A DNA stretch of 64,000 nt from Methylobacterium sp. (GTDB taxonomy: Bacteria; Pseudomonadota; Alphaproteobacteria; Rhizobiales; Beijerinckiaceae), in NCBI GenBank assembly GCA_020252645.1, contig JADCCN010000012.1:5001-69000 (forward strand), given 5' to 3'. Shown piece after piece: positions 1 through 64,000 of the stretch. Positions within the stretch are counted from its first letter, which is position 1; every line of letters begins with the position of its first letter. A model generated the notes under the pieces. It worked only from the letters and a program-made list of their open reading frames with translations. It searched no databases and had not been told where the DNA came from. The translations under genes were made by a program, and so were the position numbers.

Positions 1-11
1 GCACGGTTCTG

Positions 12-1862
12 ATGCTTTTTTCGGTGGTTGCCGCGTTGTCGCCGGTCGAAACCCTCGTAACCTCACCGCAGATCAGCCGCACGGAGCCCGATTCCGGGTA
101 TAATGCTTCGGTGGTGATTGCCGCGCGGCGCGCCGACAAGCTCATCCGCCGCACCAATCTCGTGGCCGCCCGGCAGGATTACAAGGCACCGGTTCTGGTG
201 CGCGTCGGCAATGCCGAAGTCACCCGGCAGGCGGGCTTCACGCGAATCGCGACGCCGCTTGCAACCGAATCCCTTGGTTTCACCGACCAGATCCCGGCCT
301 TCAACCTTGCGCGGCTCGTTTCGATCGCCAGCGAGGATCGGGCCGCCGCCGCGACCGAGAGTGAACCCGGCGCCTTCCCGGAAACGGATATCGGTGTCTC
401 TTTGCGCGAGATCGGCGCGGTGCGCGGCAAGTCGGAAAGCGGGATCCGCCTCGCCGATGACGATGCCCGCACGCAGGTGGTGGATTTGCTGGTCGAGAGG
501 CGGAACGAACCGCCCCGCCTCGCGGCGCAGTCGCAGCTCGCGCGCGTCATGCGCGCACCCTCCGAATTATCTGCGGCTTCCGCCTTTGCCGGCGCCGGCA
601 GCGCGGTGGCTGATCCTTTCTCGAAGCTCGTGGTGCGCATGGTGCCGGAGAATGTCTCGCTGCTCGCGCGGCAGGATGCGGTGCTCAATCCCTATGCGGT
701 CGAGGAGCGGATCTTCCTCTCCCGTTCCATGCAGGCGACCACGCAGACTTTACGTCAGCAGGGCGCGAACCCGAGGCAGATCCAGGAGATCATCTCCGCG
801 CTCACGCGGAACGGGCGCACCACCAATCTCGATGGCAACCGCATCCTCAAGCTGACGCTGCAAGCGCAAGAGCCGCGCGGTGCGAAGGAGCTGATGCGGG
901 TCGATCTCTTCGCGGATGAGGAGATGGTCGCCTCGACCGGCCGGCGCGATGACGGCAGCTTCTGGCCGCTCGAGACCCGCGATGCGCCGAGCCGCGGTGC
1001 GGGCGGAACCACGGCCACGGCCGAGGAGGAGGATGAGGAGGCGGAAACCAATTCAGGCCGGCTCACGCTCTATCACTCGATCCACGAGACCGCGCGCCGG
1101 CATGACGTTCCGAATGCCGTGATCGAGGACATCATCCGCACCATTTTCTTCGATGTCGATCTGCAGCGCCGCGTCGCGCCGGGCGATTTCCTTGAAATCC
1201 TCATTGCGAATGGCGAAGGCGAGGCACAGCCGCGGCAGGATCTGCTGCTGGTTTCGCTGAATGCGCAGAATGCCCGTCGACGCTATTACCGCTTCAAGCT
1301 GCCGAACGAGGATGTGATCGACTTCTTCGACGATCAGGGCCGCTCGGTGAGGCAGTTCCTGCTGCGCAAGCCGATCGATGGTGGCGAGTTCCGATCGGGG
1401 TTCGGCATGCGCCGTCACCCCATCACCGGCGGTTATCGCCTGCATGCGGGCGTGGACTGGGCGGGGCCGGTGGGCTTGCCGATCCGAGCGGCCGGCAATG
1501 GCGTGGTGCGGCTCGCGGAATGGGATTCGGGCTATGGCCGGCGCATCGAGATCGAGCATAATCATGGCTATGTCACGGCCTACAGCCACCTTTCGGCCTT
1601 TGCGCCAGGCATCAAGGATGGTGCGCGGGTGCGGCAGGGCCAGATCATCGGGCGGCTGGGCTCCACCGGCCTCTCCACGGGCCCGCACCTGCATTACGAG
1701 GTGATGATCAACGAGCGCTTCGTCGATCCGCTGGCGATCCGCCTGCCGCGCGGCCGCGAACTTGCGGGCAGGCAGCTTGAGGATTTCAAGCGCGAACGCG
1801 CCTTCATCGATGATGTGCTCAAACGCGCGCCGGGCCGGGCGAGCCAACTCGCCCAGAACTGA
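12..1862 (+). CDS. M23 family metallopeptidase (LytM-type endopeptidase), possibly 5'-truncated by window edge
   Basis: C-terminal GFGMRRHPITGGYRLHAGVDWAGPVGLPIRAAGNG...GYVTAYSHLS...GSTGLSTGPHLHYEV is a peptidase M23 signature; frame is open to the window start. Confidence 0.9.
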   Translation: MLFSVVAALSPVETLVTSPQISRTEPDSGYNASVVIAARRADKLIRRTNLVAARQDYKAPVLVRVGNAEVTRQAGFTRIATPLATESLGFTDQIPAFNLARLVSIASEDRAAAATESEPGAFPETDIGVSLREIGAVRGKSESGIRLADDDARTQVVDLLVERRNEPPRLAAQSQLARVMRAPSELSAASAFAGAGSAVADPFSKLVVRMVPENVSLLARQDAVLNPYAVEERIFLSRSMQATTQTLRQQGANPRQIQEIISALTRNGRTTNLDGNRILKLTLQAQEPRGAKELMRVDLFADEEMVASTGRRDDGSFWPLETRDAPSRGAGGTTATAEEEDEEAETNSGRLTLYHSIHETARRHDVPNAVIEDIIRTIFFDVDLQRRVAPGDFLEILIANGEGEAQPRQDLLLVSLNAQNARRRYYRFKLPNEDVIDFFDDQGRSVRQFLLRKPIDGGEFRSGFGMRRHPITGGYRLHAGVDWAGPVGLPIRAAGNGVVRLAEWDSGYGRRIEIEHNHGYVTAYSHLSAFAPGIKDGARVRQGQIIGRLGSTGLSTGPHLHYEVMINERFVDPLAIRLPRGRELAGRQLEDFKRERAFIDDVLKRAPGRASQLAQN

Positions 1863-1871
1863 TCAGGCCCC

Positions 1872-2918
1872 TCAGGCCGCCTCATGGGCACCGGGCGCGA
1901 GGCCGAGCTGCCTCAGCACGGCGATAACGGCCGGCACCGTGAGCGGCTTCTGGATCGCCGCATCAAATCCCGCTGTCAGCCCGGCTTCCTCGCGCGGATC
2001 ATCCGCACTGGCGATGACCACGGCCGGCCGGTCAGCCTGTGCGCCCAGCTGCTCGATCAGCCGGCGCCCTCCCCCTTCGGGCATCCGGAGATCCGTGAAG
2101 ACCGCGGCGAATCGCGCCTGGCGCAGGCGTTCCAGGGCGGCATCGGGGCTCGCGGCCTCCTCGCAGGAAAACCCGAGGGCGGAGAGAATCGTCCGCAGCA
2201 CGAGCCGTGAGGCCGGGTGATCATCCACGATCAGCAGCCGGCTTTCGGATTGCATGGGGGGTGCCGGCGGCCAATCGAAGGTGAAGGCCGTGCCCGGGCC
2301 GGGCGCGAGCCGCTCGGCCGCGAGCTTGCCGCCCCCGCGCGCCACCAGCCGCGCGGCAATGCCGAGGCCGAGGCCGCCGCGCCTCCCGCGTTGGCCGGGC
2401 GATCCGGCCAGGAGGCGTTCGGCGCGTGCGGGGTCGAGCCCGGGCCCGGAATCGGCAAGCCGGAAAACCATGCGCGCGCCGCCGGCAGGCGCGATATCGA
2501 GCGTGATGCGCCCCGCAGGCGTGATGCGGATGGCATTGTCGATCAGGTTCTCGAGCACCTGCCGCAGGCCGAGCGCATCGATCTCCGTCTGGCGATTGAT
2601 CGCCGGATCGAGGTTCAGCGCAAAGACAAGGCCCTTCTTTTCGGCCCGGGCACTGGCGCTGGCGGCGATCGCCTCGATGAGGGCGCCGAGGCGCGGCGCT
2701 TCGCGGGTTTCCCCGGCATGCGGCGGCAATGCACGCGCGAGAATGGCCCGCAGATGTTGCGCGCTTGCCTCTAGCGCCTCCACCAGCCGCGCCTGATCCG
2801 GGCTCAGGGGCGTGGCGGCAAGCAGATCGAGCATCGCCTCGAAGCCGCCGAGCGGGCTTCTGAGCTCATGCGCGATTTCGCGGATGGCCTGGGGCGAGAG
2901 GACGGGTGTGCTCGACAT
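1872..2918 (-). CDS. Hybrid histidine kinase with HisKA/HATPase and C-terminal receiver domain
   Basis: HELRSPLGG H-box, NLIDNAIRITP N-box, LADSGPGLD G-box, then receiver LLIVDDHPASR...VFTDLRMPEGGG...QKPL. Confidence 0.85.
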   Translation of the reverse strand: MSSTPVLSPQAIREIAHELRSPLGGFEAMLDLLAATPLSPDQARLVEALEASAQHLRAILARALPPHAGETREAPRLGALIEAIAASASARAEKKGLVFALNLDPAINRQTEIDALGLRQVLENLIDNAIRITPAGRITLDIAPAGGARMVFRLADSGPGLDPARAERLLAGSPGQRGRRGGLGLGIAARLVARGGGKLAAERLAPGPGTAFTFDWPPAPPMQSESRLLIVDDHPASRLVLRTILSALGFSCEEAASPDAALERLRQARFAAVFTDLRMPEGGGRRLIEQLGAQADRPAVVIASADDPREEAGLTAGFDAAIQKPLTVPAVIAVLRQLGLAPGAHEAA

Positions 2919-3041
2919 GGGATATCCGCAGGTCTTTCAGGGGTGCGGGCAGGCCCGCGCTCTTTCCTTTATCGCCCGCTGGCGTAAACAGCCCTTGAAT
3001 GCCGGGCGCGATCCGGCTCCCTGTCTCGCCCGGCCCTCTCC

Positions 3042-3965
3042 ATGCTCGCCAACTCCTTCGGCATCGTCGCTCCCATTTTCGCGCTCATCGCCATCGGCTA
3101 TGTGACGGTGCGCACGGGGCTGATCGGCGGAAGCGCCGGCGAGGGCCTCTCCGCCTTCGTGTTCGTGCTGGCGATTCCCGCCCTGCTCTTCCGCACGGTG
3201 GCGACGGCCGACCTGCCGAACCTGAACCCCGCACCCTACTGGCTCGCCTATTTCATCCCGCTGGCTCTGGTCTGGCTCGCAGCCAGCGCCTTCGCCAGGC
3301 TCGCGGGGCGCGACCGCGCCGAACGGGCGGTGATCGGCTTCACGGCCGCGCAATCGAACACCGTGCTGATCGGCATTCCGCTGATCCTCGGCGTGTTCGG
3401 CGAGGCGGGCCGTGTGCCGATCGTGCTGCTGCTCGCCGTGCATCTCCCCGTCACGATGACCATCGTGACCGTGCTGATCGAGCGCGGTGGCGGGGCAGCC
3501 GCGACCGTGAAGCTCATCCGGTCGCTGGTGACGCACCCGATCCTGATCGGCATCTTCGCGGGACTTGCCTGGCGCATGACCGGCCAGAAACTGCCGGAGA
3601 TCCCGCTCTCCATCGTCACGTTCCTGAGCCAATCGGCGGCGCCCTGCGCGCTGGTGGCGACGGGCATGGGGCTGGTGCGGGTGAGTTTCTCGGGCTCGCG
3701 CCTGCTGATCATGGGCGTTGGCGCGCTGAAGCTGATCCTGCATCCGTTGCTGGTGTTCCTGTTCGCGAAGCATGTTTTCGTGCTGCCGCCGGTCTGGATC
3801 GGCGCGGCAACGCTCTTCGCGGCCTGCCCCTCGGGCATCAACGCATTTCTCGTGGCCGAGCGTTATCGCAAGGCCGAGGCCATCGCCTCGGGCACCATCG
3901 CGCTGACCACGCTGATCGCGGTGGTGACGACGACCTTCGTGGTGAGCGTGGTGGCCGCGCTCTAG
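3042..3965 (+). CDS. AEC family (auxin efflux carrier-type) transporter
   Basis: Hydrophobic 307 aa protein with AEC-type layout (MLANSFGIVAPIFALIAIGYVTVR; GFTAAQSNTVLIGIPL). Confidence 0.8.
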   Translation: MLANSFGIVAPIFALIAIGYVTVRTGLIGGSAGEGLSAFVFVLAIPALLFRTVATADLPNLNPAPYWLAYFIPLALVWLAASAFARLAGRDRAERAVIGFTAAQSNTVLIGIPLILGVFGEAGRVPIVLLLAVHLPVTMTIVTVLIERGGGAAATVKLIRSLVTHPILIGIFAGLAWRMTGQKLPEIPLSIVTFLSQSAAPCALVATGMGLVRVSFSGSRLLIMGVGALKLILHPLLVFLFAKHVFVLPPVWIGAATLFAACPSGINAFLVAERYRKAEAIASGTIALTTLIAVVTTTFVVSVVAAL

Positions 3966-4068
3966 AGCGGTCGCCGATCTGACTCGATCAGATCGACCAC
4001 TCTAAGCTATTGATTTACAGCATTTTCTTTCGACGAACCGGTATCCACTTCTTCGAAAAAATGCTCTA
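3963..4068. repeat. Mosaic hairpin element (TAGAGC...GCTCTA), ~106 bp, copy R1
   Basis: Two hairpins, terminal TAGAGC/GCTCTA, inner core GAACCGGTATCCACTT; termini coincide with the stop codons of both flanking convergent genes. Confidence 0.85.
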
Positions 4069-4899
4069 GCCGAACCCCAGTCGCCGGCGGATATCGCCAG
4101 CCGTCACCCCTTGCGCGCGCAGCTGGCGCAGGGGAGTCGAGACGGCCGATTTCGAAAGCTTCTTTCCCTCCTCGTCGAGGATCAGCGCGTGATGGTGATA
4201 GACCGGTGCGGGAAGGCCGAGGAGCGATTGCAGCAGCCTGTGAATGGCCGTGGCCGCATAGAGGTCGCGGCCGCGCACCACATGCGTGACCCCCTGCATC
4301 GCATCATCGAGCGCAACCGCGAGGTGATAGCTCGCCGGAACATCCTTCCGGATCAGCACGGCATCGCCCCAGATCGAGGGATCGGCGGGGATCACCTGCT
4401 CCGCGCCTTCTCCCGTCTCGCGCCAATGCAGCGGGCCGGAAAGCGTGGCGATTCCAGCGCGGCAATCGAGCCGCAGCGCAAATGGCCCCTCCCCCGCGCC
4501 GTGATCCCGGCATGTGCCGGGATAGAGAATCGCGCCATCGGGATCGCGCGGGGCATCCTCGCCCGCTGCCTTCTGGATATCCCCGCGCGTGCAGGTGCAG
4601 CGGAACACGAGGCCGTGCGATGCAAGCGAATCCGCTGCGGCTCCGTAGCGCGCGAATTGCGTGGATTGCCGGAGCACCGGCTCTTCCCAGGCGAGCCCCA
4701 GCCAGGCGAGATCATCGAGGCAATCCGCCACGAGGCTGTCCGTGCAGCGCGATGTGTCGATATCCTCGATTCGGATGAGGAATCGTCCGCCTTTCTCCGC
4801 CGCCATGCGCGCATTGAGCAGGGCCGAAAAGGCATGCCCCAGATGCAGGTGACCGTTGGGGCTGGGCGCGAAGCGGAAAACGGGTTGCATGCGAATCAA
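4066..4899 (-). CDS. gluQ: Glutamyl-Q tRNA(Asp) synthetase
   Basis: FRFAPSPNGHLHLGHAFSALLN HIGH-type motif, KLSKS motif, short (277 aa) GluRS-like protein without anticodon-binding domain. Confidence 0.9.
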   Translation of the reverse strand: MIRMQPVFRFAPSPNGHLHLGHAFSALLNARMAAEKGGRFLIRIEDIDTSRCTDSLVADCLDDLAWLGLAWEEPVLRQSTQFARYGAAADSLASHGLVFRCTCTRGDIQKAAGEDAPRDPDGAILYPGTCRDHGAGEGPFALRLDCRAGIATLSGPLHWRETGEGAEQVIPADPSIWGDAVLIRKDVPASYHLAVALDDAMQGVTHVVRGRDLYAATAIHRLLQSLLGLPAPVYHHHALILDEEGKKLSKSAVSTPLRQLRAQGVTAGDIRRRLGFG

Positions 4900-4960
4900 T
4901 CACGGCTTTGCATGGCCCTGAGGAATCCGGGCATGACAGCCAAACCAGAAGGGGCCAGCC

Positions 4961-5605
4961 ATGAGCATACTCACCTCCGAAGCCGATGTCGCCCGCGGCG
5001 TGGAGGCCCTGCGCGCGATGTGTCCTCATATGGCGATGATCGCCGAGACCTGCGGCGTGCCCACCCTGCGCTGGCGCGAGCCGGGATTGGGCGGGCTCGT
5101 TTCGACCATCACCGCGCAGCAGGTCTCGACCTCCGCCGCCAATGCCATCCGCGGAAAGCTGCGCGCGGTCCTTGATCCCATCACTCCCGAGGGGCTGATG
5201 GCGATGAATGACGAGGATTTACGCGCCTGCGGCTATTCCGCCGGAAAGATCAGGACGCTCCGCGCGATTGCCTCGGCGGTCATCGCGGGCGACCTGCCGA
5301 TTGATCAGCTCGGCGAGATGCCTGCGGCAGAGGCCCATGCGAGCCTCGTGAAGGTGCATGGCATCGGGCCATGGACCGCCGAGGTCTGGCTGATGTTCTC
5401 GGTGGGCGTGCAGGATGTGTTCGCGCCCGGCGATCTTGCGCTGCAGGAGGGCGCGAAGCTCGCCATGGGGCTCGATCTGCGGCCGACCGCAAAGGAAATC
5501 GCGGTCATTGCCGAACGCTGGAGCCCATGGCGGGCCGTGGCGGCGCGCATGCTCTGGGCCTATTACGGCCATGTGAAGAAGCGAGCGGGCGTGGTGGCGA
5601 GCTGA
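4961..5605 (+). CDS. DNA-3-methyladenine glycosylase II family protein (HhH-GPD)
   Basis: LVSTITAQQVSTSAANAI...KVHGIGPWTAEVWLMFSVGVQDVFAPGDLALQ. Confidence 0.88.
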   Translation: MSILTSEADVARGVEALRAMCPHMAMIAETCGVPTLRWREPGLGGLVSTITAQQVSTSAANAIRGKLRAVLDPITPEGLMAMNDEDLRACGYSAGKIRTLRAIASAVIAGDLPIDQLGEMPAAEAHASLVKVHGIGPWTAEVWLMFSVGVQDVFAPGDLALQEGAKLAMGLDLRPTAKEIAVIAERWSPWRAVAARMLWAYYGHVKKRAGVVAS

Positions 5606-5646
5606 ACAGGCGAGCGCCAGGCGCGACCGTTTCGCTCAGCGCCGCC

Positions 5647-6159
5647 TCAATCGAGGAAAACCATGATGCCGACCACGAGCCGCGTGCTGCCACCCTTGAG
5701 AACGGGATAGATGATCCGCGTGTAGTCGATTCCCTCGGGATCGCGCTCCGTGCGCGATATCCGGGAAAAATGCGGCATCTTGTGAATGGCGACCTGCCGG
5801 AAGGAATCCAGCGATTTCCTGATCTCCTCGAGCTCGGGGACTTCGGCGAAACGGTAGCCGGTGAAGTCAGTGCCGAATCGCTCCTGCAGCTCGTCGCCGT
5901 AATAGAGACATATGAAATCATCCAGTCGGTCCGCCGGCTGGAGAACCACAATCCGGCGGCTCAGCAGGCAAAGCTGAGCCTCGTCCCAAGACTGGATGAT
6001 ATCGAGAAAATCATTCCTGGACGCATTCTTGCAAAGCTCCGAGAGCAGCTTGAAGTGAACAGTCTCGTCTTCTGTGAGATCAAATCGAAGAAGCATTCTG
6101 CCCCCGGCTTTGGCGCGGTTTGAACGATTACCCGTTTTACTTGCATTCTCTTCATTCAA
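5647..6159 (-). CDS. PAS-like (PAS_5-type) domain protein
   Basis: PADRLDDFICLYYGDELQERFGTDFTGYRFAEV pattern; related to the neighbouring upstream ORF. Confidence 0.55.
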   Translation of the reverse strand: MNEENASKTGNRSNRAKAGGRMLLRFDLTEDETVHFKLLSELCKNASRNDFLDIIQSWDEAQLCLLSRRIVVLQPADRLDDFICLYYGDELQERFGTDFTGYRFAEVPELEEIRKSLDSFRQVAIHKMPHFSRISRTERDPEGIDYTRIIYPVLKGGSTRLVVGIMVFLD

Positions 6160-6177
6160 CGCTGGCAGAGCAGCGAA

Positions 6178-6720
6178 TCAGAAATAACGACCCTCAAGCG
6201 TGTGATCATGAAAAACATCGTGACCGATCGCGCAAGCGCTGCCGCTTTCCGCGGTTACAGGATCGATAACACGAGAGTATTCAACGACCCACATGTCAGA
6301 AAAATCAGAGCGATGACGCGACATGACCTTTTCATGAGCCATCAGAGATTTTTCGAACTGCTCCGGCCAGGGTCTCAAGATCGGCGAAGGATGAAGAATT
6401 TCCGCGAAGGAAGGGGCGGAAATGTCCCGACCGGAATGGGCAGCGACTTCCGAACCGGCGAAGGCGAAGCGAGCATCCTCCAGCCGGTCGGCGGGAAAAA
6501 CCGCAACCGGATGGCCCGGCAAATCACCGGTCGCGCCCGCTTCGATCAACCGCCGGCGGACGTTCTCACCAGATTGGAACCGGCGAACGAACCTTTCCAT
6601 GGGGATAGGGGAAGCGTTCCGCGCGGCGGCACGATGATCGGCAGAGGCCATCAGGACTAGTCCAAAAAAAACAGGAAAGTTCATTCGTATTACGATAATT
6701 CCCGCCATAATCTGGCGCAA
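6178..6720 (-). CDS. Hypothetical protein, divergent paralogue of the adjacent PAS-like protein
   Basis: VAVFPADRLEDARFAFAGSEVAAHSGRDISAPSFAEIL...VEYSRVIDPV aligns with PADRLDDFICLYYGDELQERFGTDFTGYRFAEV...IDYTRIIYPV. Confidence 0.5.
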   Translation of the reverse strand: MRQIMAGIIVIRMNFPVFFGLVLMASADHRAAARNASPIPMERFVRRFQSGENVRRRLIEAGATGDLPGHPVAVFPADRLEDARFAFAGSEVAAHSGRDISAPSFAEILHPSPILRPWPEQFEKSLMAHEKVMSRHRSDFSDMWVVEYSRVIDPVTAESGSACAIGHDVFHDHTLEGRYF

Positions 6721-6744
6721 ATTGTTTGCCTAGAAAAAAACACT

Positions 6745-6786
6745 TTTTTTGGCCGTATCGAAGCGTTTTTTGGCCGTATCGAAGCG
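6745..6786. repeat. Perfect 21-bp tandem duplication TTTTTTGGCCGTATCGAAGCG x2
   Basis: Read directly at 6745-6765 and 6766-6786, upstream of the minus-strand PAS-like pair. Confidence 0.95.
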
Positions 6787-6932
6787 GCAGAAACGATACA
6801 ATGTTACAATGATTTTTACGTGCCCTCGCGGACATTTTCGAGCGTCGCGATCGGGCGGGAAAGTCGGGTTCAACCTCCAGACGAGCCAGAGCCGCACAGC
6901 GGGAGGTAGCGGACCGGATGTTCCGCAACCCT

Positions 6933-7250
6933 GAGCATCTTCAAGCACATCGGGCTTCGGACCGCGTGAAGAGCTCGTGTTCAAACACAGAGATCGGGCA
7001 TTTTCAAGCGAAGCGGGCTCCGGTTCGGGTCACGAAAATGTGACAAGACAAAGAGATCGAGCATTCTCGAGCGAAGCGGGAACCGGTTCTCGTGAAAGAA
7101 AATTCGTTCAAACAGAGAGATAGAGCATTTTGAAGCGAAGCGGGAACCGGTTCGAGTAACGAAAATGTGACAAGACAAAGAGAGAGCATTTTCGAGCGAA
7201 GCGGGAACCGGTTCGCGCGAAAGAAAATGCGATCAAACAGGGAGATCGAG
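6933..7250. repeat. Tandem array of ~61-64 bp hairpin half-elements (5 units) of the AAGCGGGAACCGGTT family
   Basis: Unit starts near 6933, 6996, 7059, 7123 and 7184; each has GCATTTT..GAAGCGGGAACCGGTTCG..GAAAAT. Confidence 0.85.
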
Positions 7251-7281
7251 CAGATGACAAAGCAGCATGGAGCCAGATCCG

Positions 7282-7317
7282 TCATTCCCGACGCTGAAGG
7301 CGCGCGGGAATCCATGC
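7282..7317. repeat. Palindromic repeat GTCATTCCCG...CGGGAATCCATG
   Basis: ATTCCC/GGGAAT inverted repeat, same family as copies near 23.4-24 kb and 44.6 kb. Confidence 0.7.
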
Positions 7318-7416
7318 GCGGCCGGTCTGGGTGCCGCTTTTCCACGCTCGAAACGCAAAACCCGTTTCCCGCTCGCGCCTTCCCCGCTATACGGCCCCCA
7401 TTCCCAAGGTGGCGCG

Positions 7417-9636
7417 ATGCTTTTGAAGAACGAACCTGAGATCACCCCCGAATTCGTGAAGGCCCATGGCCTGAAGCCCGACGAATACGAGCGCTTCGTG
7501 GCGCTGATCGGGCGGACGCCTTCCATCACGGAGCTCGGAATCGTCTCGGCGATGTGGAACGAGCATTGCTCCTACAAATCCTCGAAGGTTCATCTCAAAA
7601 CGCTGCCCACCAAGGGCAGCCGCGTGATCTACGGCCCCGGCGAGAATGCCGGCGTGATCGATATCGGCGATGGCGATGTCGTGGCCTTCAAGATGGAGAG
7701 CCACAACCATCCGAGCTATATCGAGCCCTATCAGGGTGCAACGACCGGCGTGGGCGGGATCTTGCGCGACGTGTTCACCATGGGCGCGCGGCCCGTGGCC
7801 TGCCTCAATTTCCTGCGGTTCGGCGCGCCCGATCACCCCAGGACGAAGCATCTCGTCGCGGGCGTGGTCGCAGGCATCGGCGGCTATGGCAACAGCTTCG
7901 GTGTGCCCACGGTGGCGGGATCGGTAGGCTTCCACCCGCGCTATAATGGCAATTGCCTCGTGAATGCGATGGCTGTTGGAATCGCCAAGCGCGAGATGAT
8001 CTTCACCAGCCAAGCCAGCGGCGTCGGCATGCCGATCGTCTATCTCGGCTCGAAAACGGGCCGCGACGGCATCCATGGCGCGACGATGGCCTCGGCCGAA
8101 TTCGACGACGCCTCGGAGGAGAAGCGCCCCACCGTGCAGGTGGGTGATCCCTTCGCCGAGAAGCTGCTGCTGGAAGCCTGCCTCGAGATCATGGCCAAGG
8201 GCTGCGTCATCGCCATCCAGGATATGGGGGCTGCGGGCCTCACCTGCTCGGCGGTGGAAATGGGGGCGAAGGGCGATCTCGGCATCGAGCTCGACCTCGA
8301 TATGGTGCCCTGCCGCGAGCCGGGCATGACCGCCTACGAGATGATGCTCTCCGAAAGCCAGGAGCGCATGCTCATGGTGCTCCACCCCCACAAGGAGGCG
8401 GAAGCGCGTGCGATCTTCACGAAATGGGGCCTCGATTTCGCGGTGATCGGCAAGACGACCGATACGCTGCGCTTCGTCATCAAGCACAAGGGCGAGGTGA
8501 TGGCCGATCTCCCCATCAAGGAGCTAGGCGACAAGGCGCCGGAATATAACCGCCCGTGGGTGGAGACGCCGAAGCGCCTCGCCATCCGCCGGGGCGAGAT
8601 CGAACCGCCGGTTTCCAACCGCGAGGCTTTGCTGAAGCTGCTCGGCTCGCCGGATCTCTGCTCGAAGCGCTGGGTGTGGGAGCAGTACGACCACATCATC
8701 CAGGGCAACATTGTGCAGCGCCCCGGCGGCGACGCGGCGGTGATCCGCGTGAACGAGGCTGGCAAGGGCCTCGCCGTGACGTGTGATGTCACCCCGCGCT
8801 ATGTCGAGGCCGATCCGTTCGAGGGTGGCAAGCAGGCGGTGGCGGAATGCTATCGCAACCTCTCGGCCGTCGGTTCGCTGCCGATCGCGCTGACGGATAA
8901 CCTGAATTTCGGCAATCCCGAGCGCCCCGAGATCATGGGCCAGTTCGCGCTCGCCGTCCGGGGCATCGGCGAAGCGGCCCGTGCGCTCGAGTTCCCGGTC
9001 GTCTCGGGCAATGTCAGCCTCTACAACGAGACCAACGGCCAGGGCATTCTGCCAACCCCCACCATCGGCGGCGTGGGCCTCATCGCCGATGTAACGAAGA
9101 CCGCCACCCTCGCCTTCAAGAATGCGGGCGATGCGATCATCATCATGGGTGAAACCAGGGGCTGGCTCGGGGCTTCGGCCTATCTCGCGACGCTTCTCGG
9201 CCGCGAGGATGGCGCACCGCCCCCCGTGGATCTCGAGGCTGAGAAGCTGCGCGGCACGCTGGTGCGCGCAATGATCGAGAGCGCAGTCGTCACCGCGGTG
9301 CATGACATCTCGGATGGCGGCATCGGCGTGGCGCTCGCGGAAATGGCGCTGGCGGGCAATATCGGCGCGACCATCGGCTCGCATGATGCCGATGTGCCGC
9401 TCCACGCCTGGCTCTTCGGCGAGGATCAGGGCCGCTACATCATCACCTGCCCGATGGCGAAGGCGGCCGAGCTGGAATTCCAGCTCAACAGCCTGCAGGT
9501 CGTGACAACCTTTGTCGGGATTGTCGGCGGCGAGACGTTGACGCTGCCCGGAGAAGCGCCCATTTCTTTGAAGGAACTGCGCGACGCGCATGAAGGCTGG
9601 CTGCCGGCCTATATGGGCGCGGAAGCGGCGGAATAA
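7417..9636 (+). CDS. purL: Phosphoribosylformylglycinamidine synthase subunit PurL
   Basis: [57 protein letters not shown] at 7417 preferred over the upstream in-frame start at 7267. Confidence 0.97.
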
Positions 9637-9648
9637 GGGTCAAGAACC

Positions 9649-9879
9649 ATGCCCATGAAGGCTGACGAGATCGCGGCGATGATCAGGGAAGCACTGCCGG
9701 ATGCGGAAGTGGACATCCGCGACCTTGCGGGCGATGGCGACCATTACGCCGCGACCGTCACCTCATCCGCCTTCAAGGGCCTGCCGAAGGTCAAGCAGCA
9801 CCAGCTGGTCTATGCGGCGCTGAAGGGCAATATGGGCGGCGTGCTGCACGCTCTGGCGCTGACGACGGTGGCGAAGTAA
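9649..9879 (+). CDS. BolA family protein
   Basis: 76 aa, DGDHYAATVTSSAFKGLPKVKQHQLVYAAL, next to grxD. Confidence 0.92.
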   Translation: MPMKADEIAAMIREALPDAEVDIRDLAGDGDHYAATVTSSAFKGLPKVKQHQLVYAALKGNMGGVLHALALTTVAK

Positions 9880-9905
9880 GTTCAGGAAAGATGCCAGAGC
9901 GAAAC

Positions 9906-9990
9906 CGTCATGGCGAGAAGCGAAGCGACGAAGCCATCCAGCCTTTCGTTCTGGATTGCCACGTCAGCGCGTTCCGCGCTTCCTTGCAAT
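9906..9990. repeat. Pair of inverted copies of a CGTCATTGCGAG...AATCCAG-type palindromic repeat
   Basis: CGTCATGGCGAGAAGCGAAGCGACGAAGCCATCCAG followed by the inverted copy CTGGATTGCCACGTCAGCGCGTTCCGCGCTTCCTTGCAATGG. Confidence 0.65.
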
Positions 9991-10049
9991 GGCGGAACTG
10001 GCAGAGTTGAAGCAACCGGCCAGCCTTGAACTGGCGATGGGAGAAGAAG

Positions 10050-10385
10050 ATGTCCGGTATCAACGCCTTCATCGATAACGAGGTGAAATCCAACGACGTG
10101 GTGCTCTTCATGAAGGGCACGCCGCAATTCCCCATGTGCGGGTTTTCCGGCCAGGTCGTGCAGATCCTCGATTACGTGGGAGCGCCCTACAAGGCGCATA
10201 ACGTGCTCGACAATGCCGAACTGCGCCAGGGCATCAAGGATTACGCCAATTGGCCGACCATTCCGCAGCTCTACATCAAGGGCGAGTTCATCGGCGGCTG
10301 CGACATCGTGCGCGAGATGTTCCAGTCGGGCGAACTGGCCGAGACGCTCGCGAGCAATGGCATCGCGGTGAAGAAGGCGGGCTGA
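10050..10385 (+). CDS. grxD: Grx4 family monothiol glutaredoxin
   Basis: [24 protein letters not shown] (CGFS active site). Confidence 0.95.
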
Positions 10386-10398
10386 GCCCCGCCCTTCC

Positions 10399-10784
10399 AT
10401 GCTCATCCGCTTCACGGCACCGCTCTGGCTCTGGCAGGGCAAGGGCGCGTGGCACTTCATCACTTTGCCCGAGGATGAAAGCCAGATCATCCGGATGGCG
10501 ATACCCCGGCGGGGCTGGGGCAGCGTTCGGGTGAAGGCGACAATCGGCGGAAGCACCTGGCAGACCTCGATTTTCCCCGCTGCGAAGCGCAACGCCTATC
10601 TGCTGCCGGTGAAGAGCGAAATCCGCAAGGCGGAGGGCCTTAGAGCATGCTGTGAAAAAGTGGAATCCGGTTTTTCACAAAAAAGCATGCGATAATAATA
10701 AGAGACATGATGTGCTTCCGTCTGAACACATCATGCTCTAGCGTGGGCGAGCCGGTGGAAGTGAGCCTCAGCCTCGACCTCTGA
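10399..10784 (+). pseudogene. DUF1905 family gene interrupted near its 3' end by a hairpin element; truncated ORF 10399-10695 ends inside the insert
   Basis: ORF reads ...LLPVKSEIRKAEGL then element sequence; deleting 10643-10740 restores ...RKAEGLSVGEPVEVSLSLDL* ending at 10784. Confidence 0.85.
10641..10740. repeat. Hairpin element copy R3 (100 bp including TA..TA) inserted in the DUF1905 gene
   Basis: TAGAGCATGCTGTGAAAAAGTGGAATCCGGTTTTTCACAAAAAAGCATGCGATAATAATAAGAGACATGATGTGCTTCCGTCTGAACACATCATGCTCTA; near-identical to copies at 49074-49177 and (inverted) 45171 and 53156-53363. Confidence 0.95.
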
Positions 10785-11453
10785 TCACGGCCCCCGCCCC
10801 AGAGCCTTGGCGATGAAGGCGAAGGCATCGGGCGAGGACCATTCCGCCGGCCCCGCGAGAATGGCGAGCTCGCAGCCCTCCTTGTCGAGCAGGATCGTCG
10901 TGGGCATGCCGAAGGCGCGGCCCGCGGCCTTCAGGTCCTGAAAGATCTTCGCGGATGGGTCGGCATATTGCGCCAGCGCCCTCACGCCCACCTCATCGAG
11001 GAATTGCTTCGGCTTGTCGAAGTTGCGGGTGTCGATGTTGATCGCGACCACCTCGAAATCCGGCCCTCCGAATTTCTGCTGAAGTCGATCGAGCGCGGGC
11101 ATCTCATGCCGGCAGGGCGCGCACCAGGTCGCCCAGAGATTGACCAGCACGGTGCGGCCACGAAAGGCGGAGAGCGTGGTGTCGCCCCCATCCGGCGTCT
11201 TGAAGGAGAGGTCGATGAGGCGCGCGGGCTCTTTCGGGATTTGAAGAGCCGCGACCTCGCCCTTCGCAAGCGGCTTCAGCGCCGCTGCAAGGGGTTGCGC
11301 TGCGCGGCAGGCCGCGACATCGGGTGGCGTGGCTTTGAACAGCTTGTCGAGCCCGCCGAAGGCATATAGCGAAGCGCCGAGCAGAATGAAGCCCATGAGA
11401 AGCGGGCCGGCCAGCGCATGAAGCGGGGATCGGGCGGGCTTGGGGGCGGTCAT
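10785..11453 (-). CDS. TlpA family thiol:disulfide oxidoreductase, membrane-anchored
   Basis: RTVLVNLWATWCAPCRHEMPALD (CAPC motif) with an N-terminal TM segment. Confidence 0.92.
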   Translation of the reverse strand: MTAPKPARSPLHALAGPLLMGFILLGASLYAFGGLDKLFKATPPDVAACRAAQPLAAALKPLAKGEVAALQIPKEPARLIDLSFKTPDGGDTTLSAFRGRTVLVNLWATWCAPCRHEMPALDRLQQKFGGPDFEVVAINIDTRNFDKPKQFLDEVGVRALAQYADPSAKIFQDLKAAGRAFGMPTTILLDKEGCELAILAGPAEWSSPDAFAFIAKALGRGP

Positions 11454-11492
11454 CGGCGGGGCACCTCGGGAAATCGATAGATAGGGTTCGAT

Positions 11493-12875
11493 ATGGCCAA
11501 CGAAATGTGGGGCGGGCGGTTTGCGGAAGGCCCGGCCGCCATCATGCAGGAGATCAATGCTTCGATCTCGTTCGACAAGAGGCTGGCGGATCAAGATATC
11601 CGCGGCTCAATCGCGCAGGCCGAGATGCTGAGTGCTCAGGGCATCATCGATGCGCGATCGGCGGAAGCGATCATCCAGGGGCTGAGGAAGGTCAAGGCCG
11701 AAATCGATGCCGGGGCCTTCACGTTCAAGGCATCGCTCGAGGACATTCACATGAATGTCGAGGCGCGACTGGCCGAGATCATCGGCCCGCCCGCGGGGCG
11801 TTTGCACACCGCGCGCTCGCGGAATGACCAGGTCGCGACCGATTTCCGTCTCTATGTGCGCGATTCCATCGATATGATCGACGTCGCGCTGAAGGATCTG
11901 CAACTCGCGCTGGCCGAAAAGGCTCTGGCCCATGCCGGCACGGTCATGCCCGGCTTCACCCACCTGCAAAGCGCGCAGCCCGTCACCTTCGGGCATCATC
12001 TGATGGCCTATGTGGAAATGCTCGCGCGCGATCGCGGCCGCTTCGCCGATGCGCGTCGCCGCCTCAACGAATGCCCGCTGGGTGCGGCGGCCCTCGCCGG
12101 CACCTCCTTCCCCATCGACCGCGACCATACGGCCAAGGCGCTCGGCTTCGATCGCGCAACCGCGAACAGCCTCGATTCGGTTTCGGACCGGGATTTCGCA
12201 CTGGAGACGCTGGCGGCAGTTTCCATCCTCGCGATGCATCTCTCGCGCTTCGCCGAGGAGATCGTCATCTGGACCAGCGCGCAGTTTGCCTTCGTGAAGC
12301 TCTCGGACAAGTTCACGACCGGCTCCTCCATCATGCCGCAGAAGCGCAACCCGGATGCGGCGGAGCTGGTGCGCGCCAAGACCGGCCGCATCTTCGGTTC
12401 ATTGATCGGCCTGCTCACGGTGATGAAGGGCCTGACCCTCGCTTATGCCAAGGACATGCAGGAGGACAAGGAACAAACCTTCGATGCCATTGATTCCATT
12501 GCACTTTGTATCGCCGCGACCGCCGGCATGGTCCGCGACATGGAGCCCGATGCGAAACGCCTGAAGAAGGCCGCCTCCTCGGGCTATGCCACCGCGACCG
12601 ACCTCGCGGATTGGCTGGTGCGCGTGCTGAACATGCCGTTCCGCGAGGCGCATCACGTCACCGGGCGCATCGTGGGCCTCGCCAGCGCCAAGGGCGTGGA
12701 CCTCGAGAAGCTCTCGCTCGGCGAGATGCAATCGGTCGAGCCGCGCATCACGGGCGCGATCTTCGCGGTGCTGGGCGTCACGAATTCCGTGAAGAGCCGC
12801 ACGAGCTATGGCGGCACGGCACCGGCGAATGTGCGCGCGCAGGCGAAGAAGTGGCTGGCGCGGCTGGGCAAGTGA
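11493..12875 (+). CDS. argH: Argininosuccinate lyase
   Basis: [10 protein letters not shown]..., [26 protein letters not shown] signature. Confidence 0.97.
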
Positions 12876-12947
12876 GGCGCGAGGCGGGCATGACACGCCC
12901 CGCCGCGCATGTTAGGCAGGCGCAAGGTTCAGCTCGGGCTTTCGACA

Positions 12948-13172
12948 ATGATCGTTTCGTCGCGAATGAAAATCCTCGTGGTGGCTCTGGCGGCGGGCAC
13001 CCTGCTCACGGCCTGTGGCAGGCGCGGCCCGCTGGAACCACCGCCGGGCACGGCCTCGGCTCCAGCCGAAAGTACCAACCCGGATGGCACGGCCCGCGAT
13101 GGCTTGCGCAACAAGCGCACCCCCATCCTGCCACCGAAACGCGACCTCTTCATCGACCGCCTGCTCGATTGA
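12948..13172 (+). CDS. Small LPS-assembly-type lipoprotein (LptM/YifL-like)
   Basis: LLTACGRRGPLEPPP lipobox and the argH-lptM-lysA gene order; start uncertain (12909/12948/12966). Confidence 0.75.
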   Translation: MIVSSRMKILVVALAAGTLLTACGRRGPLEPPPGTASAPAESTNPDGTARDGLRNKRTPILPPKRDLFIDRLLD

Positions 13173-13210
13173 CCTTCGGATTGCGCGCGTCTTCCCGCGC
13201 CGGAGCCCCC

Positions 13211-14482
13211 ATGCATCACTTCGATTATCGGAACGGCTCGCTGCACGCCGAGGGCGTGGACCTTGCCGCGATCGCCGGCGCGGTCGGCACGCCCGTCTAT
13301 GTTTATTCCAGCGCCACGCTCGAGCGGCATTATCGCGTCTTCAAGGAGGCCGTGGGCGAGAAGAGCCATGTCTTCTATGCCGTGAAGGCCAATGGCAATC
13401 TCGGCGTGCTGATGACGCTCGCAAAGCTCGGCGCGGGCGCGGATACCGTGTCCGAAGGCGAGATCCGCAAGGCGCTTGCCGCGGGCATCCCGGCGGGCCG
13501 CATCGTGTTTTCCGGCGTGGGCAAGAGCGCCGAGGAACTCGCTTTCGCGGTGGAGGCCGGGATCTACCAGGTGAATGTCGAGAGCGAGGGCGAACTTGAA
13601 GTGCTCTCGAACATCGCGGAGCAGCGCGGCAAAAGGCAGGCGATCGTGTTGCGCGTGAACCCGGAGATCGGGGCCGGCGGGCACGCGAAGATCACCACCG
13701 GGGGTGCGGCGAACAAATTCGGCGTCTCCTGGAGCGAGGCCGAGCGGCTTTACATTCGCGCAGCGAACATGCCCGGCGTGGGCATCAAGGGCCTCGCGGT
13801 GCATATCGGCAGCCAGATCTTCGATTTCAGCGCGCTGGAAGCCGCCTTCCGCCGCATGCGCGGATTGATCGAGAAGCTCGCCGCACAGGGCCTGCCGGCG
13901 AGCCGGCTCGATCTCGGCGGCGGCGTCGGTGTTCCTTACGAGATCGGCTACCCCTTCTCCTATGGCACGGACAGCCTGCAGGCCTATGGCAGGATGGTGC
14001 GCGAGGTGACCGCCGGCCTTGACGTGGAACTCGGCTTCGAGCCGGGCCGCCTGATCGCGGGCAATGCGGGCCTGCTGCTTACCAGGGTGCTCTACCTCAA
14101 CGAGCGCGCCGACCGCACCTTCCTCGTGGTGGATGCCGCGATGAACGACCTCGTGCGCCCGGCGATGTATGAGGCGCATCACGAGATCTGGCCTGTGGCG
14201 CAGAAGCCGGATGCGCCGATCCGCGCCTATGACGTGGTCGGCCCGATCTGCGAATCATCCGACACCTTCGCGGTGGAACGCGCGCTTCCGGAACTGAAGC
14301 CGGGCGATCTCATCGCGATCATGACCGCCGGGGCCTATGGGTCTTCGATGTCCTCCACCTACAACCAGCGCCTGCTGGTGCCGGAAGTGCTTGTGAAGGA
14401 AGGTGATTTTTCCATCACGCGCCCGCGCCAGACCTTCGAGGAACTGCTCGGCACGGATCGCGTGCCGGGTTGGTTCGCCTGA
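13211..14482 (+). CDS. lysA: Diaminopimelate decarboxylase
   Basis: FYAVKANGNLGVL, HIGSQIFD, EPGRLIAGNAG; the long N-terminal ORF extension (from 12506) is rejected. Confidence 0.97.
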   Translation: MHHFDYRNGSLHAEGVDLAAIAGAVGTPVYVYSSATLERHYRVFKEAVGEKSHVFYAVKANGNLGVLMTLAKLGAGADTVSEGEIRKALAAGIPAGRIVFSGVGKSAEELAFAVEAGIYQVNVESEGELEVLSNIAEQRGKRQAIVLRVNPEIGAGGHAKITTGGAANKFGVSWSEAERLYIRAANMPGVGIKGLAVHIGSQIFDFSALEAAFRRMRGLIEKLAAQGLPASRLDLGGGVGVPYEIGYPFSYGTDSLQAYGRMVREVTAGLDVELGFEPGRLIAGNAGLLLTRVLYLNERADRTFLVVDAAMNDLVRPAMYEAHHEIWPVAQKPDAPIRAYDVVGPICESSDTFAVERALPELKPGDLIAIMTAGAYGSSMSSTYNQRLLVPEVLVKEGDFSITRPRQTFEELLGTDRVPGWFA

Positions 14483-14592
14483 GGGCCGCGACGGTTGATC
14501 ACGGGAAAGCGATCCCGATCCACGCCCTGAACACTGGCCAAAGCGCGCGAACGTGCTAGCTTCATTATTTGGGGGCAAGTGACGGAGCGGCA

Positions 14593-17250
14593 ATGCCAAA
14601 CCCGAATGAGCAATCGCGCGACGACCGGACCCGTGCCAGCGGCATGGAGGTTTCGCGCCGGGCCCTTGGCCTGCGGTTCCACCGCACGGCATTCGCGCTG
14701 TTCGTGGAGCGCATCGCGCCACTCCTCGTCGGCCCGCTCTCGCTGATCCTGCTCTTCGTCGCTCTCGCCTGGACCGGCTGGCCCTCCCAGCTGGAGCCAA
14801 CGGGCCGCGCTGTTCTCGCCGGCGCTTTTGCGATCGGTATCGTTATTCTTGCTTTCCCGCTGCTGCGCTTCCGGCTGCCCGGCACGGCCGAGGTTGAAAA
14901 GCGCCTGGATCTCTCGCGGCCCGACATGCATCGCCCGCTGGCGACCTTGGCGGATGCGCCGCCGCCCGGCACGGACCCCGTGGCGCTTGCCGTGTGGGAG
15001 GCGCATCAGGCGCGTGCCCGCGCGATGCTCGACCGTCTCGAGGCCACGCCCGGCGATGCCCGCCTGCGCTGGCGCGACCCGCTCGCCTTGCGCATCGTGG
15101 CGCCGCTCGCTCTCGTCGCGGCCGCCTTCATGGCCGGGGACGATCGTCAGGCGCGCCTTGCAGCCGCCTTCGATTTCTCGACACCGCTGACGCCGCCCGT
15201 GCCGCCTCGCCTTGACGCGTGGATTGATCCGCCGGCCTATACCGGCCGCCCGCCGATCTTCCTTACGGGCACGGTGACGCTTCAGCCCGGCGAGGCCGTG
15301 CGCGCGCCGATCGGCTCGATCCTCATTGTGCGCACCACGCGCGGCACCGGCACGAAGCCGGATGAAGCCGCGCATGTCACGCTGCAGCATGGCACGGGCC
15401 TCGAACCGGTGAAGGAGGCGACCTCGCCCGCGGGCCAGCCCGTTCCGCCGCCGAATGCGCGGCCGGGGGTTGAAACCCTTCGCCGCACCATCACGGGCAG
15501 TGACCTCCTGAAGATCATCCGCGACGGGCGGGAGATCGCGCAGATTCCCATCGCGGTGATCCCGGATCGCCCGCCGGCGGTGGATTCCTTCGAAGCGACC
15601 GCGGAAAGCGCCTCGCCGGAGCGGCAAAGCCCCGGCGGCATCCGCCTCGCCTTCACGCTCGACGACGATTACGGCATCGCCAAGGGCGAGGTGGTGATGG
15701 AGCGCGCGACCAATCCGCGCCCGGGCCATACGCCGCGCACGCTCTACCCCGCGCCGCGCGCGGACCTTCCCTTGCGCCTCGGGCCGGGCGAGATCGCCGT
15801 CCCCACCGAGGATCACCCCTGGGCGGGCGAGGAAGTGAATATCCGCATCCGCGTGGAGGATGATATCGGCCAGAAGGCCGAGAGCGAAGCGAAGGTGGTG
15901 CGGCTGCCGCAGAAGCCCTTCTCGCATCCCCTCGCCCGCGCCCTGGTGGAGCAGCGCCGCAACCTCGTCTTCGCGCCGGATTCCAAGCAGGATGTGGTTT
16001 TCGCGCTGGATGCCCTGCTCTTCGAGCCCGAGCGCTTCACGCCGGGTATCGGCGAATTTCTGATGCTCGACAGCCTCAGGCAGGGCATTCGCTCCGCCCG
16101 CGGCGACGACGCGCTGAAGGAGATGGTCGACCGCCTGTGGGAGGTGGCGCTCTACCTCGAGAATGGCGACATGACGGAAGCCGAGCGTCGCCTGCGCGAG
16201 GCCGAGCAGCGCCTGCGCGAAGCGCTCGAACGCGAGGCGCCGCAGAATGAAATCCGCCGCCTGACGCAGGAATTACGCCGCGCCATGGAGGAATTCCTGC
16301 GTGAATTCGCCGAGCGCGCGTTGCGGGATCGCGACCAGAACACGCAGGATCGCTCGCCGGTCAACCCCGAGCGGTTCCTCACCCAGCGCGACCTGCAGGA
16401 CATGCTCCGGCGCATCGAGGAGATGGCCCGCTCCGGCAACATGGCCGAGGCGCGCCGCATGCTCGAGGAACTGCGCCAGCTGATGGAAAATCTCCGCTCC
16501 GCCCGGCGCCAGCAGGCCGATCCGCGCATGCAGGAACTGGGGCGGCAGATCGAGGAACTCGATCGGCTCCAGCGCGAGCAGCGCGACCTTCGGGATCGCA
16601 CCTTCCGGCAGGGCCAGCAGCAGCGCCAGCAGCAGCGCGGACAGCAGAACCAGCGCCAGCAGGGGCAGCGAGGCCAGCAGGGGCAACAGGGCCAGCAAGG
16701 TGGCGAACAGGGCGAGATGACCGAACAGCAATTGCGCGACATGCAGCAGGCCCTGCGCGATCGCCTGCAGCAACTGCGCGACCGCTTGCGCGAGCGCGGG
16801 CTTCAGGAGGGCGAGGGCTTCGGCGAGGCCGATCAGGGCATGGGCGATGCCGAGGGTCAGCTCGGCCAAGGCCAGCCTGGCCAGGCGACCGAGGGCCAAC
16901 AGCGCGCGCTGGATGGCCTGGGCCGCGCGGCGGAGGGCATGGCGCAGCAGCTCCAGCAGCAGATGGGCGAGAACCCCGGCGAGGGCGAAGGCGAAGGCCC
17001 CGGCGAACCCGGCCCCGGCATGCGCGGCCGGGCCGAGAACCGCACCGATCCGCTGGGCCGCCCGCAAGCGAACCAGCGCCGCGATATGGAAGACGGCAAC
17101 CGCTTCGACGTGCCGGATCGCGATTCCCTGCAGGGTTCGATCAGCGAGCGCGCCGAACGCGTGCTGCGCGAACTCCGCAAGCGGCTCGGCGAATTCGAAC
17201 GCCCGCGCGAGGAGCTTGAATATCTCGAACGACTGCTTCGCCAGCGCTGA
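14593..17250 (+). CDS. DUF4175 family protein (TIGR02302-like), Gln/Arg-rich C-terminal region
   Basis: N-terminal TM helices, long charged helical region, QQRQQQRGQQNQRQQGQRGQQGQQGQQGG low-complexity stretch; located after lysA. Confidence 0.8.
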   Translation: MPNPNEQSRDDRTRASGMEVSRRALGLRFHRTAFALFVERIAPLLVGPLSLILLFVALAWTGWPSQLEPTGRAVLAGAFAIGIVILAFPLLRFRLPGTAEVEKRLDLSRPDMHRPLATLADAPPPGTDPVALAVWEAHQARARAMLDRLEATPGDARLRWRDPLALRIVAPLALVAAAFMAGDDRQARLAAAFDFSTPLTPPVPPRLDAWIDPPAYTGRPPIFLTGTVTLQPGEAVRAPIGSILIVRTTRGTGTKPDEAAHVTLQHGTGLEPVKEATSPAGQPVPPPNARPGVETLRRTITGSDLLKIIRDGREIAQIPIAVIPDRPPAVDSFEATAESASPERQSPGGIRLAFTLDDDYGIAKGEVVMERATNPRPGHTPRTLYPAPRADLPLRLGPGEIAVPTEDHPWAGEEVNIRIRVEDDIGQKAESEAKVVRLPQKPFSHPLARALVEQRRNLVFAPDSKQDVVFALDALLFEPERFTPGIGEFLMLDSLRQGIRSARGDDALKEMVDRLWEVALYLENGDMTEAERRLREAEQRLREALEREAPQNEIRRLTQELRRAMEEFLREFAERALRDRDQNTQDRSPVNPERFLTQRDLQDMLRRIEEMARSGNMAEARRMLEELRQLMENLRSARRQQADPRMQELGRQIEELDRLQREQRDLRDRTFRQGQQQRQQQRGQQNQRQQGQRGQQGQQGQQGGEQGEMTEQQLRDMQQALRDRLQQLRDRLRERGLQEGEGFGEADQGMGDAEGQLGQGQPGQATEGQQRALDGLGRAAEGMAQQLQQQMGENPGEGEGEGPGEPGPGMRGRAENRTDPLGRPQANQRRDMEDGNRFDVPDRDSLQGSISERAERVLRELRKRLGEFERPREELEYLERLLRQR

Positions 17251-17346
17251 CGGAGCGTCCGCGCCTTCAGGGCGCGACGCTTTCGGAGCCCCCTTTTCTG
17301 CGACTGGCGTTATCTCTAGAAGAGGCGGTCCACTGGAGGGCCCGAC

Positions 17347-17526
17347 ATGACCATCGTGATGAACATCTCGATCGCGGCTGTGGCCGTGGTTCTGTTGCTC
17401 GGGCTCTACAACATGCTCAAGGGCGGCTCGCCCAACCGCTCGCAGCAATTGATGCGCTGGCGCATCATCCTGCAATTCGCAGCGATCATCGCCATCATGA
17501 CCGTTCTGTACTTCAGGCAGGGCTAG
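17347..17526 (+). CDS. Twin-transmembrane small protein (HIG1-like), 59 aa, below the ORF-track cutoff
   Basis: MTIVMNISIAAVAVVLLLGLYNMLKGGSPNRSQQLMRWRIILQFAAIIAIMTVLYFRQG*; upstream of the cob(I)alamin adenosyltransferase/etf block. Confidence 0.8.
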   Translation: MTIVMNISIAAVAVVLLLGLYNMLKGGSPNRSQQLMRWRIILQFAAIIAIMTVLYFRQG

Positions 17527-17627
17527 AGCTGCTCTCGCAAAAGTGGATGCCGGTTTTGCGTAACAAAATGCGACAAAACAACAAGACAGAGCACGGTTTT
17601 GATTCCATCAAAACGAGACGTGCTCTA
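17524..17627. repeat. Hairpin element copy R4a
   Basis: TAGAGC...GTGCTCTA with GCAAAAGTGGATGCCGGTTTTGC; shares terminal TA with R4b. Confidence 0.85.
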
Positions 17628-17731
17628 GAGCGGATGCCGATCTGACTGAACCAGATCGACCGCTCTATCTTTTTGTTATTGATCGCATTTTCTTCGATCA
17701 ACCGGCATCCACTTGCTCGGAAAATGCTTTA
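17626..17731. repeat. Hairpin element copy R4b (same subtype as R1)
   Basis: TAGAGCGGATGCCGATCTGACTGAACCAGATCGACCGCTCTA...GCATTTTCTTCGATCAACCGGCATCCACTTGCTCGGAAAATGCTTTA. Confidence 0.85.
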
Positions 17732-17767
17732 AGCGGCATTTTTCCGATCCCTTAACCATGAGGGCGG

Positions 17768-18270
17768 ATGGTGGCGCGGATGCGCCGCGCCATTTCCTCC
17801 CTGCTTGTCATGCTGCTCGCCGACTGCCCCACGCGAGCAGCGGAACAGCACGCGCCGGAATTGCGCCTCGGCTTCCTGGCGCATGATCCCGGCGGCGCCG
17901 AAAACGGCAAGGCCAGCATTGCGGGGGATGTGCTTTTCACCCTGCCCGGCCGCGAGAAGGCGGGAGATTTCCAGAGGCTTGTGCCCCGCCTGCAACTCGG
18001 CGCGATCCTGAACACGGCGGGGCGCACCTCCTTCGCGCATGCCAGCCTCATCTGGCAGGTCGATCTTGTCGGCGGTCTCTTCGCGGAGGCGGGGCTCGGG
18101 CTCGCGGCGCATGACGGCGACACGGGCTCCGCGAATCGATCGGCCTCGGCTACCGGCTCGGCGGCCGTTGGTCCGCCCTGGCCACGATCGAGCATTTCTC
18201 GAACGGGGGCCTCTGCGAGCGCAATCGCGGGCTCACGCATGTCGGAATGCGCCTGGGTTACCAGTTCTGA
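17768..18270 (+). pseudogene. Lipid A deacylase (PagL-like) / acyloxyacyl hydrolase-type gene with apparent frameshift
   Basis: N-terminal part ...VDLVGGLFAEAGLGLAAHDG in one frame; ESIGLGYRLGGRWSALATIEHFSNGGLCERNRGLTHVGMRLGYQF* continues in another frame, with an EHFSN catalytic-type motif. Confidence 0.65.
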
Positions 18271-18334
18271 GGCGGCCTTTCGCCACTGACGATTTTCGCT
18301 TGAATTCCGCGCGCAAAACCCCACAACCAGAGCC

Positions 18335-18925
18335 ATGGTCAGACTCAATCGCATCTACACGAAAACCGGCGACGACGGCACCACGGGCCTTGGCGATGGC
18401 TCCCGCGTCCTGAAATATGATCTGCGCGTCGAAAGCTACGGCGCGGTGGACGAGGCGAATGCCACGCTCGGCCTTGCGCGTTTGCATATTGCGAGCGAGC
18501 CGGAGGTCGATGCGATCCTCGCGCGCATCCAGAACGATCTCTTCGATCTCGGCGCGGATCTCTGCACGCCGGATACGGGGCAGGATCTCGGCTACGAGCC
18601 GTTGCGAATCGTCGAAAGCCAGGTCGAGCGGCTGGAAGCGGAAATCGACGCGATGAATGCGCGCCTGAAGCCGCTGAAGAGCTTCATCCTGCCCGGTGGT
18701 TCTCCTGCATCGGCCCATCTCCATCTGGCGCGGACCACCGTGCGCCGCGCCGAGCGGATGATGGTGCAACTCGCCGGCAAGGAGGGCGAAAGGGTGAGCG
18801 GGCCCGCGCTTCGCTACATGAATCGCCTCTCCGACCTGCTCTTCGTGCTGGGCCGCGTGACAAATGGGGATGGCGCCGGGGATGTGCTGTGGGTGCCCGG
18901 CCTGACGCGCGGCGAGAAAGCCTGA
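18335..18925 (+). CDS. Cob(I)yrinic acid a,c-diamide adenosyltransferase (PduO/MMAB type)
   Basis: RIYTKTGDDGTTGLGDGSRVLKYDLRVESYGAVDEANA. Confidence 0.95.
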   Translation: MVRLNRIYTKTGDDGTTGLGDGSRVLKYDLRVESYGAVDEANATLGLARLHIASEPEVDAILARIQNDLFDLGADLCTPDTGQDLGYEPLRIVESQVERLEAEIDAMNARLKPLKSFILPGGSPASAHLHLARTTVRRAERMMVQLAGKEGERVSGPALRYMNRLSDLLFVLGRVTNGDGAGDVLWVPGLTRGEKA

Positions 18926-19152
18926 ACGCGGTTTCCGGCCGACCAAAGACCCGGCAAAATGCGCCCCCAATCGGGGTGACAGGCGATGTCGCACTTGGTA
19001 TACCACCGCTGCCGCTGGCTGGAAGGAAGCCGAAAGGCTCGATCTTGAATCGCGGATAAAATGAGTTGATACGTAAACCAACTGAAGTCCGACAACGGTC
19101 CTTCGGGGTGGAACAGGGCGGCCTTCCGGCCGCGAGGAAGCAGGGCCTCGCC

Positions 19153-19902
19153 ATGAAAATTCTGGTGCCCGTGAAGCGGGTGGTCGATTACAACGTGAAG
19201 ATCCGCGTGAAACCGGATGGCTCCGGCGTGGATCTCGCGAATGTCAAGATGAGCATGAACCCCTTCGACGAGATTGCCGTCGAGGAGGCGCTGCGCATCA
19301 AGGAAGCGGGCAAGGCTGCGGAAGTGGTGCTGGTCTCGATCGGCCCGGCAGGCGCGGCGGAAACCATCCGCACCGGCCTCGCCATGGGTGCGGATCGCGG
19401 CATCCTCGTGAAGACCGACGCGACCGTGGAACCGCTCGCCGTGGCGAAGCTCCTGAAGGCGGTGATCGCCAATGAAGGCCCCGGCCTTGTCATCATGGGC
19501 AAGCAGGCGATCGACGACGACATGAACGCCACGGGCCAGATGCTCGGCGCGCTGCTCGGCTGGCCGCAGGGCACGTTTGCCTCGAAGGTGGAGATCACCG
19601 GCGAGGGCGTGAACGTGATGCGCGAGGTCGATGGCGGGTTGCAGACCGTGGCGCTTTCCATGCCGGCGATCATCACCACCGATCTGCGCCTCAACGAGCC
19701 GCGCTATGCCTCGCTGCCGAACATCATGAAGGCGAAGAAGAAGCCGCTGGATGAAACCTCGCCGGAGGCTCTCGGCGTCGATATCAGCCCGCGGCTCGAA
19801 GTTCTGAAGACCGCCGAGCCCGCGACCCGCAAGTCGGGCGTGAAGGTGGGCTCCGTGGCCGAACTCGTTCAGAAGCTGAAGAATGAAGCGGGAGTGATCT
19901 GA
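19153..19902 (+). CDS. etfB: Electron transfer flavoprotein subunit beta
   Basis: [51 protein letters not shown]. Confidence 0.97.
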
Positions 19903-19903
19903 C

Positions 19904-20836
19904 ATGGCCGCGCTTGTTGTTGCTGAACACTCCAACGCCGCCCTCAACGAGGCGACCCACAAGGCCGTGAGCGCGGCGAGCGCGCTCGGCGGCCCTGTGC
20001 ATGTGCTCGTGGCCGGCCAGAATGCGGGCGCTGCGGCCTCCGCGGCTGCGGGCATCGAAGGCGTTTCCAAGGTGCTGCATGCGGATGGCGCGGAATATGC
20101 CCACCAGCTCGCGGAGCCCATGTCGGCGCTGATCGTGAGCCTTGCGGGCGCCTATGACGCCATCGTCTTCCCCGCGACGGCGAACGGCAAGAACATTGCC
20201 CCGCGCGTGGCGGCCCTGCTCGATGTGCAGGTGATCTCGGGCGTGACGAAGGTGCTCGGTGCGGATAGCTTCGAGCGGCCGATCTATGCCGGCAACGCGA
20301 TCCAGACCGTGAAATCGAGGGATGCGAAGAAGGTCATCTCGATCATGACCGCGAGCTTCCAGGCCGCCGGCACCGGTGGCTCGGCAGCGGTGGAAACCGT
20401 TGCCGGCGCCGACGCGACGCCCGGCTCGAAATTCCTCTCGGAGGAAGTGTCGAAGTCGGATCGTCCGGAGCTCGCTTCCGCGAAGATCGTGGTCTCGGGC
20501 GGCCGCGCCCTCGCTTCGGCCGAGAACTTCAAGACCTATATCGAGCCGCTGGCCGACAGGCTCGGCGCGGCCTTGGGAGCCAGCCGCGCGGCGGTGGATG
20601 CCGGCTACGCCCCGAACGACTGGCAGGTCGGGCAGACCGGCAAGGTGGTCGCACCGGCGCTCTACATCGCCTGCGGCATCTCGGGCGCGATCCAGCATCT
20701 GGCGGGCATGAAGGATTCCAAGGTGATCGTGGCGATCAACAAGGATGCCGAGGCGCCGATCTTCCAGGTCGCGGATTACGGCCTCGTGGCCGATCTCTTC
20801 ACCGCCGTTCCGGAGCTGACGAAGGAACTCGGCTGA
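19904..20836 (+). CDS. etfA: Electron transfer flavoprotein subunit alpha
   Basis: C-terminal [57 protein letters not shown]. Confidence 0.97.
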
Positions 20837-21024
20837 GGATTTTTCTCTCCCCTTTGCTGGCAAACAAGAACCGACGCATGCGAGGCCCCCGCTTCGCATG
20901 CGTTTTTTCTGGAGAAAAGGAAAACTCTGTCGCCGATCTCGGCCTCGCCCCCTTGAGGATGCGCGCGGGAGGTTTACACTCCTGCCCCGACTGGAATTCT
21001 CGAGAAGCGGAACACGAGTTCATC

Positions 21025-21906
21025 ATGGCAGGCGGCATCAGCAAGATCGGCATCATCGGCGCGGGGCAGATGGGCAGCGGGATAGCGCATGTCGCGGCGC
21101 TCTCGGGCTATGATGTGATGCTGCATGACGTCTCGGAAGAGCGCATCCAGTCGGGCCTTGCGACCATCAACGGCAACATGGCGCGGCAGGTGGCGAAGGC
21201 GACGATTTCCGAGGAAGCCCGCCAGGGCGCTCTCGCGCGCATCCTCGCCGCGAAGGATGCCGCCGACCTCGGCGATTGCGATCTCGTGATCGAGGCCGCG
21301 ACGGAAAACGAGGAGGTGAAGCGCAAGATCTTCGCGGGCGTGACGCGGCACCTCAAGACCGATGCGATTGTCGCCTCGAACACGTCATCCATTTCCATCA
21401 CGCGGCTCGCGGCCTCGACCGATCGGCCGGAGCAGTTCATCGGCATCCATTTCATGAACCCCGTGCCGGTGATGCAGCTTGTGGAGCTGATCCGCGGGAT
21501 TGCCACCGACGACAAGACCTATACCCGCGCGAAGGAATTCGTCTCGAACCTCGGCAAGACGGTGACGGTGAGCGAGGATTTCCCGGCCTTCATCGTCAAC
21601 CGCATCCTGCTGCCGATGATCAACGAGGCGATCTACACGCTCTACGAGGGCGTGGGCAGCGTGGAGGCCATCGACACCGCCATGCGGCTGGGCGCCAACC
21701 ACCCGATGGGCCCGCTGCAGCTCGCCGATTTCATCGGGCTCGACACCTGCCTCTCCATCATGCAGGTTCTGCACGATGGGCTGGCGGATTCGAAATACCG
21801 CCCCTGCCCGCTTCTGGTGAAATATGTCGAGGCCGGCTGGCTGGGCCGAAAGACGAAGCGTGGCTTCTATGATTATCGCGGCGAGAAGCCCGTGCCGACG
21901 CGGTGA
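21025..21906 (+). CDS. 3-hydroxybutyryl-CoA dehydrogenase
   Basis: KIGIIGAGQMGSGIAHVAALSGYDV NAD-binding; FIGIHFMNPVPVMQLVELI; GLDTCLSIMQVL. Confidence 0.95.
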   Translation: MAGGISKIGIIGAGQMGSGIAHVAALSGYDVMLHDVSEERIQSGLATINGNMARQVAKATISEEARQGALARILAAKDAADLGDCDLVIEAATENEEVKRKIFAGVTRHLKTDAIVASNTSSISITRLAASTDRPEQFIGIHFMNPVPVMQLVELIRGIATDDKTYTRAKEFVSNLGKTVTVSEDFPAFIVNRILLPMINEAIYTLYEGVGSVEAIDTAMRLGANHPMGPLQLADFIGLDTCLSIMQVLHDGLADSKYRPCPLLVKYVEAGWLGRKTKRGFYDYRGEKPVPTR

Positions 21907-21967
21907 ATTTATTTTTGAATGCAACAATCGCAAAATAACTGAGAGATCTTAAGCGAGGACGAGCAGA

Positions 21968-23251
21968 ATGGAAAATGAAAACTCGGCGCCAACATTGAAG
22001 CCGATACCCGTTTCTCTATTCTCACGAAAAAACAATAAGACGTCGATGCTTATCAATAATACAAAGGAAGAAAATACTGTCGAAGGAAAGCACCGTTGGT
22101 TCGATTTTGATTTCAACGATTATGTCTATGTAAAAGAAATACAAATACATGCAACTGGATACGATAGCTGGAACGCTGTTTCACTATTAATAGAACCAAT
22201 TTATGGAAAACAAATTGATTTAAAGTCAAATTATGCGAACGGTCGATTTGCACTTGAAGTGGGGCGATTTATATCAGGATTTCGCTTCAAGCCCGATATG
22301 AATTTCAATCTACTTTCAAATCAACTTATTACAAGCATAGTTGTGACAGGATACACATTAAACGAGTTTGAAGAACTAGAAAATGAGATAGCACACATCG
22401 CTCAAGATAGAGCGGACGTCCAAAAGCAACTAGATTCTATAGCCGCGCGTGAACAATCCGCCGCTGACAAAGTCAGCGCCGCAGAAACACACCTCAACGA
22501 CCTTAAGCATGAAAGCAGCGCGCTAGACAAAGAAGTTGGCCAAGCTACCGCACAATTAGACACGCTAAAGTCCGAAATATCGCATCATTTCAAGCGGCGA
22601 GATGAGCTCAAGGCAAGTGTTCAAGATCTGAATCAAAACCTCGAAACACTGCGAACCGAAAGACGCTCCGAAGAAGCATTATTGGCCGAACGAAAGAGCG
22701 AAAAGGCCAAGCTAATCGAGGAAATTCGCCTGTTTCCGAGCGAAATAGGAGGCTTCGTCCAAGAGGCCAAACGAAGCATTATTTACTATATTTTACTTGC
22801 TCTAGCGCCCATGGGAATCATTTTCTATGTAACGTACTACTTATATTCCAGCGCCGTCGATTTAACGCAAATACACAAAACGGGCGACGTGAATGTCTGG
22901 AATATTTTTCTTACGAGACTGCCATTTGTCATCGTGTCCGTAACAATACTACAGGTCTGCGGCGTTCTGGTAAAAAGATTTATCAACGAGATCGTAGAAA
23001 TCAATAATCAGAGGCTAAATCTTTCAGCCATCAGCATAGTGGCAAAGGATGTTTCTACTGCATCTTCTGCATCTCTAGATATCTCTACTGACGAAAAATT
23101 TGAACTGGAGACCAGACTGAAAATGAGTCTACTTCGTGAACAGATGAGAAAATATGTCTCAGAAAAGTATGATTATAAAAGTGTTGGAGTTAATATTCTA
23201 CTGAAGCGGGATAACGACAGCAATAAGCCTGAAGATGAGCAAGCGAAATAG
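21968..23251 (+). CDS. Hypothetical protein: N-terminal beta-rich domain, coiled coil, two TM helices, C-terminal soluble tail; AT-rich gene
   Basis: 427 aa ORF; heptad-like ENEIAHIAQDRADVQKQLDSIAAREQ...; TM IIYYILLALAPMGIIFYVTYYL and FVIVSVTILQVCGVLV; clearly lower GC than flanks. Confidence 0.75.
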   Translation: MENENSAPTLKPIPVSLFSRKNNKTSMLINNTKEENTVEGKHRWFDFDFNDYVYVKEIQIHATGYDSWNAVSLLIEPIYGKQIDLKSNYANGRFALEVGRFISGFRFKPDMNFNLLSNQLITSIVVTGYTLNEFEELENEIAHIAQDRADVQKQLDSIAAREQSAADKVSAAETHLNDLKHESSALDKEVGQATAQLDTLKSEISHHFKRRDELKASVQDLNQNLETLRTERRSEEALLAERKSEKAKLIEEIRLFPSEIGGFVQEAKRSIIYYILLALAPMGIIFYVTYYLYSSAVDLTQIHKTGDVNVWNIFLTRLPFVIVSVTILQVCGVLVKRFINEIVEINNQRLNLSAISIVAKDVSTASSASLDISTDEKFELETRLKMSLLREQMRKYVSEKYDYKSVGVNILLKRDNDSNKPEDEQAK

Positions 23252-23300
23252 TGTTGAATTTGGCACCCTGTTTTCAGCTTAAGACAACAGGTATTTCCCC

Positions 23301-23400
23301 ATGCCCACACGCCGCCACCTCCTCGCCGCCCTGCCCGCCATCGCTGCCGCGCCGGCTTTCGCGTGAGAGGCCGCAGGCACACCATTCCGGGCCGTTGGGG
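23301..23400 (+). pseudogene. Degenerate duplicate of the kelch gene 5' end
   Basis: ATGCCCACACGCCGCCACCTCCTCGCCGCCCTGCCCGCCATCGCTGCCGCGCCGG matches 24041 onwards, then stop (MPTRRHLLAALPAIAAAPAFA*); similarity continues (CACACCATTCCGGGCCGTT vs CGCATCATTCCGGGCAGTT). Confidence 0.75.
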
Positions 23401-23426
23401 TGCGTGAGAGAGACGGATCGCAAGGC

Positions 23427-23530
23427 TGGATCCCCGCCTCTCGCTGCGCTCGATCGGGGATGACAGGGGGAGTTTGGGGAAGGCGCACCCTGTCATTCCC
23501 GACGCGCGAGAGCGCGGGCGGGAACCCAGT
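23427..23530. repeat. Inverted pair of GTCATTCCCG/CGGGAATCC-type palindromic repeats (left of GIY-YIG gene)
   Basis: TGGATCCCCGCCTCTCGCTGCGCTCGATCGGGGATGACA and GTCATTCCCGACGCGCGAGAGCGCGGGCGGGAACCCAGT. Confidence 0.75.
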
Positions 23531-23581
23531 TCGAAGCGCCAGACGCTTGATCTCGCGATAAAACCACCGCTTCATGCGCCC

Positions 23582-23872
23582 ATGAAGACCTATTGGGTTT
23601 ATCTGCTCGCGAGCCAGCGCAACGGCACCCTCTATATCGGCGTGACCAATGATCTTGCGCGCCGCGTGCAAGAGCATCGCGAGGGGCGCGGCGGCGCCTT
23701 CACCCGCCGATACAAGGTCCAGCGCTTGGTGTGGTTGGCTGAGTTTGGCGAGATCGAAGCAGCACTTGAATGCGAAACACGCATGAAGCGCTGGGAGCGC
23801 GCATGGAAGATCCGCGAGATCGAGGCAATGAACCCGAATTGGGACGATCTCTCTCTGCGGCTGAATGGGTGA
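23582..23872 (+). CDS. GIY-YIG nuclease family protein
   Basis: YWVYLLASQRNGTLYIGVTNDLARRVQEH...KVQRLVWLAEF. Confidence 0.92.
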   Translation: MKTYWVYLLASQRNGTLYIGVTNDLARRVQEHREGRGGAFTRRYKVQRLVWLAEFGEIEAALECETRMKRWERAWKIREIEAMNPNWDDLSLRLNG

Positions 23873-23885
23873 GCGGGCGGGAAGA

Positions 23886-23972
23886 TGGATCCCCGCCCGG
23901 CTTCGCCGTCGGGGATGACACGTTTCACCGGTCATTTCCGAACGAGCGCAGCGAGGAGCGGGAATCCATTCT
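23886..23972. repeat. Inverted pair of GTCATTCCCG/CGGGAATCC-type palindromic repeats (right of GIY-YIG gene)
   Basis: ATGGATCCCCGCCCGGCTTCGCCGTCGGGGATGACA and GTCATTTCCGAACGAGCGCAGCGAGGAGCGGGAATCCATTCT. Confidence 0.75.
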
Positions 23973-24040
23973 GAACCATGGACAAGAATGCGCGCTCGTC
24001 GCAGCATGGCATGTCTCTCTTGTCGCCTGATTGGTGATCC

Positions 24041-25117
24041 ATGCCCACACGCCGCACATTCCTCGCCGCCCTGCCCGCCATCGCTGCCGCGCCGGCGCTG
24101 GCGCAGAACCCGCATGCGCATCATTCCGGGCAGTTCGAGCGGCTGAACCAGCCGGGGCGGATCGACACGCCCGCGCTGCATTTCCAGCATGCGGTGACCG
24201 ACAGCCCCGCGCCGAAGGCCGCGCAGCAGGGTTCGTGGCGCCCGCGCGCGCCCCTGCCCATTCCGCGCACGGAAATGGCCTGGGCGGTTGCCTACAAAAA
24301 CCGCATGCATCTCTGCGGCGGCTATGCCGAGCAGCGCGTCGACAAGCCCTATCACCACGCCTATGACCCCGCCGCGAACGCTTGGGAGGAGTTGCCCTCG
24401 CTGCCGCGCGGCGCGAACCATGTGGGCCTCGCAACCCACGGCTCCGGCTCCGACGAGCGCATCTTCGCGTTCGGCGGCTTCATCGAGCAGAACCGCACCC
24501 CGCATGACGAGGCCTTCGCCTTCGACGGCACCAGGTGGAACAAGCTTCGCCGCCTGCCCGAGGCCTGCGGTGCCATGGCCTGCGTGGCGTTGGGCGGCAA
24601 TATCCACATCATCGGCGGCGCGATCGGCTCCGACAATCGCCGCTCGATCGACTGGCACCTCGTCTATGATGTGAAGGCCGATCGCTATGCGCGTCGCCAG
24701 CCCATGCCGGTTGGGCGCGACCATTGCGGCATCGTCGCCGTGAACGGGAAGATCCACATCATTGCGGGCCGCGTCGACAGTTTCCACACCAATTCCAACC
24801 TGCACCACGCCTATGACCCGCAAACCGATGCGTGGGAGTTTCTCGCCCCCATCCCCACCGCGCGCTCCGGCCATGGCTCGGTGTGGTTTGCGGGCCGCAT
24901 CTTCTGCATGGGCGGGGAAGGCACCAACCGCGTCTACGGGCAGGTGGAGAGCTTCGATCCGGCAAAGAACCTCTGGGAGAGCCACGCGCCGATGCTCACG
25001 CCCCGCCACGGCATGGGCGCGGTGGTGCTCGGGCAGGAGATCTACGTCGCCGGTGGCGGGCCGCAGATGGGCGGCGGGGTGAAAAGCGCGATCAACGAGG
25101 CCTTCCGGCTGGGCTGA
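24041..25117 (+). CDS. Exported kelch-repeat protein
   Basis: Signal MPTRRTFLAALPAIAAAPALA; repeated kelch blades (RMHLCGGYAE, RIFAFGGFIEQ, NIHIIGGAIG, KIHIIAGRVD, RIFCMGGEG, EIYVAGGG). Confidence 0.9.
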   Translation: MPTRRTFLAALPAIAAAPALAQNPHAHHSGQFERLNQPGRIDTPALHFQHAVTDSPAPKAAQQGSWRPRAPLPIPRTEMAWAVAYKNRMHLCGGYAEQRVDKPYHHAYDPAANAWEELPSLPRGANHVGLATHGSGSDERIFAFGGFIEQNRTPHDEAFAFDGTRWNKLRRLPEACGAMACVALGGNIHIIGGAIGSDNRRSIDWHLVYDVKADRYARRQPMPVGRDHCGIVAVNGKIHIIAGRVDSFHTNSNLHHAYDPQTDAWEFLAPIPTARSGHGSVWFAGRIFCMGGEGTNRVYGQVESFDPAKNLWESHAPMLTPRHGMGAVVLGQEIYVAGGGPQMGGGVKSAINEAFRLG

Positions 25118-25164
25118 AGCATGGGCAAGCGAAGTGGTCACCGGTTCGCGTCAAGCCCATGCGA
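25118..25164. repeat. Single hairpin half-element R5 (GCATGGGC...GCCCATGC)
   Basis: AGCATGGGCAAGCGAAGTGGTCACCGGTTCGCGTCAAGCCCATGCG; same core as other copies with paired stem substitutions. Confidence 0.8.
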
Positions 25165-25363
25165 ACAGAATAGACCAAGCGGCGGCGGGGCTTCTCCTTT
25201 TGCGAAGATGACGCAGGCGGTGCAACCTCCCGCCCCTTCACAAGCCTGACACATCGCCCCTACACTAGAGAGAGCGAGCCAGGGGGCTCGATTCGCGTGG
25301 CCGTGCGAACGCGTTGAACCGGGACAACTCGGCGAGCCTGAAAATGGCACGGAGGTTTGTCGC

Positions 25364-25957
25364 GTGCATGCCCAGCTTCCTGTGAGTTCGATGCGCAGCG
25401 TCTCGGCCCTGCCGCCGCTGGAGACCTGCCCCGCGCTTGTTCTGAATGCCGATTACCGGCCCCTCTCCTACTACCCGCTCTCGCTCTGGTGCTGGCAGGA
25501 TGCCGTGCGCGCGGTGTTCCTCGACCGGGTGAACATCGTCTCGGAATATGAGCGGGAGGTGCAAAGCCCCTCGTTTTCCATGCGCCTGCCTTCGGTGGTG
25601 TCGCTCAAGAGCTACGTGAAGCCCTCGCGCACGCCCGCCTTCACGCGGTTCAACGTTTTCTTGCGCGATCGGTTCACCTGCCAGTATTGCGGGGCGAAGG
25701 AGGACTTGACCTTCGATCACGTCATCCCGCGCTCGAAGGGCGGCATGACCACGTGGGAGAATGTCGTCACCGCCTGCTCGCCCTGCAACCTGAGGAAAGG
25801 CGACAAGCTGCCCCATCAGGTGGAGATGCTGCCCTTCCAGCAGCCCTTCGCGCCAGATGTGCAGGATCTGCACTCCAACGGCCGGCTCTTCCCGCCGAAT
25901 TACCTGCACGAGAGCTGGATCGACTATCTCTACTGGGACACCGAGCTCGAGCCGTAA
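25364..25957 (+). CDS. HNH endonuclease
   Basis: LRDRFTCQYCGAKEDLTFDHVIPRSKGGMTTWENVVTACSPCNLRKGDK. Confidence 0.93.
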   Translation: MHAQLPVSSMRSVSALPPLETCPALVLNADYRPLSYYPLSLWCWQDAVRAVFLDRVNIVSEYEREVQSPSFSMRLPSVVSLKSYVKPSRTPAFTRFNVFLRDRFTCQYCGAKEDLTFDHVIPRSKGGMTTWENVVTACSPCNLRKGDKLPHQVEMLPFQQPFAPDVQDLHSNGRLFPPNYLHESWIDYLYWDTELEP

Positions 25958-25958
25958 A

Positions 25959-26465
25959 TCACATCCGGTTTGCGGCGGCCCTGAGGCCAAGCAGCATCAG
26001 CGCGAGCGAAATCACCGCGTTCCAGCCCGCGAAGGAGAGGCCCAGAAAGCGCCACGGCGCGCTGGTGCAGGAGACGGCGCGGGCCGTTTCAAGCTGTTTG
26101 GCGAAATCCATCACATTCGCCGGGCCCGAGAAGATGCGCCCGCCGCAATCCGCCGGGCCGGCCCAGAAGCCCCATTCCACGCCCGAGTGATAGACGCCCA
26201 GCGCCAGCGAGGCCGCGAAGGTGAGCGCCACCAGCGCGGCCAGGGGCCGGCGGAGGCCAGCGCCATCCTCCCGCGCATGCGAGACAAGCCCCAGCACGAT
26301 GAGCGGAATGCCGAAATAATAGGGCCAGCGCTGCCACAGGCAGAGCTTGCAGGGGATGTAGCCCAGCACAAGCTCGAAGAACCACGCGGCGCAAATTGCC
26401 AGGAAGGCGAGCCACAGCGCCACCGACAGCGCACCTTCGCGACGATCATAGCCGATGCGCAACAT
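25959..26465 (-). CDS. dsbB: Disulfide bond formation protein B
   Basis: FELVLGYIPCKLCLWQRWPYY (CxxC) and multiple TM helices. Confidence 0.9.
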   Translation of the reverse strand: MLRIGYDRREGALSVALWLAFLAICAAWFFELVLGYIPCKLCLWQRWPYYFGIPLIVLGLVSHAREDGAGLRRPLAALVALTFAASLALGVYHSGVEWGFWAGPADCGGRIFSGPANVMDFAKQLETARAVSCTSAPWRFLGLSFAGWNAVISLALMLLGLRAAANRM

Positions 26466-26473
26466 GCTCCACC

Positions 26474-27055
26474 TCAGAACAGGAATTTCACGGCCGCGAA
26501 GCCGCCGATGATCGCCAGAAGTGTCACCAAGCCCAGGGCGGTAAGGTTCTTCTCGATGAAGACCTTCAGTGGCGCACCGAAGCGATTGAGCACCCCAGCC
26601 ACGATGTAGAAGCGCCCGGCGCGCGTCACAAGGCATAGCAGCGTGAACCAGAGGAGATCATATCCCGCAAGGCCGCTGGCGATCGTGACAATCTTGAAGG
26701 GAATGGGTGTCAGCCCCTTGATGAGGATGATCCAGTGGCCATGCTCCTGATAAAGCTGGCGAAAGTTCTCCATCTTGTCGCCATGGCCATAAAGCCGGAT
26801 GAGCCAGGCGCCGAGCGTATCATAGAGCAGCGCGCCAATCGCATAGCCGAGCAGCGCGCCCAGCACGGAGGCGATGGTGCAGATCAGCGCGAAGTTCCAG
26901 GCGCGTTCCGGTTTCGCCATGACCATCGGCACGAGCATCACATCCGGCGGAACCGGGAAGAACGAGCTTTCGGAGAACGAGACCGCCGCAAGCGCCTGCG
27001 GCGCGCGCCGGGAGGCCGCGAGCGACAGGGTCCAGTCATAGAGGCGCTTGAACAT
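26474..27055 (-). CDS. YqaA/DedA family (VTT domain) membrane protein
   Basis: SFFPVPPDVMLVPMVMAKPERAWNFALICTIASVLGALLGYAIG...KGLTPIPFKIVTIASGLAGY. Confidence 0.88.
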   Translation of the reverse strand: MFKRLYDWTLSLAASRRAPQALAAVSFSESSFFPVPPDVMLVPMVMAKPERAWNFALICTIASVLGALLGYAIGALLYDTLGAWLIRLYGHGDKMENFRQLYQEHGHWIILIKGLTPIPFKIVTIASGLAGYDLLWFTLLCLVTRAGRFYIVAGVLNRFGAPLKVFIEKNLTALGLVTLLAIIGGFAAVKFLF

Positions 27056-27207
27056 GGCGCGGGCTTAGCGGCTCGCGGCGGCGAAGTCCATCCAACGGAG
27101 GCAGCAGCCGTGTCACGGGTGACGGATTGCAACCTTGTCGCCCGGTCGCCGCGCTGTTGAAGCGGTTGACCCCCGCGCTTCCCCCATGATACCCGCGAAA
27201 CAGCGTT

Positions 27208-27292
27208 GCCCCTGTGGCGGAACTGGTAGACGCGACCGACTCAAAATCGGTTTCCGCAAGGAGTGCTGGTTCGATTCCGGCCAGGGGCACCA
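27208..27292 (+). tRNA. tRNA-Leu (anticodon CAA), CCA encoded
   Basis: GCCCCTG...CAGGGGC acceptor stem, ACCGA-CTCAAAA-TCGGT anticodon arm, GGTTCGATTCC T-arm, long variable arm, terminal CCA. Confidence 0.95.
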
Positions 27293-27307
27293 CATCGCTC
27301 TCCAAGC

Positions 27308-27691
27308 ATGTTCGCCGACGTCCGTAAACGTCTGAAAAATCTACATAAAACAATCTTTATACGTCCAAATGCGTTCATGGACGTCCATTTTCGTGCGCTT
27401 AAAGCCAACAGATTTGTTGGCCATGATGTTGGTCCCGACCCAAAAACCCAGCACGTGGCACCCGGCTTTGACCGGCTCTGCCACCAACGGGACAGGCTTC
27501 TGGCCAAGAAGCTCAAGAGCAATGACCCGGACTTTCCCCTGAAACCCAAGGGCATGCGCCGGAGCACCAACGAGCGCCACCTCGACAAGCTCGAATATCT
27601 GCACAAGCTACGGCGCGATCCCTTCATATCGGCAGGCGGAGATTATTGGCGGGATGCGAGAAAACTGTCCCGCAAGCGACGCGCCCATTGA
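27308..27691 (+). CDS. Hypothetical protein at the tRNA-proximal end of the RM island
   Basis: 127 aa ORF MFADVRKRLKNLHKTIFIRPN...; basic, no recognised motif. Confidence 0.4.
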   Translation: MFADVRKRLKNLHKTIFIRPNAFMDVHFRALKANRFVGHDVGPDPKTQHVAPGFDRLCHQRDRLLAKKLKSNDPDFPLKPKGMRRSTNERHLDKLEYLHKLRRDPFISAGGDYWRDARKLSRKRRAH

Positions 27692-27858
27692 TCTTCAAAC
27701 AATCCAACGAGTATTGCAGCACCTAAGCGCAACAGCCGCTTCATGAATGGAAGCATATTGCCCCGCATAATCATTTGTTGACCTGTTGACTCCAGACCAT
27801 TGACGCGCGCCATGAAGACGCTTTTGAAGTTTGGATCGTGTTCTGTATTGTGATCTTG

Positions 27859-28524
27859 TTAGAGTTTACCTTCAAGAAGCATCATTCCAGGTGCGTAAAG
27901 GCGGCGATTGTCAGAGTTAAATTCGTATTTCACATCACATTGAAGATCGTGAAGGTCGATCAGCTTGAAGCTTCTTGGACGATAGAAAGAATCCCGTGAG
28001 TCTGGAACGGATTCCGCAACCATCCCAAAGGCTAAGAGTAGATGGCGAGCGTCAAGTGAGACTTTCGTGTTTTTCGACGGTGAGAGATAGAATGACCGCA
28101 TGGTTGTCGGCTCGGTTCCTTCATCGAAAGTCTTGCATTCCAGATAGGTAGGGCGCTTTTTCTCGTCGAGGACAAGAATATCGGGATATCCGGTCGACTG
28201 CGCTTTCCCACCGGCAGTGGTCGGTGGCTTGGGCACCAATCCCACGTCCTTAAGCGCCTTACACACATAGGCCTCGATGTCGTTCCCGACTTCATTCGGT
28301 CGCGGGCGCCGGATAGGGTCGGCAGTAACAGCAGCGCCACACGCGCCTATCGCGATCTCGAGCTTCTTCAAGAGCGCGATATCGTCCGGATTTTCCTTTT
28401 CGAACTTGATGACGTTCTTGCCGCATATAGAACGGATAATGAGATAAAGAGGAATACCCTTGATGGGTTTTAGCATCTGCTCGAGAACGGTTTCGAGCAC
28501 AGTCAGTCGCTCTTTATCATCCAT
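27859..28524 (-). CDS. Putative type II restriction endonuclease (PD-(D/E)XK fold)
   Basis: GYPDILVLDEKKRPTYLECKTF = PD...ExK motif; 9 bp downstream of a DNA methyltransferase on the same strand. Confidence 0.75.
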   Translation of the reverse strand: MDDKERLTVLETVLEQMLKPIKGIPLYLIIRSICGKNVIKFEKENPDDIALLKKLEIAIGACGAAVTADPIRRPRPNEVGNDIEAYVCKALKDVGLVPKPPTTAGGKAQSTGYPDILVLDEKKRPTYLECKTFDEGTEPTTMRSFYLSPSKNTKVSLDARHLLLAFGMVAESVPDSRDSFYRPRSFKLIDLHDLQCDVKYEFNSDNRRLYAPGMMLLEGKL

Positions 28525-28533
28525 CTGATTGTC

Positions 28534-29799
28534 TCAATCTTTCCTGCGCTTAAGCATAACGATCCGATTCGTGTTCGTTCCGCCAGAGTTATTGCTGACG
28601 CCCCAGCAATTGGCAGTCTTTGTAAACTCCTGACTGTTCACGACCACAAATAGTTTCTCAAACGGAAGACCTTCCGCAGCCTGCCATACAAGGCGCTCGA
28701 GGAGAACCTTTCCTTTGCGGACTTCTCCAACCTCGAACGCAACGTGACCACCCGGCTTCACAATCCTAGCGAGATCAATCAAGGTTCGCCGGACCATTTC
28801 GGACCAGTTCGCCTCCGTGCGATGATGGGCGATCCGTACTGTTGACAGATCAATATCGGCAAACCAGCAGCGAAGCCAATTATCCTCGGCATACTGAACG
28901 ATGTCGAGGAACGGCGGCGATGTGACTACCAAATCAACCGATTGTGCGGGAATGTCACGCGCATCATCGGCAGACGCGGTCGAGAGAATGGCGTCAGCCG
29001 ATTCTCTCTGTCCTCCGTCCGAAAGGAGCGTCCGTGTTTTCTTTAGGATAATCGCCTTAACGTCACGATCGGGCGGCACTTGGCTCCGCTTCTCATTGAT
29101 CTTCATCTGGGCTTTCACCGAAACCGCCTGATTGGGCGGCAAAGTGTATACTGAGAAGAAGCCGGGCGAATGGCCTGTAAGCCTGTTGAGCGCAATCATG
29201 CGAACCCAGTCCGCAGCAGGGTCGACGTCCCTATCGTTTCCGGCATTATCGATCAGCCAGCGACGCAACGCCGAGATCTGACGCAAAGTGTTCTCACTGA
29301 AAAAAACCAGAAGGTCGGGATGCTCGATCACGCCCTGACGCCAAGGCACCCGGTCGAGAACCTGAGCAACGGCGGAAAGCGATAGTGGTTTCAGTCGTGG
29401 TCGGACCAGTAACTTGCTCAGCGGGTTGATATCATTCCCTGCGACACGACGACCAAGAAGCGCTGCTTCAACAAGAGTGGTGCCACGACCCATGAACGGA
29501 TCATAGACTCGATCATCGGGACGGGTCAGTCTCGAAATGAAGAACGCCGGCAGTTGAGCCTTGAAGCATGCGCGATAGCTTATCTCGTGAATAGAATGGG
29601 ACTGCCGCTGCCCAGCAGTCCAGAACTCGTTAACGAAATATGGAATTCCTCCGTCGGTAATATTGACTGTCTCCGTTCCGAATTCCCGGAAGGTCCGTAT
29701 ATCCGACAGGAAATCCAGAGGAGCGGCTTGTGCGGCTTTCACAGGCTGTGAAACCGAGGCGGTTGTCGAAAAAAGGGGCAACGCCGCTAGGTCGTCCAT
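28534..29799 (-). CDS. DNA methyltransferase (amino-methylating; TSPPF motif)
   Basis: VYDPFMGRGTTLVEAALLGRRVAGNDINP and DLVVTSPPFLDIVQYAEDNW. Confidence 0.88.
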   Translation of the reverse strand: MDDLAALPLFSTTASVSQPVKAAQAAPLDFLSDIRTFREFGTETVNITDGGIPYFVNEFWTAGQRQSHSIHEISYRACFKAQLPAFFISRLTRPDDRVYDPFMGRGTTLVEAALLGRRVAGNDINPLSKLLVRPRLKPLSLSAVAQVLDRVPWRQGVIEHPDLLVFFSENTLRQISALRRWLIDNAGNDRDVDPAADWVRMIALNRLTGHSPGFFSVYTLPPNQAVSVKAQMKINEKRSQVPPDRDVKAIILKKTRTLLSDGGQRESADAILSTASADDARDIPAQSVDLVVTSPPFLDIVQYAEDNWLRCWFADIDLSTVRIAHHRTEANWSEMVRRTLIDLARIVKPGGHVAFEVGEVRKGKVLLERLVWQAAEGLPFEKLFVVVNSQEFTKTANCWGVSNNSGGTNTNRIVMLKRRKD

Positions 29800-30006
29800 A
29801 GCGCGACTCTAAACAGCTTCATTCTTTATGGAATGGGCTTTCGAGGTGCATCCACCAAAAAAAGCAGCTGCGCAATACCGAGCAAAACCACTCCTATCCA
29901 GCGAATTTGTTGGGCTTTTTGTTGGTCTTTCAAAATTCGAATTTATTTTTCTCATTCAAAATCAAATTGATAGATCAAGAGTGAGGTTCCGGCCAGGCCA
30001 CGAACT

Positions 30007-31098
30007 CTAGCGGTCGATGATGACGGCCACGGGCCCGCCCCCATCCGGCCCCTGGTGCTCGGCTCCCCCGGAAACGAAAATCTCGGCATGGCCCACGAGC
30101 CCCGCCAGCGCGCCGGCCACGAAAGCGCGGGCATGGCGGGTGGCGGAAATATCGGAATCGTCGAGCATGGTGTGGCGGAAACCGCGCAGGACACCCGTGG
30201 TGGAAGGCTCGGCCTTGGCGAGCAGGGCCACGAGCTGCGCGCGTTCTGCCGGCTCAAGCTGGCCCCGCGCCGCCAGGCCAAGGCGCTGAAGGGCCGCGCG
30301 CACCGGCTCGACGTCGATCGCATCGGCCATCACGGCATGGTCGATCGCCAGCGGCCCGGCCCATTCCTCGGACATGCCGAGCACGACAATTTCATGATCC
30401 ATCAATTCGATGCCCGCGGAGGTGGAGGCGCGGCCGGAATAGAGCGTCACATCCTTCGCGATCACCGCATCGGAGAGCGCGGAGCCCGGGATTTCCCCCA
30501 GCGCGAGGCCCACGCCGAGCGCCGAAGCACCGCGCGAAAAGCCCATGGATTTCAATGTGTCGCGGATCGCCACATTCGCCCCGCGCGATGCAGCCTCGGC
30601 CACGCGCCGCGCGGTCATCAGCGGGCATTTGATCTGCACGAAATGGACCTGATCGGGGCTCCTGATGCCCGCATCGGCCATGGCCGCGCGCACCCCTTCC
30701 GCGACCGCTTCGACCTGCGCCATGCGGCCGAGTTCCTCCGGGCGGATCTCGCGCGTGCGGGCCCGGCCAATGGCAAGAGCGGAACGCGCGGGCTCGGTCA
30801 CGCTGCGCCGCTCGAGCACCAGCCAATGCGGGGCAAGCGCGCCTTCCGTGCCGCCGGACATGACACAGCACACGGCTTCCGCCTGATCCGCAGGCAGGTG
30901 GCGCTTCAGCTCGAGTTGCAGCGATTGCACCGCGAAGGCGCGGGTGAAATCATTCACGCAGCCATTGCCCTCGGTCTTCCCCAGGATCGCGACAATGCCT
31001 TCGGGCCGGATTTCCCCGGCGGAAATGGCCCCGGCGAGACCCGAGACATCATCCGGGCCCGCAGCGGAAATGCGATGGAGGAAGGCACGGCGCGCCAT
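30007..31098 (-). CDS. Cyanuric acid amidohydrolase / barbiturase family ring-opening hydrolase (AtzD-like)
   Basis: Tripartite repeat-like protein with KTEGNGCVNDFTRAFA, CVMSGGTEGALAPHW, HFVQIKCPLMT, FSRGASALGVGLALGEI, EHQGPDGGGPVAVI; substrate not resolvable from sequence. Confidence 0.88.
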   Translation of the reverse strand: MARRAFLHRISAAGPDDVSGLAGAISAGEIRPEGIVAILGKTEGNGCVNDFTRAFAVQSLQLELKRHLPADQAEAVCCVMSGGTEGALAPHWLVLERRSVTEPARSALAIGRARTREIRPEELGRMAQVEAVAEGVRAAMADAGIRSPDQVHFVQIKCPLMTARRVAEAASRGANVAIRDTLKSMGFSRGASALGVGLALGEIPGSALSDAVIAKDVTLYSGRASTSAGIELMDHEIVVLGMSEEWAGPLAIDHAVMADAIDVEPVRAALQRLGLAARGQLEPAERAQLVALLAKAEPSTTGVLRGFRHTMLDDSDISATRHARAFVAGALAGLVGHAEIFVSGGAEHQGPDGGGPVAVIIDR

Positions 31099-31107
31099 GG
31101 CAAGCCC

Positions 31108-32535
31108 TCAGCAGCAGCCGAGGCGGTCGCGATACCACCCGGCGAGCGCGACATCGAAAGCGGGCCAGGCACGAAGAAAATCCGCGCGTTCCGGCATCTG
31201 CGCACGATAACGGGCGCGCATTTCGTCTTCCAGAGCCGGAAGATCGACACCAAGGACCCTGCCCCCTTCGACAATCACCTTTCCATCCGCGATGACGCGC
31301 ATGACATGCGCAAGGCTGGCCCGCGCGAAGAGATAATCCACAGGCTCCACCGGCAGCACGGCGTCGCGGTCGAGGGTCGCGAGGTCGATTTCCACGCAAT
31401 CCGCGATCTCACCCGCCGCGAGGCTTGCCTGATCCGCCGCGCCATTGGCGAAACGGCCGTTGCGCGTGGCGTTCAGCAGGTAATCCTCGCGGGAGACGTT
31501 GCAATCATAGCCCCAGCCGCCATGCAGGAACTGCCCGAGGCGGATTTCCCGCAGCATGTCGTCATCCTCATCGAAGGCCGCGCCATCGAGCCCGATGGCG
31601 ATGCGGCAACCCATCCGGATCGCACGCCCGATGGGCGCGATGCCGGATTTGAGATGCAGGTTCGAGGAGGCATTCGTGGCGATCACCGTGCCCGCTTCCG
31701 CGATCAGCGCGAGGTCGTCGTCATTGGCCCAGACCGCATGCGCGAGCGTGAGGCGATCCGTCAGCAGGCCGATCTCCTTGAGGTAGCGCGCCGCACCTTG
31801 CGGGCAGTTCCGGTCGGCCCAGGCGCGCTGGTACTTGGTTTCGAGGAAATGCATGTGCATGCGCCGCCCCGTGCGCGCCGAGGCCTCGGCGATGCCCTCC
31901 AGCATGGCGCGCGAGCACCATTGCATGCCATTCGGGCCATATTGCACGGAAAAGCGTGGATTTTCAGCGGCTTCCGCCACCGCATCCGCGAGCGCGATCT
32001 GCTCGCGCCAGGGCATCGGGGGCGCGTCGAAAATGCCCTCGACGGTCTTGCGCGCATCTGCCGGCATGCTCGCGAGCGCGGGCGTGGCATCGCCATAGGC
32101 GATCGGGTTCATGTCGCGCATGGCCACGGCAAACGCGACCTGCACGCCGACATCACGGGCCGCGCGGGCGATCTCGCGTGCTTCGTCCGGCAGGGGCATC
32201 GGACCCTGCGCCCGGGTGTAGTGAGACATGATCGAGGTGCAGCCGGAGCGTGCGGCGCGCGCAAACGGCGCGGCTGAAGCGACGTAGGGGTCCTGGCGCG
32301 TCATCGCGGCAAGGCGCAGCAGCCAACTCTCGAGCGGCTTGCCCGCAGCCCCGAAGGAGGTGGGCGAAAGCGGCCGCGCATGGTCATGCGCATTGGCGAA
32401 ACCGGGGAGGATCAGCCGGTCCTTGCGCCCGGCATCGGCTTCCGCCGAAGCGATGCGCCCGCCGGAAAGCGCCAGCCGCGCCGGCTGGCTCGCGCCGTCG
32501 GGGCGGAGCGTGAGGCCGTCGAGAACGAGGGACAT
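31108..32535 (-). CDS. Metal-dependent amidohydrolase, TrzN/AtzA/cytosine-deaminase-like
   Basis: LPGFANAHDHARPL (HxH), MHFLETKYQ, LAHAVWANDDDLAL, ATNASSNLHLKSGIAP, IGLDGAAFDEDDDML. Confidence 0.85.
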   Translation of the reverse strand: MSLVLDGLTLRPDGASQPARLALSGGRIASAEADAGRKDRLILPGFANAHDHARPLSPTSFGAAGKPLESWLLRLAAMTRQDPYVASAAPFARAARSGCTSIMSHYTRAQGPMPLPDEAREIARAARDVGVQVAFAVAMRDMNPIAYGDATPALASMPADARKTVEGIFDAPPMPWREQIALADAVAEAAENPRFSVQYGPNGMQWCSRAMLEGIAEASARTGRRMHMHFLETKYQRAWADRNCPQGAARYLKEIGLLTDRLTLAHAVWANDDDLALIAEAGTVIATNASSNLHLKSGIAPIGRAIRMGCRIAIGLDGAAFDEDDDMLREIRLGQFLHGGWGYDCNVSREDYLLNATRNGRFANGAADQASLAAGEIADCVEIDLATLDRDAVLPVEPVDYLFARASLAHVMRVIADGKVIVEGGRVLGVDLPALEDEMRARYRAQMPERADFLRAWPAFDVALAGWYRDRLGCC

Positions 32536-32610
32536 CAGCGAGGCTCCGGGGTTCAGGCCATGAAAAGGCCCCGCCGGGGCGCGGCGGGGCCGAGGTTCAG
32601 GCGGAAGACC

Positions 32611-33651
32611 TCAGTTCGTGAACACCTTCACGGTGCGGTCGGCCTTGGGGGGCAGGAACAAGCGGTTGAACACCGCGCCGGCCGCCGGGAGCGTCGTCAG
32701 GCCATAGGCCTCGCCCACCATGGAGATCGCGCGGGCCATGCGGTCGTCCTTCACGTCGCCGAAGCCGATTTCCGCTGCTTCCTTCGTGAGCATCAGCTCC
32801 TTGAAGGCGAAGATCAGGCGACGCTTTTCCACCTCGCGGTTCAGCAGCGGCTCCCGCTTCATCAGCGCGTCGATGGCGGCATCGGGGTTGGCGATGGCAT
32901 CCATCAGCGCCCTGTTCACGGCCTTGACGAGGCCGCGCACGGCTTCCGGATTTTCCTTCAGCATTTTCTGGGAGACCATCACGCCGTTCGAATACACGTC
33001 GACGCCGTAATCCCCGAAGGTCATCCAGCGGAAATCCTTGTCCGGATCGAGCTTCATGCCCACGAGGTTCATGTAGCTCGTGGCGGTGAAGATCAGCGAG
33101 CCCTGCACCTGGTCCTGCACCAGCATCTGCTCCTGCAGGTTGGGCGCCATGTTGAGGATCTCGATCTTGCCCGTATCGACGCCGTTGACCTTCGCGAAGA
33201 CCGGGAAAAGGCGCGTGGTGGCCGAACCGGCCGGCCCGCCGAGCTTCTTGCCCTCGAGATCCTTCGGGGTCTTGATCGGGCTGTTGGCCTTGAGAACGAT
33301 GCCGAAAGGCGGCTGGTTATAGATCATGTAGACCATCACCGGCGCATCGGCCGGCTTGGTCGAGGCATTCTGGATGATGGCGTTCATGTCGCCGAAACCG
33401 GCATCATAGGCGCCGCTCATGATGCGGTTGATGGTGGCGGCAGAGCCTTCACCCTGATCGACGGTCACGTCGAGCTTCTCGGCGGCAAAATAGCCCTTGT
33501 CGATGGCGAGGTAATACCAGGAATGCATTGCCTGGTATTTCCAGTCGAGCGTGAAGCGGATCTTGGTCGGCGCCTGCGCGAACACGCTGCCGGCCGAGGC
33601 CGCGAGCGCGATGCCGGCGAGGGCGGCAGTGAAATGACGGCGATTGAACAT
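32611..33651 (-). CDS. ABC transporter substrate-binding protein (NMT1/THI5-like), SBP1
   Basis: Signal peptide, KIRFTLDWKYQAMHSWYYLAIDKGYF...GFGDMNAII; paralogue of 37670-38725. Confidence 0.9.
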   Translation of the reverse strand: MFNRRHFTAALAGIALAASAGSVFAQAPTKIRFTLDWKYQAMHSWYYLAIDKGYFAAEKLDVTVDQGEGSAATINRIMSGAYDAGFGDMNAIIQNASTKPADAPVMVYMIYNQPPFGIVLKANSPIKTPKDLEGKKLGGPAGSATTRLFPVFAKVNGVDTGKIEILNMAPNLQEQMLVQDQVQGSLIFTATSYMNLVGMKLDPDKDFRWMTFGDYGVDVYSNGVMVSQKMLKENPEAVRGLVKAVNRALMDAIANPDAAIDALMKREPLLNREVEKRRLIFAFKELMLTKEAAEIGFGDVKDDRMARAISMVGEAYGLTTLPAAGAVFNRLFLPPKADRTVKVFTN

Positions 33652-33735
33652 GCTTGAACTCTCCCTGCATGGGCCCGGATCGGCCCGGTCTGGTCATATG
33701 GGAAAGACCCCCGACTTCCCCTTGCCATGCGCTCT

Positions 33736-34518
33736 TCAGCCCATGGAAAAGTCCTGCTTGCGCATCGCCCAGCCGGCAACCCGGCGCTCGATGAGCGAGA
33801 AGATGACGTAAAGCGTGACACCCAGCCCCGCGAGCAGGAACAGCCCGGCGAAGACCAGCGGCACGTTGAAGTTGGAGGAGGCGATCATCATCAGATTGCC
33901 GATCCCGCGGTTCGAGGCGACGGTTTCCGAGAGCACCGTGCCCACGAAGGCGAGCGTGATCGCAACCTTCAGGGAAGCGAAGAAATAGGGCATCGCGCGC
34001 GGCAGGCTGACATTCCAGAGGATGTCGAATTTCTTCGCCCCCAGGGCTTTCAGCACATCCTCAAGTTCGGGCTCGGTGGTGGCGAGGCCTGTCGCGACAT
34101 TCACGACGATGGGGAAGACGCAGATGACCATCGAGGTGAGAATGGCCGGCGTGGTGCCGGCGCCGAACCACAGGACGAAGATCGGCACCACAGCCACTTT
34201 CGGGATGGAGGAGAAACCCACGAGCAGCGGATAGGCCGTGTCATAGGCCACGCGGCTCACACCGATCACCGCGCCGATCAGCACGCCGATGCCGACGCCG
34301 AGCGCGAAGCCGACGAGCGTGGTGTAAAGCGTCTGGATGAGATGCGGGCGAATGCCCGGGAAGAACTGCCAGAGCGCGCCCATGATGACGGTGGGGCGAG
34401 GAAGCACGATTTCCGACACCTTGAAAACGATGCAGGCCAACTCCCACAGAACGAAGAAGGAGAGGATGAGCAGGCCGCTTTTTAGCTTCTGGCGCGTGCG
34501 ATCGGAGAGGGCATCCAT
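33736..34518 (-). CDS. ABC transporter permease (SsuC/TauC type)
   Basis: Multi-TM with GVSRVAYDTAYPLLVGFSSIPKVAVVPIFVLWFGAGTTPAIL. Confidence 0.93.
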   Translation of the reverse strand: MDALSDRTRQKLKSGLLILSFFVLWELACIVFKVSEIVLPRPTVIMGALWQFFPGIRPHLIQTLYTTLVGFALGVGIGVLIGAVIGVSRVAYDTAYPLLVGFSSIPKVAVVPIFVLWFGAGTTPAILTSMVICVFPIVVNVATGLATTEPELEDVLKALGAKKFDILWNVSLPRAMPYFFASLKVAITLAFVGTVLSETVASNRGIGNLMMIASSNFNVPLVFAGLFLLAGLGVTLYVIFSLIERRVAGWAMRKQDFSMG

Positions 34519-34521
34519 GGC

Positions 34522-35385
34522 TCAGACCTTTCCGGTGCGGGCATCGACGATGAGCCCGCGCAGGCGCTGGGTCAGCGCCACGAACTCGGGATCGAAAGTC
34601 ATGTCGAGGGTGCGCGGGCGCGCGAAAGGCACGACATCATCGGCGACGATGCGGCCCGGTCGCGCGCTCATCACGCAAACGCGGGTCGCAAGATAGGCCG
34701 CCTCGCGCAGATCATGCGTGACAAGGATGACGGTCGGTTTCCTGTCCATCCAGAGCTGCTGGAGAATCGCCCAGAGCTCCTCGCGGGTGAACTGGTCGAG
34801 CGCGCCGAAGGGCTCGTCGAGCAGGAGAAGCGCGGGATCATGAATCAGCGCGCGGCAGAGATTGGCGCGCTGGAGCATGCCGCCCGAAAGCTGCCAGGGG
34901 AACTTGTCGCCGAAACCCTTGAGGCCCACCACCTCCAGAAGCGCCTCGGCGCGATGGCGGAACTCGGTTTTCCGCTTGGCGCGGAATTCCGAGCGGAACG
35001 GCTCCACGATCTTCAGCGGCAGCATGATGTTGTCGCGGATGCGGAGCCAGGGCAGCATGGTCGGGTTCTGGAAGGCCATGCCGATGCCGACACGCTCGGC
35101 GCCGACCTCGCGCCCCCCCACGAAGACATGCCCGCTGCTCGCCCTGATGAGGTTGGCGACGAGCTTGAGGATCGTCGATTTGCCACAGCCTGAAGGACCC
35201 ACAAGAGCAACGAAATCCCCCTTCTCGATATCGAGATCGGTGGGTGTCAGGGCTTCCACGGCATTGGCGCCGCGGCCATAGATGATGCCCGCGCCTTCGA
35301 GGGAAATGAGCGGTCTCGCACGCTCCGGTGCATCGGATTGCGGCAGGGCGGGCACAAAATCGGCGGGCTTCGCGGCCATGGTCAT
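34522..35385 (-). CDS. ABC transporter ATP-binding protein (SsuB/TauB type)
   Basis: GPSGCGKSTILKL Walker A, LSGGMLQRANLCRAL signature, LLLLDEPFGALD Walker B. Confidence 0.95.
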   Translation of the reverse strand: MTMAAKPADFVPALPQSDAPERARPLISLEGAGIIYGRGANAVEALTPTDLDIEKGDFVALVGPSGCGKSTILKLVANLIRASSGHVFVGGREVGAERVGIGMAFQNPTMLPWLRIRDNIMLPLKIVEPFRSEFRAKRKTEFRHRAEALLEVVGLKGFGDKFPWQLSGGMLQRANLCRALIHDPALLLLDEPFGALDQFTREELWAILQQLWMDRKPTVILVTHDLREAAYLATRVCVMSARPGRIVADDVVPFARPRTLDMTFDPEFVALTQRLRGLIVDARTGKV

Positions 35386-36851
35386 GCCTTCCGCTGAGCA
35401 AGGGTTGTGCCATCCGAGCCTTGCGAGCCCAGAAGGCTCGCAAGGCTCTGCTCCACCCGTTGGGGCTTTGCGGGTGGCATCTTCTGAAGCGTGTGAACGG
35501 AACGGCCCCGCCCAAGCGAGGTTCCGACCAGGCTCTTGTTTTTCATCACGAACTGGCCGCGCAGCAACGTGTGGAGCGGCAGGCCCTTCACGCGCTTGCC
35601 ATGGAAGGGCGTGATGCGGGCGCGCACCGAGTGCAGCCTGGCTTCGTCAATCATGGTCTCGGCGGAGAGGTCGATGATTGAAAGATCCGCATGGCTTCCG
35701 ATGGCGATCTGCCCCTTGAGCGGGAGCAGGCCGAAGTTCTTCGCAGGGTTATAGGCTGAAATCCGCACAAGCTGCTCAAGAGAGAGGCAGCCCTCGGCAA
35801 CGGCATTGAGCATCAGGGGCATCAGCGTCTCGACACCGGGGAAGCCCGCACCCGCTTCCCAGATATCCGGGTTGCGCTTTTCCTCCGGTGTGTGCGGCGC
35901 ATGATCGGTCGCGATCTGGCCGATCGTGCCGTCATTCAGCGCCTTCCAGAGCTCGACCTTGTGATGCGGCTCGCGCACCGGCGGATTGACCTTGATGACC
36001 GGGCCGAGCCGGCCATAATCATCCGCGTCGAGCATGAGGTAGCAGGGGCAGGTCTCGCCCGTGATGTCCACGCCCCTCGCCTGCGCCTCGCGCAGCGGAC
36101 GAAGCTCATCGGCGGAGGAGATGTGCAGCACATGCAGGCGCGCGCCGGTCCATTCGGCAAGCGAGGCCGCGCGCTGCACCGCTTCGATGGCCACGATCGC
36201 GGGGCGCGCGGCAAGGTGATCGAGCGGCGCCTTCCTGCCCGCGGCCATCAGCTTCGCCTGCCGCCGGGCCATGATGGAGGCGGTTTCGGCATGGAGCGAA
36301 ATGCGATGCCCATGCTTGGCGATGATCTCAAAGCCTTCGAGCATCGCCCCGGTCGAGGGCGATGGCAGGTTGCCGGTCGTGTTGCCCATGAAGCATTTGA
36401 AGGCCGCCGCTCCGCCCGCGATCAGCCCTTCGAGCTGATCGATGTTATCCTCGGCGAGCAGGCCATAGAGGCCGAAATCCACCCGCGCGGTGCTGGCGCG
36501 CCGGAACTTGTCGGCGAGTGCCTCGGGCGTCGCGGTGGGCGGAAAGGTGTTTGGCATCTCGAAAACGGTCGTCACGCCCCCCATCGCCGCGGCCGCCGTG
36601 CCCGTGTCCCAGTCTTCCTTATGGGCCATGCCGGGATCCCGGTAATGCACATGCACATCGATCGCGCCGGGCAGGATGTGCAGGCCCGAGGCGTCGAGCA
36701 CCTCCTTCGCGTCGCCCAGGGTGCCCGGCGCGCCGAGCGCGGCGATGGTTTCGCCGGAAATCGCAACATCCGCGCGACAGGAGCCTTCATGCGTGACGAC
36801 CGTGCCGCCGGTGATGAGGAGATCATGAGCCGCCATCGCCGCCTCCCTCAC
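35382..36851 (-). CDS. Hydantoinase/allantoinase/dihydropyrimidinase-like cyclic amidohydrolase
   Basis: LPGAIDVHVHYRDPGMAHKEDWDTGTAAAAMGGVTTVFEMPNT, FKCFMGNTTG, IATDHAPHTPEEK. Confidence 0.88.
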   Translation of the reverse strand: MREAAMAAHDLLITGGTVVTHEGSCRADVAISGETIAALGAPGTLGDAKEVLDASGLHILPGAIDVHVHYRDPGMAHKEDWDTGTAAAAMGGVTTVFEMPNTFPPTATPEALADKFRRASTARVDFGLYGLLAEDNIDQLEGLIAGGAAAFKCFMGNTTGNLPSPSTGAMLEGFEIIAKHGHRISLHAETASIMARRQAKLMAAGRKAPLDHLAARPAIVAIEAVQRAASLAEWTGARLHVLHISSADELRPLREAQARGVDITGETCPCYLMLDADDYGRLGPVIKVNPPVREPHHKVELWKALNDGTIGQIATDHAPHTPEEKRNPDIWEAGAGFPGVETLMPLMLNAVAEGCLSLEQLVRISAYNPAKNFGLLPLKGQIAIGSHADLSIIDLSAETMIDEARLHSVRARITPFHGKRVKGLPLHTLLRGQFVMKNKSLVGTSLGRGRSVHTLQKMPPAKPQRVEQSLASLLGSQGSDGTTLAQRKA

Positions 36852-37639
36852 AGGGCCGCCCAGCCGCCATCGACCGGCAGGTCGATGCCGGTGATCTGGC
36901 GGGAGACATCGGAGGCGAGGAACAGGCAGGCATTCGCGATATCATCATCGGTGGAGATGCGCTTCAGCGCGTAATCCGCCGCGTGGCGCCGGGCGGCCTC
37001 CTCGACCGTGATACCCAGCCTTTTCGCCATGGTGGGGCAGACTTTTTCCCGAAAACGCGGGCCATCGACCATGCCGGGTGCCACGCAATTCACGTTGATG
37101 TTGTGCTCGCCTAACTCCAGCGCGAAACTCTTGGTGATGCCGCGCAGGCCCCATTTCGAGGCGGAATAGGCCATGCGACCCGCCCTGCCCCGCATGCCGA
37201 AGGTGCCGCCGACATTGACGATCTTGCCGTATTTCCGCGCGATCATCGCAGGAACGATCGAGCGCATCGTGTGGAAGCAGCCATTCATGTTGAGGGTGAC
37301 GATCTCGTCGAATTCCTCGGGGCTCGTCTCCCAGCCGGTCTTGCCCATGGGGCCGGAGCCGCCCGCGACATTGACGAGGATGTCGATCTGCCCGAAGGCC
37401 TGCAGAACGGTTCGGGCCATGGCTTCGCAAGCCGCGGCATCGGTGAGATCGGTCGGAACGACGATCACCTTGCAGCCGAGCGCCTGCATTTCCGCCGCGA
37501 CCGGCTCGATGGCGAGCGTATCGCGGCCCACGAGCACAAGGCGGCAGCCTTCCGCGCCGAAGGCTCGCGTAACGGCCGCACCCATGCCCTTGGCCGGGCC
37601 GGTGATGACCGCGACCTTGTTTTCAAGACCGAGTTTCAC
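36848..37639 (-). CDS. SDR family oxidoreductase
   Basis: VAVITGPAKGMGAAVTRAFG, NVAGGSGPMG, YSASKWGL. Confidence 0.93.
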   Translation of the reverse strand: MKLGLENKVAVITGPAKGMGAAVTRAFGAEGCRLVLVGRDTLAIEPVAAEMQALGCKVIVVPTDLTDAAACEAMARTVLQAFGQIDILVNVAGGSGPMGKTGWETSPEEFDEIVTLNMNGCFHTMRSIVPAMIARKYGKIVNVGGTFGMRGRAGRMAYSASKWGLRGITKSFALELGEHNINVNCVAPGMVDGPRFREKVCPTMAKRLGITVEEAARRHAADYALKRISTDDDIANACLFLASDVSRQITGIDLPVDGGWAAL

Positions 37640-37669
37640 GGTGAAATCTCTTTTCGTTGTTCAATTCTG

Positions 37670-38725
37670 TCAGACGCCGAGAGCCTTGATGCGCTCGCCC
37701 GCCGGCGGCAGGAAGGCGCGGCTGAACACCTCTTCCACCGCCGGCACGCGCGGCAGCTGGTTGGCCTCCGCCACGATGGCGATGCCGCGCCTGAAGCGGG
37801 CCTCGTCCACGTCGCCGATGCCGATCTTCGCGGTATCCGCGTGGCTCATCTCGGCCTTCAGGGTTGCGATGAGGCGCGCCTTCTCGATGTCCTTCTTGAT
37901 GAGCGGCTCGCGCCGGGCCACCGCATCCACCGCCTTGTCGAAATCCTTCAGGGTTTCCGAAAGGCCGCGATTGAAGGCGCGGACGATGCCCGAAACGGCC
38001 TTCGGGTTGTCCTTCGCGAGTTTGCGGCTTACGACGAGGGTGTTCGAATAGAGGTCCATCCCCGCATCGACGTAATTGATGAAGCGGAAATCCTTGTCCG
38101 GATCGATGCCGGCAAGGCGCGCGGAGAAGGAAATCGTGTTCACGAAGCCGAACACCGCATCCACCTGCCCGCGCTGGAGCATCTGCTCGCGCAGGTTCGG
38201 CGCCATGTTGGTGATCGTCACCTTGGCGGGATCGATGCCGGCGAGCTTCGCATAGGCCGGGAAAAGCTTCAGCGCGGCATCGTTCGCCGGGCCGCCGATG
38301 GTCTTGCCTTCGAGATCCTTCGGGGTCCTGATCGGGCCGTCGCGGCGCACCGCGATGGTGAAGGGCGGATTGTTGAACATCGCATAGACCGCGAGCGGCG
38401 CTTCATCCGGCTTTTTCGAGACCAGGTCGATCAGCGCATTCATGTCGCCGAAGCCGACATCATAGGCGCCGGTCGCGACCTTGGTGATCGCCGCCGCCGA
38501 GCCCTCGCCCTGGTCGATCTCGAGCTCGACGCCCTCCTCCTTGAGGAAACCCATATCCTGCGCCTGGAAGAACCAGCTCTGCGGGCCCTGATAGCGCCAG
38601 TTCAGGATCATCTTGGCCTTCACGACGCCCTGCGCCCGCACCGGCAGCGTGAGCCCCGAGGCGGCGAGCAGCGCGCCGGCACCGAGGCCGAAAGCGCGAC
38701 GGGAAAGCGGGAGAGACATCGGCAT
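37670..38725 (-). CDS. ABC transporter substrate-binding protein (NMT1/THI5-like), SBP2
   Basis: KMILNWRYQGPQSWFFQAQDMGFLKEEGVELEIDQGEGSAA...GFGDMNALI. Confidence 0.9.
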   Translation of the reverse strand: MPMSLPLSRRAFGLGAGALLAASGLTLPVRAQGVVKAKMILNWRYQGPQSWFFQAQDMGFLKEEGVELEIDQGEGSAAAITKVATGAYDVGFGDMNALIDLVSKKPDEAPLAVYAMFNNPPFTIAVRRDGPIRTPKDLEGKTIGGPANDAALKLFPAYAKLAGIDPAKVTITNMAPNLREQMLQRGQVDAVFGFVNTISFSARLAGIDPDKDFRFINYVDAGMDLYSNTLVVSRKLAKDNPKAVSGIVRAFNRGLSETLKDFDKAVDAVARREPLIKKDIEKARLIATLKAEMSHADTAKIGIGDVDEARFRRGIAIVAEANQLPRVPAVEEVFSRAFLPPAGERIKALGV

Positions 38726-38842
38726 TCCTCCAGAAAAAGATGATCCTTGGCTGGGCGGGAACGCTAGGCGGAGTTGACTGTTGCTGTCTTCTGCTCATTT
38801 CTGCTCAGAGCTGTTCGAAAAACTCACCGCCAGGGAGAAGCC

Positions 38843-39766
38843 ATGCGCCATGTGCGTTTTCTGCGCTATATCGACGTCGTCGCGCGATCAGGCTCCATCC
38901 GCAGCGCGGCGGAGAAGCTCAACCTCACGGCCTCCGCCCTCAACCGCCGCATCCAGGATTTCGAGGAGGAGCTGGGGACACCGATTTTCGAGCGCCTGCC
39001 GCGCGGCGTGCGCCTGAATGCGGCAGGAGAGCTGATGATCCGGCATTTCCGGGCGCAGCTCGCGGAACTGTCGCGGGTGCGCTCGCAGGTCGAGGATTTG
39101 TCAGGTTTCCGGCGGGGCACGATCTCCATCGCGTGCTCCCAGGCGCTGGCCTATGATCTCATGCCCAGCATGGTCGCGGCCTATCGGCGCGAATTTCCGC
39201 TCGTGAATTTTTCGATCCGCGTGCTCGACCATCGCGATGCCCTGCGCGCCCTGACCGAATTCGAGGTCGATCTCGCGCTTGTCTTCCGCCCCCCGCCCTT
39301 GCCGGAATTCCAGATCCTCGGCTCGGCCGAGCAGCGTGTCAGGGCGATCATGCAGGCGAGCCATCCGCTTGCGAACAGGGCAATGCTGCGCCTGCGGGAT
39401 TGCGCGGATTTTCCGCTCGCCCTGCCCGATCGCTCCTATTCCGGCCGGCAATTGCTGGATGAAGCGACCGCGCGCGCTTCCTTCCGCTTCGAGCCGGCCG
39501 TGGAATCGAACTCCTTCGAATTCCTCCGCAACTTCGTGCGCACGGAGTGGGCCGTCACCTTTCAGATCGAGATCGGCGCGCCGCCGGAGGATCGCGAGCG
39601 CTATGGCCTCGTGGCCAAGCCCATCGACCCGCGTGACATTCAGCCCGCGCGTCTCGCCATCGGCCAGCTGCGCGGCCGCGCGCTGCCGGTGGCCGCCGCG
39701 AAATTCGCGGATCAGCTGGGCTCGCGCCTTATCACCGTGCGGGTTCCAGCCACTTCGCCACCGTGA
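38843..39766 (+). CDS. LysR family transcriptional regulator
   Basis: FLRYIDVVARSGSIRSAAEKLNLTASALNRRIQDFEEELGTPIFERLPRGVRL HTH; divergent from SBP2. Confidence 0.93.
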   Translation: MRHVRFLRYIDVVARSGSIRSAAEKLNLTASALNRRIQDFEEELGTPIFERLPRGVRLNAAGELMIRHFRAQLAELSRVRSQVEDLSGFRRGTISIACSQALAYDLMPSMVAAYRREFPLVNFSIRVLDHRDALRALTEFEVDLALVFRPPPLPEFQILGSAEQRVRAIMQASHPLANRAMLRLRDCADFPLALPDRSYSGRQLLDEATARASFRFEPAVESNSFEFLRNFVRTEWAVTFQIEIGAPPEDRERYGLVAKPIDPRDIQPARLAIGQLRGRALPVAAAKFADQLGSRLITVRVPATSPP

Positions 39767-40322
39767 CCGGCTGGAAGGCGATGAGCCCATCGATGAGCGT
39801 GGCAGGCGAGGCATCGAGCACGATGCCGTCGCGATGCTGCGGCGGCAGGAACCTCTCGGCGATCATGTGGTCGATCATGCCCATGAGGGGATCATAAAAG
39901 CCGCGAATGTTCAGAAGCCCGGCCGCCTTGGTGAACTCGCCCAGCTGGTTCAGCGTCCAGACCTCCATGAATTCCTCGAGCGTGCCAATGCCGCCGGGAA
40001 GCGCGATGAAGGCATCGGCGAGATCGGCCATGCGGCGCTTTCTCGCGCGCATGTCGGTCGCCGTTTCGCTCACGGTCAGCCCGGGATGAATGTGCCCCTT
40101 GGCGGCCAGGCGCTCGGTGATCACGCCATGCGCCTCGCCTCCGCCGGCCAGCACGGCATCGGCCAGCACGCCCATCAGCCCCTTGTTCGTGCCACCATAG
40201 ACCAGCCGTATGCTGCGGCGCGCAAGCTCTGCGCCAAGCGCCTTCGCCCCTGCGGCATAAGCCTCATGGCCACCGAAATTCGAACCGGAAAACACGGCGA
40301 TGGCCGAGATGATGCGCGTCAT
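39732..40322 (-). CDS. TIGR00730 (LOG) family Rossmann protein
   Basis: AVFSGSNFGGHEAYAAGAKALG, VYGGTNKGLMGVLADAVL, ALPGGIGTLEEFMEVWT (PGGxGTxxE). Confidence 0.93.
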   Translation of the reverse strand: MTRIISAIAVFSGSNFGGHEAYAAGAKALGAELARRSIRLVYGGTNKGLMGVLADAVLAGGGEAHGVITERLAAKGHIHPGLTVSETATDMRARKRRMADLADAFIALPGGIGTLEEFMEVWTLNQLGEFTKAAGLLNIRGFYDPLMGMIDHMIAERFLPPQHRDGIVLDASPATLIDGLIAFQPVTVAKWLEPAR

Positions 40323-40726
40323 GGAACCTTTTCCGCTTCGAGCGTGTGAGCCGCTCCGCTCCCATGCCTCTCGCCTCAACCCTTTCCTGCGCCATGCTCG
40401 CGCATGGTTCTCGCAGCCGGCGAAAGACTGACTTTTTCCTCGATAAACGAGAATCGCAGCCGCTCCAAACGCATCGACATGCTGATCATGTTTGATGCAT
40501 GTTGAGGTGGTTTGCATCCATCATGCGCTTGGCCAAGAAATGAAGCCAATCGGCCGCCTGAAGACGGAATCCCTCAAATCACTGTTTCTGCTTATATTCC
40601 TCACACAATCCCGGTATATCGGATTCTGGCATTGCATTTGCAAAATTTCATGCCAACCCGCGCCAGAAAGCGCAGCCAATTCCTCCGGCCTCGCGGCCGC
40701 CTTCCCTTCACCCTGCCCGGAAATGA

Positions 40727-42535
40727 ATGATGACCAGCGCGCGCCCCTTCACCCGCGAGAGCCTGCACGCCCATTACAAGGCCGGGGGCACACCCGCCGA
40801 CATCCTCCGCGAAGCCTACCGGCGCATCGCGGCCGCGGGTGATCCCGGCATCTTCATCACCCTTGCGCCCGAGGCCGAGGCCATCGCCGCCGCACAAGCC
40901 CTGCCCCCCTTCGACCCCGCGATCTTCCCGCTCTGGGGCCTGCCCTTCGCGGCGAAGGACAATATCGACGCCGCGGGCCTGCCCACCACCGCCGCCTGCC
41001 CGGATTTCGCCTATTGGCCGGCGGAAGATGCGACCGTCGTCGCCCGCGCGAAGGCGAACGGCGCGATCCTCATCGGAAAAACCAATCTCGACCAGTTCGC
41101 GACAGGCCTTGTGGGCGTGCGCTCGCCTTATCCCATTCCGCGGAATGCGATCGACCCCGCGCTCGTGCCCGGCGGCTCCTCCTCCGGTTCGGCGGTGGCG
41201 GTGGCGCGGGGGCTTGTCGCCTTCGCACTCGGCACGGATACGGCCGGTTCTGGCCGCGTGCCCGCCGCATTGAACAATATCGTGGGGCTCAAGCCGAGTG
41301 TTGGCGCGTTGCCCGGCCGGGGCGTGGTGCCCGCCTGCCGCACGCTTGATTGCGTCTCGATCTTCGCGCTCACGCTCGAGGATGCCTGGGCGGCCTTCGC
41401 CGCGATGGCCGGGCCGGACCCGAGCGATCCCTTCAGCCGCGCCGTGCCGGTGGTGCCGCAGCAGACGAGCGAACCGCATCCGGTGATCGCTGTGCCGCGC
41501 CTGGAGGATCTGCGCTTTTTTGGCGATGTCCTGCAGGAAAAGGCGTATCGCGCCGGCCTTGCGCAGCTCGAAAGCCTCGGCGCGAAGCTTGTGCCGGTGG
41601 ATTTCACGGCCTTCTTCGAAACCGCGGCACTTCTTTATGAGGGCCCGTGGGTGGCCGAGCGCCATGCGGCGATTGCCGGTTTCCTCGCCAGCCATGCCGC
41701 GAGCCTGCATCCTGTCACGCGCGGCATCATTTCCGGCGCGGAAAAGTTCGATGCGAGCACGCTGTTCCGGGCGCAATATCGCCTCGCGGAGTTGAAACTG
41801 GCCATTGCGCCGATCTGGCGGCAGGCGGGCATGCTCGCCGTGCCGACGACGCCCGTTTCGCCGACCGTCGCCGATCTCGCTGCCGATCCGATCGGCCCGA
41901 ACAGCCGCTGCGGCACCTACACCAATTTCGTAAACCTGCTCGATCTCGCGGCCTGTGCGGCGCCGGGGCCGTTCCGCGCGGATGGCCGCGCGGCGGGCCT
42001 CACCTTCATCGCACCATCGGGCGCGGATGGCCGGCTCGCGGCGATGGCGCGCGCCTTCCACCAGGCGAGCGGCGTGACGTTGGGCGCGACGCGCGCGCCG
42101 CTTCCCGCCGCGACCGCGTTCGATGATCCCGGCCGCGACGGGCTGATCGAGATCGTCGTCGTGGGTGCGCATCTCTCGGGCATGCCGCTGAACCATGAAC
42201 TGACCTCGAATGGCGGCGTTTTTCGCCGCGCCCTCCCCACCGCGCCGGATTACCGGCTGCACGCGCTGGCGGGCGGGCCGCCCAGACGCCCCGGCCTCTT
42301 GCGCGTGGCAGCGGGCACGGGTCACGCCATCGCGACAGAGGTCTGGGCGCTGCCTCCGGCCGGGTTCGGCCGCTTCATCGCGGGCATTCCCAGCCCTCTC
42401 GGCATCGGCACCCTGAAACTCTCGGATGGCACCGCGCCAAAGGGTTTTCTGGTTGAACCCGAAGGCCTGATCGGCTCCACTGACATCTCCCATCTCGGCG
42501 GCTGGCGAGCCTTTATCGCCTCGCTCGCAGGCTGA
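40727..42535 (+). CDS. atzF: Allophanate hydrolase
   Basis: Amidase signature PGGSSSGSAVAVARGLVAFALGTDTAGSGRVPAA plus C-terminal allophanate-hydrolase domain (ALPPAGFGRFIAGIPSPLGIGTLKLSDGTAPKGFLVE). Confidence 0.92.
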   Translation: MMTSARPFTRESLHAHYKAGGTPADILREAYRRIAAAGDPGIFITLAPEAEAIAAAQALPPFDPAIFPLWGLPFAAKDNIDAAGLPTTAACPDFAYWPAEDATVVARAKANGAILIGKTNLDQFATGLVGVRSPYPIPRNAIDPALVPGGSSSGSAVAVARGLVAFALGTDTAGSGRVPAALNNIVGLKPSVGALPGRGVVPACRTLDCVSIFALTLEDAWAAFAAMAGPDPSDPFSRAVPVVPQQTSEPHPVIAVPRLEDLRFFGDVLQEKAYRAGLAQLESLGAKLVPVDFTAFFETAALLYEGPWVAERHAAIAGFLASHAASLHPVTRGIISGAEKFDASTLFRAQYRLAELKLAIAPIWRQAGMLAVPTTPVSPTVADLAADPIGPNSRCGTYTNFVNLLDLAACAAPGPFRADGRAAGLTFIAPSGADGRLAAMARAFHQASGVTLGATRAPLPAATAFDDPGRDGLIEIVVVGAHLSGMPLNHELTSNGGVFRRALPTAPDYRLHALAGGPPRRPGLLRVAAGTGHAIATEVWALPPAGFGRFIAGIPSPLGIGTLKLSDGTAPKGFLVEPEGLIGSTDISHLGGWRAFIASLAG

Positions 42536-42547
42536 AACGGACCTTCG

Positions 42548-42757
42548 ATGCCACAGAACCCTCCCCCCGATCCCGAGGCCTATGCCCGCCTGATGGCCGA
42601 TGCAATGGGCCTGCCGCTTGAGCAGGCGGACCTTGCGGAAGTCGCGCGCAATGTCGCGCTCGCCTTCCGGCTGGCTGCGTCCTTCATGGATTACCCCCTG
42701 CCGGATGATGCCGAACCGGCCGCGATCTTCGCCGCGCGGGAGCAGGGCCATGGCTGA
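42548..42757 (+). CDS. atzG: DUF4089 small protein, AtzG-like (GatC-like partner of AtzE)
   Basis: 69 aa MPQNPPPDPEAYARLMADAMGLPLEQADLAEVARNVALAFRLAASFMDYPLPDDAEPAAIF; overlaps the start of atzE. Confidence 0.85.
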   Translation: MPQNPPPDPEAYARLMADAMGLPLEQADLAEVARNVALAFRLAASFMDYPLPDDAEPAAIFAAREQGHG

Positions 42758-44153
42758 GCGCGACTGGACGAAGGTGCCAGCCCATGGGATTGCCGCGGCG
42801 GTGAAGGCGGGCGAGGTTTCCGCGCTTGCCGTCACCGAGGCGCATCTTGCGCGCATCGCGGCGCTGAACGGCAGGCTCGGGGCCTACACCGATGTCACGG
42901 CCGAACGCGCTCGCCACGCTGCAAAGGCCGTGGATGCCAGGCGGGCCAGCGGCAAAGCCCCTGGCCCGCTCGCGGGCGTGCCCTTTGCCGTGAAGAACCT
43001 CTTCGATATCGCGGGCCTTTCCACCCGCGCCGGCTCGAAGATCAATCGTGATCATCCGGTTGCGAAGCAGGATGCGACGCTCGTCACGCGGCTCGAGGCG
43101 GCGGATGCGGTGCTGCTCGGCGCGCTGAACATGGGCGAATATGCCTATGATTTCACGGGCCGGAACGTGCATGACGGCCCCTCCCGCAACCCGCATGACA
43201 CCGCGCGGATGACCGGCGGCTCCTCCGGTGGTTCGGCTGCCGCGGCGGCAGGCGGGTTGGCGGCGCTGACGCTCGGTTCGGATACCAATGGCTCGATCCG
43301 CGTGCCCTCCGCGCTTTGCGGGCTTTTCGGGCTGAAACCGACTTTCGGCGCGCTGTCACGGGCGCGGACGTTTCCCTTCGTGGCAAGCCTCGATCATCTC
43401 GGGCCGATGGCACGCTCCACGCGCGATCTCGCGCTCGCCTTCGACGCGATGGCGGGGCCGGACGCAGCCGATCCCGCTTGCTGGAAGGATGCGCCCAGGC
43501 CGGTGCTGCCCGAACTCGATCGCGACCCTTCCGGCCTGCGGATCGCCATTGCAGGCGGCTATTTCCGCGCGATGGGTCATCCGGAATCCTTCGCCGCCGT
43601 GGATGAGGCGGCGCGCGTCCTGGGCGCGACCGACACGGTCGAATGGCCGGAAGCCGCCCGCGCCCGCGCGGCCGCCTTCATCATCACCATGGTGGAAGGT
43701 GGTGCGCTCCATCGCGAGCGTCTGAAAACGCGAATCGGCGATTTCGACCCCGAGGTGCGCGACCGGCTCGTGGCCGGAAACCTGCTGCCGGGAAGCATGC
43801 TGGTGCAGGCGCACAAGTTCCGGCGGCATTACTGCGCGCTGGTCGCGAAGCTTTTCGAGCAGCATGACGTGTTTCTCGCGCCCGCGACCCCCGGCACCGC
43901 GCCGCTGGTAGAGCAGAAAACCTTCGTGCTCGATGGCCAGGAACTGCTCGTGCGCGCCAATCTCGGGCTCTTCACGCAGCCGATTTCCTTCGCCGGCCTG
44001 CCGGTCGTCACCGCGCCGATGCCTGCGCCGAACGGCCTGCCCCTGGGGGTGCAGGTGATCGCCGCGCCCGGCCGCGAGGATCTCGCCCTGCGGGTCGCCG
44101 CGGCGCTGGAGAACGCGGGTGTTGCCGTCTCGAACGTGCCGGAGATCGCCTGA
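42750..44153 (+). CDS. atzE: AtzE family amidohydrolase (1-carboxybiuret hydrolase-like)
   Basis: Amidase signature [44 protein letters not shown]; overlaps the DUF4089 gene. Confidence 0.88.
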
Positions 44154-44542
44154 TGCTGCAGATCGACATTCCCGAGGTGAAGGCCGAGGTGGAAGCCGCC
44201 TTCGCGGAATATGAGCGCGCTCTGGTGACGAATGACGTGGAAACGCTCGATCGCCTGTTCCTGAACAGCGAGAAAACCGTGCGTTACGGCGTCGGCGAAA
44301 ACCTCTATGGCTATGCCGAGATTGCCGCCTTCCGCGCCGCGCGCTCGCCCGCGGGTCTCGAACGGGCGCTCGAACGCACGCTGATCACCACCTATGGCCG
44401 CGACATGGCGACGGCATGGACCCTGTTCCGGCGCGAGAGCATGCAGGGCAAGGTGGGCCGGCAGAGCCAGGTCTGGCTGCGCACGCCGGAGGGCTGGCGC
44501 GTGGTCGCAGCCCATGTCAGCGTGATCGCCGAGCCGGGCTGA
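44153..44542 (+). CDS. atzH: AtzH/HpxZ-like DUF3225 protein
   Basis: 129 aa [53 protein letters not shown]...; overlaps the atzE stop. Confidence 0.85.
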
Positions 44543-44577
44543 ACGGGCGGGCGGCCAACTCGCCCCCAGGATCGAAC

Positions 44578-44617
44578 ATGGCTTCCCGCCCGATGCTTCG
44601 CACCGTCGGGAATGACG
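44578..44617. repeat. Palindromic repeat CGGGAATGAC family copy
   Basis: ATGGCTTCCCGCCCGATGCTTCGCACCGTCGGGAATGAC. Confidence 0.6.
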
Positions 44618-44620
44618 GGA

Positions 44621-45139
44621 TTACCCCGCGGCACCCTTCATGATGGGCGGCTGGAAGGCAAAGCCCATATCCCACGGAAAATAGATCCAGCTGTCCTGGC
44701 TCACTTCGGTGATGAAGGTATCGACCAGCGGGCGGCCCAGCGGCTTCGCATAGACGGTCGCGAAATGCGCGTTCGGCAGCATATCGCGCACGATTTTCAC
44801 GGTCTTGCCGGTGTCCACGAGGTCATCGAGCACCAGCACGCCCCTGCCGCCATCCGTGCCGGTGATCACGTGGTCGATGCCCTTGAGCACCTGCAACCCG
44901 CCCTGATCGGTGTAATTGTGGTAGGAGGCGATGCAGACCGTCTCGATCATGCGCAATTCGAGTTCGCGCGCGATGATCGCCGCCGGAACGAGCCCGCCGC
45001 GGGTGATGCAGACGATGGAGCTGAAAGGACCCGAGCCCGCGAGCCGCCAGGCCAGCATTCGGGCATCCCGGTGGAACTGGTCCCAGGAAACCGGGAAGGC
45101 CTTTTCAGGAATGGCTTGCGGCGCGGGCGCGGCATTCAT
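44621..45139 (-). CDS. gpt: Xanthine-guanine phosphoribosyltransferase
   Basis: [50 protein letters not shown] loop. Confidence 0.92.
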
Positions 45140-45170
45140 GATCAATCTCTCCTGCGGCGAGGCTTGTTCC

Positions 45171-45274
45171 TGGAGCATGATGTGTTCAGACGGAAGCACA
45201 TCATGCTCTTATCTTATTATTATCGCATGCTTTTTTGTGAAAAATCGGATTCCACTTTTTCACAGCATGCTCTA
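45171..45274. repeat. Hairpin element copy R6a (same subtype as R3, inverted)
   Basis: GAGCATGATGTGTTCAGACGGAAGCACATCATGCTCTTATCTTATTATTATCGCATGCTTTTTTGTGAAAAATCGGATTCCACTTTTTCACAGCATGCTCTA. Confidence 0.92.
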
Positions 45275-45377
45275 GAGCACGTCTCGTTTTGATGGAATCA
45301 AAACCGAGCTCTATCTTATTGTTTTGTCGCGTGTTGTTACGCAAAACCGGTATCCACTTTTGCTACAGCATGCTCTA
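45273..45377. repeat. Hairpin element copy R6b (same subtype as R4a, inverted)
   Basis: TAGAGCACGTCTCGTTTTGATGGAATCAAAACCGAGCTC...GCAAAACCGGTATCCACTTTTGCTACAGCATGCTCTA; right TA lies in the CinA-like stop codon. Confidence 0.88.
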
Positions 45378-46118
45378 AACCGGTGCCCGATCCGACGAAA
45401 GCCCCGCGATCAAGCCAATCACAGCCTTTTCTGCGGCTTCGAGAGCGGCTTCATCGCGGCCCCGCAGCACGATCTGGTTGCGGAACCCGCCGGCCTGGAA
45501 GGCCGGATAGGAGCCGATCGACACGGCCGGATGCGCGACCGCGATCTGCCCGAGGCCCGCCGCATAGATCCCTTCGCCAAGCCCGGCGGCATCCACGATG
45601 CGGGCGAGCACGCGGGTGCCGGTTTTCAGGCGCGGCGCGACGTCATCGAGCATCGCCTGCATGATGTTCGGCACGCCGGCCATCACGATCACATTGCCAA
45701 GCATGAAGCCCGGCGCTTTCGAGATCGGGTTGTCGATCAGCTCCGCGCCAGCCGGAATGCGCGCCATGCGCAGGCGGGCTTCGTTCAGCTCCTCGCGCTT
45801 GTAGCGTTCAAGCATGACATTGACCGCGCGCTCGTCGATATCGATCGAGACGCCGAAGGCCCTGGCCACACAATCTGCGGTGATGTCATCATGGGTCGGA
45901 CCGATGCCGCCGGTCGTGAAGAGATAGGTGTAGCGCGAGCGCAAGGCATTGACCGCACCGACGATCTCTTCCTCCACATCCGGCACCACGCGCACTTCGC
46001 GCAGGTCGATGCCGGAATTGGTCAGATATTCGGCAATATAGCCGATATTCTTGTCCTTGGTGCGACCCGAGAGGATCTCGTCGCCGATCACCAGAATGGC
46101 GGCGGTCACCTGGTTCAT
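45375..46118 (-). CDS. Molybdopterin-binding (CinA N-terminal-like) protein
   Basis: AAILVIGDEILSGRTKDKNIGYIAEYLTNSGIDLREVRVVPD...TTGGIGPTHDDIT. Confidence 0.9.
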   Translation of the reverse strand: MNQVTAAILVIGDEILSGRTKDKNIGYIAEYLTNSGIDLREVRVVPDVEEEIVGAVNALRSRYTYLFTTGGIGPTHDDITADCVARAFGVSIDIDERAVNVMLERYKREELNEARLRMARIPAGAELIDNPISKAPGFMLGNVIVMAGVPNIMQAMLDDVAPRLKTGTRVLARIVDAAGLGEGIYAAGLGQIAVAHPAVSIGSYPAFQAGGFRNQIVLRGRDEAALEAAEKAVIGLIAGLSSDRAPV

Positions 46119-46954
46119 GGAGCACGCTCCAGCACGTGGTTGTTGCGCGTTTCCATGACGCGGCGATAGCCCCTCGAGGCCAGGAAGCCGAGGAGATCGA
46201 TGCTCCAGCGGCTTTCACCCTTTTCCAGCACGATGGCGCGCGGCCAGAGGCTTGCCGGCGCATCGGTGAGGAAACGCTGGAGAATGATGTCCTCGGCACC
46301 TTCCACATCGAGCTTCATCGCATCGATATGGTCGAGGCCCTCATCCTCCACGATGCCGAGCAATGCGCGGGCCGGAACGCGGACGCGGCCCGCGCGATCC
46401 TGATTGACGATCTTCACGCTCGCCTCGCCCTGGTTGGCGGGATCGAGAAAGAGCGTGAGTTCGCCGTCACGATCCGCCACGGCCAAAGCCATGGCCTTCA
46501 CCGTGCCGAAGGGGTTGATGCCGATGTTGAAGATCAACCGGTCGAACACGTCCGGCTGCGGCTCGAAGGCGAGGATGCGCGCATCGCTCCCCGCCCTGGC
46601 GGCCAGCGCAAGCGCATAGCCGCCGATATTCGCGCCGATATCGAGAAAGGTGAAACGCTCGCCGATGAGCCCGGCGAGATACCCGCGCTCGGCCGCATCG
46701 AAATCCTGCGGCGCAAAGAGGATGCGCTTCTCGCAGACATTGTTGTAGGGCGCGAGGCGGAAGCGGGCGCCGAGGCTCTCCGCATCCACCGGCCTGCCGT
46801 CGAGCAGCAGGATCGCGAGCTTGCGGAAGGCAAAGCCGAGGCGCTTGCCCAGCCAGCCGGCAGGCATGGACCGGGTCAGTCCGATGAGACGGGCCACGGC
46901 TCCGCGCGGCGCATGCGCGCCCCAACCGGGCGCATTGGTGGAAAGTTCGATCAT
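46115..46954 (-). CDS. FkbM family methyltransferase
   Basis: FLDIGANIGGYALALAAR...ILAFEPQPDVFDRLIFNIGIN...DAMKLDVEGAEDIIL. Confidence 0.88.
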   Translation of the reverse strand: MIELSTNAPGWGAHAPRGAVARLIGLTRSMPAGWLGKRLGFAFRKLAILLLDGRPVDAESLGARFRLAPYNNVCEKRILFAPQDFDAAERGYLAGLIGERFTFLDIGANIGGYALALAARAGSDARILAFEPQPDVFDRLIFNIGINPFGTVKAMALAVADRDGELTLFLDPANQGEASVKIVNQDRAGRVRVPARALLGIVEDEGLDHIDAMKLDVEGAEDIILQRFLTDAPASLWPRAIVLEKGESRWSIDLLGFLASRGYRRVMETRNNHVLERAP

Positions 46955-47050
46955 GGGCTGCCCTTAATCCCGGATCGCGGAAAATGCACGCGGGATTTGC
47001 TCGCTCGGCATCCCGCAAGATGGCTCTTGGAGCCGGGCAGCGAACGGACC

Positions 47051-47352
47051 AGGGCGAAGACTCATGAAGGGAGGCGTTTTGACGCGATGTGAATTTGGTG
47101 ATCAGATGTTTTCGTTGGGTGCGCAGGAAATCGTCCGATTTTCAAGCAGCCGACGGAGACATATGGCCCAAATTCACCGCGCCTAAGGTGGTGTTGGGCC
47201 GAAGGTAGTGTTGGGCCGAAGGTGGTGTTTTGGCGCGCAACTTTCTCGCGAAGGCCAGCCTGGCCGGAGAGAACTCCGCCCTCAGCATCCCTTGCGGAGA
47301 TTTTCGCGCCAAAACACCATCAAAATCGCAACCCTTTAGGAGTCTTCGCCCT
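47051..47352. repeat. ~300 bp intergenic nested inverted-repeat element with a 17-bp triplication
   Basis: Outer arms AGGGCGAAGACTC/GAGTCTTCGCCCT; TGAATTTGG/CCAAATTCA; inner arms GGTGTTTTGGCGCG/CGCGCCAAAACACC; GGTGGTGTTGGGCCGAA repeats. Confidence 0.75.
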
Positions 47353-47396
47353 AATCCTTGAAGCATTCCCTTGCCCCTCAGGGCGCGTGAAGCCAT

Positions 47397-48248
47397 ATGC
47401 GATCCATGAATGATTCCTCCACCCTCGTTCGTCGCCAGCCGGGCTCGATCCGCCTGCACGGGCCGGAAGGCTTCGCGGCCATGCGCAAGGCCGGTCGCCT
47501 GACGGCCGAGGCGCTCGACATGCTGGCGCCCCTGGTGCAACCGGGCGTGACCACCGACGCGATCGATCGTGCGGTGTTCGAATTCGCCATGGATCACAAG
47601 GCCTTCCCGGCCACGCTCTATTACCACGGCTATCCGCGTTCCTGCTGCACCAGCATCAACCATGTGGTGTGCCATGGCATCCCCTCGGACAAGCCCCTGC
47701 GCGAGGGCGATATCGTCAACATCGACGTGACGCTCATCGTCGATGGCTGGCATGGGGATGCGAGCCGCATGTATGCCGTGGGCGAAGTTCCGCGGCGCGC
47801 CATGCGCCTTCTCGAGGTCACGCATGAGAGCCTCGAGCGGGGCATGGCGGTCGTGAAGCCCGGCGCAACGCTCGGACATATCGGCGAGGCGATCCAGGCC
47901 TATGCGGAGGGCGAGCGCTGCTCGGTGGTGCGGGATTTCTGTGGCCATGGCCTCGGCCGGCTTTTCCATGACGAGCCGAACATCCTGCATTACGGCCGGG
48001 CCGGCGAAGGCGCGGTGCTGAAGCCCGGCATGTTCTTCACCATCGAGCCGATGATCAATCTCGGGCGCCCGCATGTGAAGATCCTCGCGGATGGCTGGAC
48101 GGCCGTGACGCGTGATCGTTCGCTCTCCGCCCAGTTCGAGCACACCATCGGTGTGACCGAGACGGGCGTCGAGATCTTCACGCGCTCGCCGAAGGGGCTG
48201 GATTTCCCGGCCCAGCCTGTGCCTCCGAGGCCAGCCACCCTGCCCTGA
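47397..48248 (+). CDS. map: Type I methionyl aminopeptidase
   Basis: HGIPSDKPLREGDIVNIDVTLIVDGWHGDASRMY, GHGLGRLFHDEPNILHYG, FFTIEPMINLG. Confidence 0.96.
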   Translation: MRSMNDSSTLVRRQPGSIRLHGPEGFAAMRKAGRLTAEALDMLAPLVQPGVTTDAIDRAVFEFAMDHKAFPATLYYHGYPRSCCTSINHVVCHGIPSDKPLREGDIVNIDVTLIVDGWHGDASRMYAVGEVPRRAMRLLEVTHESLERGMAVVKPGATLGHIGEAIQAYAEGERCSVVRDFCGHGLGRLFHDEPNILHYGRAGEGAVLKPGMFFTIEPMINLGRPHVKILADGWTAVTRDRSLSAQFEHTIGVTETGVEIFTRSPKGLDFPAQPVPPRPATLP

Positions 48249-48254
48249 ACGCGC

Positions 48255-49031
48255 ATGACAGACAGTGCATCCCCTCCCTCACGCCCGAAAGGCAAAGGCC
48301 AACGCAAGAAAGGCCCGGGGGAAACGGTTTCAAGGACGGATCTGCCTGCGGCAGCCGCCGATGTTCCGCATTACCATGGCCATCGCGAACGCCTTCGTGC
48401 GCGCTTTGCCGAAGGGCCGGACCAACTCCCGGATTACGAATTGCTGGAACTCGTGCTGTTCCGCTCCATCCGGCGGGCGGATGTGAAAGGCCTCGCGAAA
48501 GCACTGATCGCGCGCTTTGGCAGCTTTGCAGAGGTGATCGCAGCCACGCCCGAGCACCTCGCCGAGGTGAAGGGAGTGGGGGAGTCCGTCGTGCATGACC
48601 TGAAACTCATGGAGGCCGCCGCACGGCGCATCAGCCAGGGCGCCATTCGCGGCCGGCAGGTGCTTTCATCCTGGGAGGCCGTGCTCGATTACTGCCGCAC
48701 CACGATGGGCTTCGCCGAAATCGAACAGCTTCGCGTGCTCTTCCTCGATAAGAAGAACGGCCTCATCCGCGACGAGATGATGCAGAAGGGCACGGTTGAC
48801 CACACGCCGGTCTATCCGCGCGAGATCATGCGCCGCGCCCTGCAACTCAACGCTTCCGCGATCATCCTCGTGCACAACCACCCCTCCGGCGACACCACGC
48901 CCTCACGCGCGGATATCGAGATGACACGCGAGATCATCGAGCATGCCGAAACGCTGGGCCTGACGGTTCACGACCACCTGATCATCGGCCGGAGAGGCCA
49001 TGCGAGCTTCCGCGCCATGGGCCTTCTGTAA
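48255..49031 (+). CDS. radC: RadC family DNA repair protein (JAB/MPN)
   Basis: FLDKKNGLIRDEMMQKGTVDHTPVYPREIMRRALQLNASAIILVHNHPSGDTTPS. Confidence 0.96.
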   Translation: MTDSASPPSRPKGKGQRKKGPGETVSRTDLPAAAADVPHYHGHRERLRARFAEGPDQLPDYELLELVLFRSIRRADVKGLAKALIARFGSFAEVIAATPEHLAEVKGVGESVVHDLKLMEAAARRISQGAIRGRQVLSSWEAVLDYCRTTMGFAEIEQLRVLFLDKKNGLIRDEMMQKGTVDHTPVYPREIMRRALQLNASAIILVHNHPSGDTTPSRADIEMTREIIEHAETLGLTVHDHLIIGRRGHASFRAMGLL

Positions 49032-49033
49032 AA

Positions 49034-49323
49034 CAGAGCATTTTCCGATCTGATCGAATGGGATCGGATGCTCTAGAGCATGCTGTGAAAAAGTGGAATC
49101 CGGTTTTTCACAAAAAAGCATGCGATAATAATAAGAGAAGAGCATGATGTGCTTCAGTCTGAACACATCATGCTCTAGCTCTTTGTCTGATCGCATTTTC
49201 TTGACGCGAACCGGTTCCCATCCCCGCCTCCGCGGGGACATGCTTCGCTTGAAAATGCTCTCTCTTGATCTTGTCGCATTTTCTTGACGCGAACCGGTTC
49301 CCACTTCGCTTGAAAATGCTCTA
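49034..49323. repeat. Cluster of hairpin elements R7a-c (49034-49075, 49074-49177, 49176-49323)
   Basis: Shared TA junctions; R7b near-identical to R3; R7c has two GCATTTTCTTGACGCGAACCGGTTCCCA... units, one with an inserted CCCCGCCTCCGCGGGG hairpin. Confidence 0.9.
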
Positions 49324-49442
49324 GTCCAAACTTTTCGAACGTTCCGCTTGCAAATGGCGCGCGGCATAACGCGGCGTAAACCTTATTTCGGATAAACAGA
49401 TCTCTGTGCATTTGTAACAGTGGCGTTGCGTTGGTCCACCGG

Positions 49443-51593
49443 ATGGTTGCGAAGAAATCACAGACCGGAAGCCGGCATCCGGTGTCGATTTGGCTTATCC
49501 CGATCGCACTGCTCGTGCTGAGCGTGGTGGGAAGCATCGCTCTTGTTGCCCATTCCGCCGCGACGCGGCAGTTGAGCGTCGAGCTGGAACGCGAAAAACA
49601 CCAGCTCACGCAAAGCTTTCACTATGAGGCCGAAGGATTGCTCGGCGTTCTTTCGCGTGATGAAGGCCTGGGCGATCTCGTCTCCGGGAACCAGACCCGT
49701 GCGGAGCGCGAACGCAGCCTGCAGAACCTGCTGCTCCGGCAGGACCTCGATTACGCCATTCTCGTGAGCCGCCTGGACGGGGTAACGCTGGCGGAAGCCG
49801 GCGAGGCCGATGTCATCCCGCAACGCGCGCGCGCGGCTCTGGATCTCGTCGACAATTCCCGCATGCGCGGCTCGGAAGGCGCCACGATCGGCATCGGCCG
49901 CGATGCGCGCGTGATGCAGGACGGCACCGGATTGCTGACCTTCGCCACCTTGCCCGTGGGGCGCAATTTCGTGCTGATCGCCACCCGGCCGATCAACACG
50001 CTGACCTTGCGCCGCCTCGCGACCATGCTCGCCCTGCCCAACCTCCGTGTCGTTCCCGGGCGTTCCCCGCTCGAAACGAGCCTGCCGATCGCCGGTCAGG
50101 ACGGGCGCGCGGTGATGTCGGTCATCTGGGATCCGGTGCGCGAAGCCGCCGATATCCTGCGCGAACTCGCGCTTTTCGGCTTGATCGGCACCTGCGTGGT
50201 GGCGACCGTCGGCGTGCTGCTCTTCCGGCGCATCCGCCGTAGCACCGAGGAATTGCTGCACCGCGAGGCGCAGGCCAGCCACGAGGCGCGCCATGACGCG
50301 CTCTCGGGCTTGCCGAACCGCACGGCGTTCATCGATGCGCTGAAGGAGAACATGGAGCATCTGCCGCATCTCGATCATTCGCTCGCGGTGCTGCTGCTCG
50401 ATCTCGACAAGTTCAAGGATGTGAACGACACCTATGGCCACGCGGCCGGAGATTGCGTTCTCGTGGAATTCGGCGCGCGCGTGCGCCCGCTCCTGCGCCA
50501 GACCGACGTGCTGGCCCGCCTCGGCGGCGACGAATTCGCCGTCCTGCTTCCGAGCGCTCGCTCTCATCTCGATGCGACGCGCCTCGCGCAGGCCATCCTG
50601 GATGCCACGGGCCGAGCTTTCGTGGTGGACGGGATCGACATCCGTATCGGCGTCACCATCGGTATCGCGATCGGCCCCGGCGACGGCACGGATAGCGCGA
50701 CGCTGCTGCGCGCGGCCGATACCGCTCTTTATCGCGCCAAGAATGATGGCCGGAACCGCTTCAACCTCTACGAACACCGGATGAACGAGCAGGAGCGGAT
50801 GCGCAAGCTTGTGGATGACGAGCTGCGCGGTGCCATCGAGCGCAATGAGCTGACGCTCGTCTACCAGCCGCAGGTGCATGCCGATACAGGCCGAATTGCC
50901 TCGGTCGAGGCGCTCGTGCGCTGGCGTCACCCGGTGCACGGGATGATCCCGCCGACCACGTTCATTGCGGCGGCGGAAGAGCGCGGGCTCATCGTGCCGC
51001 TGGGCGAATGGGTGATGCGGCGCGCCATGCGCGATGCCGCCCGCTGGCCCAAGTTGCGCGTGGGTGTGAATGTCTCGGCCGTGCAGTTCCGGCAGAAGGA
51101 TTTCGTGACTTCGGTGATGCGCGTGCTGAAGGAATGCGCGGTTCAATCGCTCCAGCTCGAACTGGAACTGACCGAGGGCGTGCTTGTCGAGGATGCAGAT
51201 CAGGCCCAGGCGGCGATGATGGAATTGCGCGCGCTCGGCGTGAAGCTCGCGCTCGATGATTTCGGGACAGGTTATTCCTCGCTGATCTATCTGCGGCGCT
51301 TCGCCTTCGACAAGATCAAGATCGACAAGTCCTTCCTCGAGCAGATGGAAGCAACGGGCGAAAGCGCGATCCTCGTGCATTCGGTCGTGCATCTGGGGCG
51401 CGCGCTCGGCCTCGAAGTCACGGCCGAGGGCGTCGAGACGGAGGAACAGCGCCGTTTCCTGCAGGCCGTGGGCTGCCACCTGCTGCAGGGCTACCTGTTC
51501 TCGAAGCCCGTACCCGCCGAGCAGCTCGATGAGTTGCTGCGCAGCGAGGGCGATATCAGCCGCCTGCCCCCGCGCCAGATCGGCGCCGCCTGA
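49443..51593 (+). CDS. Membrane-bound GGDEF-EAL protein (diguanylate cyclase/phosphodiesterase)
   Basis: RLGGDEFAVLLPSA; EALVRWRHPVHGMIPP; DDFGTGYSSLIYLRRF; two TM helices. Confidence 0.95.
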   Translation: MVAKKSQTGSRHPVSIWLIPIALLVLSVVGSIALVAHSAATRQLSVELEREKHQLTQSFHYEAEGLLGVLSRDEGLGDLVSGNQTRAERERSLQNLLLRQDLDYAILVSRLDGVTLAEAGEADVIPQRARAALDLVDNSRMRGSEGATIGIGRDARVMQDGTGLLTFATLPVGRNFVLIATRPINTLTLRRLATMLALPNLRVVPGRSPLETSLPIAGQDGRAVMSVIWDPVREAADILRELALFGLIGTCVVATVGVLLFRRIRRSTEELLHREAQASHEARHDALSGLPNRTAFIDALKENMEHLPHLDHSLAVLLLDLDKFKDVNDTYGHAAGDCVLVEFGARVRPLLRQTDVLARLGGDEFAVLLPSARSHLDATRLAQAILDATGRAFVVDGIDIRIGVTIGIAIGPGDGTDSATLLRAADTALYRAKNDGRNRFNLYEHRMNEQERMRKLVDDELRGAIERNELTLVYQPQVHADTGRIASVEALVRWRHPVHGMIPPTTFIAAAEERGLIVPLGEWVMRRAMRDAARWPKLRVGVNVSAVQFRQKDFVTSVMRVLKECAVQSLQLELELTEGVLVEDADQAQAAMMELRALGVKLALDDFGTGYSSLIYLRRFAFDKIKIDKSFLEQMEATGESAILVHSVVHLGRALGLEVTAEGVETEEQRRFLQAVGCHLLQGYLFSKPVPAEQLDELLRSEGDISRLPPRQIGAA

Positions 51594-51596
51594 ATC

Positions 51597-52199
51597 TCAG
51601 ACGATCAGGAAGATCAGCGATTTCAGGATCGCGATCGTCACGACGATTGTCAGCAGAACCGCGAAGAAGCCCGTCACCGTGCCGAACACGATGAAGAGGC
51701 CGTCGCGTCCCGCAAGGCCAAGGCCCAGCAGGATGACCGCAAGACCCGGCGCGATGCCCCCGAAGAAGGGGATCGGCGCCATCAGGGCTATTGCAAGGAT
51801 GAGCAGCACCCCGCCGATCACCCGCGAGAGGACCGGCGATGTCAATGCCAGCAGCCTTGGCCGCATCGCGCTTTCCACGGTGCGGAGGGTGGGCGTGGCC
51901 CGCTCGACCACCCGCGCAAGATCGCCACGCTTCAGCCGCCGCCGCCCCACCCAGCCCGGCAGCAGCAGGTGATCCTTTCCAATGACCATCTGGAGCGCGA
52001 CGATACCGATGATGAACCCGCAGAGGATGGGCAAGCCAGGAACCGGCAGCAGATTGGGCAAGCCGAACAGCACCAGCACGATGCCAAAGCTGCGTGAACC
52101 CAGCGCGGAAACGATGTCCTCGACGCTGGGTTGCTCGCCCAGAAGGCTGGCATCACCCCTCGGCTGCAGCAGGCCGGCTAGAATTTCGTAGATTCGCAA
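51597..52199 (-). CDS. ExoD family exopolysaccharide biosynthesis protein
   Basis: LGSRSFGIVLVLFGLPNLLPVPGLPILCGFIIGIVALQMVIGKDHLLLPGWV. Confidence 0.85.
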   Translation of the reverse strand: MRIYEILAGLLQPRGDASLLGEQPSVEDIVSALGSRSFGIVLVLFGLPNLLPVPGLPILCGFIIGIVALQMVIGKDHLLLPGWVGRRRLKRGDLARVVERATPTLRTVESAMRPRLLALTSPVLSRVIGGVLLILAIALMAPIPFFGGIAPGLAVILLGLGLAGRDGLFIVFGTVTGFFAVLLTIVVTIAILKSLIFLIV

Positions 52200-52390
52200 G
52201 AACCGCCCCTGCCCCCAGACATGTCCGACCGGACCGGTTTTAGCGAGGGTTTCGGGCGTTGCAAGCCTCGCCTTCCGCCCGCGAGCGCGGCAGAGCGCTC
52301 AGGCCATTCGGGGCAGTATGCCGGAATAGACTTGACGATTGCGTCGAGCTGACGCGTCCTAGGGCCGGGATGGGGCAAGATCGAGTTCGG

Positions 52391-53158
52391 ATGGCAGGTC
52401 TTCTGGCGCTGCTGGTGAAAACCGGCATCCCTTTGGATTCACGAGCGGAAGAGCTGGGTTTCTTCGATGCTCCCCCCAAGGCCAAGCGCCTCGGCGTGGC
52501 CTTCATCAGCACCAGCGCCTCCGATTGGGCCTTCTATCTGACGAGCGGCGCCAAGCTCGCGCCCTTCTCGGGCCTCGACAAGCCGGGTTTCCGCCTCCTT
52601 TACAGCTTCAGCACGAAGTTCCGCGAGCGCGACCCGCTGGTGATCGGCCGGTTCAACCGCTTCGCGGGCGGGCGCATCTTTCTCGGCCATGAGTGGCAGA
52701 TCGGCGCGCTCTCGATCTCGGCCTATGCCGGGCCAAGCCTCAGCCTCCACTCGCCGCGGGAGCGCGCGGTGACGCGCTACGAGGGACGCCTCGGAGCAGC
52801 CGCCATGATCGAGTTCTGGCAGAGCTGGAATAATCACCCCACCCTGCGCGATGGCTTCACCAGCGGCACATTGCTGGTGGATGCCGCGGAAGCCAGCGGC
52901 TTCCTGCGCCTGCGCCACGGATTTTCGACCGGGTGGCGCAATACCACGATCGGGCCGGAGGTTTCCTTCTCTGCCGGCAGGCAACGCAGCGTGGGCGGCG
53001 TGGTCGGTCGCGATTCCTGGCTCAAGATGCGCATGGGCCTCCATGCCAACGGGCTGAGTTTCGGGAGTTTCGGGCTCAACGGCTCGGCGGGCTACGAATG
53101 GCGCCGGAGAGAGCGCTCCTCGGCTTATGCCGAGATCACCGCGCTTTACCATTACTAG
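52391..53158 (+). CDS. BcsS-like / outer-membrane beta-barrel-type protein
   Basis: Alternating beta-strand pattern and BcsS-like layout; start uncertain. Confidence 0.5.
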   Translation: MAGLLALLVKTGIPLDSRAEELGFFDAPPKAKRLGVAFISTSASDWAFYLTSGAKLAPFSGLDKPGFRLLYSFSTKFRERDPLVIGRFNRFAGGRIFLGHEWQIGALSISAYAGPSLSLHSPRERAVTRYEGRLGAAAMIEFWQSWNNHPTLRDGFTSGTLLVDAAEASGFLRLRHGFSTGWRNTTIGPEVSFSAGRQRSVGGVVGRDSWLKMRMGLHANGLSFGSFGLNGSAGYEWRRRERSSAYAEITALYHY

Positions 53159-53260
53159 AGCATGCTGTGTTCAGACGGAAGCACATCATACTCTTATCTT
53201 ATTATTATCGCATGCTTTTTTGTGAAAAACCGGATTCCACTTTTGTGAGAGCATGCTCTT
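53156..53260. repeat. Hairpin element copy R8a
   Basis: Same subtype as R3 (inverted); left TA within the BcsS-like stop codon. Confidence 0.93.
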
Positions 53261-53363
53261 GAGCATGATGTGTTCAGACGGAAGCACATCATGCTCTTAT
53301 CTTATTATTATCGCATGCTTTTTTGTGAAAAACCGGATTCCACTTTTGTGAGAGCATGCTCTA
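53259..53363. repeat. Hairpin element copy R8b
   Basis: Near-identical direct copy of R8a; right TA within the photolyase stop codon. Confidence 0.93.
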
Positions 53364-54896
53364 GCCCCTCCGCGGGGCAACCTTATCCAGAAAGGCCGCG
53401 GCCTCCTGCCTGATCTCCGCGCGACGTTCAGCTGAGAAGCGCCGGAGATTGCGATAGGGCATGGCCATGCGCGGGTTGTTGCCGAGCTTTCCTTCGTTCT
53501 CGATCAGGAAGTTCCAGTAGAGCGGGTTGAACGGGCAGGCCCCGGGACCGGATTTCACAGCCGGATCGTAACGGCAGCCCGCGCAGTAATCCGACATCCG
53601 GTCGATATAGGCCCCGGAGGCGGCATAGGGCTTGGAAGCGAGCAACCCGCCATCGGCGAACATCACCATGCCGTGCACGTTCGGCAGTTCCACCCATTCG
53701 AAGGCATCGGCATAGACCAGCAGATACCATGCCTCGATCTCGCGCGGCACCACCCCGGCGAGCAGCGCGAAATTCCCCGTGACCATCAGCCGCTGGATGT
53801 GATGCGCATAGGCATTGCGCTTCGTGGCCGAGATGCATTCCTTCAGGCAGGCGAGATCGGTCTCGCCCGTCCAGTAGAAATCCGGCAGGGCGCGCCTGGC
53901 GCAAAGCGCGTTGGTTTCGGCATAGCCCGGCATCTCGTTCCAGTAGAGGCCGCGCACGAATTCCCGCCAGCCGATCACCTGCCGAATGAAACCCTCGACG
54001 GCATTGAGCGGCGCGCGCCCCTCGAGATAGGCCCGCTCCGCCGCGCGGCAGAGCTCCATGGGCGTGAGGAGCCCGATATTCAGCGCGGGCGAGAGCAAAG
54101 CATGGTGCAGGAAATCCTCTCCCCGCTTCATCGCATCCTGAAAATCGCCGAAGCCCTCGAGCGCCACCGCGATGAAATGATCCAGCGCCTTGAGCGCCTC
54201 GCCCCGCGTCACCGGCCAGCCGAAGGGCGCAAGATCGCCGAAATGATCGGGGAAATGCCGCTCCACCAGCTCCAGAACCTCGCGCGTGATGGCATCGGGC
54301 CTGAAACGCAAACGCGGCGGCGGATGGTAGCCCGCGGGGAGCCTCTTTCTGTTCTCCGCGTCGAAATTCCATTGCCCGCCCACGGGCGCATCGCCTTCCA
54401 TCAGAAGCCCGGTCTTGCGCCGCATCTCGCGATAGAAGAACTCCATCCGGTAGGTTTTCCGGCCTTTCGCCCAGGCCGCGAATTCATCGCGCGTGGCAAC
54501 GAAGCGATCATCCGCGCGGATTTCCACGGGCGCCGGCATGGTCTCGCGCCATTCGAGCATCATCTGCCACACACGCCATTCGCCGGGCTCGGTGACGATG
54601 ACCCGATCCGGCTCGTGGCGCAGAAGCGCCCGGCGCAACTCGCCCTCGAAAGAGCCGGTATTGCCCTGATCCTCCAGCGTCACATAATCGACCGTGATCC
54701 CCTCGCCGCGCAGCTCTTCCGCAAAATGCCGCATGGCCGAGAAGATCAGCGCGATCTTCTGCTTGTGATGGCGAACGTAAGTCGCTTCGGCGGCGACCTC
54801 GACCATCAGCACCACATCACGCGCCGGCTCGAGATCGGCAAGGCTCGAGATCGACCGGGTAAGCTGGTCGCCGAGCACGAGGCGCAGGATCTTCAT
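53361..54896 (-). CDS. Cryptochrome/photolyase family protein of the iron-sulfur (FeS-BCP/CryPro, PhrB-like) type
   Basis: [15 protein letters not shown]...; [43 protein letters not shown] cysteine cluster. Confidence 0.92.
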
Positions 54897-55039
54897 GCGT
54901 TTTTCCGCTTTCTTGCGTCCATGCGGCAGCGGTCGGAGCAGAATTTCACCTCATGCCACAGCTTTTCCCACTTTTTCCGCCAGGTGAACGGGCGGCCGCA
55001 GGCGAGGCAGGGCTTTTCGGGCAGGTTCTGCTTCTTCAC
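54893..55039 (-). CDS. DUF2256 small zinc-ribbon-like protein, missed by the ORF track
   Basis: [48 protein letters not shown]; stop overlaps the photolyase ATG (ATGA); alternative TTG start at 55051. Confidence 0.85.
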
Positions 55040-55068
55040 GCCGCGCGGCAAGACAGGCTCCTCACAAC

Positions 55069-55800
55069 TCAGCCCTTCGTGCGCAGCGTCGAGCGGCCGC
55101 CATCGACCGCGAAGACCTGCCCCGTGATCCAGCCGGACTGACCACCCGCGAGAAAAGCCGCAAGTCCGGCAACATCATCCGCCTCGCCCAGACGCTGCAG
55201 CGCATGCATCTCGCCGATGGCCTTCGCCATGGCCTCGTTGCCGGTCAGCGCCTTGGCGAGCGGCGTCCTCGTGAGCGAGGGCGCGATGGCATTCACACGC
55301 ACCTTGGGGGCGAGTTCAGCGCCCAGCGCCTTCACAAGGCCCTCCACTGCGCCCTTCGCCATGGAAACCGAGGCATGCGCCGTGAAGCCCTGCGCCACGG
55401 CAACCGTGGAAAAAAGCACCACCGAACCCGTGGCATCCGCCGCCTTCAGCGCCGGCAAGGCCGCCTGCACCGCAAGGGCGGCGCCGAGGGCATTGACCTG
55501 AAAATCAAGCGTGAAATCCGCTGCCGTCAGCCGCTGCACGGGCTTCAGATTGATGGTGCCGACCGCATAGACCAGGGCATCGAGGCTCGAAAATCCGCTC
55601 TCGGCCATCACCCGGGCGAAGAGGCCGGGCTCCGTCACGTCGCCGGCCGTGAATGTCGCGCCGAGAGGTTCGGCGACGCCTGCGAGCCTGCCCGCATCGC
55701 GCCCCACGAGATGCAGGCGAAAGCCTTGCGCGCAAAGCTGCTTCGCCGTCGCAGCACCGATCCCGCCCGCGCCGCCATAGATCAAGGCTGTTCTGGTCAT
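55069..55800 (-). CDS. SDR family oxidoreductase
   Basis: [32 protein letters not shown]; atypical active-site region ([10 protein letters not shown]). Confidence 0.88.
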
Positions 55801-55842
55801 GAAAATCCCGTCCGTCACCGGGTCAACGCGCCCGCCCAACCC

Positions 55843-56444
55843 TTACGTGCGAGCAAGCGCGTTCGGACCAGCGGCGCGCGCAAGATCAGCGCGCGTATCG
55901 ATATCGGCGAGGCTGCCGGGATCATCGACCGGCACGAGGGCGATATCGCCCCGCGCCTGCAGGAGCTTTCGCGCGCCCTGATCGCCGGAGAGGGCCGCGA
56001 GTTCCGGGAAAACCTTGCGCATCAGAAGCACCGGATGCGCCCAATCCCTGCCGAAAACCGGCACGAAAGCGGCCATTTCCGGTGCGGCTTGCGCGGCTTT
56101 CTCGAGAGCCTGAAGCGTGTCGCGGGTTATCAGCGGCATGTCGCCCAGCAGGATGAACGCGCCGTCGATCCCTGGTGGAAGCGCTGCGATCCCCGCCTTC
56201 AGCGAGGTCGAAAGGCCATCTGCGAAATCCGGGTTATGCGCGGTGCGGATGCCCGCCGAATGCGCGAGCGCTTCTATTCTTCCGCGCTCGGCCCCCGTGA
56301 CAACCAGGCGATCCCCGAACGGATAATCCCGCGCCCGTTCAAGCACATGCACGAGGACTGGCCTGCCCCTGAAATCCGTCAGAAGCTTGTGTCCATCCTC
56401 GAAACGGGAGGATCGACCGGCCGCGAGGATGATGGCGCCGAGCC

Positions 56445-56448
<4 letters not shown>
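55843..56448 (-). CDS. MocA/MobA-type nucleotidyltransferase (molybdenum cofactor cytidylyl/guanylyltransferase family)
   Basis: VRLGAIILAAGRSSRFEDGHKLLTDFRGRPVL...FILLGDMPLI; GTG start overlaps the preceding gene stop. Confidence 0.88.
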
Positions 56449-57451
<1,003 letters not shown>

Positions 57452-57455
<4 letters not shown>

Positions 57456-58156
57456 GCAGCCCGGCGCTTCGCGCGCATGGCGGAGATGATCTCGCCAAGG
57501 ATGGAGACGGCGATTTCCGGCGGGCTGACCGCGCCGATATCGAGGCCGATCGGCGCATGGATGCGCGCGATCTCATCAGCGGTAAACCCCTGCGATTGCA
57601 AGCGTTCCACGCGCTTCGCATGGGTCTTCCGGCTGCCGAGCGCGCCGATGTAGAAACACTGCGCTTTCAAGGCCGCGACCAAACCCGGATCGTCGATCTT
57701 CGGATCATGCGTCAGCGCCACGAAGGCCGTGAAACGATCCGGCCTCACGCGGGTGAGGGCCTGATCCGGCCATTCCGCGAGGAGCATCACGTTGGGGAAG
57801 CGCTCGGGCGTCGCGAAAGCCGTGCGCGGATCGATGATCGTGCAATCGAGCCCCGCGAGACGCGCCATTTCGGCCAGCGCCTGACTGATATGCACCGCGC
57901 CCGTGACGATGAGCCTGACAGGCGGAAGGTGGACATTGAGGAAGAACCGACGATCCTCAACCTCCACCATGCCGCTTCGACCGGTGCGAAAGGCCTCCAG
58001 AAGCTGCTCCGCGTAATATTGGCCGCTCACTTCTTCCGGCGAGAGAACCACCACTCGATCGCCCGGCTCAAGACCGGCTTCAAGCGCGGTAACAACGGCC
58101 ACTGGCTCGCGATTGGCAATCCGCCGGTTGAGCTCCACGAGATCGTCGAGATTCAT
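57452..58156 (-). CDS. XdhC family protein, C-terminal Rossmann-type half
   Basis: RLIVTGAVHISQALAEMARLAGLDCTIIDPR...YIGALGSRKTHAKRVERL...PIGLDIGAVSPPEIAVSIL. Confidence 0.88.
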
Positions 58157-58491
58157 GTCACAGGCTCCACCCGCACGGCGATCTTGCCACCGCAGGAAAG
58201 GCCCACGCGCCAGGCGGTCTCGTCGGCCACGCCGAATTCGAGATTGCGCGGCTCGCCGCTCGCGATCACCTCCAGCGCTTCCGCCACCACCGCGCCCTCG
58301 ACGCAGCCGCCGGAGACCGAGCCTTCGAAATTGCCTTCCGAGTCAATCACGAGGTGCGAGCCTACCGGGCGCGGCGCGGAGCCCCAGGTCTCGATCACTG
58401 TAGCAATCGCCACCCCTCGCCCCGCCTTGGCCCAAGCCTCGGCACGCGCCAGCAATTCGGAATCGTTCAGGGTCAGGTCCTTGAGGGTCAT
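58153..58491 (-). CDS. XdhC/CoxI N-terminal domain protein
   Basis: GVAIATVIETWGSAPRPVGSHLVIDSEGNFEGSVSGGCVEGAVV. Confidence 0.9.
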   Translation of the reverse strand: MTLKDLTLNDSELLARAEAWAKAGRGVAIATVIETWGSAPRPVGSHLVIDSEGNFEGSVSGGCVEGAVVAEALEVIASGEPRNLEFGVADETAWRVGLSCGGKIAVRVEPVT

Positions 58492-59717
58492 GCCGCACCT
58501 CTCTTCAGAAAACGTCGCGGGTCCGCTTCCGCACTGCGCGAGACGGAAAGCGCCTCACAGAGATCGCCCATCGCGGCGAGATTATGAAGCGTGCGGAACT
58601 CGTCAACCGCCGGCAGCATGGCGCGGATGCCCGCGGCTTTCGCCTCGAAGCCATCGAACCGCAGAAGCGGGTTGAGCCAGATGAGCCGGCGCGACAGGCG
58701 GTGCAGCCGGCCCATCTCGCGCGCGAGTTCGTCCGTGCCCTCGCGTTCGAGGCCATCCGTGATGAGCAGAACGATCGGCCCGCCCGCCATCACGCGGCGC
58801 GCGTGAAGACGATTGAATTCGTGCAAGGCCTGCCCGATCCGCGTGCCGCCATCCCAGTCGCGCACCATTTTCGAAGCGCCGGCGAGCGCCAGTTCCGGAT
58901 CGCGCGTGGTGCGCAGGGCGCGGCTGATGTTGGTGAGTTCGGTCGCGAAAGTGAAGGCATGCACGCGCCGGCCAGTTTCCGCCAAAGCATGCAGGAAATG
59001 CAGGAAAATCCGCGAATACTGGCTCATGGAGCCCGAGATATCGCAGATCGCGACCAGCGGCGGCATCTCCTCGCGGCGCTGCCGGCGCTCCAGCGAAAGC
59101 CCCGCCCCGCCGCCGCGCATCGAGGCGCGCAAGGATGCCCGCATGTCGAGCGAAGCCCCGCGGGGATGCGCGATGAAGCGCCGCGTTTTCACGGTGTGAA
59201 GCGGCAGCGTGAGCCGCGCGATCTGGCGCTTCGCCTCGGCGATTTCGGCGCTCGTCATGCCCTCGAAATCGCGCTGGCGGAACACTTCGATGTCGGAAAC
59301 GGTGAGGCGGGAATCGAGATCGAGTTCTTCCTTCGGCTTCGCATCCGCCGGGGGCTCGCGGTTCTCATACATCGCATCCGCGAGGCGGCGCAAAGTGTTC
59401 CTGCGCTTGTCCTCGGGGTTGGTCGGCGCGATGGGCATCAGAACCGACATCATCTTCTCGACCAGCGCCCGCCTGCGCCAGAACAGCCGGAAGGCCTGAT
59501 CGAAAAGCTCGGCATCGGGCCGGCGCTTCACGAAAACGCTTTCGAGCGCGGCGCGGAATTCCTCGCGATGCCCCAGACCAATGGCCTCGACGGCGGAGAC
59601 GGCATCCAGCGCCGCACCCGGCCCCACCTTCATGCCGGCCGCGCGCAATGTTCTGGCAAAAAACACAATGTTTTTTGCCAGGTTCCCGCCGATCGCGGTT
59701 TCAGGCGCGCGCGCCAC
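58488..59717 (-). CDS. VWA domain protein, CoxE-like
   Basis: PPLVAICDISGSMSQYSRIFLHFLHAL (MIDAS DxSxS). Confidence 0.9.
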   Translation of the reverse strand: MARAPETAIGGNLAKNIVFFARTLRAAGMKVGPGAALDAVSAVEAIGLGHREEFRAALESVFVKRRPDAELFDQAFRLFWRRRALVEKMMSVLMPIAPTNPEDKRRNTLRRLADAMYENREPPADAKPKEELDLDSRLTVSDIEVFRQRDFEGMTSAEIAEAKRQIARLTLPLHTVKTRRFIAHPRGASLDMRASLRASMRGGGAGLSLERRQRREEMPPLVAICDISGSMSQYSRIFLHFLHALAETGRRVHAFTFATELTNISRALRTTRDPELALAGASKMVRDWDGGTRIGQALHEFNRLHARRVMAGGPIVLLITDGLEREGTDELAREMGRLHRLSRRLIWLNPLLRFDGFEAKAAGIRAMLPAVDEFRTLHNLAAMGDLCEALSVSRSAEADPRRFLKRGAA

Positions 59718-60198
59718 GACGCACCTCGACCGCGTAGCCGCGCGGTCCCTTCAGCGAGACGATGGAATCGCCCGGGCCAATCTCGCCGAGTTCCTGCTCG
59801 CGATCCGGCAGGATGGCGGTCGCCTTGCCGCCGGTGAAAACAATCACCTGATCCCCCTGCCGGAGCGCGGCCTCGGCCCAGCGACGCAGGTCCCCGAGGT
59901 AAGGCTCCTGCCGCCAGTTGCCGGGAAAGCCGGGATCGACCGTCACCGCCAGGGAATTCGTGCCGGGATAGATGGAAAGCACGAATTTCGCGATTTCCGG
60001 CTTCCATTCCGGGCCAAGATCGGGGTTTTCGAGCCATTGGCAATCGAAGGCGCGGCATAGCCCGGGCCTCGTCTCGTGGATGCCGCAGCCCCGGCCCTGC
60101 ACCACATGCGGGCACCATTTGCCCGCCGGCTTTTCGAGCGGCGGCACGGGAAACAGCTTGCAGCAGAGCGTGCAGGTTCCGCAGGTTTTCGGGGTCAT
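59701..60198 (-). CDS. YkgJ-like cysteine cluster protein
   Basis: MTPKTCGTCTLCCKLFPVPPLEKPAGKWCPHVVQGRGCGIHETRPGLCRAFDCQWL (CxxCxxCC). Confidence 0.8.
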   Translation of the reverse strand: MTPKTCGTCTLCCKLFPVPPLEKPAGKWCPHVVQGRGCGIHETRPGLCRAFDCQWLENPDLGPEWKPEIAKFVLSIYPGTNSLAVTVDPGFPGNWRQEPYLGDLRRWAEAALRQGDQVIVFTGGKATAILPDREQELGEIGPGDSIVSLKGPRGYAVEVRRGARA

Positions 60199-60211
60199 AA
60201 AGCCTTGCCCG

Positions 60212-61117
60212 TCATTTCACGCTCTTGATCTCATCGAGGATCTGCTTGGCGAGCCCCGTCTGCATGCGCTGGATGTCATCCTGCACCTTCAGCAGCGCGC
60301 CGAGGGTATCGGAAACGATCTCGGGATCGAGCGCCACGGCATCGAGTTCCACCAGAGCGGTCGCCCAATCGAGCGTCTCGGCCACACCCGGCGCCTTGAA
60401 GAGCTCCTCCTGCCGAATCGCCTGCACGAAGGCGACGATCTGCTTCGAGAGCCGCGCCGGCACGGCCGGAACCTTCGCGGCGAGGATCGCAAGCTCGCGC
60501 TTCGCGTCGGGGTAATCCACCCAATGGTAGAGGCAGCGGCGCTTCAGGGCATCATGCACCTCACGCGTGCGGTTGGAGGTGAGGATGACGATGGGCGGCT
60601 TTTCCGCCTTCACCGTGCCGATCTCGGGGATGGTTGCCTGGAAATCCGAGAGGATTTCGAGGAGAAAAGCCTCGAAGGCGGCATCCGTGCGGTCGAGTTC
60701 GTCGATGAGCAGCACGGGCGGGCCGGCAGGATCGGGCTCCAAAGCCTGCAGCAGCGGGCGGCGCAGCAGGAAGCGGTTCGAGAAGACATCCGCCGCAAGT
60801 CGATTGCGATCCGTTTCGCCCGCGGCCTCGCCGAGGCGGATCGCCATCATCTGCCCGGCATAATTCCACTCATAGAGCGCGGAAGCCGCATCGAGCCCCT
60901 CATAGCATTGCAGGCGGATGAGCTTGCGCCCCAGGCCGTTCGCCAGAACCTTCGCGATCTCGGTCTTGCCCACGCCGGCCTCGCCCTCGAGGAAGAGCGG
61001 CCGGCCCATGCGGAGGGCGAGGAAAACCACCGTCGCGAGCGCCGTGTCGCCCACATAATTCCGGCTCGCGAGCAGGGCCTTCGTCTCGGTGATGGAAGCG
61101 GGGGGAGCGATCATCAA
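60212..61117 (-). CDS. MoxR family AAA ATPase, CoxD-like
   Basis: GRPLFLEGEAGVGKTEIAKVLA, VLLIDELDRTDAAFEAFLLEIL. Confidence 0.92.
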   Translation of the reverse strand: MMIAPPASITETKALLASRNYVGDTALATVVFLALRMGRPLFLEGEAGVGKTEIAKVLANGLGRKLIRLQCYEGLDAASALYEWNYAGQMMAIRLGEAAGETDRNRLAADVFSNRFLLRRPLLQALEPDPAGPPVLLIDELDRTDAAFEAFLLEILSDFQATIPEIGTVKAEKPPIVILTSNRTREVHDALKRRCLYHWVDYPDAKRELAILAAKVPAVPARLSKQIVAFVQAIRQEELFKAPGVAETLDWATALVELDAVALDPEIVSDTLGALLKVQDDIQRMQTGLAKQILDEIKSVK

Positions 61118-61231
61118 AACGCTTTCGGCAGGAAGGAATACTGACAGGACATGTCAGCATGGAAATGGTAGGACGAAAGGGCGCTTCGTTCCGCCAGCGC
61201 CCTCCCACGCGATCTGAACAGGATATCCACG

Positions 61232-61585
61232 ATGAACACGAAAGAAACCGCCGAAGCCTTCACCGCTCTTCTCAAGTCCGGGGATCATGAAGGCGCCGCT
61301 AAGAAATTCAACGCCGAGGATATCGTCAGCCTTGAGGCGATGAAAGGCCCGATGGCCGAGTGCCGGGGCCGCGCCGCGGTAGAAGCCAAGAGTGACTGGT
61401 TCTATGCCAATCACACGATCCACGAGGTCACGACCGAAGGACCGTTCATGAATGGCGAGCAGTTCGCCGTGCGATTCCAAATGGATATCACGACCAAGGC
61501 GACGGGTGAGCGCATGAAATCCGCCGAAATCGCCCTCTACACCGTGAAGCACGGCAAGATCATCGAGGAACGGTTCTTCTACTGA
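61232..61585 (+). CDS. SnoaL/NTF2-like small protein
   Basis: NTKETAEAFTALLKSGDHEGAAKKFNAEDIVSLEAM...EGPFMNGEQFAVRFQMDITTKATGERM. Confidence 0.75.
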   Translation: MNTKETAEAFTALLKSGDHEGAAKKFNAEDIVSLEAMKGPMAECRGRAAVEAKSDWFYANHTIHEVTTEGPFMNGEQFAVRFQMDITTKATGERMKSAEIALYTVKHGKIIEERFFY

Positions 61586-61633
61586 ACCATTCAGCCGCCG
61601 GGCCGGAAACGGACCGGCGGCACGTTTGCCGGA

Positions 61634-62440
61634 TCATTTCACATTGGCCGCATCCACCGCGCGCTTCGCCATCACCCCGATGAGGTGGCTGCGATATTCC
61701 GCCGAAGCATGGATGTCGGAGTTCAGGTCCTTCGCGGGAGGGGTCTTCACGCCATCAAGCGCCCTCGAATTGAAGCGCGCCTTCAGCGCCGCCTCCGCCG
61801 CCTCCCAGCGGAACACACCATCCGAGCCGGCACCGGTGACCGCGACGCGGACCACACCGCCCTTCTTGGCGACCGCGACACCGACCATCGCATAGAGCGA
61901 GGCCGGGTTGCGGAACTTCGCATAAGCGAATTTCCCGCCTGTCGGCACGATGACCTTCGTGATGATCTCGCCCTCGTCAAGCGCGGTCGAGAACATGCCG
62001 GTGAAGAACGCGTCGGCGGCCATCCGCCGCTTGCTGGTCACGATGGTCGCACCCAGCGCGAGCATCGCGGCGGGGTAATCCGCGGCGGGATCGTTGTTGG
62101 CGATCGAGCCGCCGATCGTGCCCTTGTGGCGCACATGCGGGTCGCCGATGCCACCCGCGAGAGCCGCAAGGCCCGGCAGGAGGGTCTGCACGAGCGCCGA
62201 GCCCGCGACTTCGGCATGCGAGGTCGTGGCACCGATCACCAGCGTGCGGCCCTTCTGCGTGATGCCCGCAAGTTCGGGGATCCCCGTGAGATCAATGAGC
62301 GCCGAAGGGCTGGCGAGGCGCTGCTTCAGCGTCGGGATGAGCGTGTGCCCCCCCGCGAGAAGCTTGGCATCGCCACTCTTCGCGATCAGGTTCGCGGCCT
62401 GCCGCAGGCTGGTGGGACGGTGAAAATCGAAAGCATACAT
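61634..62440 (-). CDS. Xanthine dehydrogenase/CO dehydrogenase family FAD-binding subunit (CoxM-like)
   Basis: AKLLAGGHTLIPTLKQRLASPSALIDL, GTIGGSIANNDPAADYPAAMLALGA. Confidence 0.95.
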   Translation of the reverse strand: MYAFDFHRPTSLRQAANLIAKSGDAKLLAGGHTLIPTLKQRLASPSALIDLTGIPELAGITQKGRTLVIGATTSHAEVAGSALVQTLLPGLAALAGGIGDPHVRHKGTIGGSIANNDPAADYPAAMLALGATIVTSKRRMAADAFFTGMFSTALDEGEIITKVIVPTGGKFAYAKFRNPASLYAMVGVAVAKKGGVVRVAVTGAGSDGVFRWEAAEAALKARFNSRALDGVKTPPAKDLNSDIHASAEYRSHLIGVMAKRAVDAANVK

Positions 62441-62531
62441 AATCTTGTTTCCTTTCAGGAAAGTCCCTCGCAAGGGCCCGGATGCCCGTTCGGGCCATGG
62501 CCGGAGCCTCGCCGGGAAACCGGTTTTCGTG

Positions 62532-64000
62532 TCACTCCGCCGCCTTGGCGAGGGTCGCCTGCGCCGCCTTCCACACCGCCTGCGGCGTGGCCGGCATCGC
62601 AACATTCTCGTGGCCGAGCGCATCGGTGATCGCGTTCATCACCGCCGCGGGGGCCGCGATCGCCCCTGCCTCGCCACAGCCCTTGATGCCCAGCGGGTTC
62701 GAGGGGCAGGGCGTGATGGTCGTGCCGATCGCGAAGCTCGGCAGATCCGCCGCGCGCGGCATGGCATAATCCATGTAGCTCGCGGTGAGCAGCTGGCCGT
62801 TCTGATCATAGATCGCGCCTTCGAGCAAAGCCTGGCCCACGCCCTGCGCGATGCCGCCATGCACCTGCCCCTCGACGATCATCGGGTTGATGATGTTGCC
62901 GAAATCGTCGACGGCGGTCCATTTCTCGATTTGTGTCACGCCGGTCTCGGGGTCGATCTCGACCTCGCAGACATGCACGCCCGAGGGGAAGGTGAAGTTG
63001 GTGGGATCGTAGAACGCCCCCTCCTTCAGCCCCGGCTCGAGCTGCTGGCCCGTAAACTTGTGGGCAATATAGGCCTGAAGCGCGACAGAGCCGAAATCAA
63101 TCGCCTTGTCCGTGCCCTTCACCGAGAACTTGCCATCCTTGAACTCGATATCGGCCTCGCTGGCCTCGAGCACGAAGGATGCGACCTTCTTGGCCTTGGC
63201 CTCGATCTTGTCGAGCGCCTTGGCGATCGCGCTCATGCCCACCGCGCCGGAGCGGGAGCCATAGGTGCCCATGCCCATCTGCACCTTGTCGGTGTCGCCA
63301 TGGACGATGGACACATTGTCGATCGGAATGCCCAGGCGATCCGAGACAAGCTGCGCGAAGGTGGTCTCGTGGCCCTGCCCGTGGCTATGCGAGCCGGTGA
63401 GGATTTCCACGGTGCCGATGGGGTTCACGCGGACTTCCGCCGATTCCCACAGGCCGACGCCCGCGCCGAGCGAGCCCACCGCCGCCGAAGGCGCGATGCC
63501 GCAGGCCTCGATATAGGCGGAATAGCCGATGCCGCGCAGCATGCCGCGCTTCGCGCTGTCGCGCTTGCGCTTCGCAAAGCCCTTGACGTCATGCATGGCC
63601 AGGGCCTTGGCGAGCGAAGCGTTATAATCCCCCGCATCATAGCACATGATGACCGGGGTCTGGTGCGGGAACTTCCGGATGAAGTTCTTGCGGCGGAAAT
63701 TCGCCGGCTCCTCCCCCAGTTCGCGCGCCGCGACTTCCACCATGCGCTCGATGACGAAGGTCGCCTCCGGGCGGCCCGCCCCGCGATAGGCATCGACCGG
63801 CGCGGTGTTGGTGTAAACAGCCTCGACCTCGCAATAGATGGCCGGGATATCATATTGCCCCGAGAGCAGGGGCGCATAGAGATAGGTCGGCACCGAGGAG
63901 GCGAAGGTCGAAAGATAGGCGCCGAGATTGGCGCGGGTCTTCACGCGAAGGCCGAGGATCCTGCCATCCTCGCCGATGGCCATCTCGGCATGGGTGAGAT
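62532..64000 (-). CDS. Xanthine dehydrogenase/CO dehydrogenase family molybdopterin-binding subunit (CoxL-like), partial at window edge
   Basis: [66 protein letters not shown]; frame continues beyond 63983. Confidence 0.95.

Follow-up and report, generated by a model that had tools for sequence, protein, structure and literature searches.

A miniature element of Methylobacterium that very likely inserts at TA within stop codons and regenerates them

The window, a 64,000-nt stretch of one contig of a Methylobacterium sp. genome (G000), carries near its left end two convergent genes, one for an AEC-type transporter (Pfam Mem_trans, 3.8e-34) and gluQ, for a glutamyl-Q tRNA(Asp) synthetase-like protein (tRNA-synt_1c, 3.7e-44), with a short palindromic element between them (Table 1). 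Read directly, the sequence across the transporter stop and into the element is ...gtggtggccgcgctc TAG agcgg...atgctCTAgccgaacccc. The open reading frames confirmed the preliminary description in placing the stops of both genes at the outer ends of the element. With both TA copies the element measures 106 nt, and the net insertion is 104 nt. A first similarity search returned 47 matches to it in its own genome; because the same family has dozens of copies there, the element is not a chance occurrence.

Table 1. Features of the transporter/gluQ junction and further element blocks at gene ends, in positions of the window.
Feature	Position	Strand	Remarks
AEC/Mem_trans transporter gene	3042..3965	+	Stop TAG at 3963-3965 is the element's left end; orthologues stop at the same codon
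Subfamily A element	3963..4068		TA + 102-nt core (3965-4066) + TA; multi-copy family with empty sites
Left TA copy	3963..3964		First two letters of the transporter stop; empty-site comparison and YTAR analysis
First hairpin	3963..4004		Fold; consensus pairs
Second hairpin	4019..4065		Conserved loop region AACCGGTATCCACTT; compensatory change in 4 consensus pairs; fold
Right TA copy	4067..4068		First two letters of the gluQ stop (minus strand); empty-site comparison and YTAR analysis
gluQ (glutamyl-Q tRNA(Asp) synthetase-like) gene	4066..4890	-	Stop is CTA on the plus strand at 4066-4068, the element's right end
Two-copy block	17526..17728		At TAG stop of a plus-strand gene; G010, G011 and G003 have TGA at the same codon, element-free (site 38)
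B + C block	45173..45376		Right end is the TAG stop of a minus-strand gene; relatives have the same TAG without element (site 39)
Two subfamily B copies	53157..53362		Second double case in the window; outer ends are both convergent stops; shared CTAG in element-free G011 and G003 (sites 40, 41)

Fifteen congeners with a readable junction retain the gene pair. In G011 (locus L011) and G003 (locus L013) the junction is element-free, and a single CTAG ends both genes, whose stops overlap by 4 nt (gcgCTAGccaaatcc and gcgCTAGgcgaagcc, respectively). The proposal that one CTAG would have ended both genes in the absence of the element is thereby supported. At this junction L015, from a more distant congener, shows an overlapping CTAA, and G009 carries a subfamily D element at the same CTAG. 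Separate stops with a spacer, the arrangement that speaks against a shared stop, were found in element-free G010 (an unrelated 64-nt spacer with TGA/TGA stops; L010 1431-1500) but not in G011 or G003, where CTAG is kept. By gluQ identity G010 is the nearest relative, with G011 and G003 more distant. Its spacer is best read, from the junctions compared here, as derived, because G011, G003 and G009 (around its own element) keep CTAG. It is rather improbable that the insert is instead ancestral and that G011 and G003 gained their compact CTAG when an older element was precisely excised or deleted. Occupancy could be old, since the G009 site holds another subfamily; that G009 element, however, differs from the focal subfamily A copy in subfamily and lies in the opposite orientation, and 67 kb of G011 sequence taken from around such sites showed no copy, the whole G011 genome holding just 6 core motifs, versus 202 in G000.

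The 102-nt core of the element comprises two hairpins with short inverted ends (GAGC...GCTC). The hairpins fold strongly (-34 and -47 kcal/mol on the two strands), and five consensus pairs across both of them show compensatory change. No Rfam family matched the element with a score close to its gathering threshold. For the 18 full copies that have no neighbouring copy, the flanks were CTAG (8 copies), CTAA (4), TTAG (3), TTAA (1), ATAA (1), and TTAT (1), so that 16 of the 18 conform to YTAR, against a CTAG background of 4.4%. Among 45 full copies, 27 are joined to an adjoining copy by a shared CTAG. A 4-bp duplication of CTAG was considered and rejected, as mixed sites such as CTAG...CTAA exclude it; because such sites occur, the flanks show, at the level of sequence, that TA alone is duplicated and that the G and the C belong to the element. 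The TA duplication put forward for the focal copy is thus supported across the family, by the YTAR flanks and the mixed sites alike. The element shares with MITEs a short, non-coding, multi-copy form with inverted terminal repeats (102-nt core, 148 copies in 864 kb) and a target-site duplication read from filled and empty sites (TA at YTAR), and it shares TA duplication with the IS630/Tc1-mariner group. Separately, a 44-nt block at a TAG stop (G000:C1:106687-106730, in L096), absent in G010, matches the first hairpin only; single hairpins may move alone or may be remnants.

We surveyed gene ends in 864 kb of G000 (28% of the genome; 800 kb in stretches plus the window), with genes called by our own codon-usage ORF caller (735 genes), on which the gene ends rest. 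This sample, in which 80 kb of contig C20 was partly chosen for known copies, contains 148 copies in 98 blocks, none of them inside genes. A stop codon lies at an element terminus for 46 gene ends (43 TAG and 3 TAA) in 42 of the 98 blocks, and four blocks end a gene on both sides; when contigs C12 and C1 and the window only are counted, the fraction of blocks with an element-borne stop is 38 of 81. Elements are found at 44 of 86 TAG stops and at 9 of 569 TGA stops. Occupancy of YTAR was 0.656 at stops, 0.338 within 60 nt downstream of them, and 0.09 at other intergenic positions (stop versus downstream, p = 2e-4; downstream versus other, p = 2e-7). No unoccupied 4-nt stop common to convergent genes is left in the 864 kb. 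Far from being an isolated accident, the transporter/gluQ case belongs to a pattern that the family shows across the genome. The window also holds two intergenic arrays of four copies each, at 6998-7253 and 49035-49321.

Convergent gene pairs hold more than their share of blocks (39 of 95, versus 116 of 730 gene pairs overall; Fisher p of about 1e-10), and blocks are also enriched directly downstream of stops. Together with the strong hairpins and some compensatory changes, these positions would suit a two-way terminator or a stabiliser of mRNA 3' ends between convergent genes, with selection explaining the enrichment at stops. We regard this as unlikely, since a scan of the element found no intrinsic-terminator pattern, G011 lacks the element at the same stops (32 element-free, 0 occupied) and has the genes intact, and the same stop holds different subfamilies and orientations in different species. 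Pneumococcal repeats of similar distribution, moreover, are interpreted as tolerated parasites in excerpts from PMC3049150. A terminator role is possible and is not needed.

For the 46 genes that end at an element, the terminal 130 nt served as queries in G009, G010, G011, and G003, which gave 131 comparisons. In 36 of these the relative's stop is likewise occupied by an element, and 92 are element-free. Of the 92 element-free orthologues, 85 stop at the identical codon (TAG 38, TGA 33, TAA 14), and a same-codon stop was found at 38 of 42 comparable sites. A terminal TAG would end any gene that entered the element in frame, and in a few element-free orthologues the stop is shifted by -1, 1, or 3 codons, as might be expected if elements inserted merely near gene ends, truncated or extended the gene, and supplied a new stop without striking an existing one. 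The same-codon orthologues and the existence of the shared CTAG where the element is absent largely refute that account, which we consider highly improbable. In the four double cases, the motif shared by the two genes in element-free relatives is CTAG (sites 11/12, 36/37, and 40/41) or CTAA (sites 20/21), and the codon implied before insertion (TA plus the next base) is TAG or TAA in 17 of 17 readable non-tandem cases. At 12 sites all element-free relatives have TGA at the stop; because TGA contains no TA, an earlier change of TGA to TAA or TAG must be assumed there. The stop codon may have changed before the element arrived, or the target may extend beyond TA. Sites 1, 13, 14, and 38 are of this kind, with an element-bearing TAG stop in G000 and TGA at the same codon in all element-free relatives.

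Where relatives are also occupied, the elements at a given stop can differ between species (sites 2, 4, 20/21, 31, 36/37, and 40/41), and at sites 3, 7, 11/12, 26, 30, and 38 the block in G000 consists of the single element of a relative with an added copy. Such nested growth is seen at sites 3 and 7, where G000 has B-A and G010 has A alone at the same stop, and at site 11, where G000 has A-B and G009 has A. Both the recurrence and the added copies are consistent with insertions that renew the target at each end, and independent hits or array turnover are each possible sources.

The empty CTAG junction, the same-codon gene ends, the YTAR flanks, the tandem blocks, and the enrichment at stops are all directly seen, and the most economical explanation of them is a non-autonomous element that is mobilised in trans, targets YTAR, and persists where it does no harm. 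We think it very likely that the family is a miniature transposable element of this type, with TA of YTAR as its target, and that hits on stops regenerate the stops. The element would insert at TA within YTAR, best at CTAG, and duplicate the TA. Whichever strand a gene lies on, insertion into its TAG or TAA stop would leave the gene ending in TAG, because on both sides the element starts with G after the duplicated TA. A CTAG common to two convergent genes would be the extreme case, in which one insertion remakes both stops and sets the genes about 100 nt apart. Each insertion would also create a new YTAR-like site at both ends, so that the site would remain a target and blocks could grow as tandem arrays. 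A transposase acting in trans would supply the mobility, and the enrichment at stops would reflect target preference filtered by tolerance, with no host function, insertion at a stop being tolerated because no protein changes. More tentatively, and with doubt slightly outweighing confidence, we propose that stops have served as a safe, self-renewing target, such that in this one genome about half of the TAG stops and every recognisable CTAG or CTAA stop shared by convergent genes may now be element ends.

Pfam searches of G000 found no IS630 (PF13358), IS5-type (PF01609, PF13586), or Y1 (PF01797) transposase, and the ends of the transposase loci in relatives do not match the element. An autonomous element with matching ends, as might accompany a MITE, was thus found neither in G000 for these four Pfam families nor at the relatives' transposase loci. 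Work by Tenzen and Ohtsubo from 1991 is said to give TA within CTAG as the target of IS630. The element has TA duplication and CTAG preference in common with IS630, but a DDE_3 transposase with the same ends was seen neither in G000, which lacks that family, nor at the two loci in relatives, whose ends are different. Kinship with REP/RAYT systems would call for a Y1 HUH transposase, and PF01797 is absent from G000. IS711 (IS6501) of Brucella also duplicates TA at YTAR and prefers palindromic repeats (PMC2266754); it has the same target and duplication as the element, but it is an autonomous 842-bp insertion sequence, and no such transposase was found in G000.

The RIME and Bru-RS repeats of Hyphomicrobiales resemble the element by description, being about 103 to 108 nt long, intergenic, multi-copy, and palindromic. 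RIME1, from work by Osteras of 1995, is reportedly about 108 bp long with two large palindromes, and the element, at 106 nt with two hairpins, agrees with that description. Bru-RS are intergenic palindromic elements of 103-105 nt (table in PMC2267715). No description of RIME or Bru-RS insertion into stop codons was found in the literature searched. The nearest precedent, going by excerpts of PMC3049150, comes from Streptococcus pneumoniae, in which BOX repeats encode the stops of 36 genes, without clear truncation, and repeats are enriched between convergent genes. BOX elements are like the present family in supplying gene stops and in convergent enrichment, but they differ from it in sequence and phylum. 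The general phenomenon is therefore already known from the excerpted account, because BOX repeats encode stops and gather between convergent genes; these excerpts contain no account of insertion into an existing stop or a shared CTAG. The literature searched yielded no description of insertion into existing stops as shown by empty sites, of the shared CTAG case, or of how large a share of TAG stops is affected. The proposed mechanism gives a simple, testable explanation for the accumulation of small repeats downstream of bacterial genes and at convergent junctions: the motif they target is seldom present in coding DNA and occurs in stops, and the first base of the element repairs the cut stop. 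The family also shows repeats altering the surroundings of stop codons and the spacing of genes genome-wide, and G011, nearly free of the family, offers with G000 and its 202 core motifs a natural before-and-after contrast for measuring effects on transcriptional read-through.

Of the 249 genomes sampled from the order, 110 contain the core motif AACCGGWWYCCACTT; they represent 58 of 111 genera, and a reversed control gave almost no hits. The family spans Hyphomicrobiales, with the stop association recurring in two other families. Whole-genome counts of the motif were 202 in G000, 50 in G009, 38 in G010, and 6 in G011; because the near relatives have 6 to 50, the family was probably amplified recently, in a burst, in the G000 lineage. 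At loci chosen by the core motif rather than at random and with blocks counted by eye, a TAG or TAA gene end lay at an element terminus in 9 of 17 blocks of G246 and 8 of 15 of G087 (another family); in G262, sampled in the same way, the pattern was weaker (3 of 19). Among annotated plasmid copies, none of those with gene annotation lay exactly at a stop, and this small sample gives no extension of the pattern to such replicons. The subfamily D consensus gave full-length alignments to Bradyrhizobium and Bartonella plasmids, and it matched S. meliloti pSymB over 32 nt at 97%, with partial matches in S. fredii.
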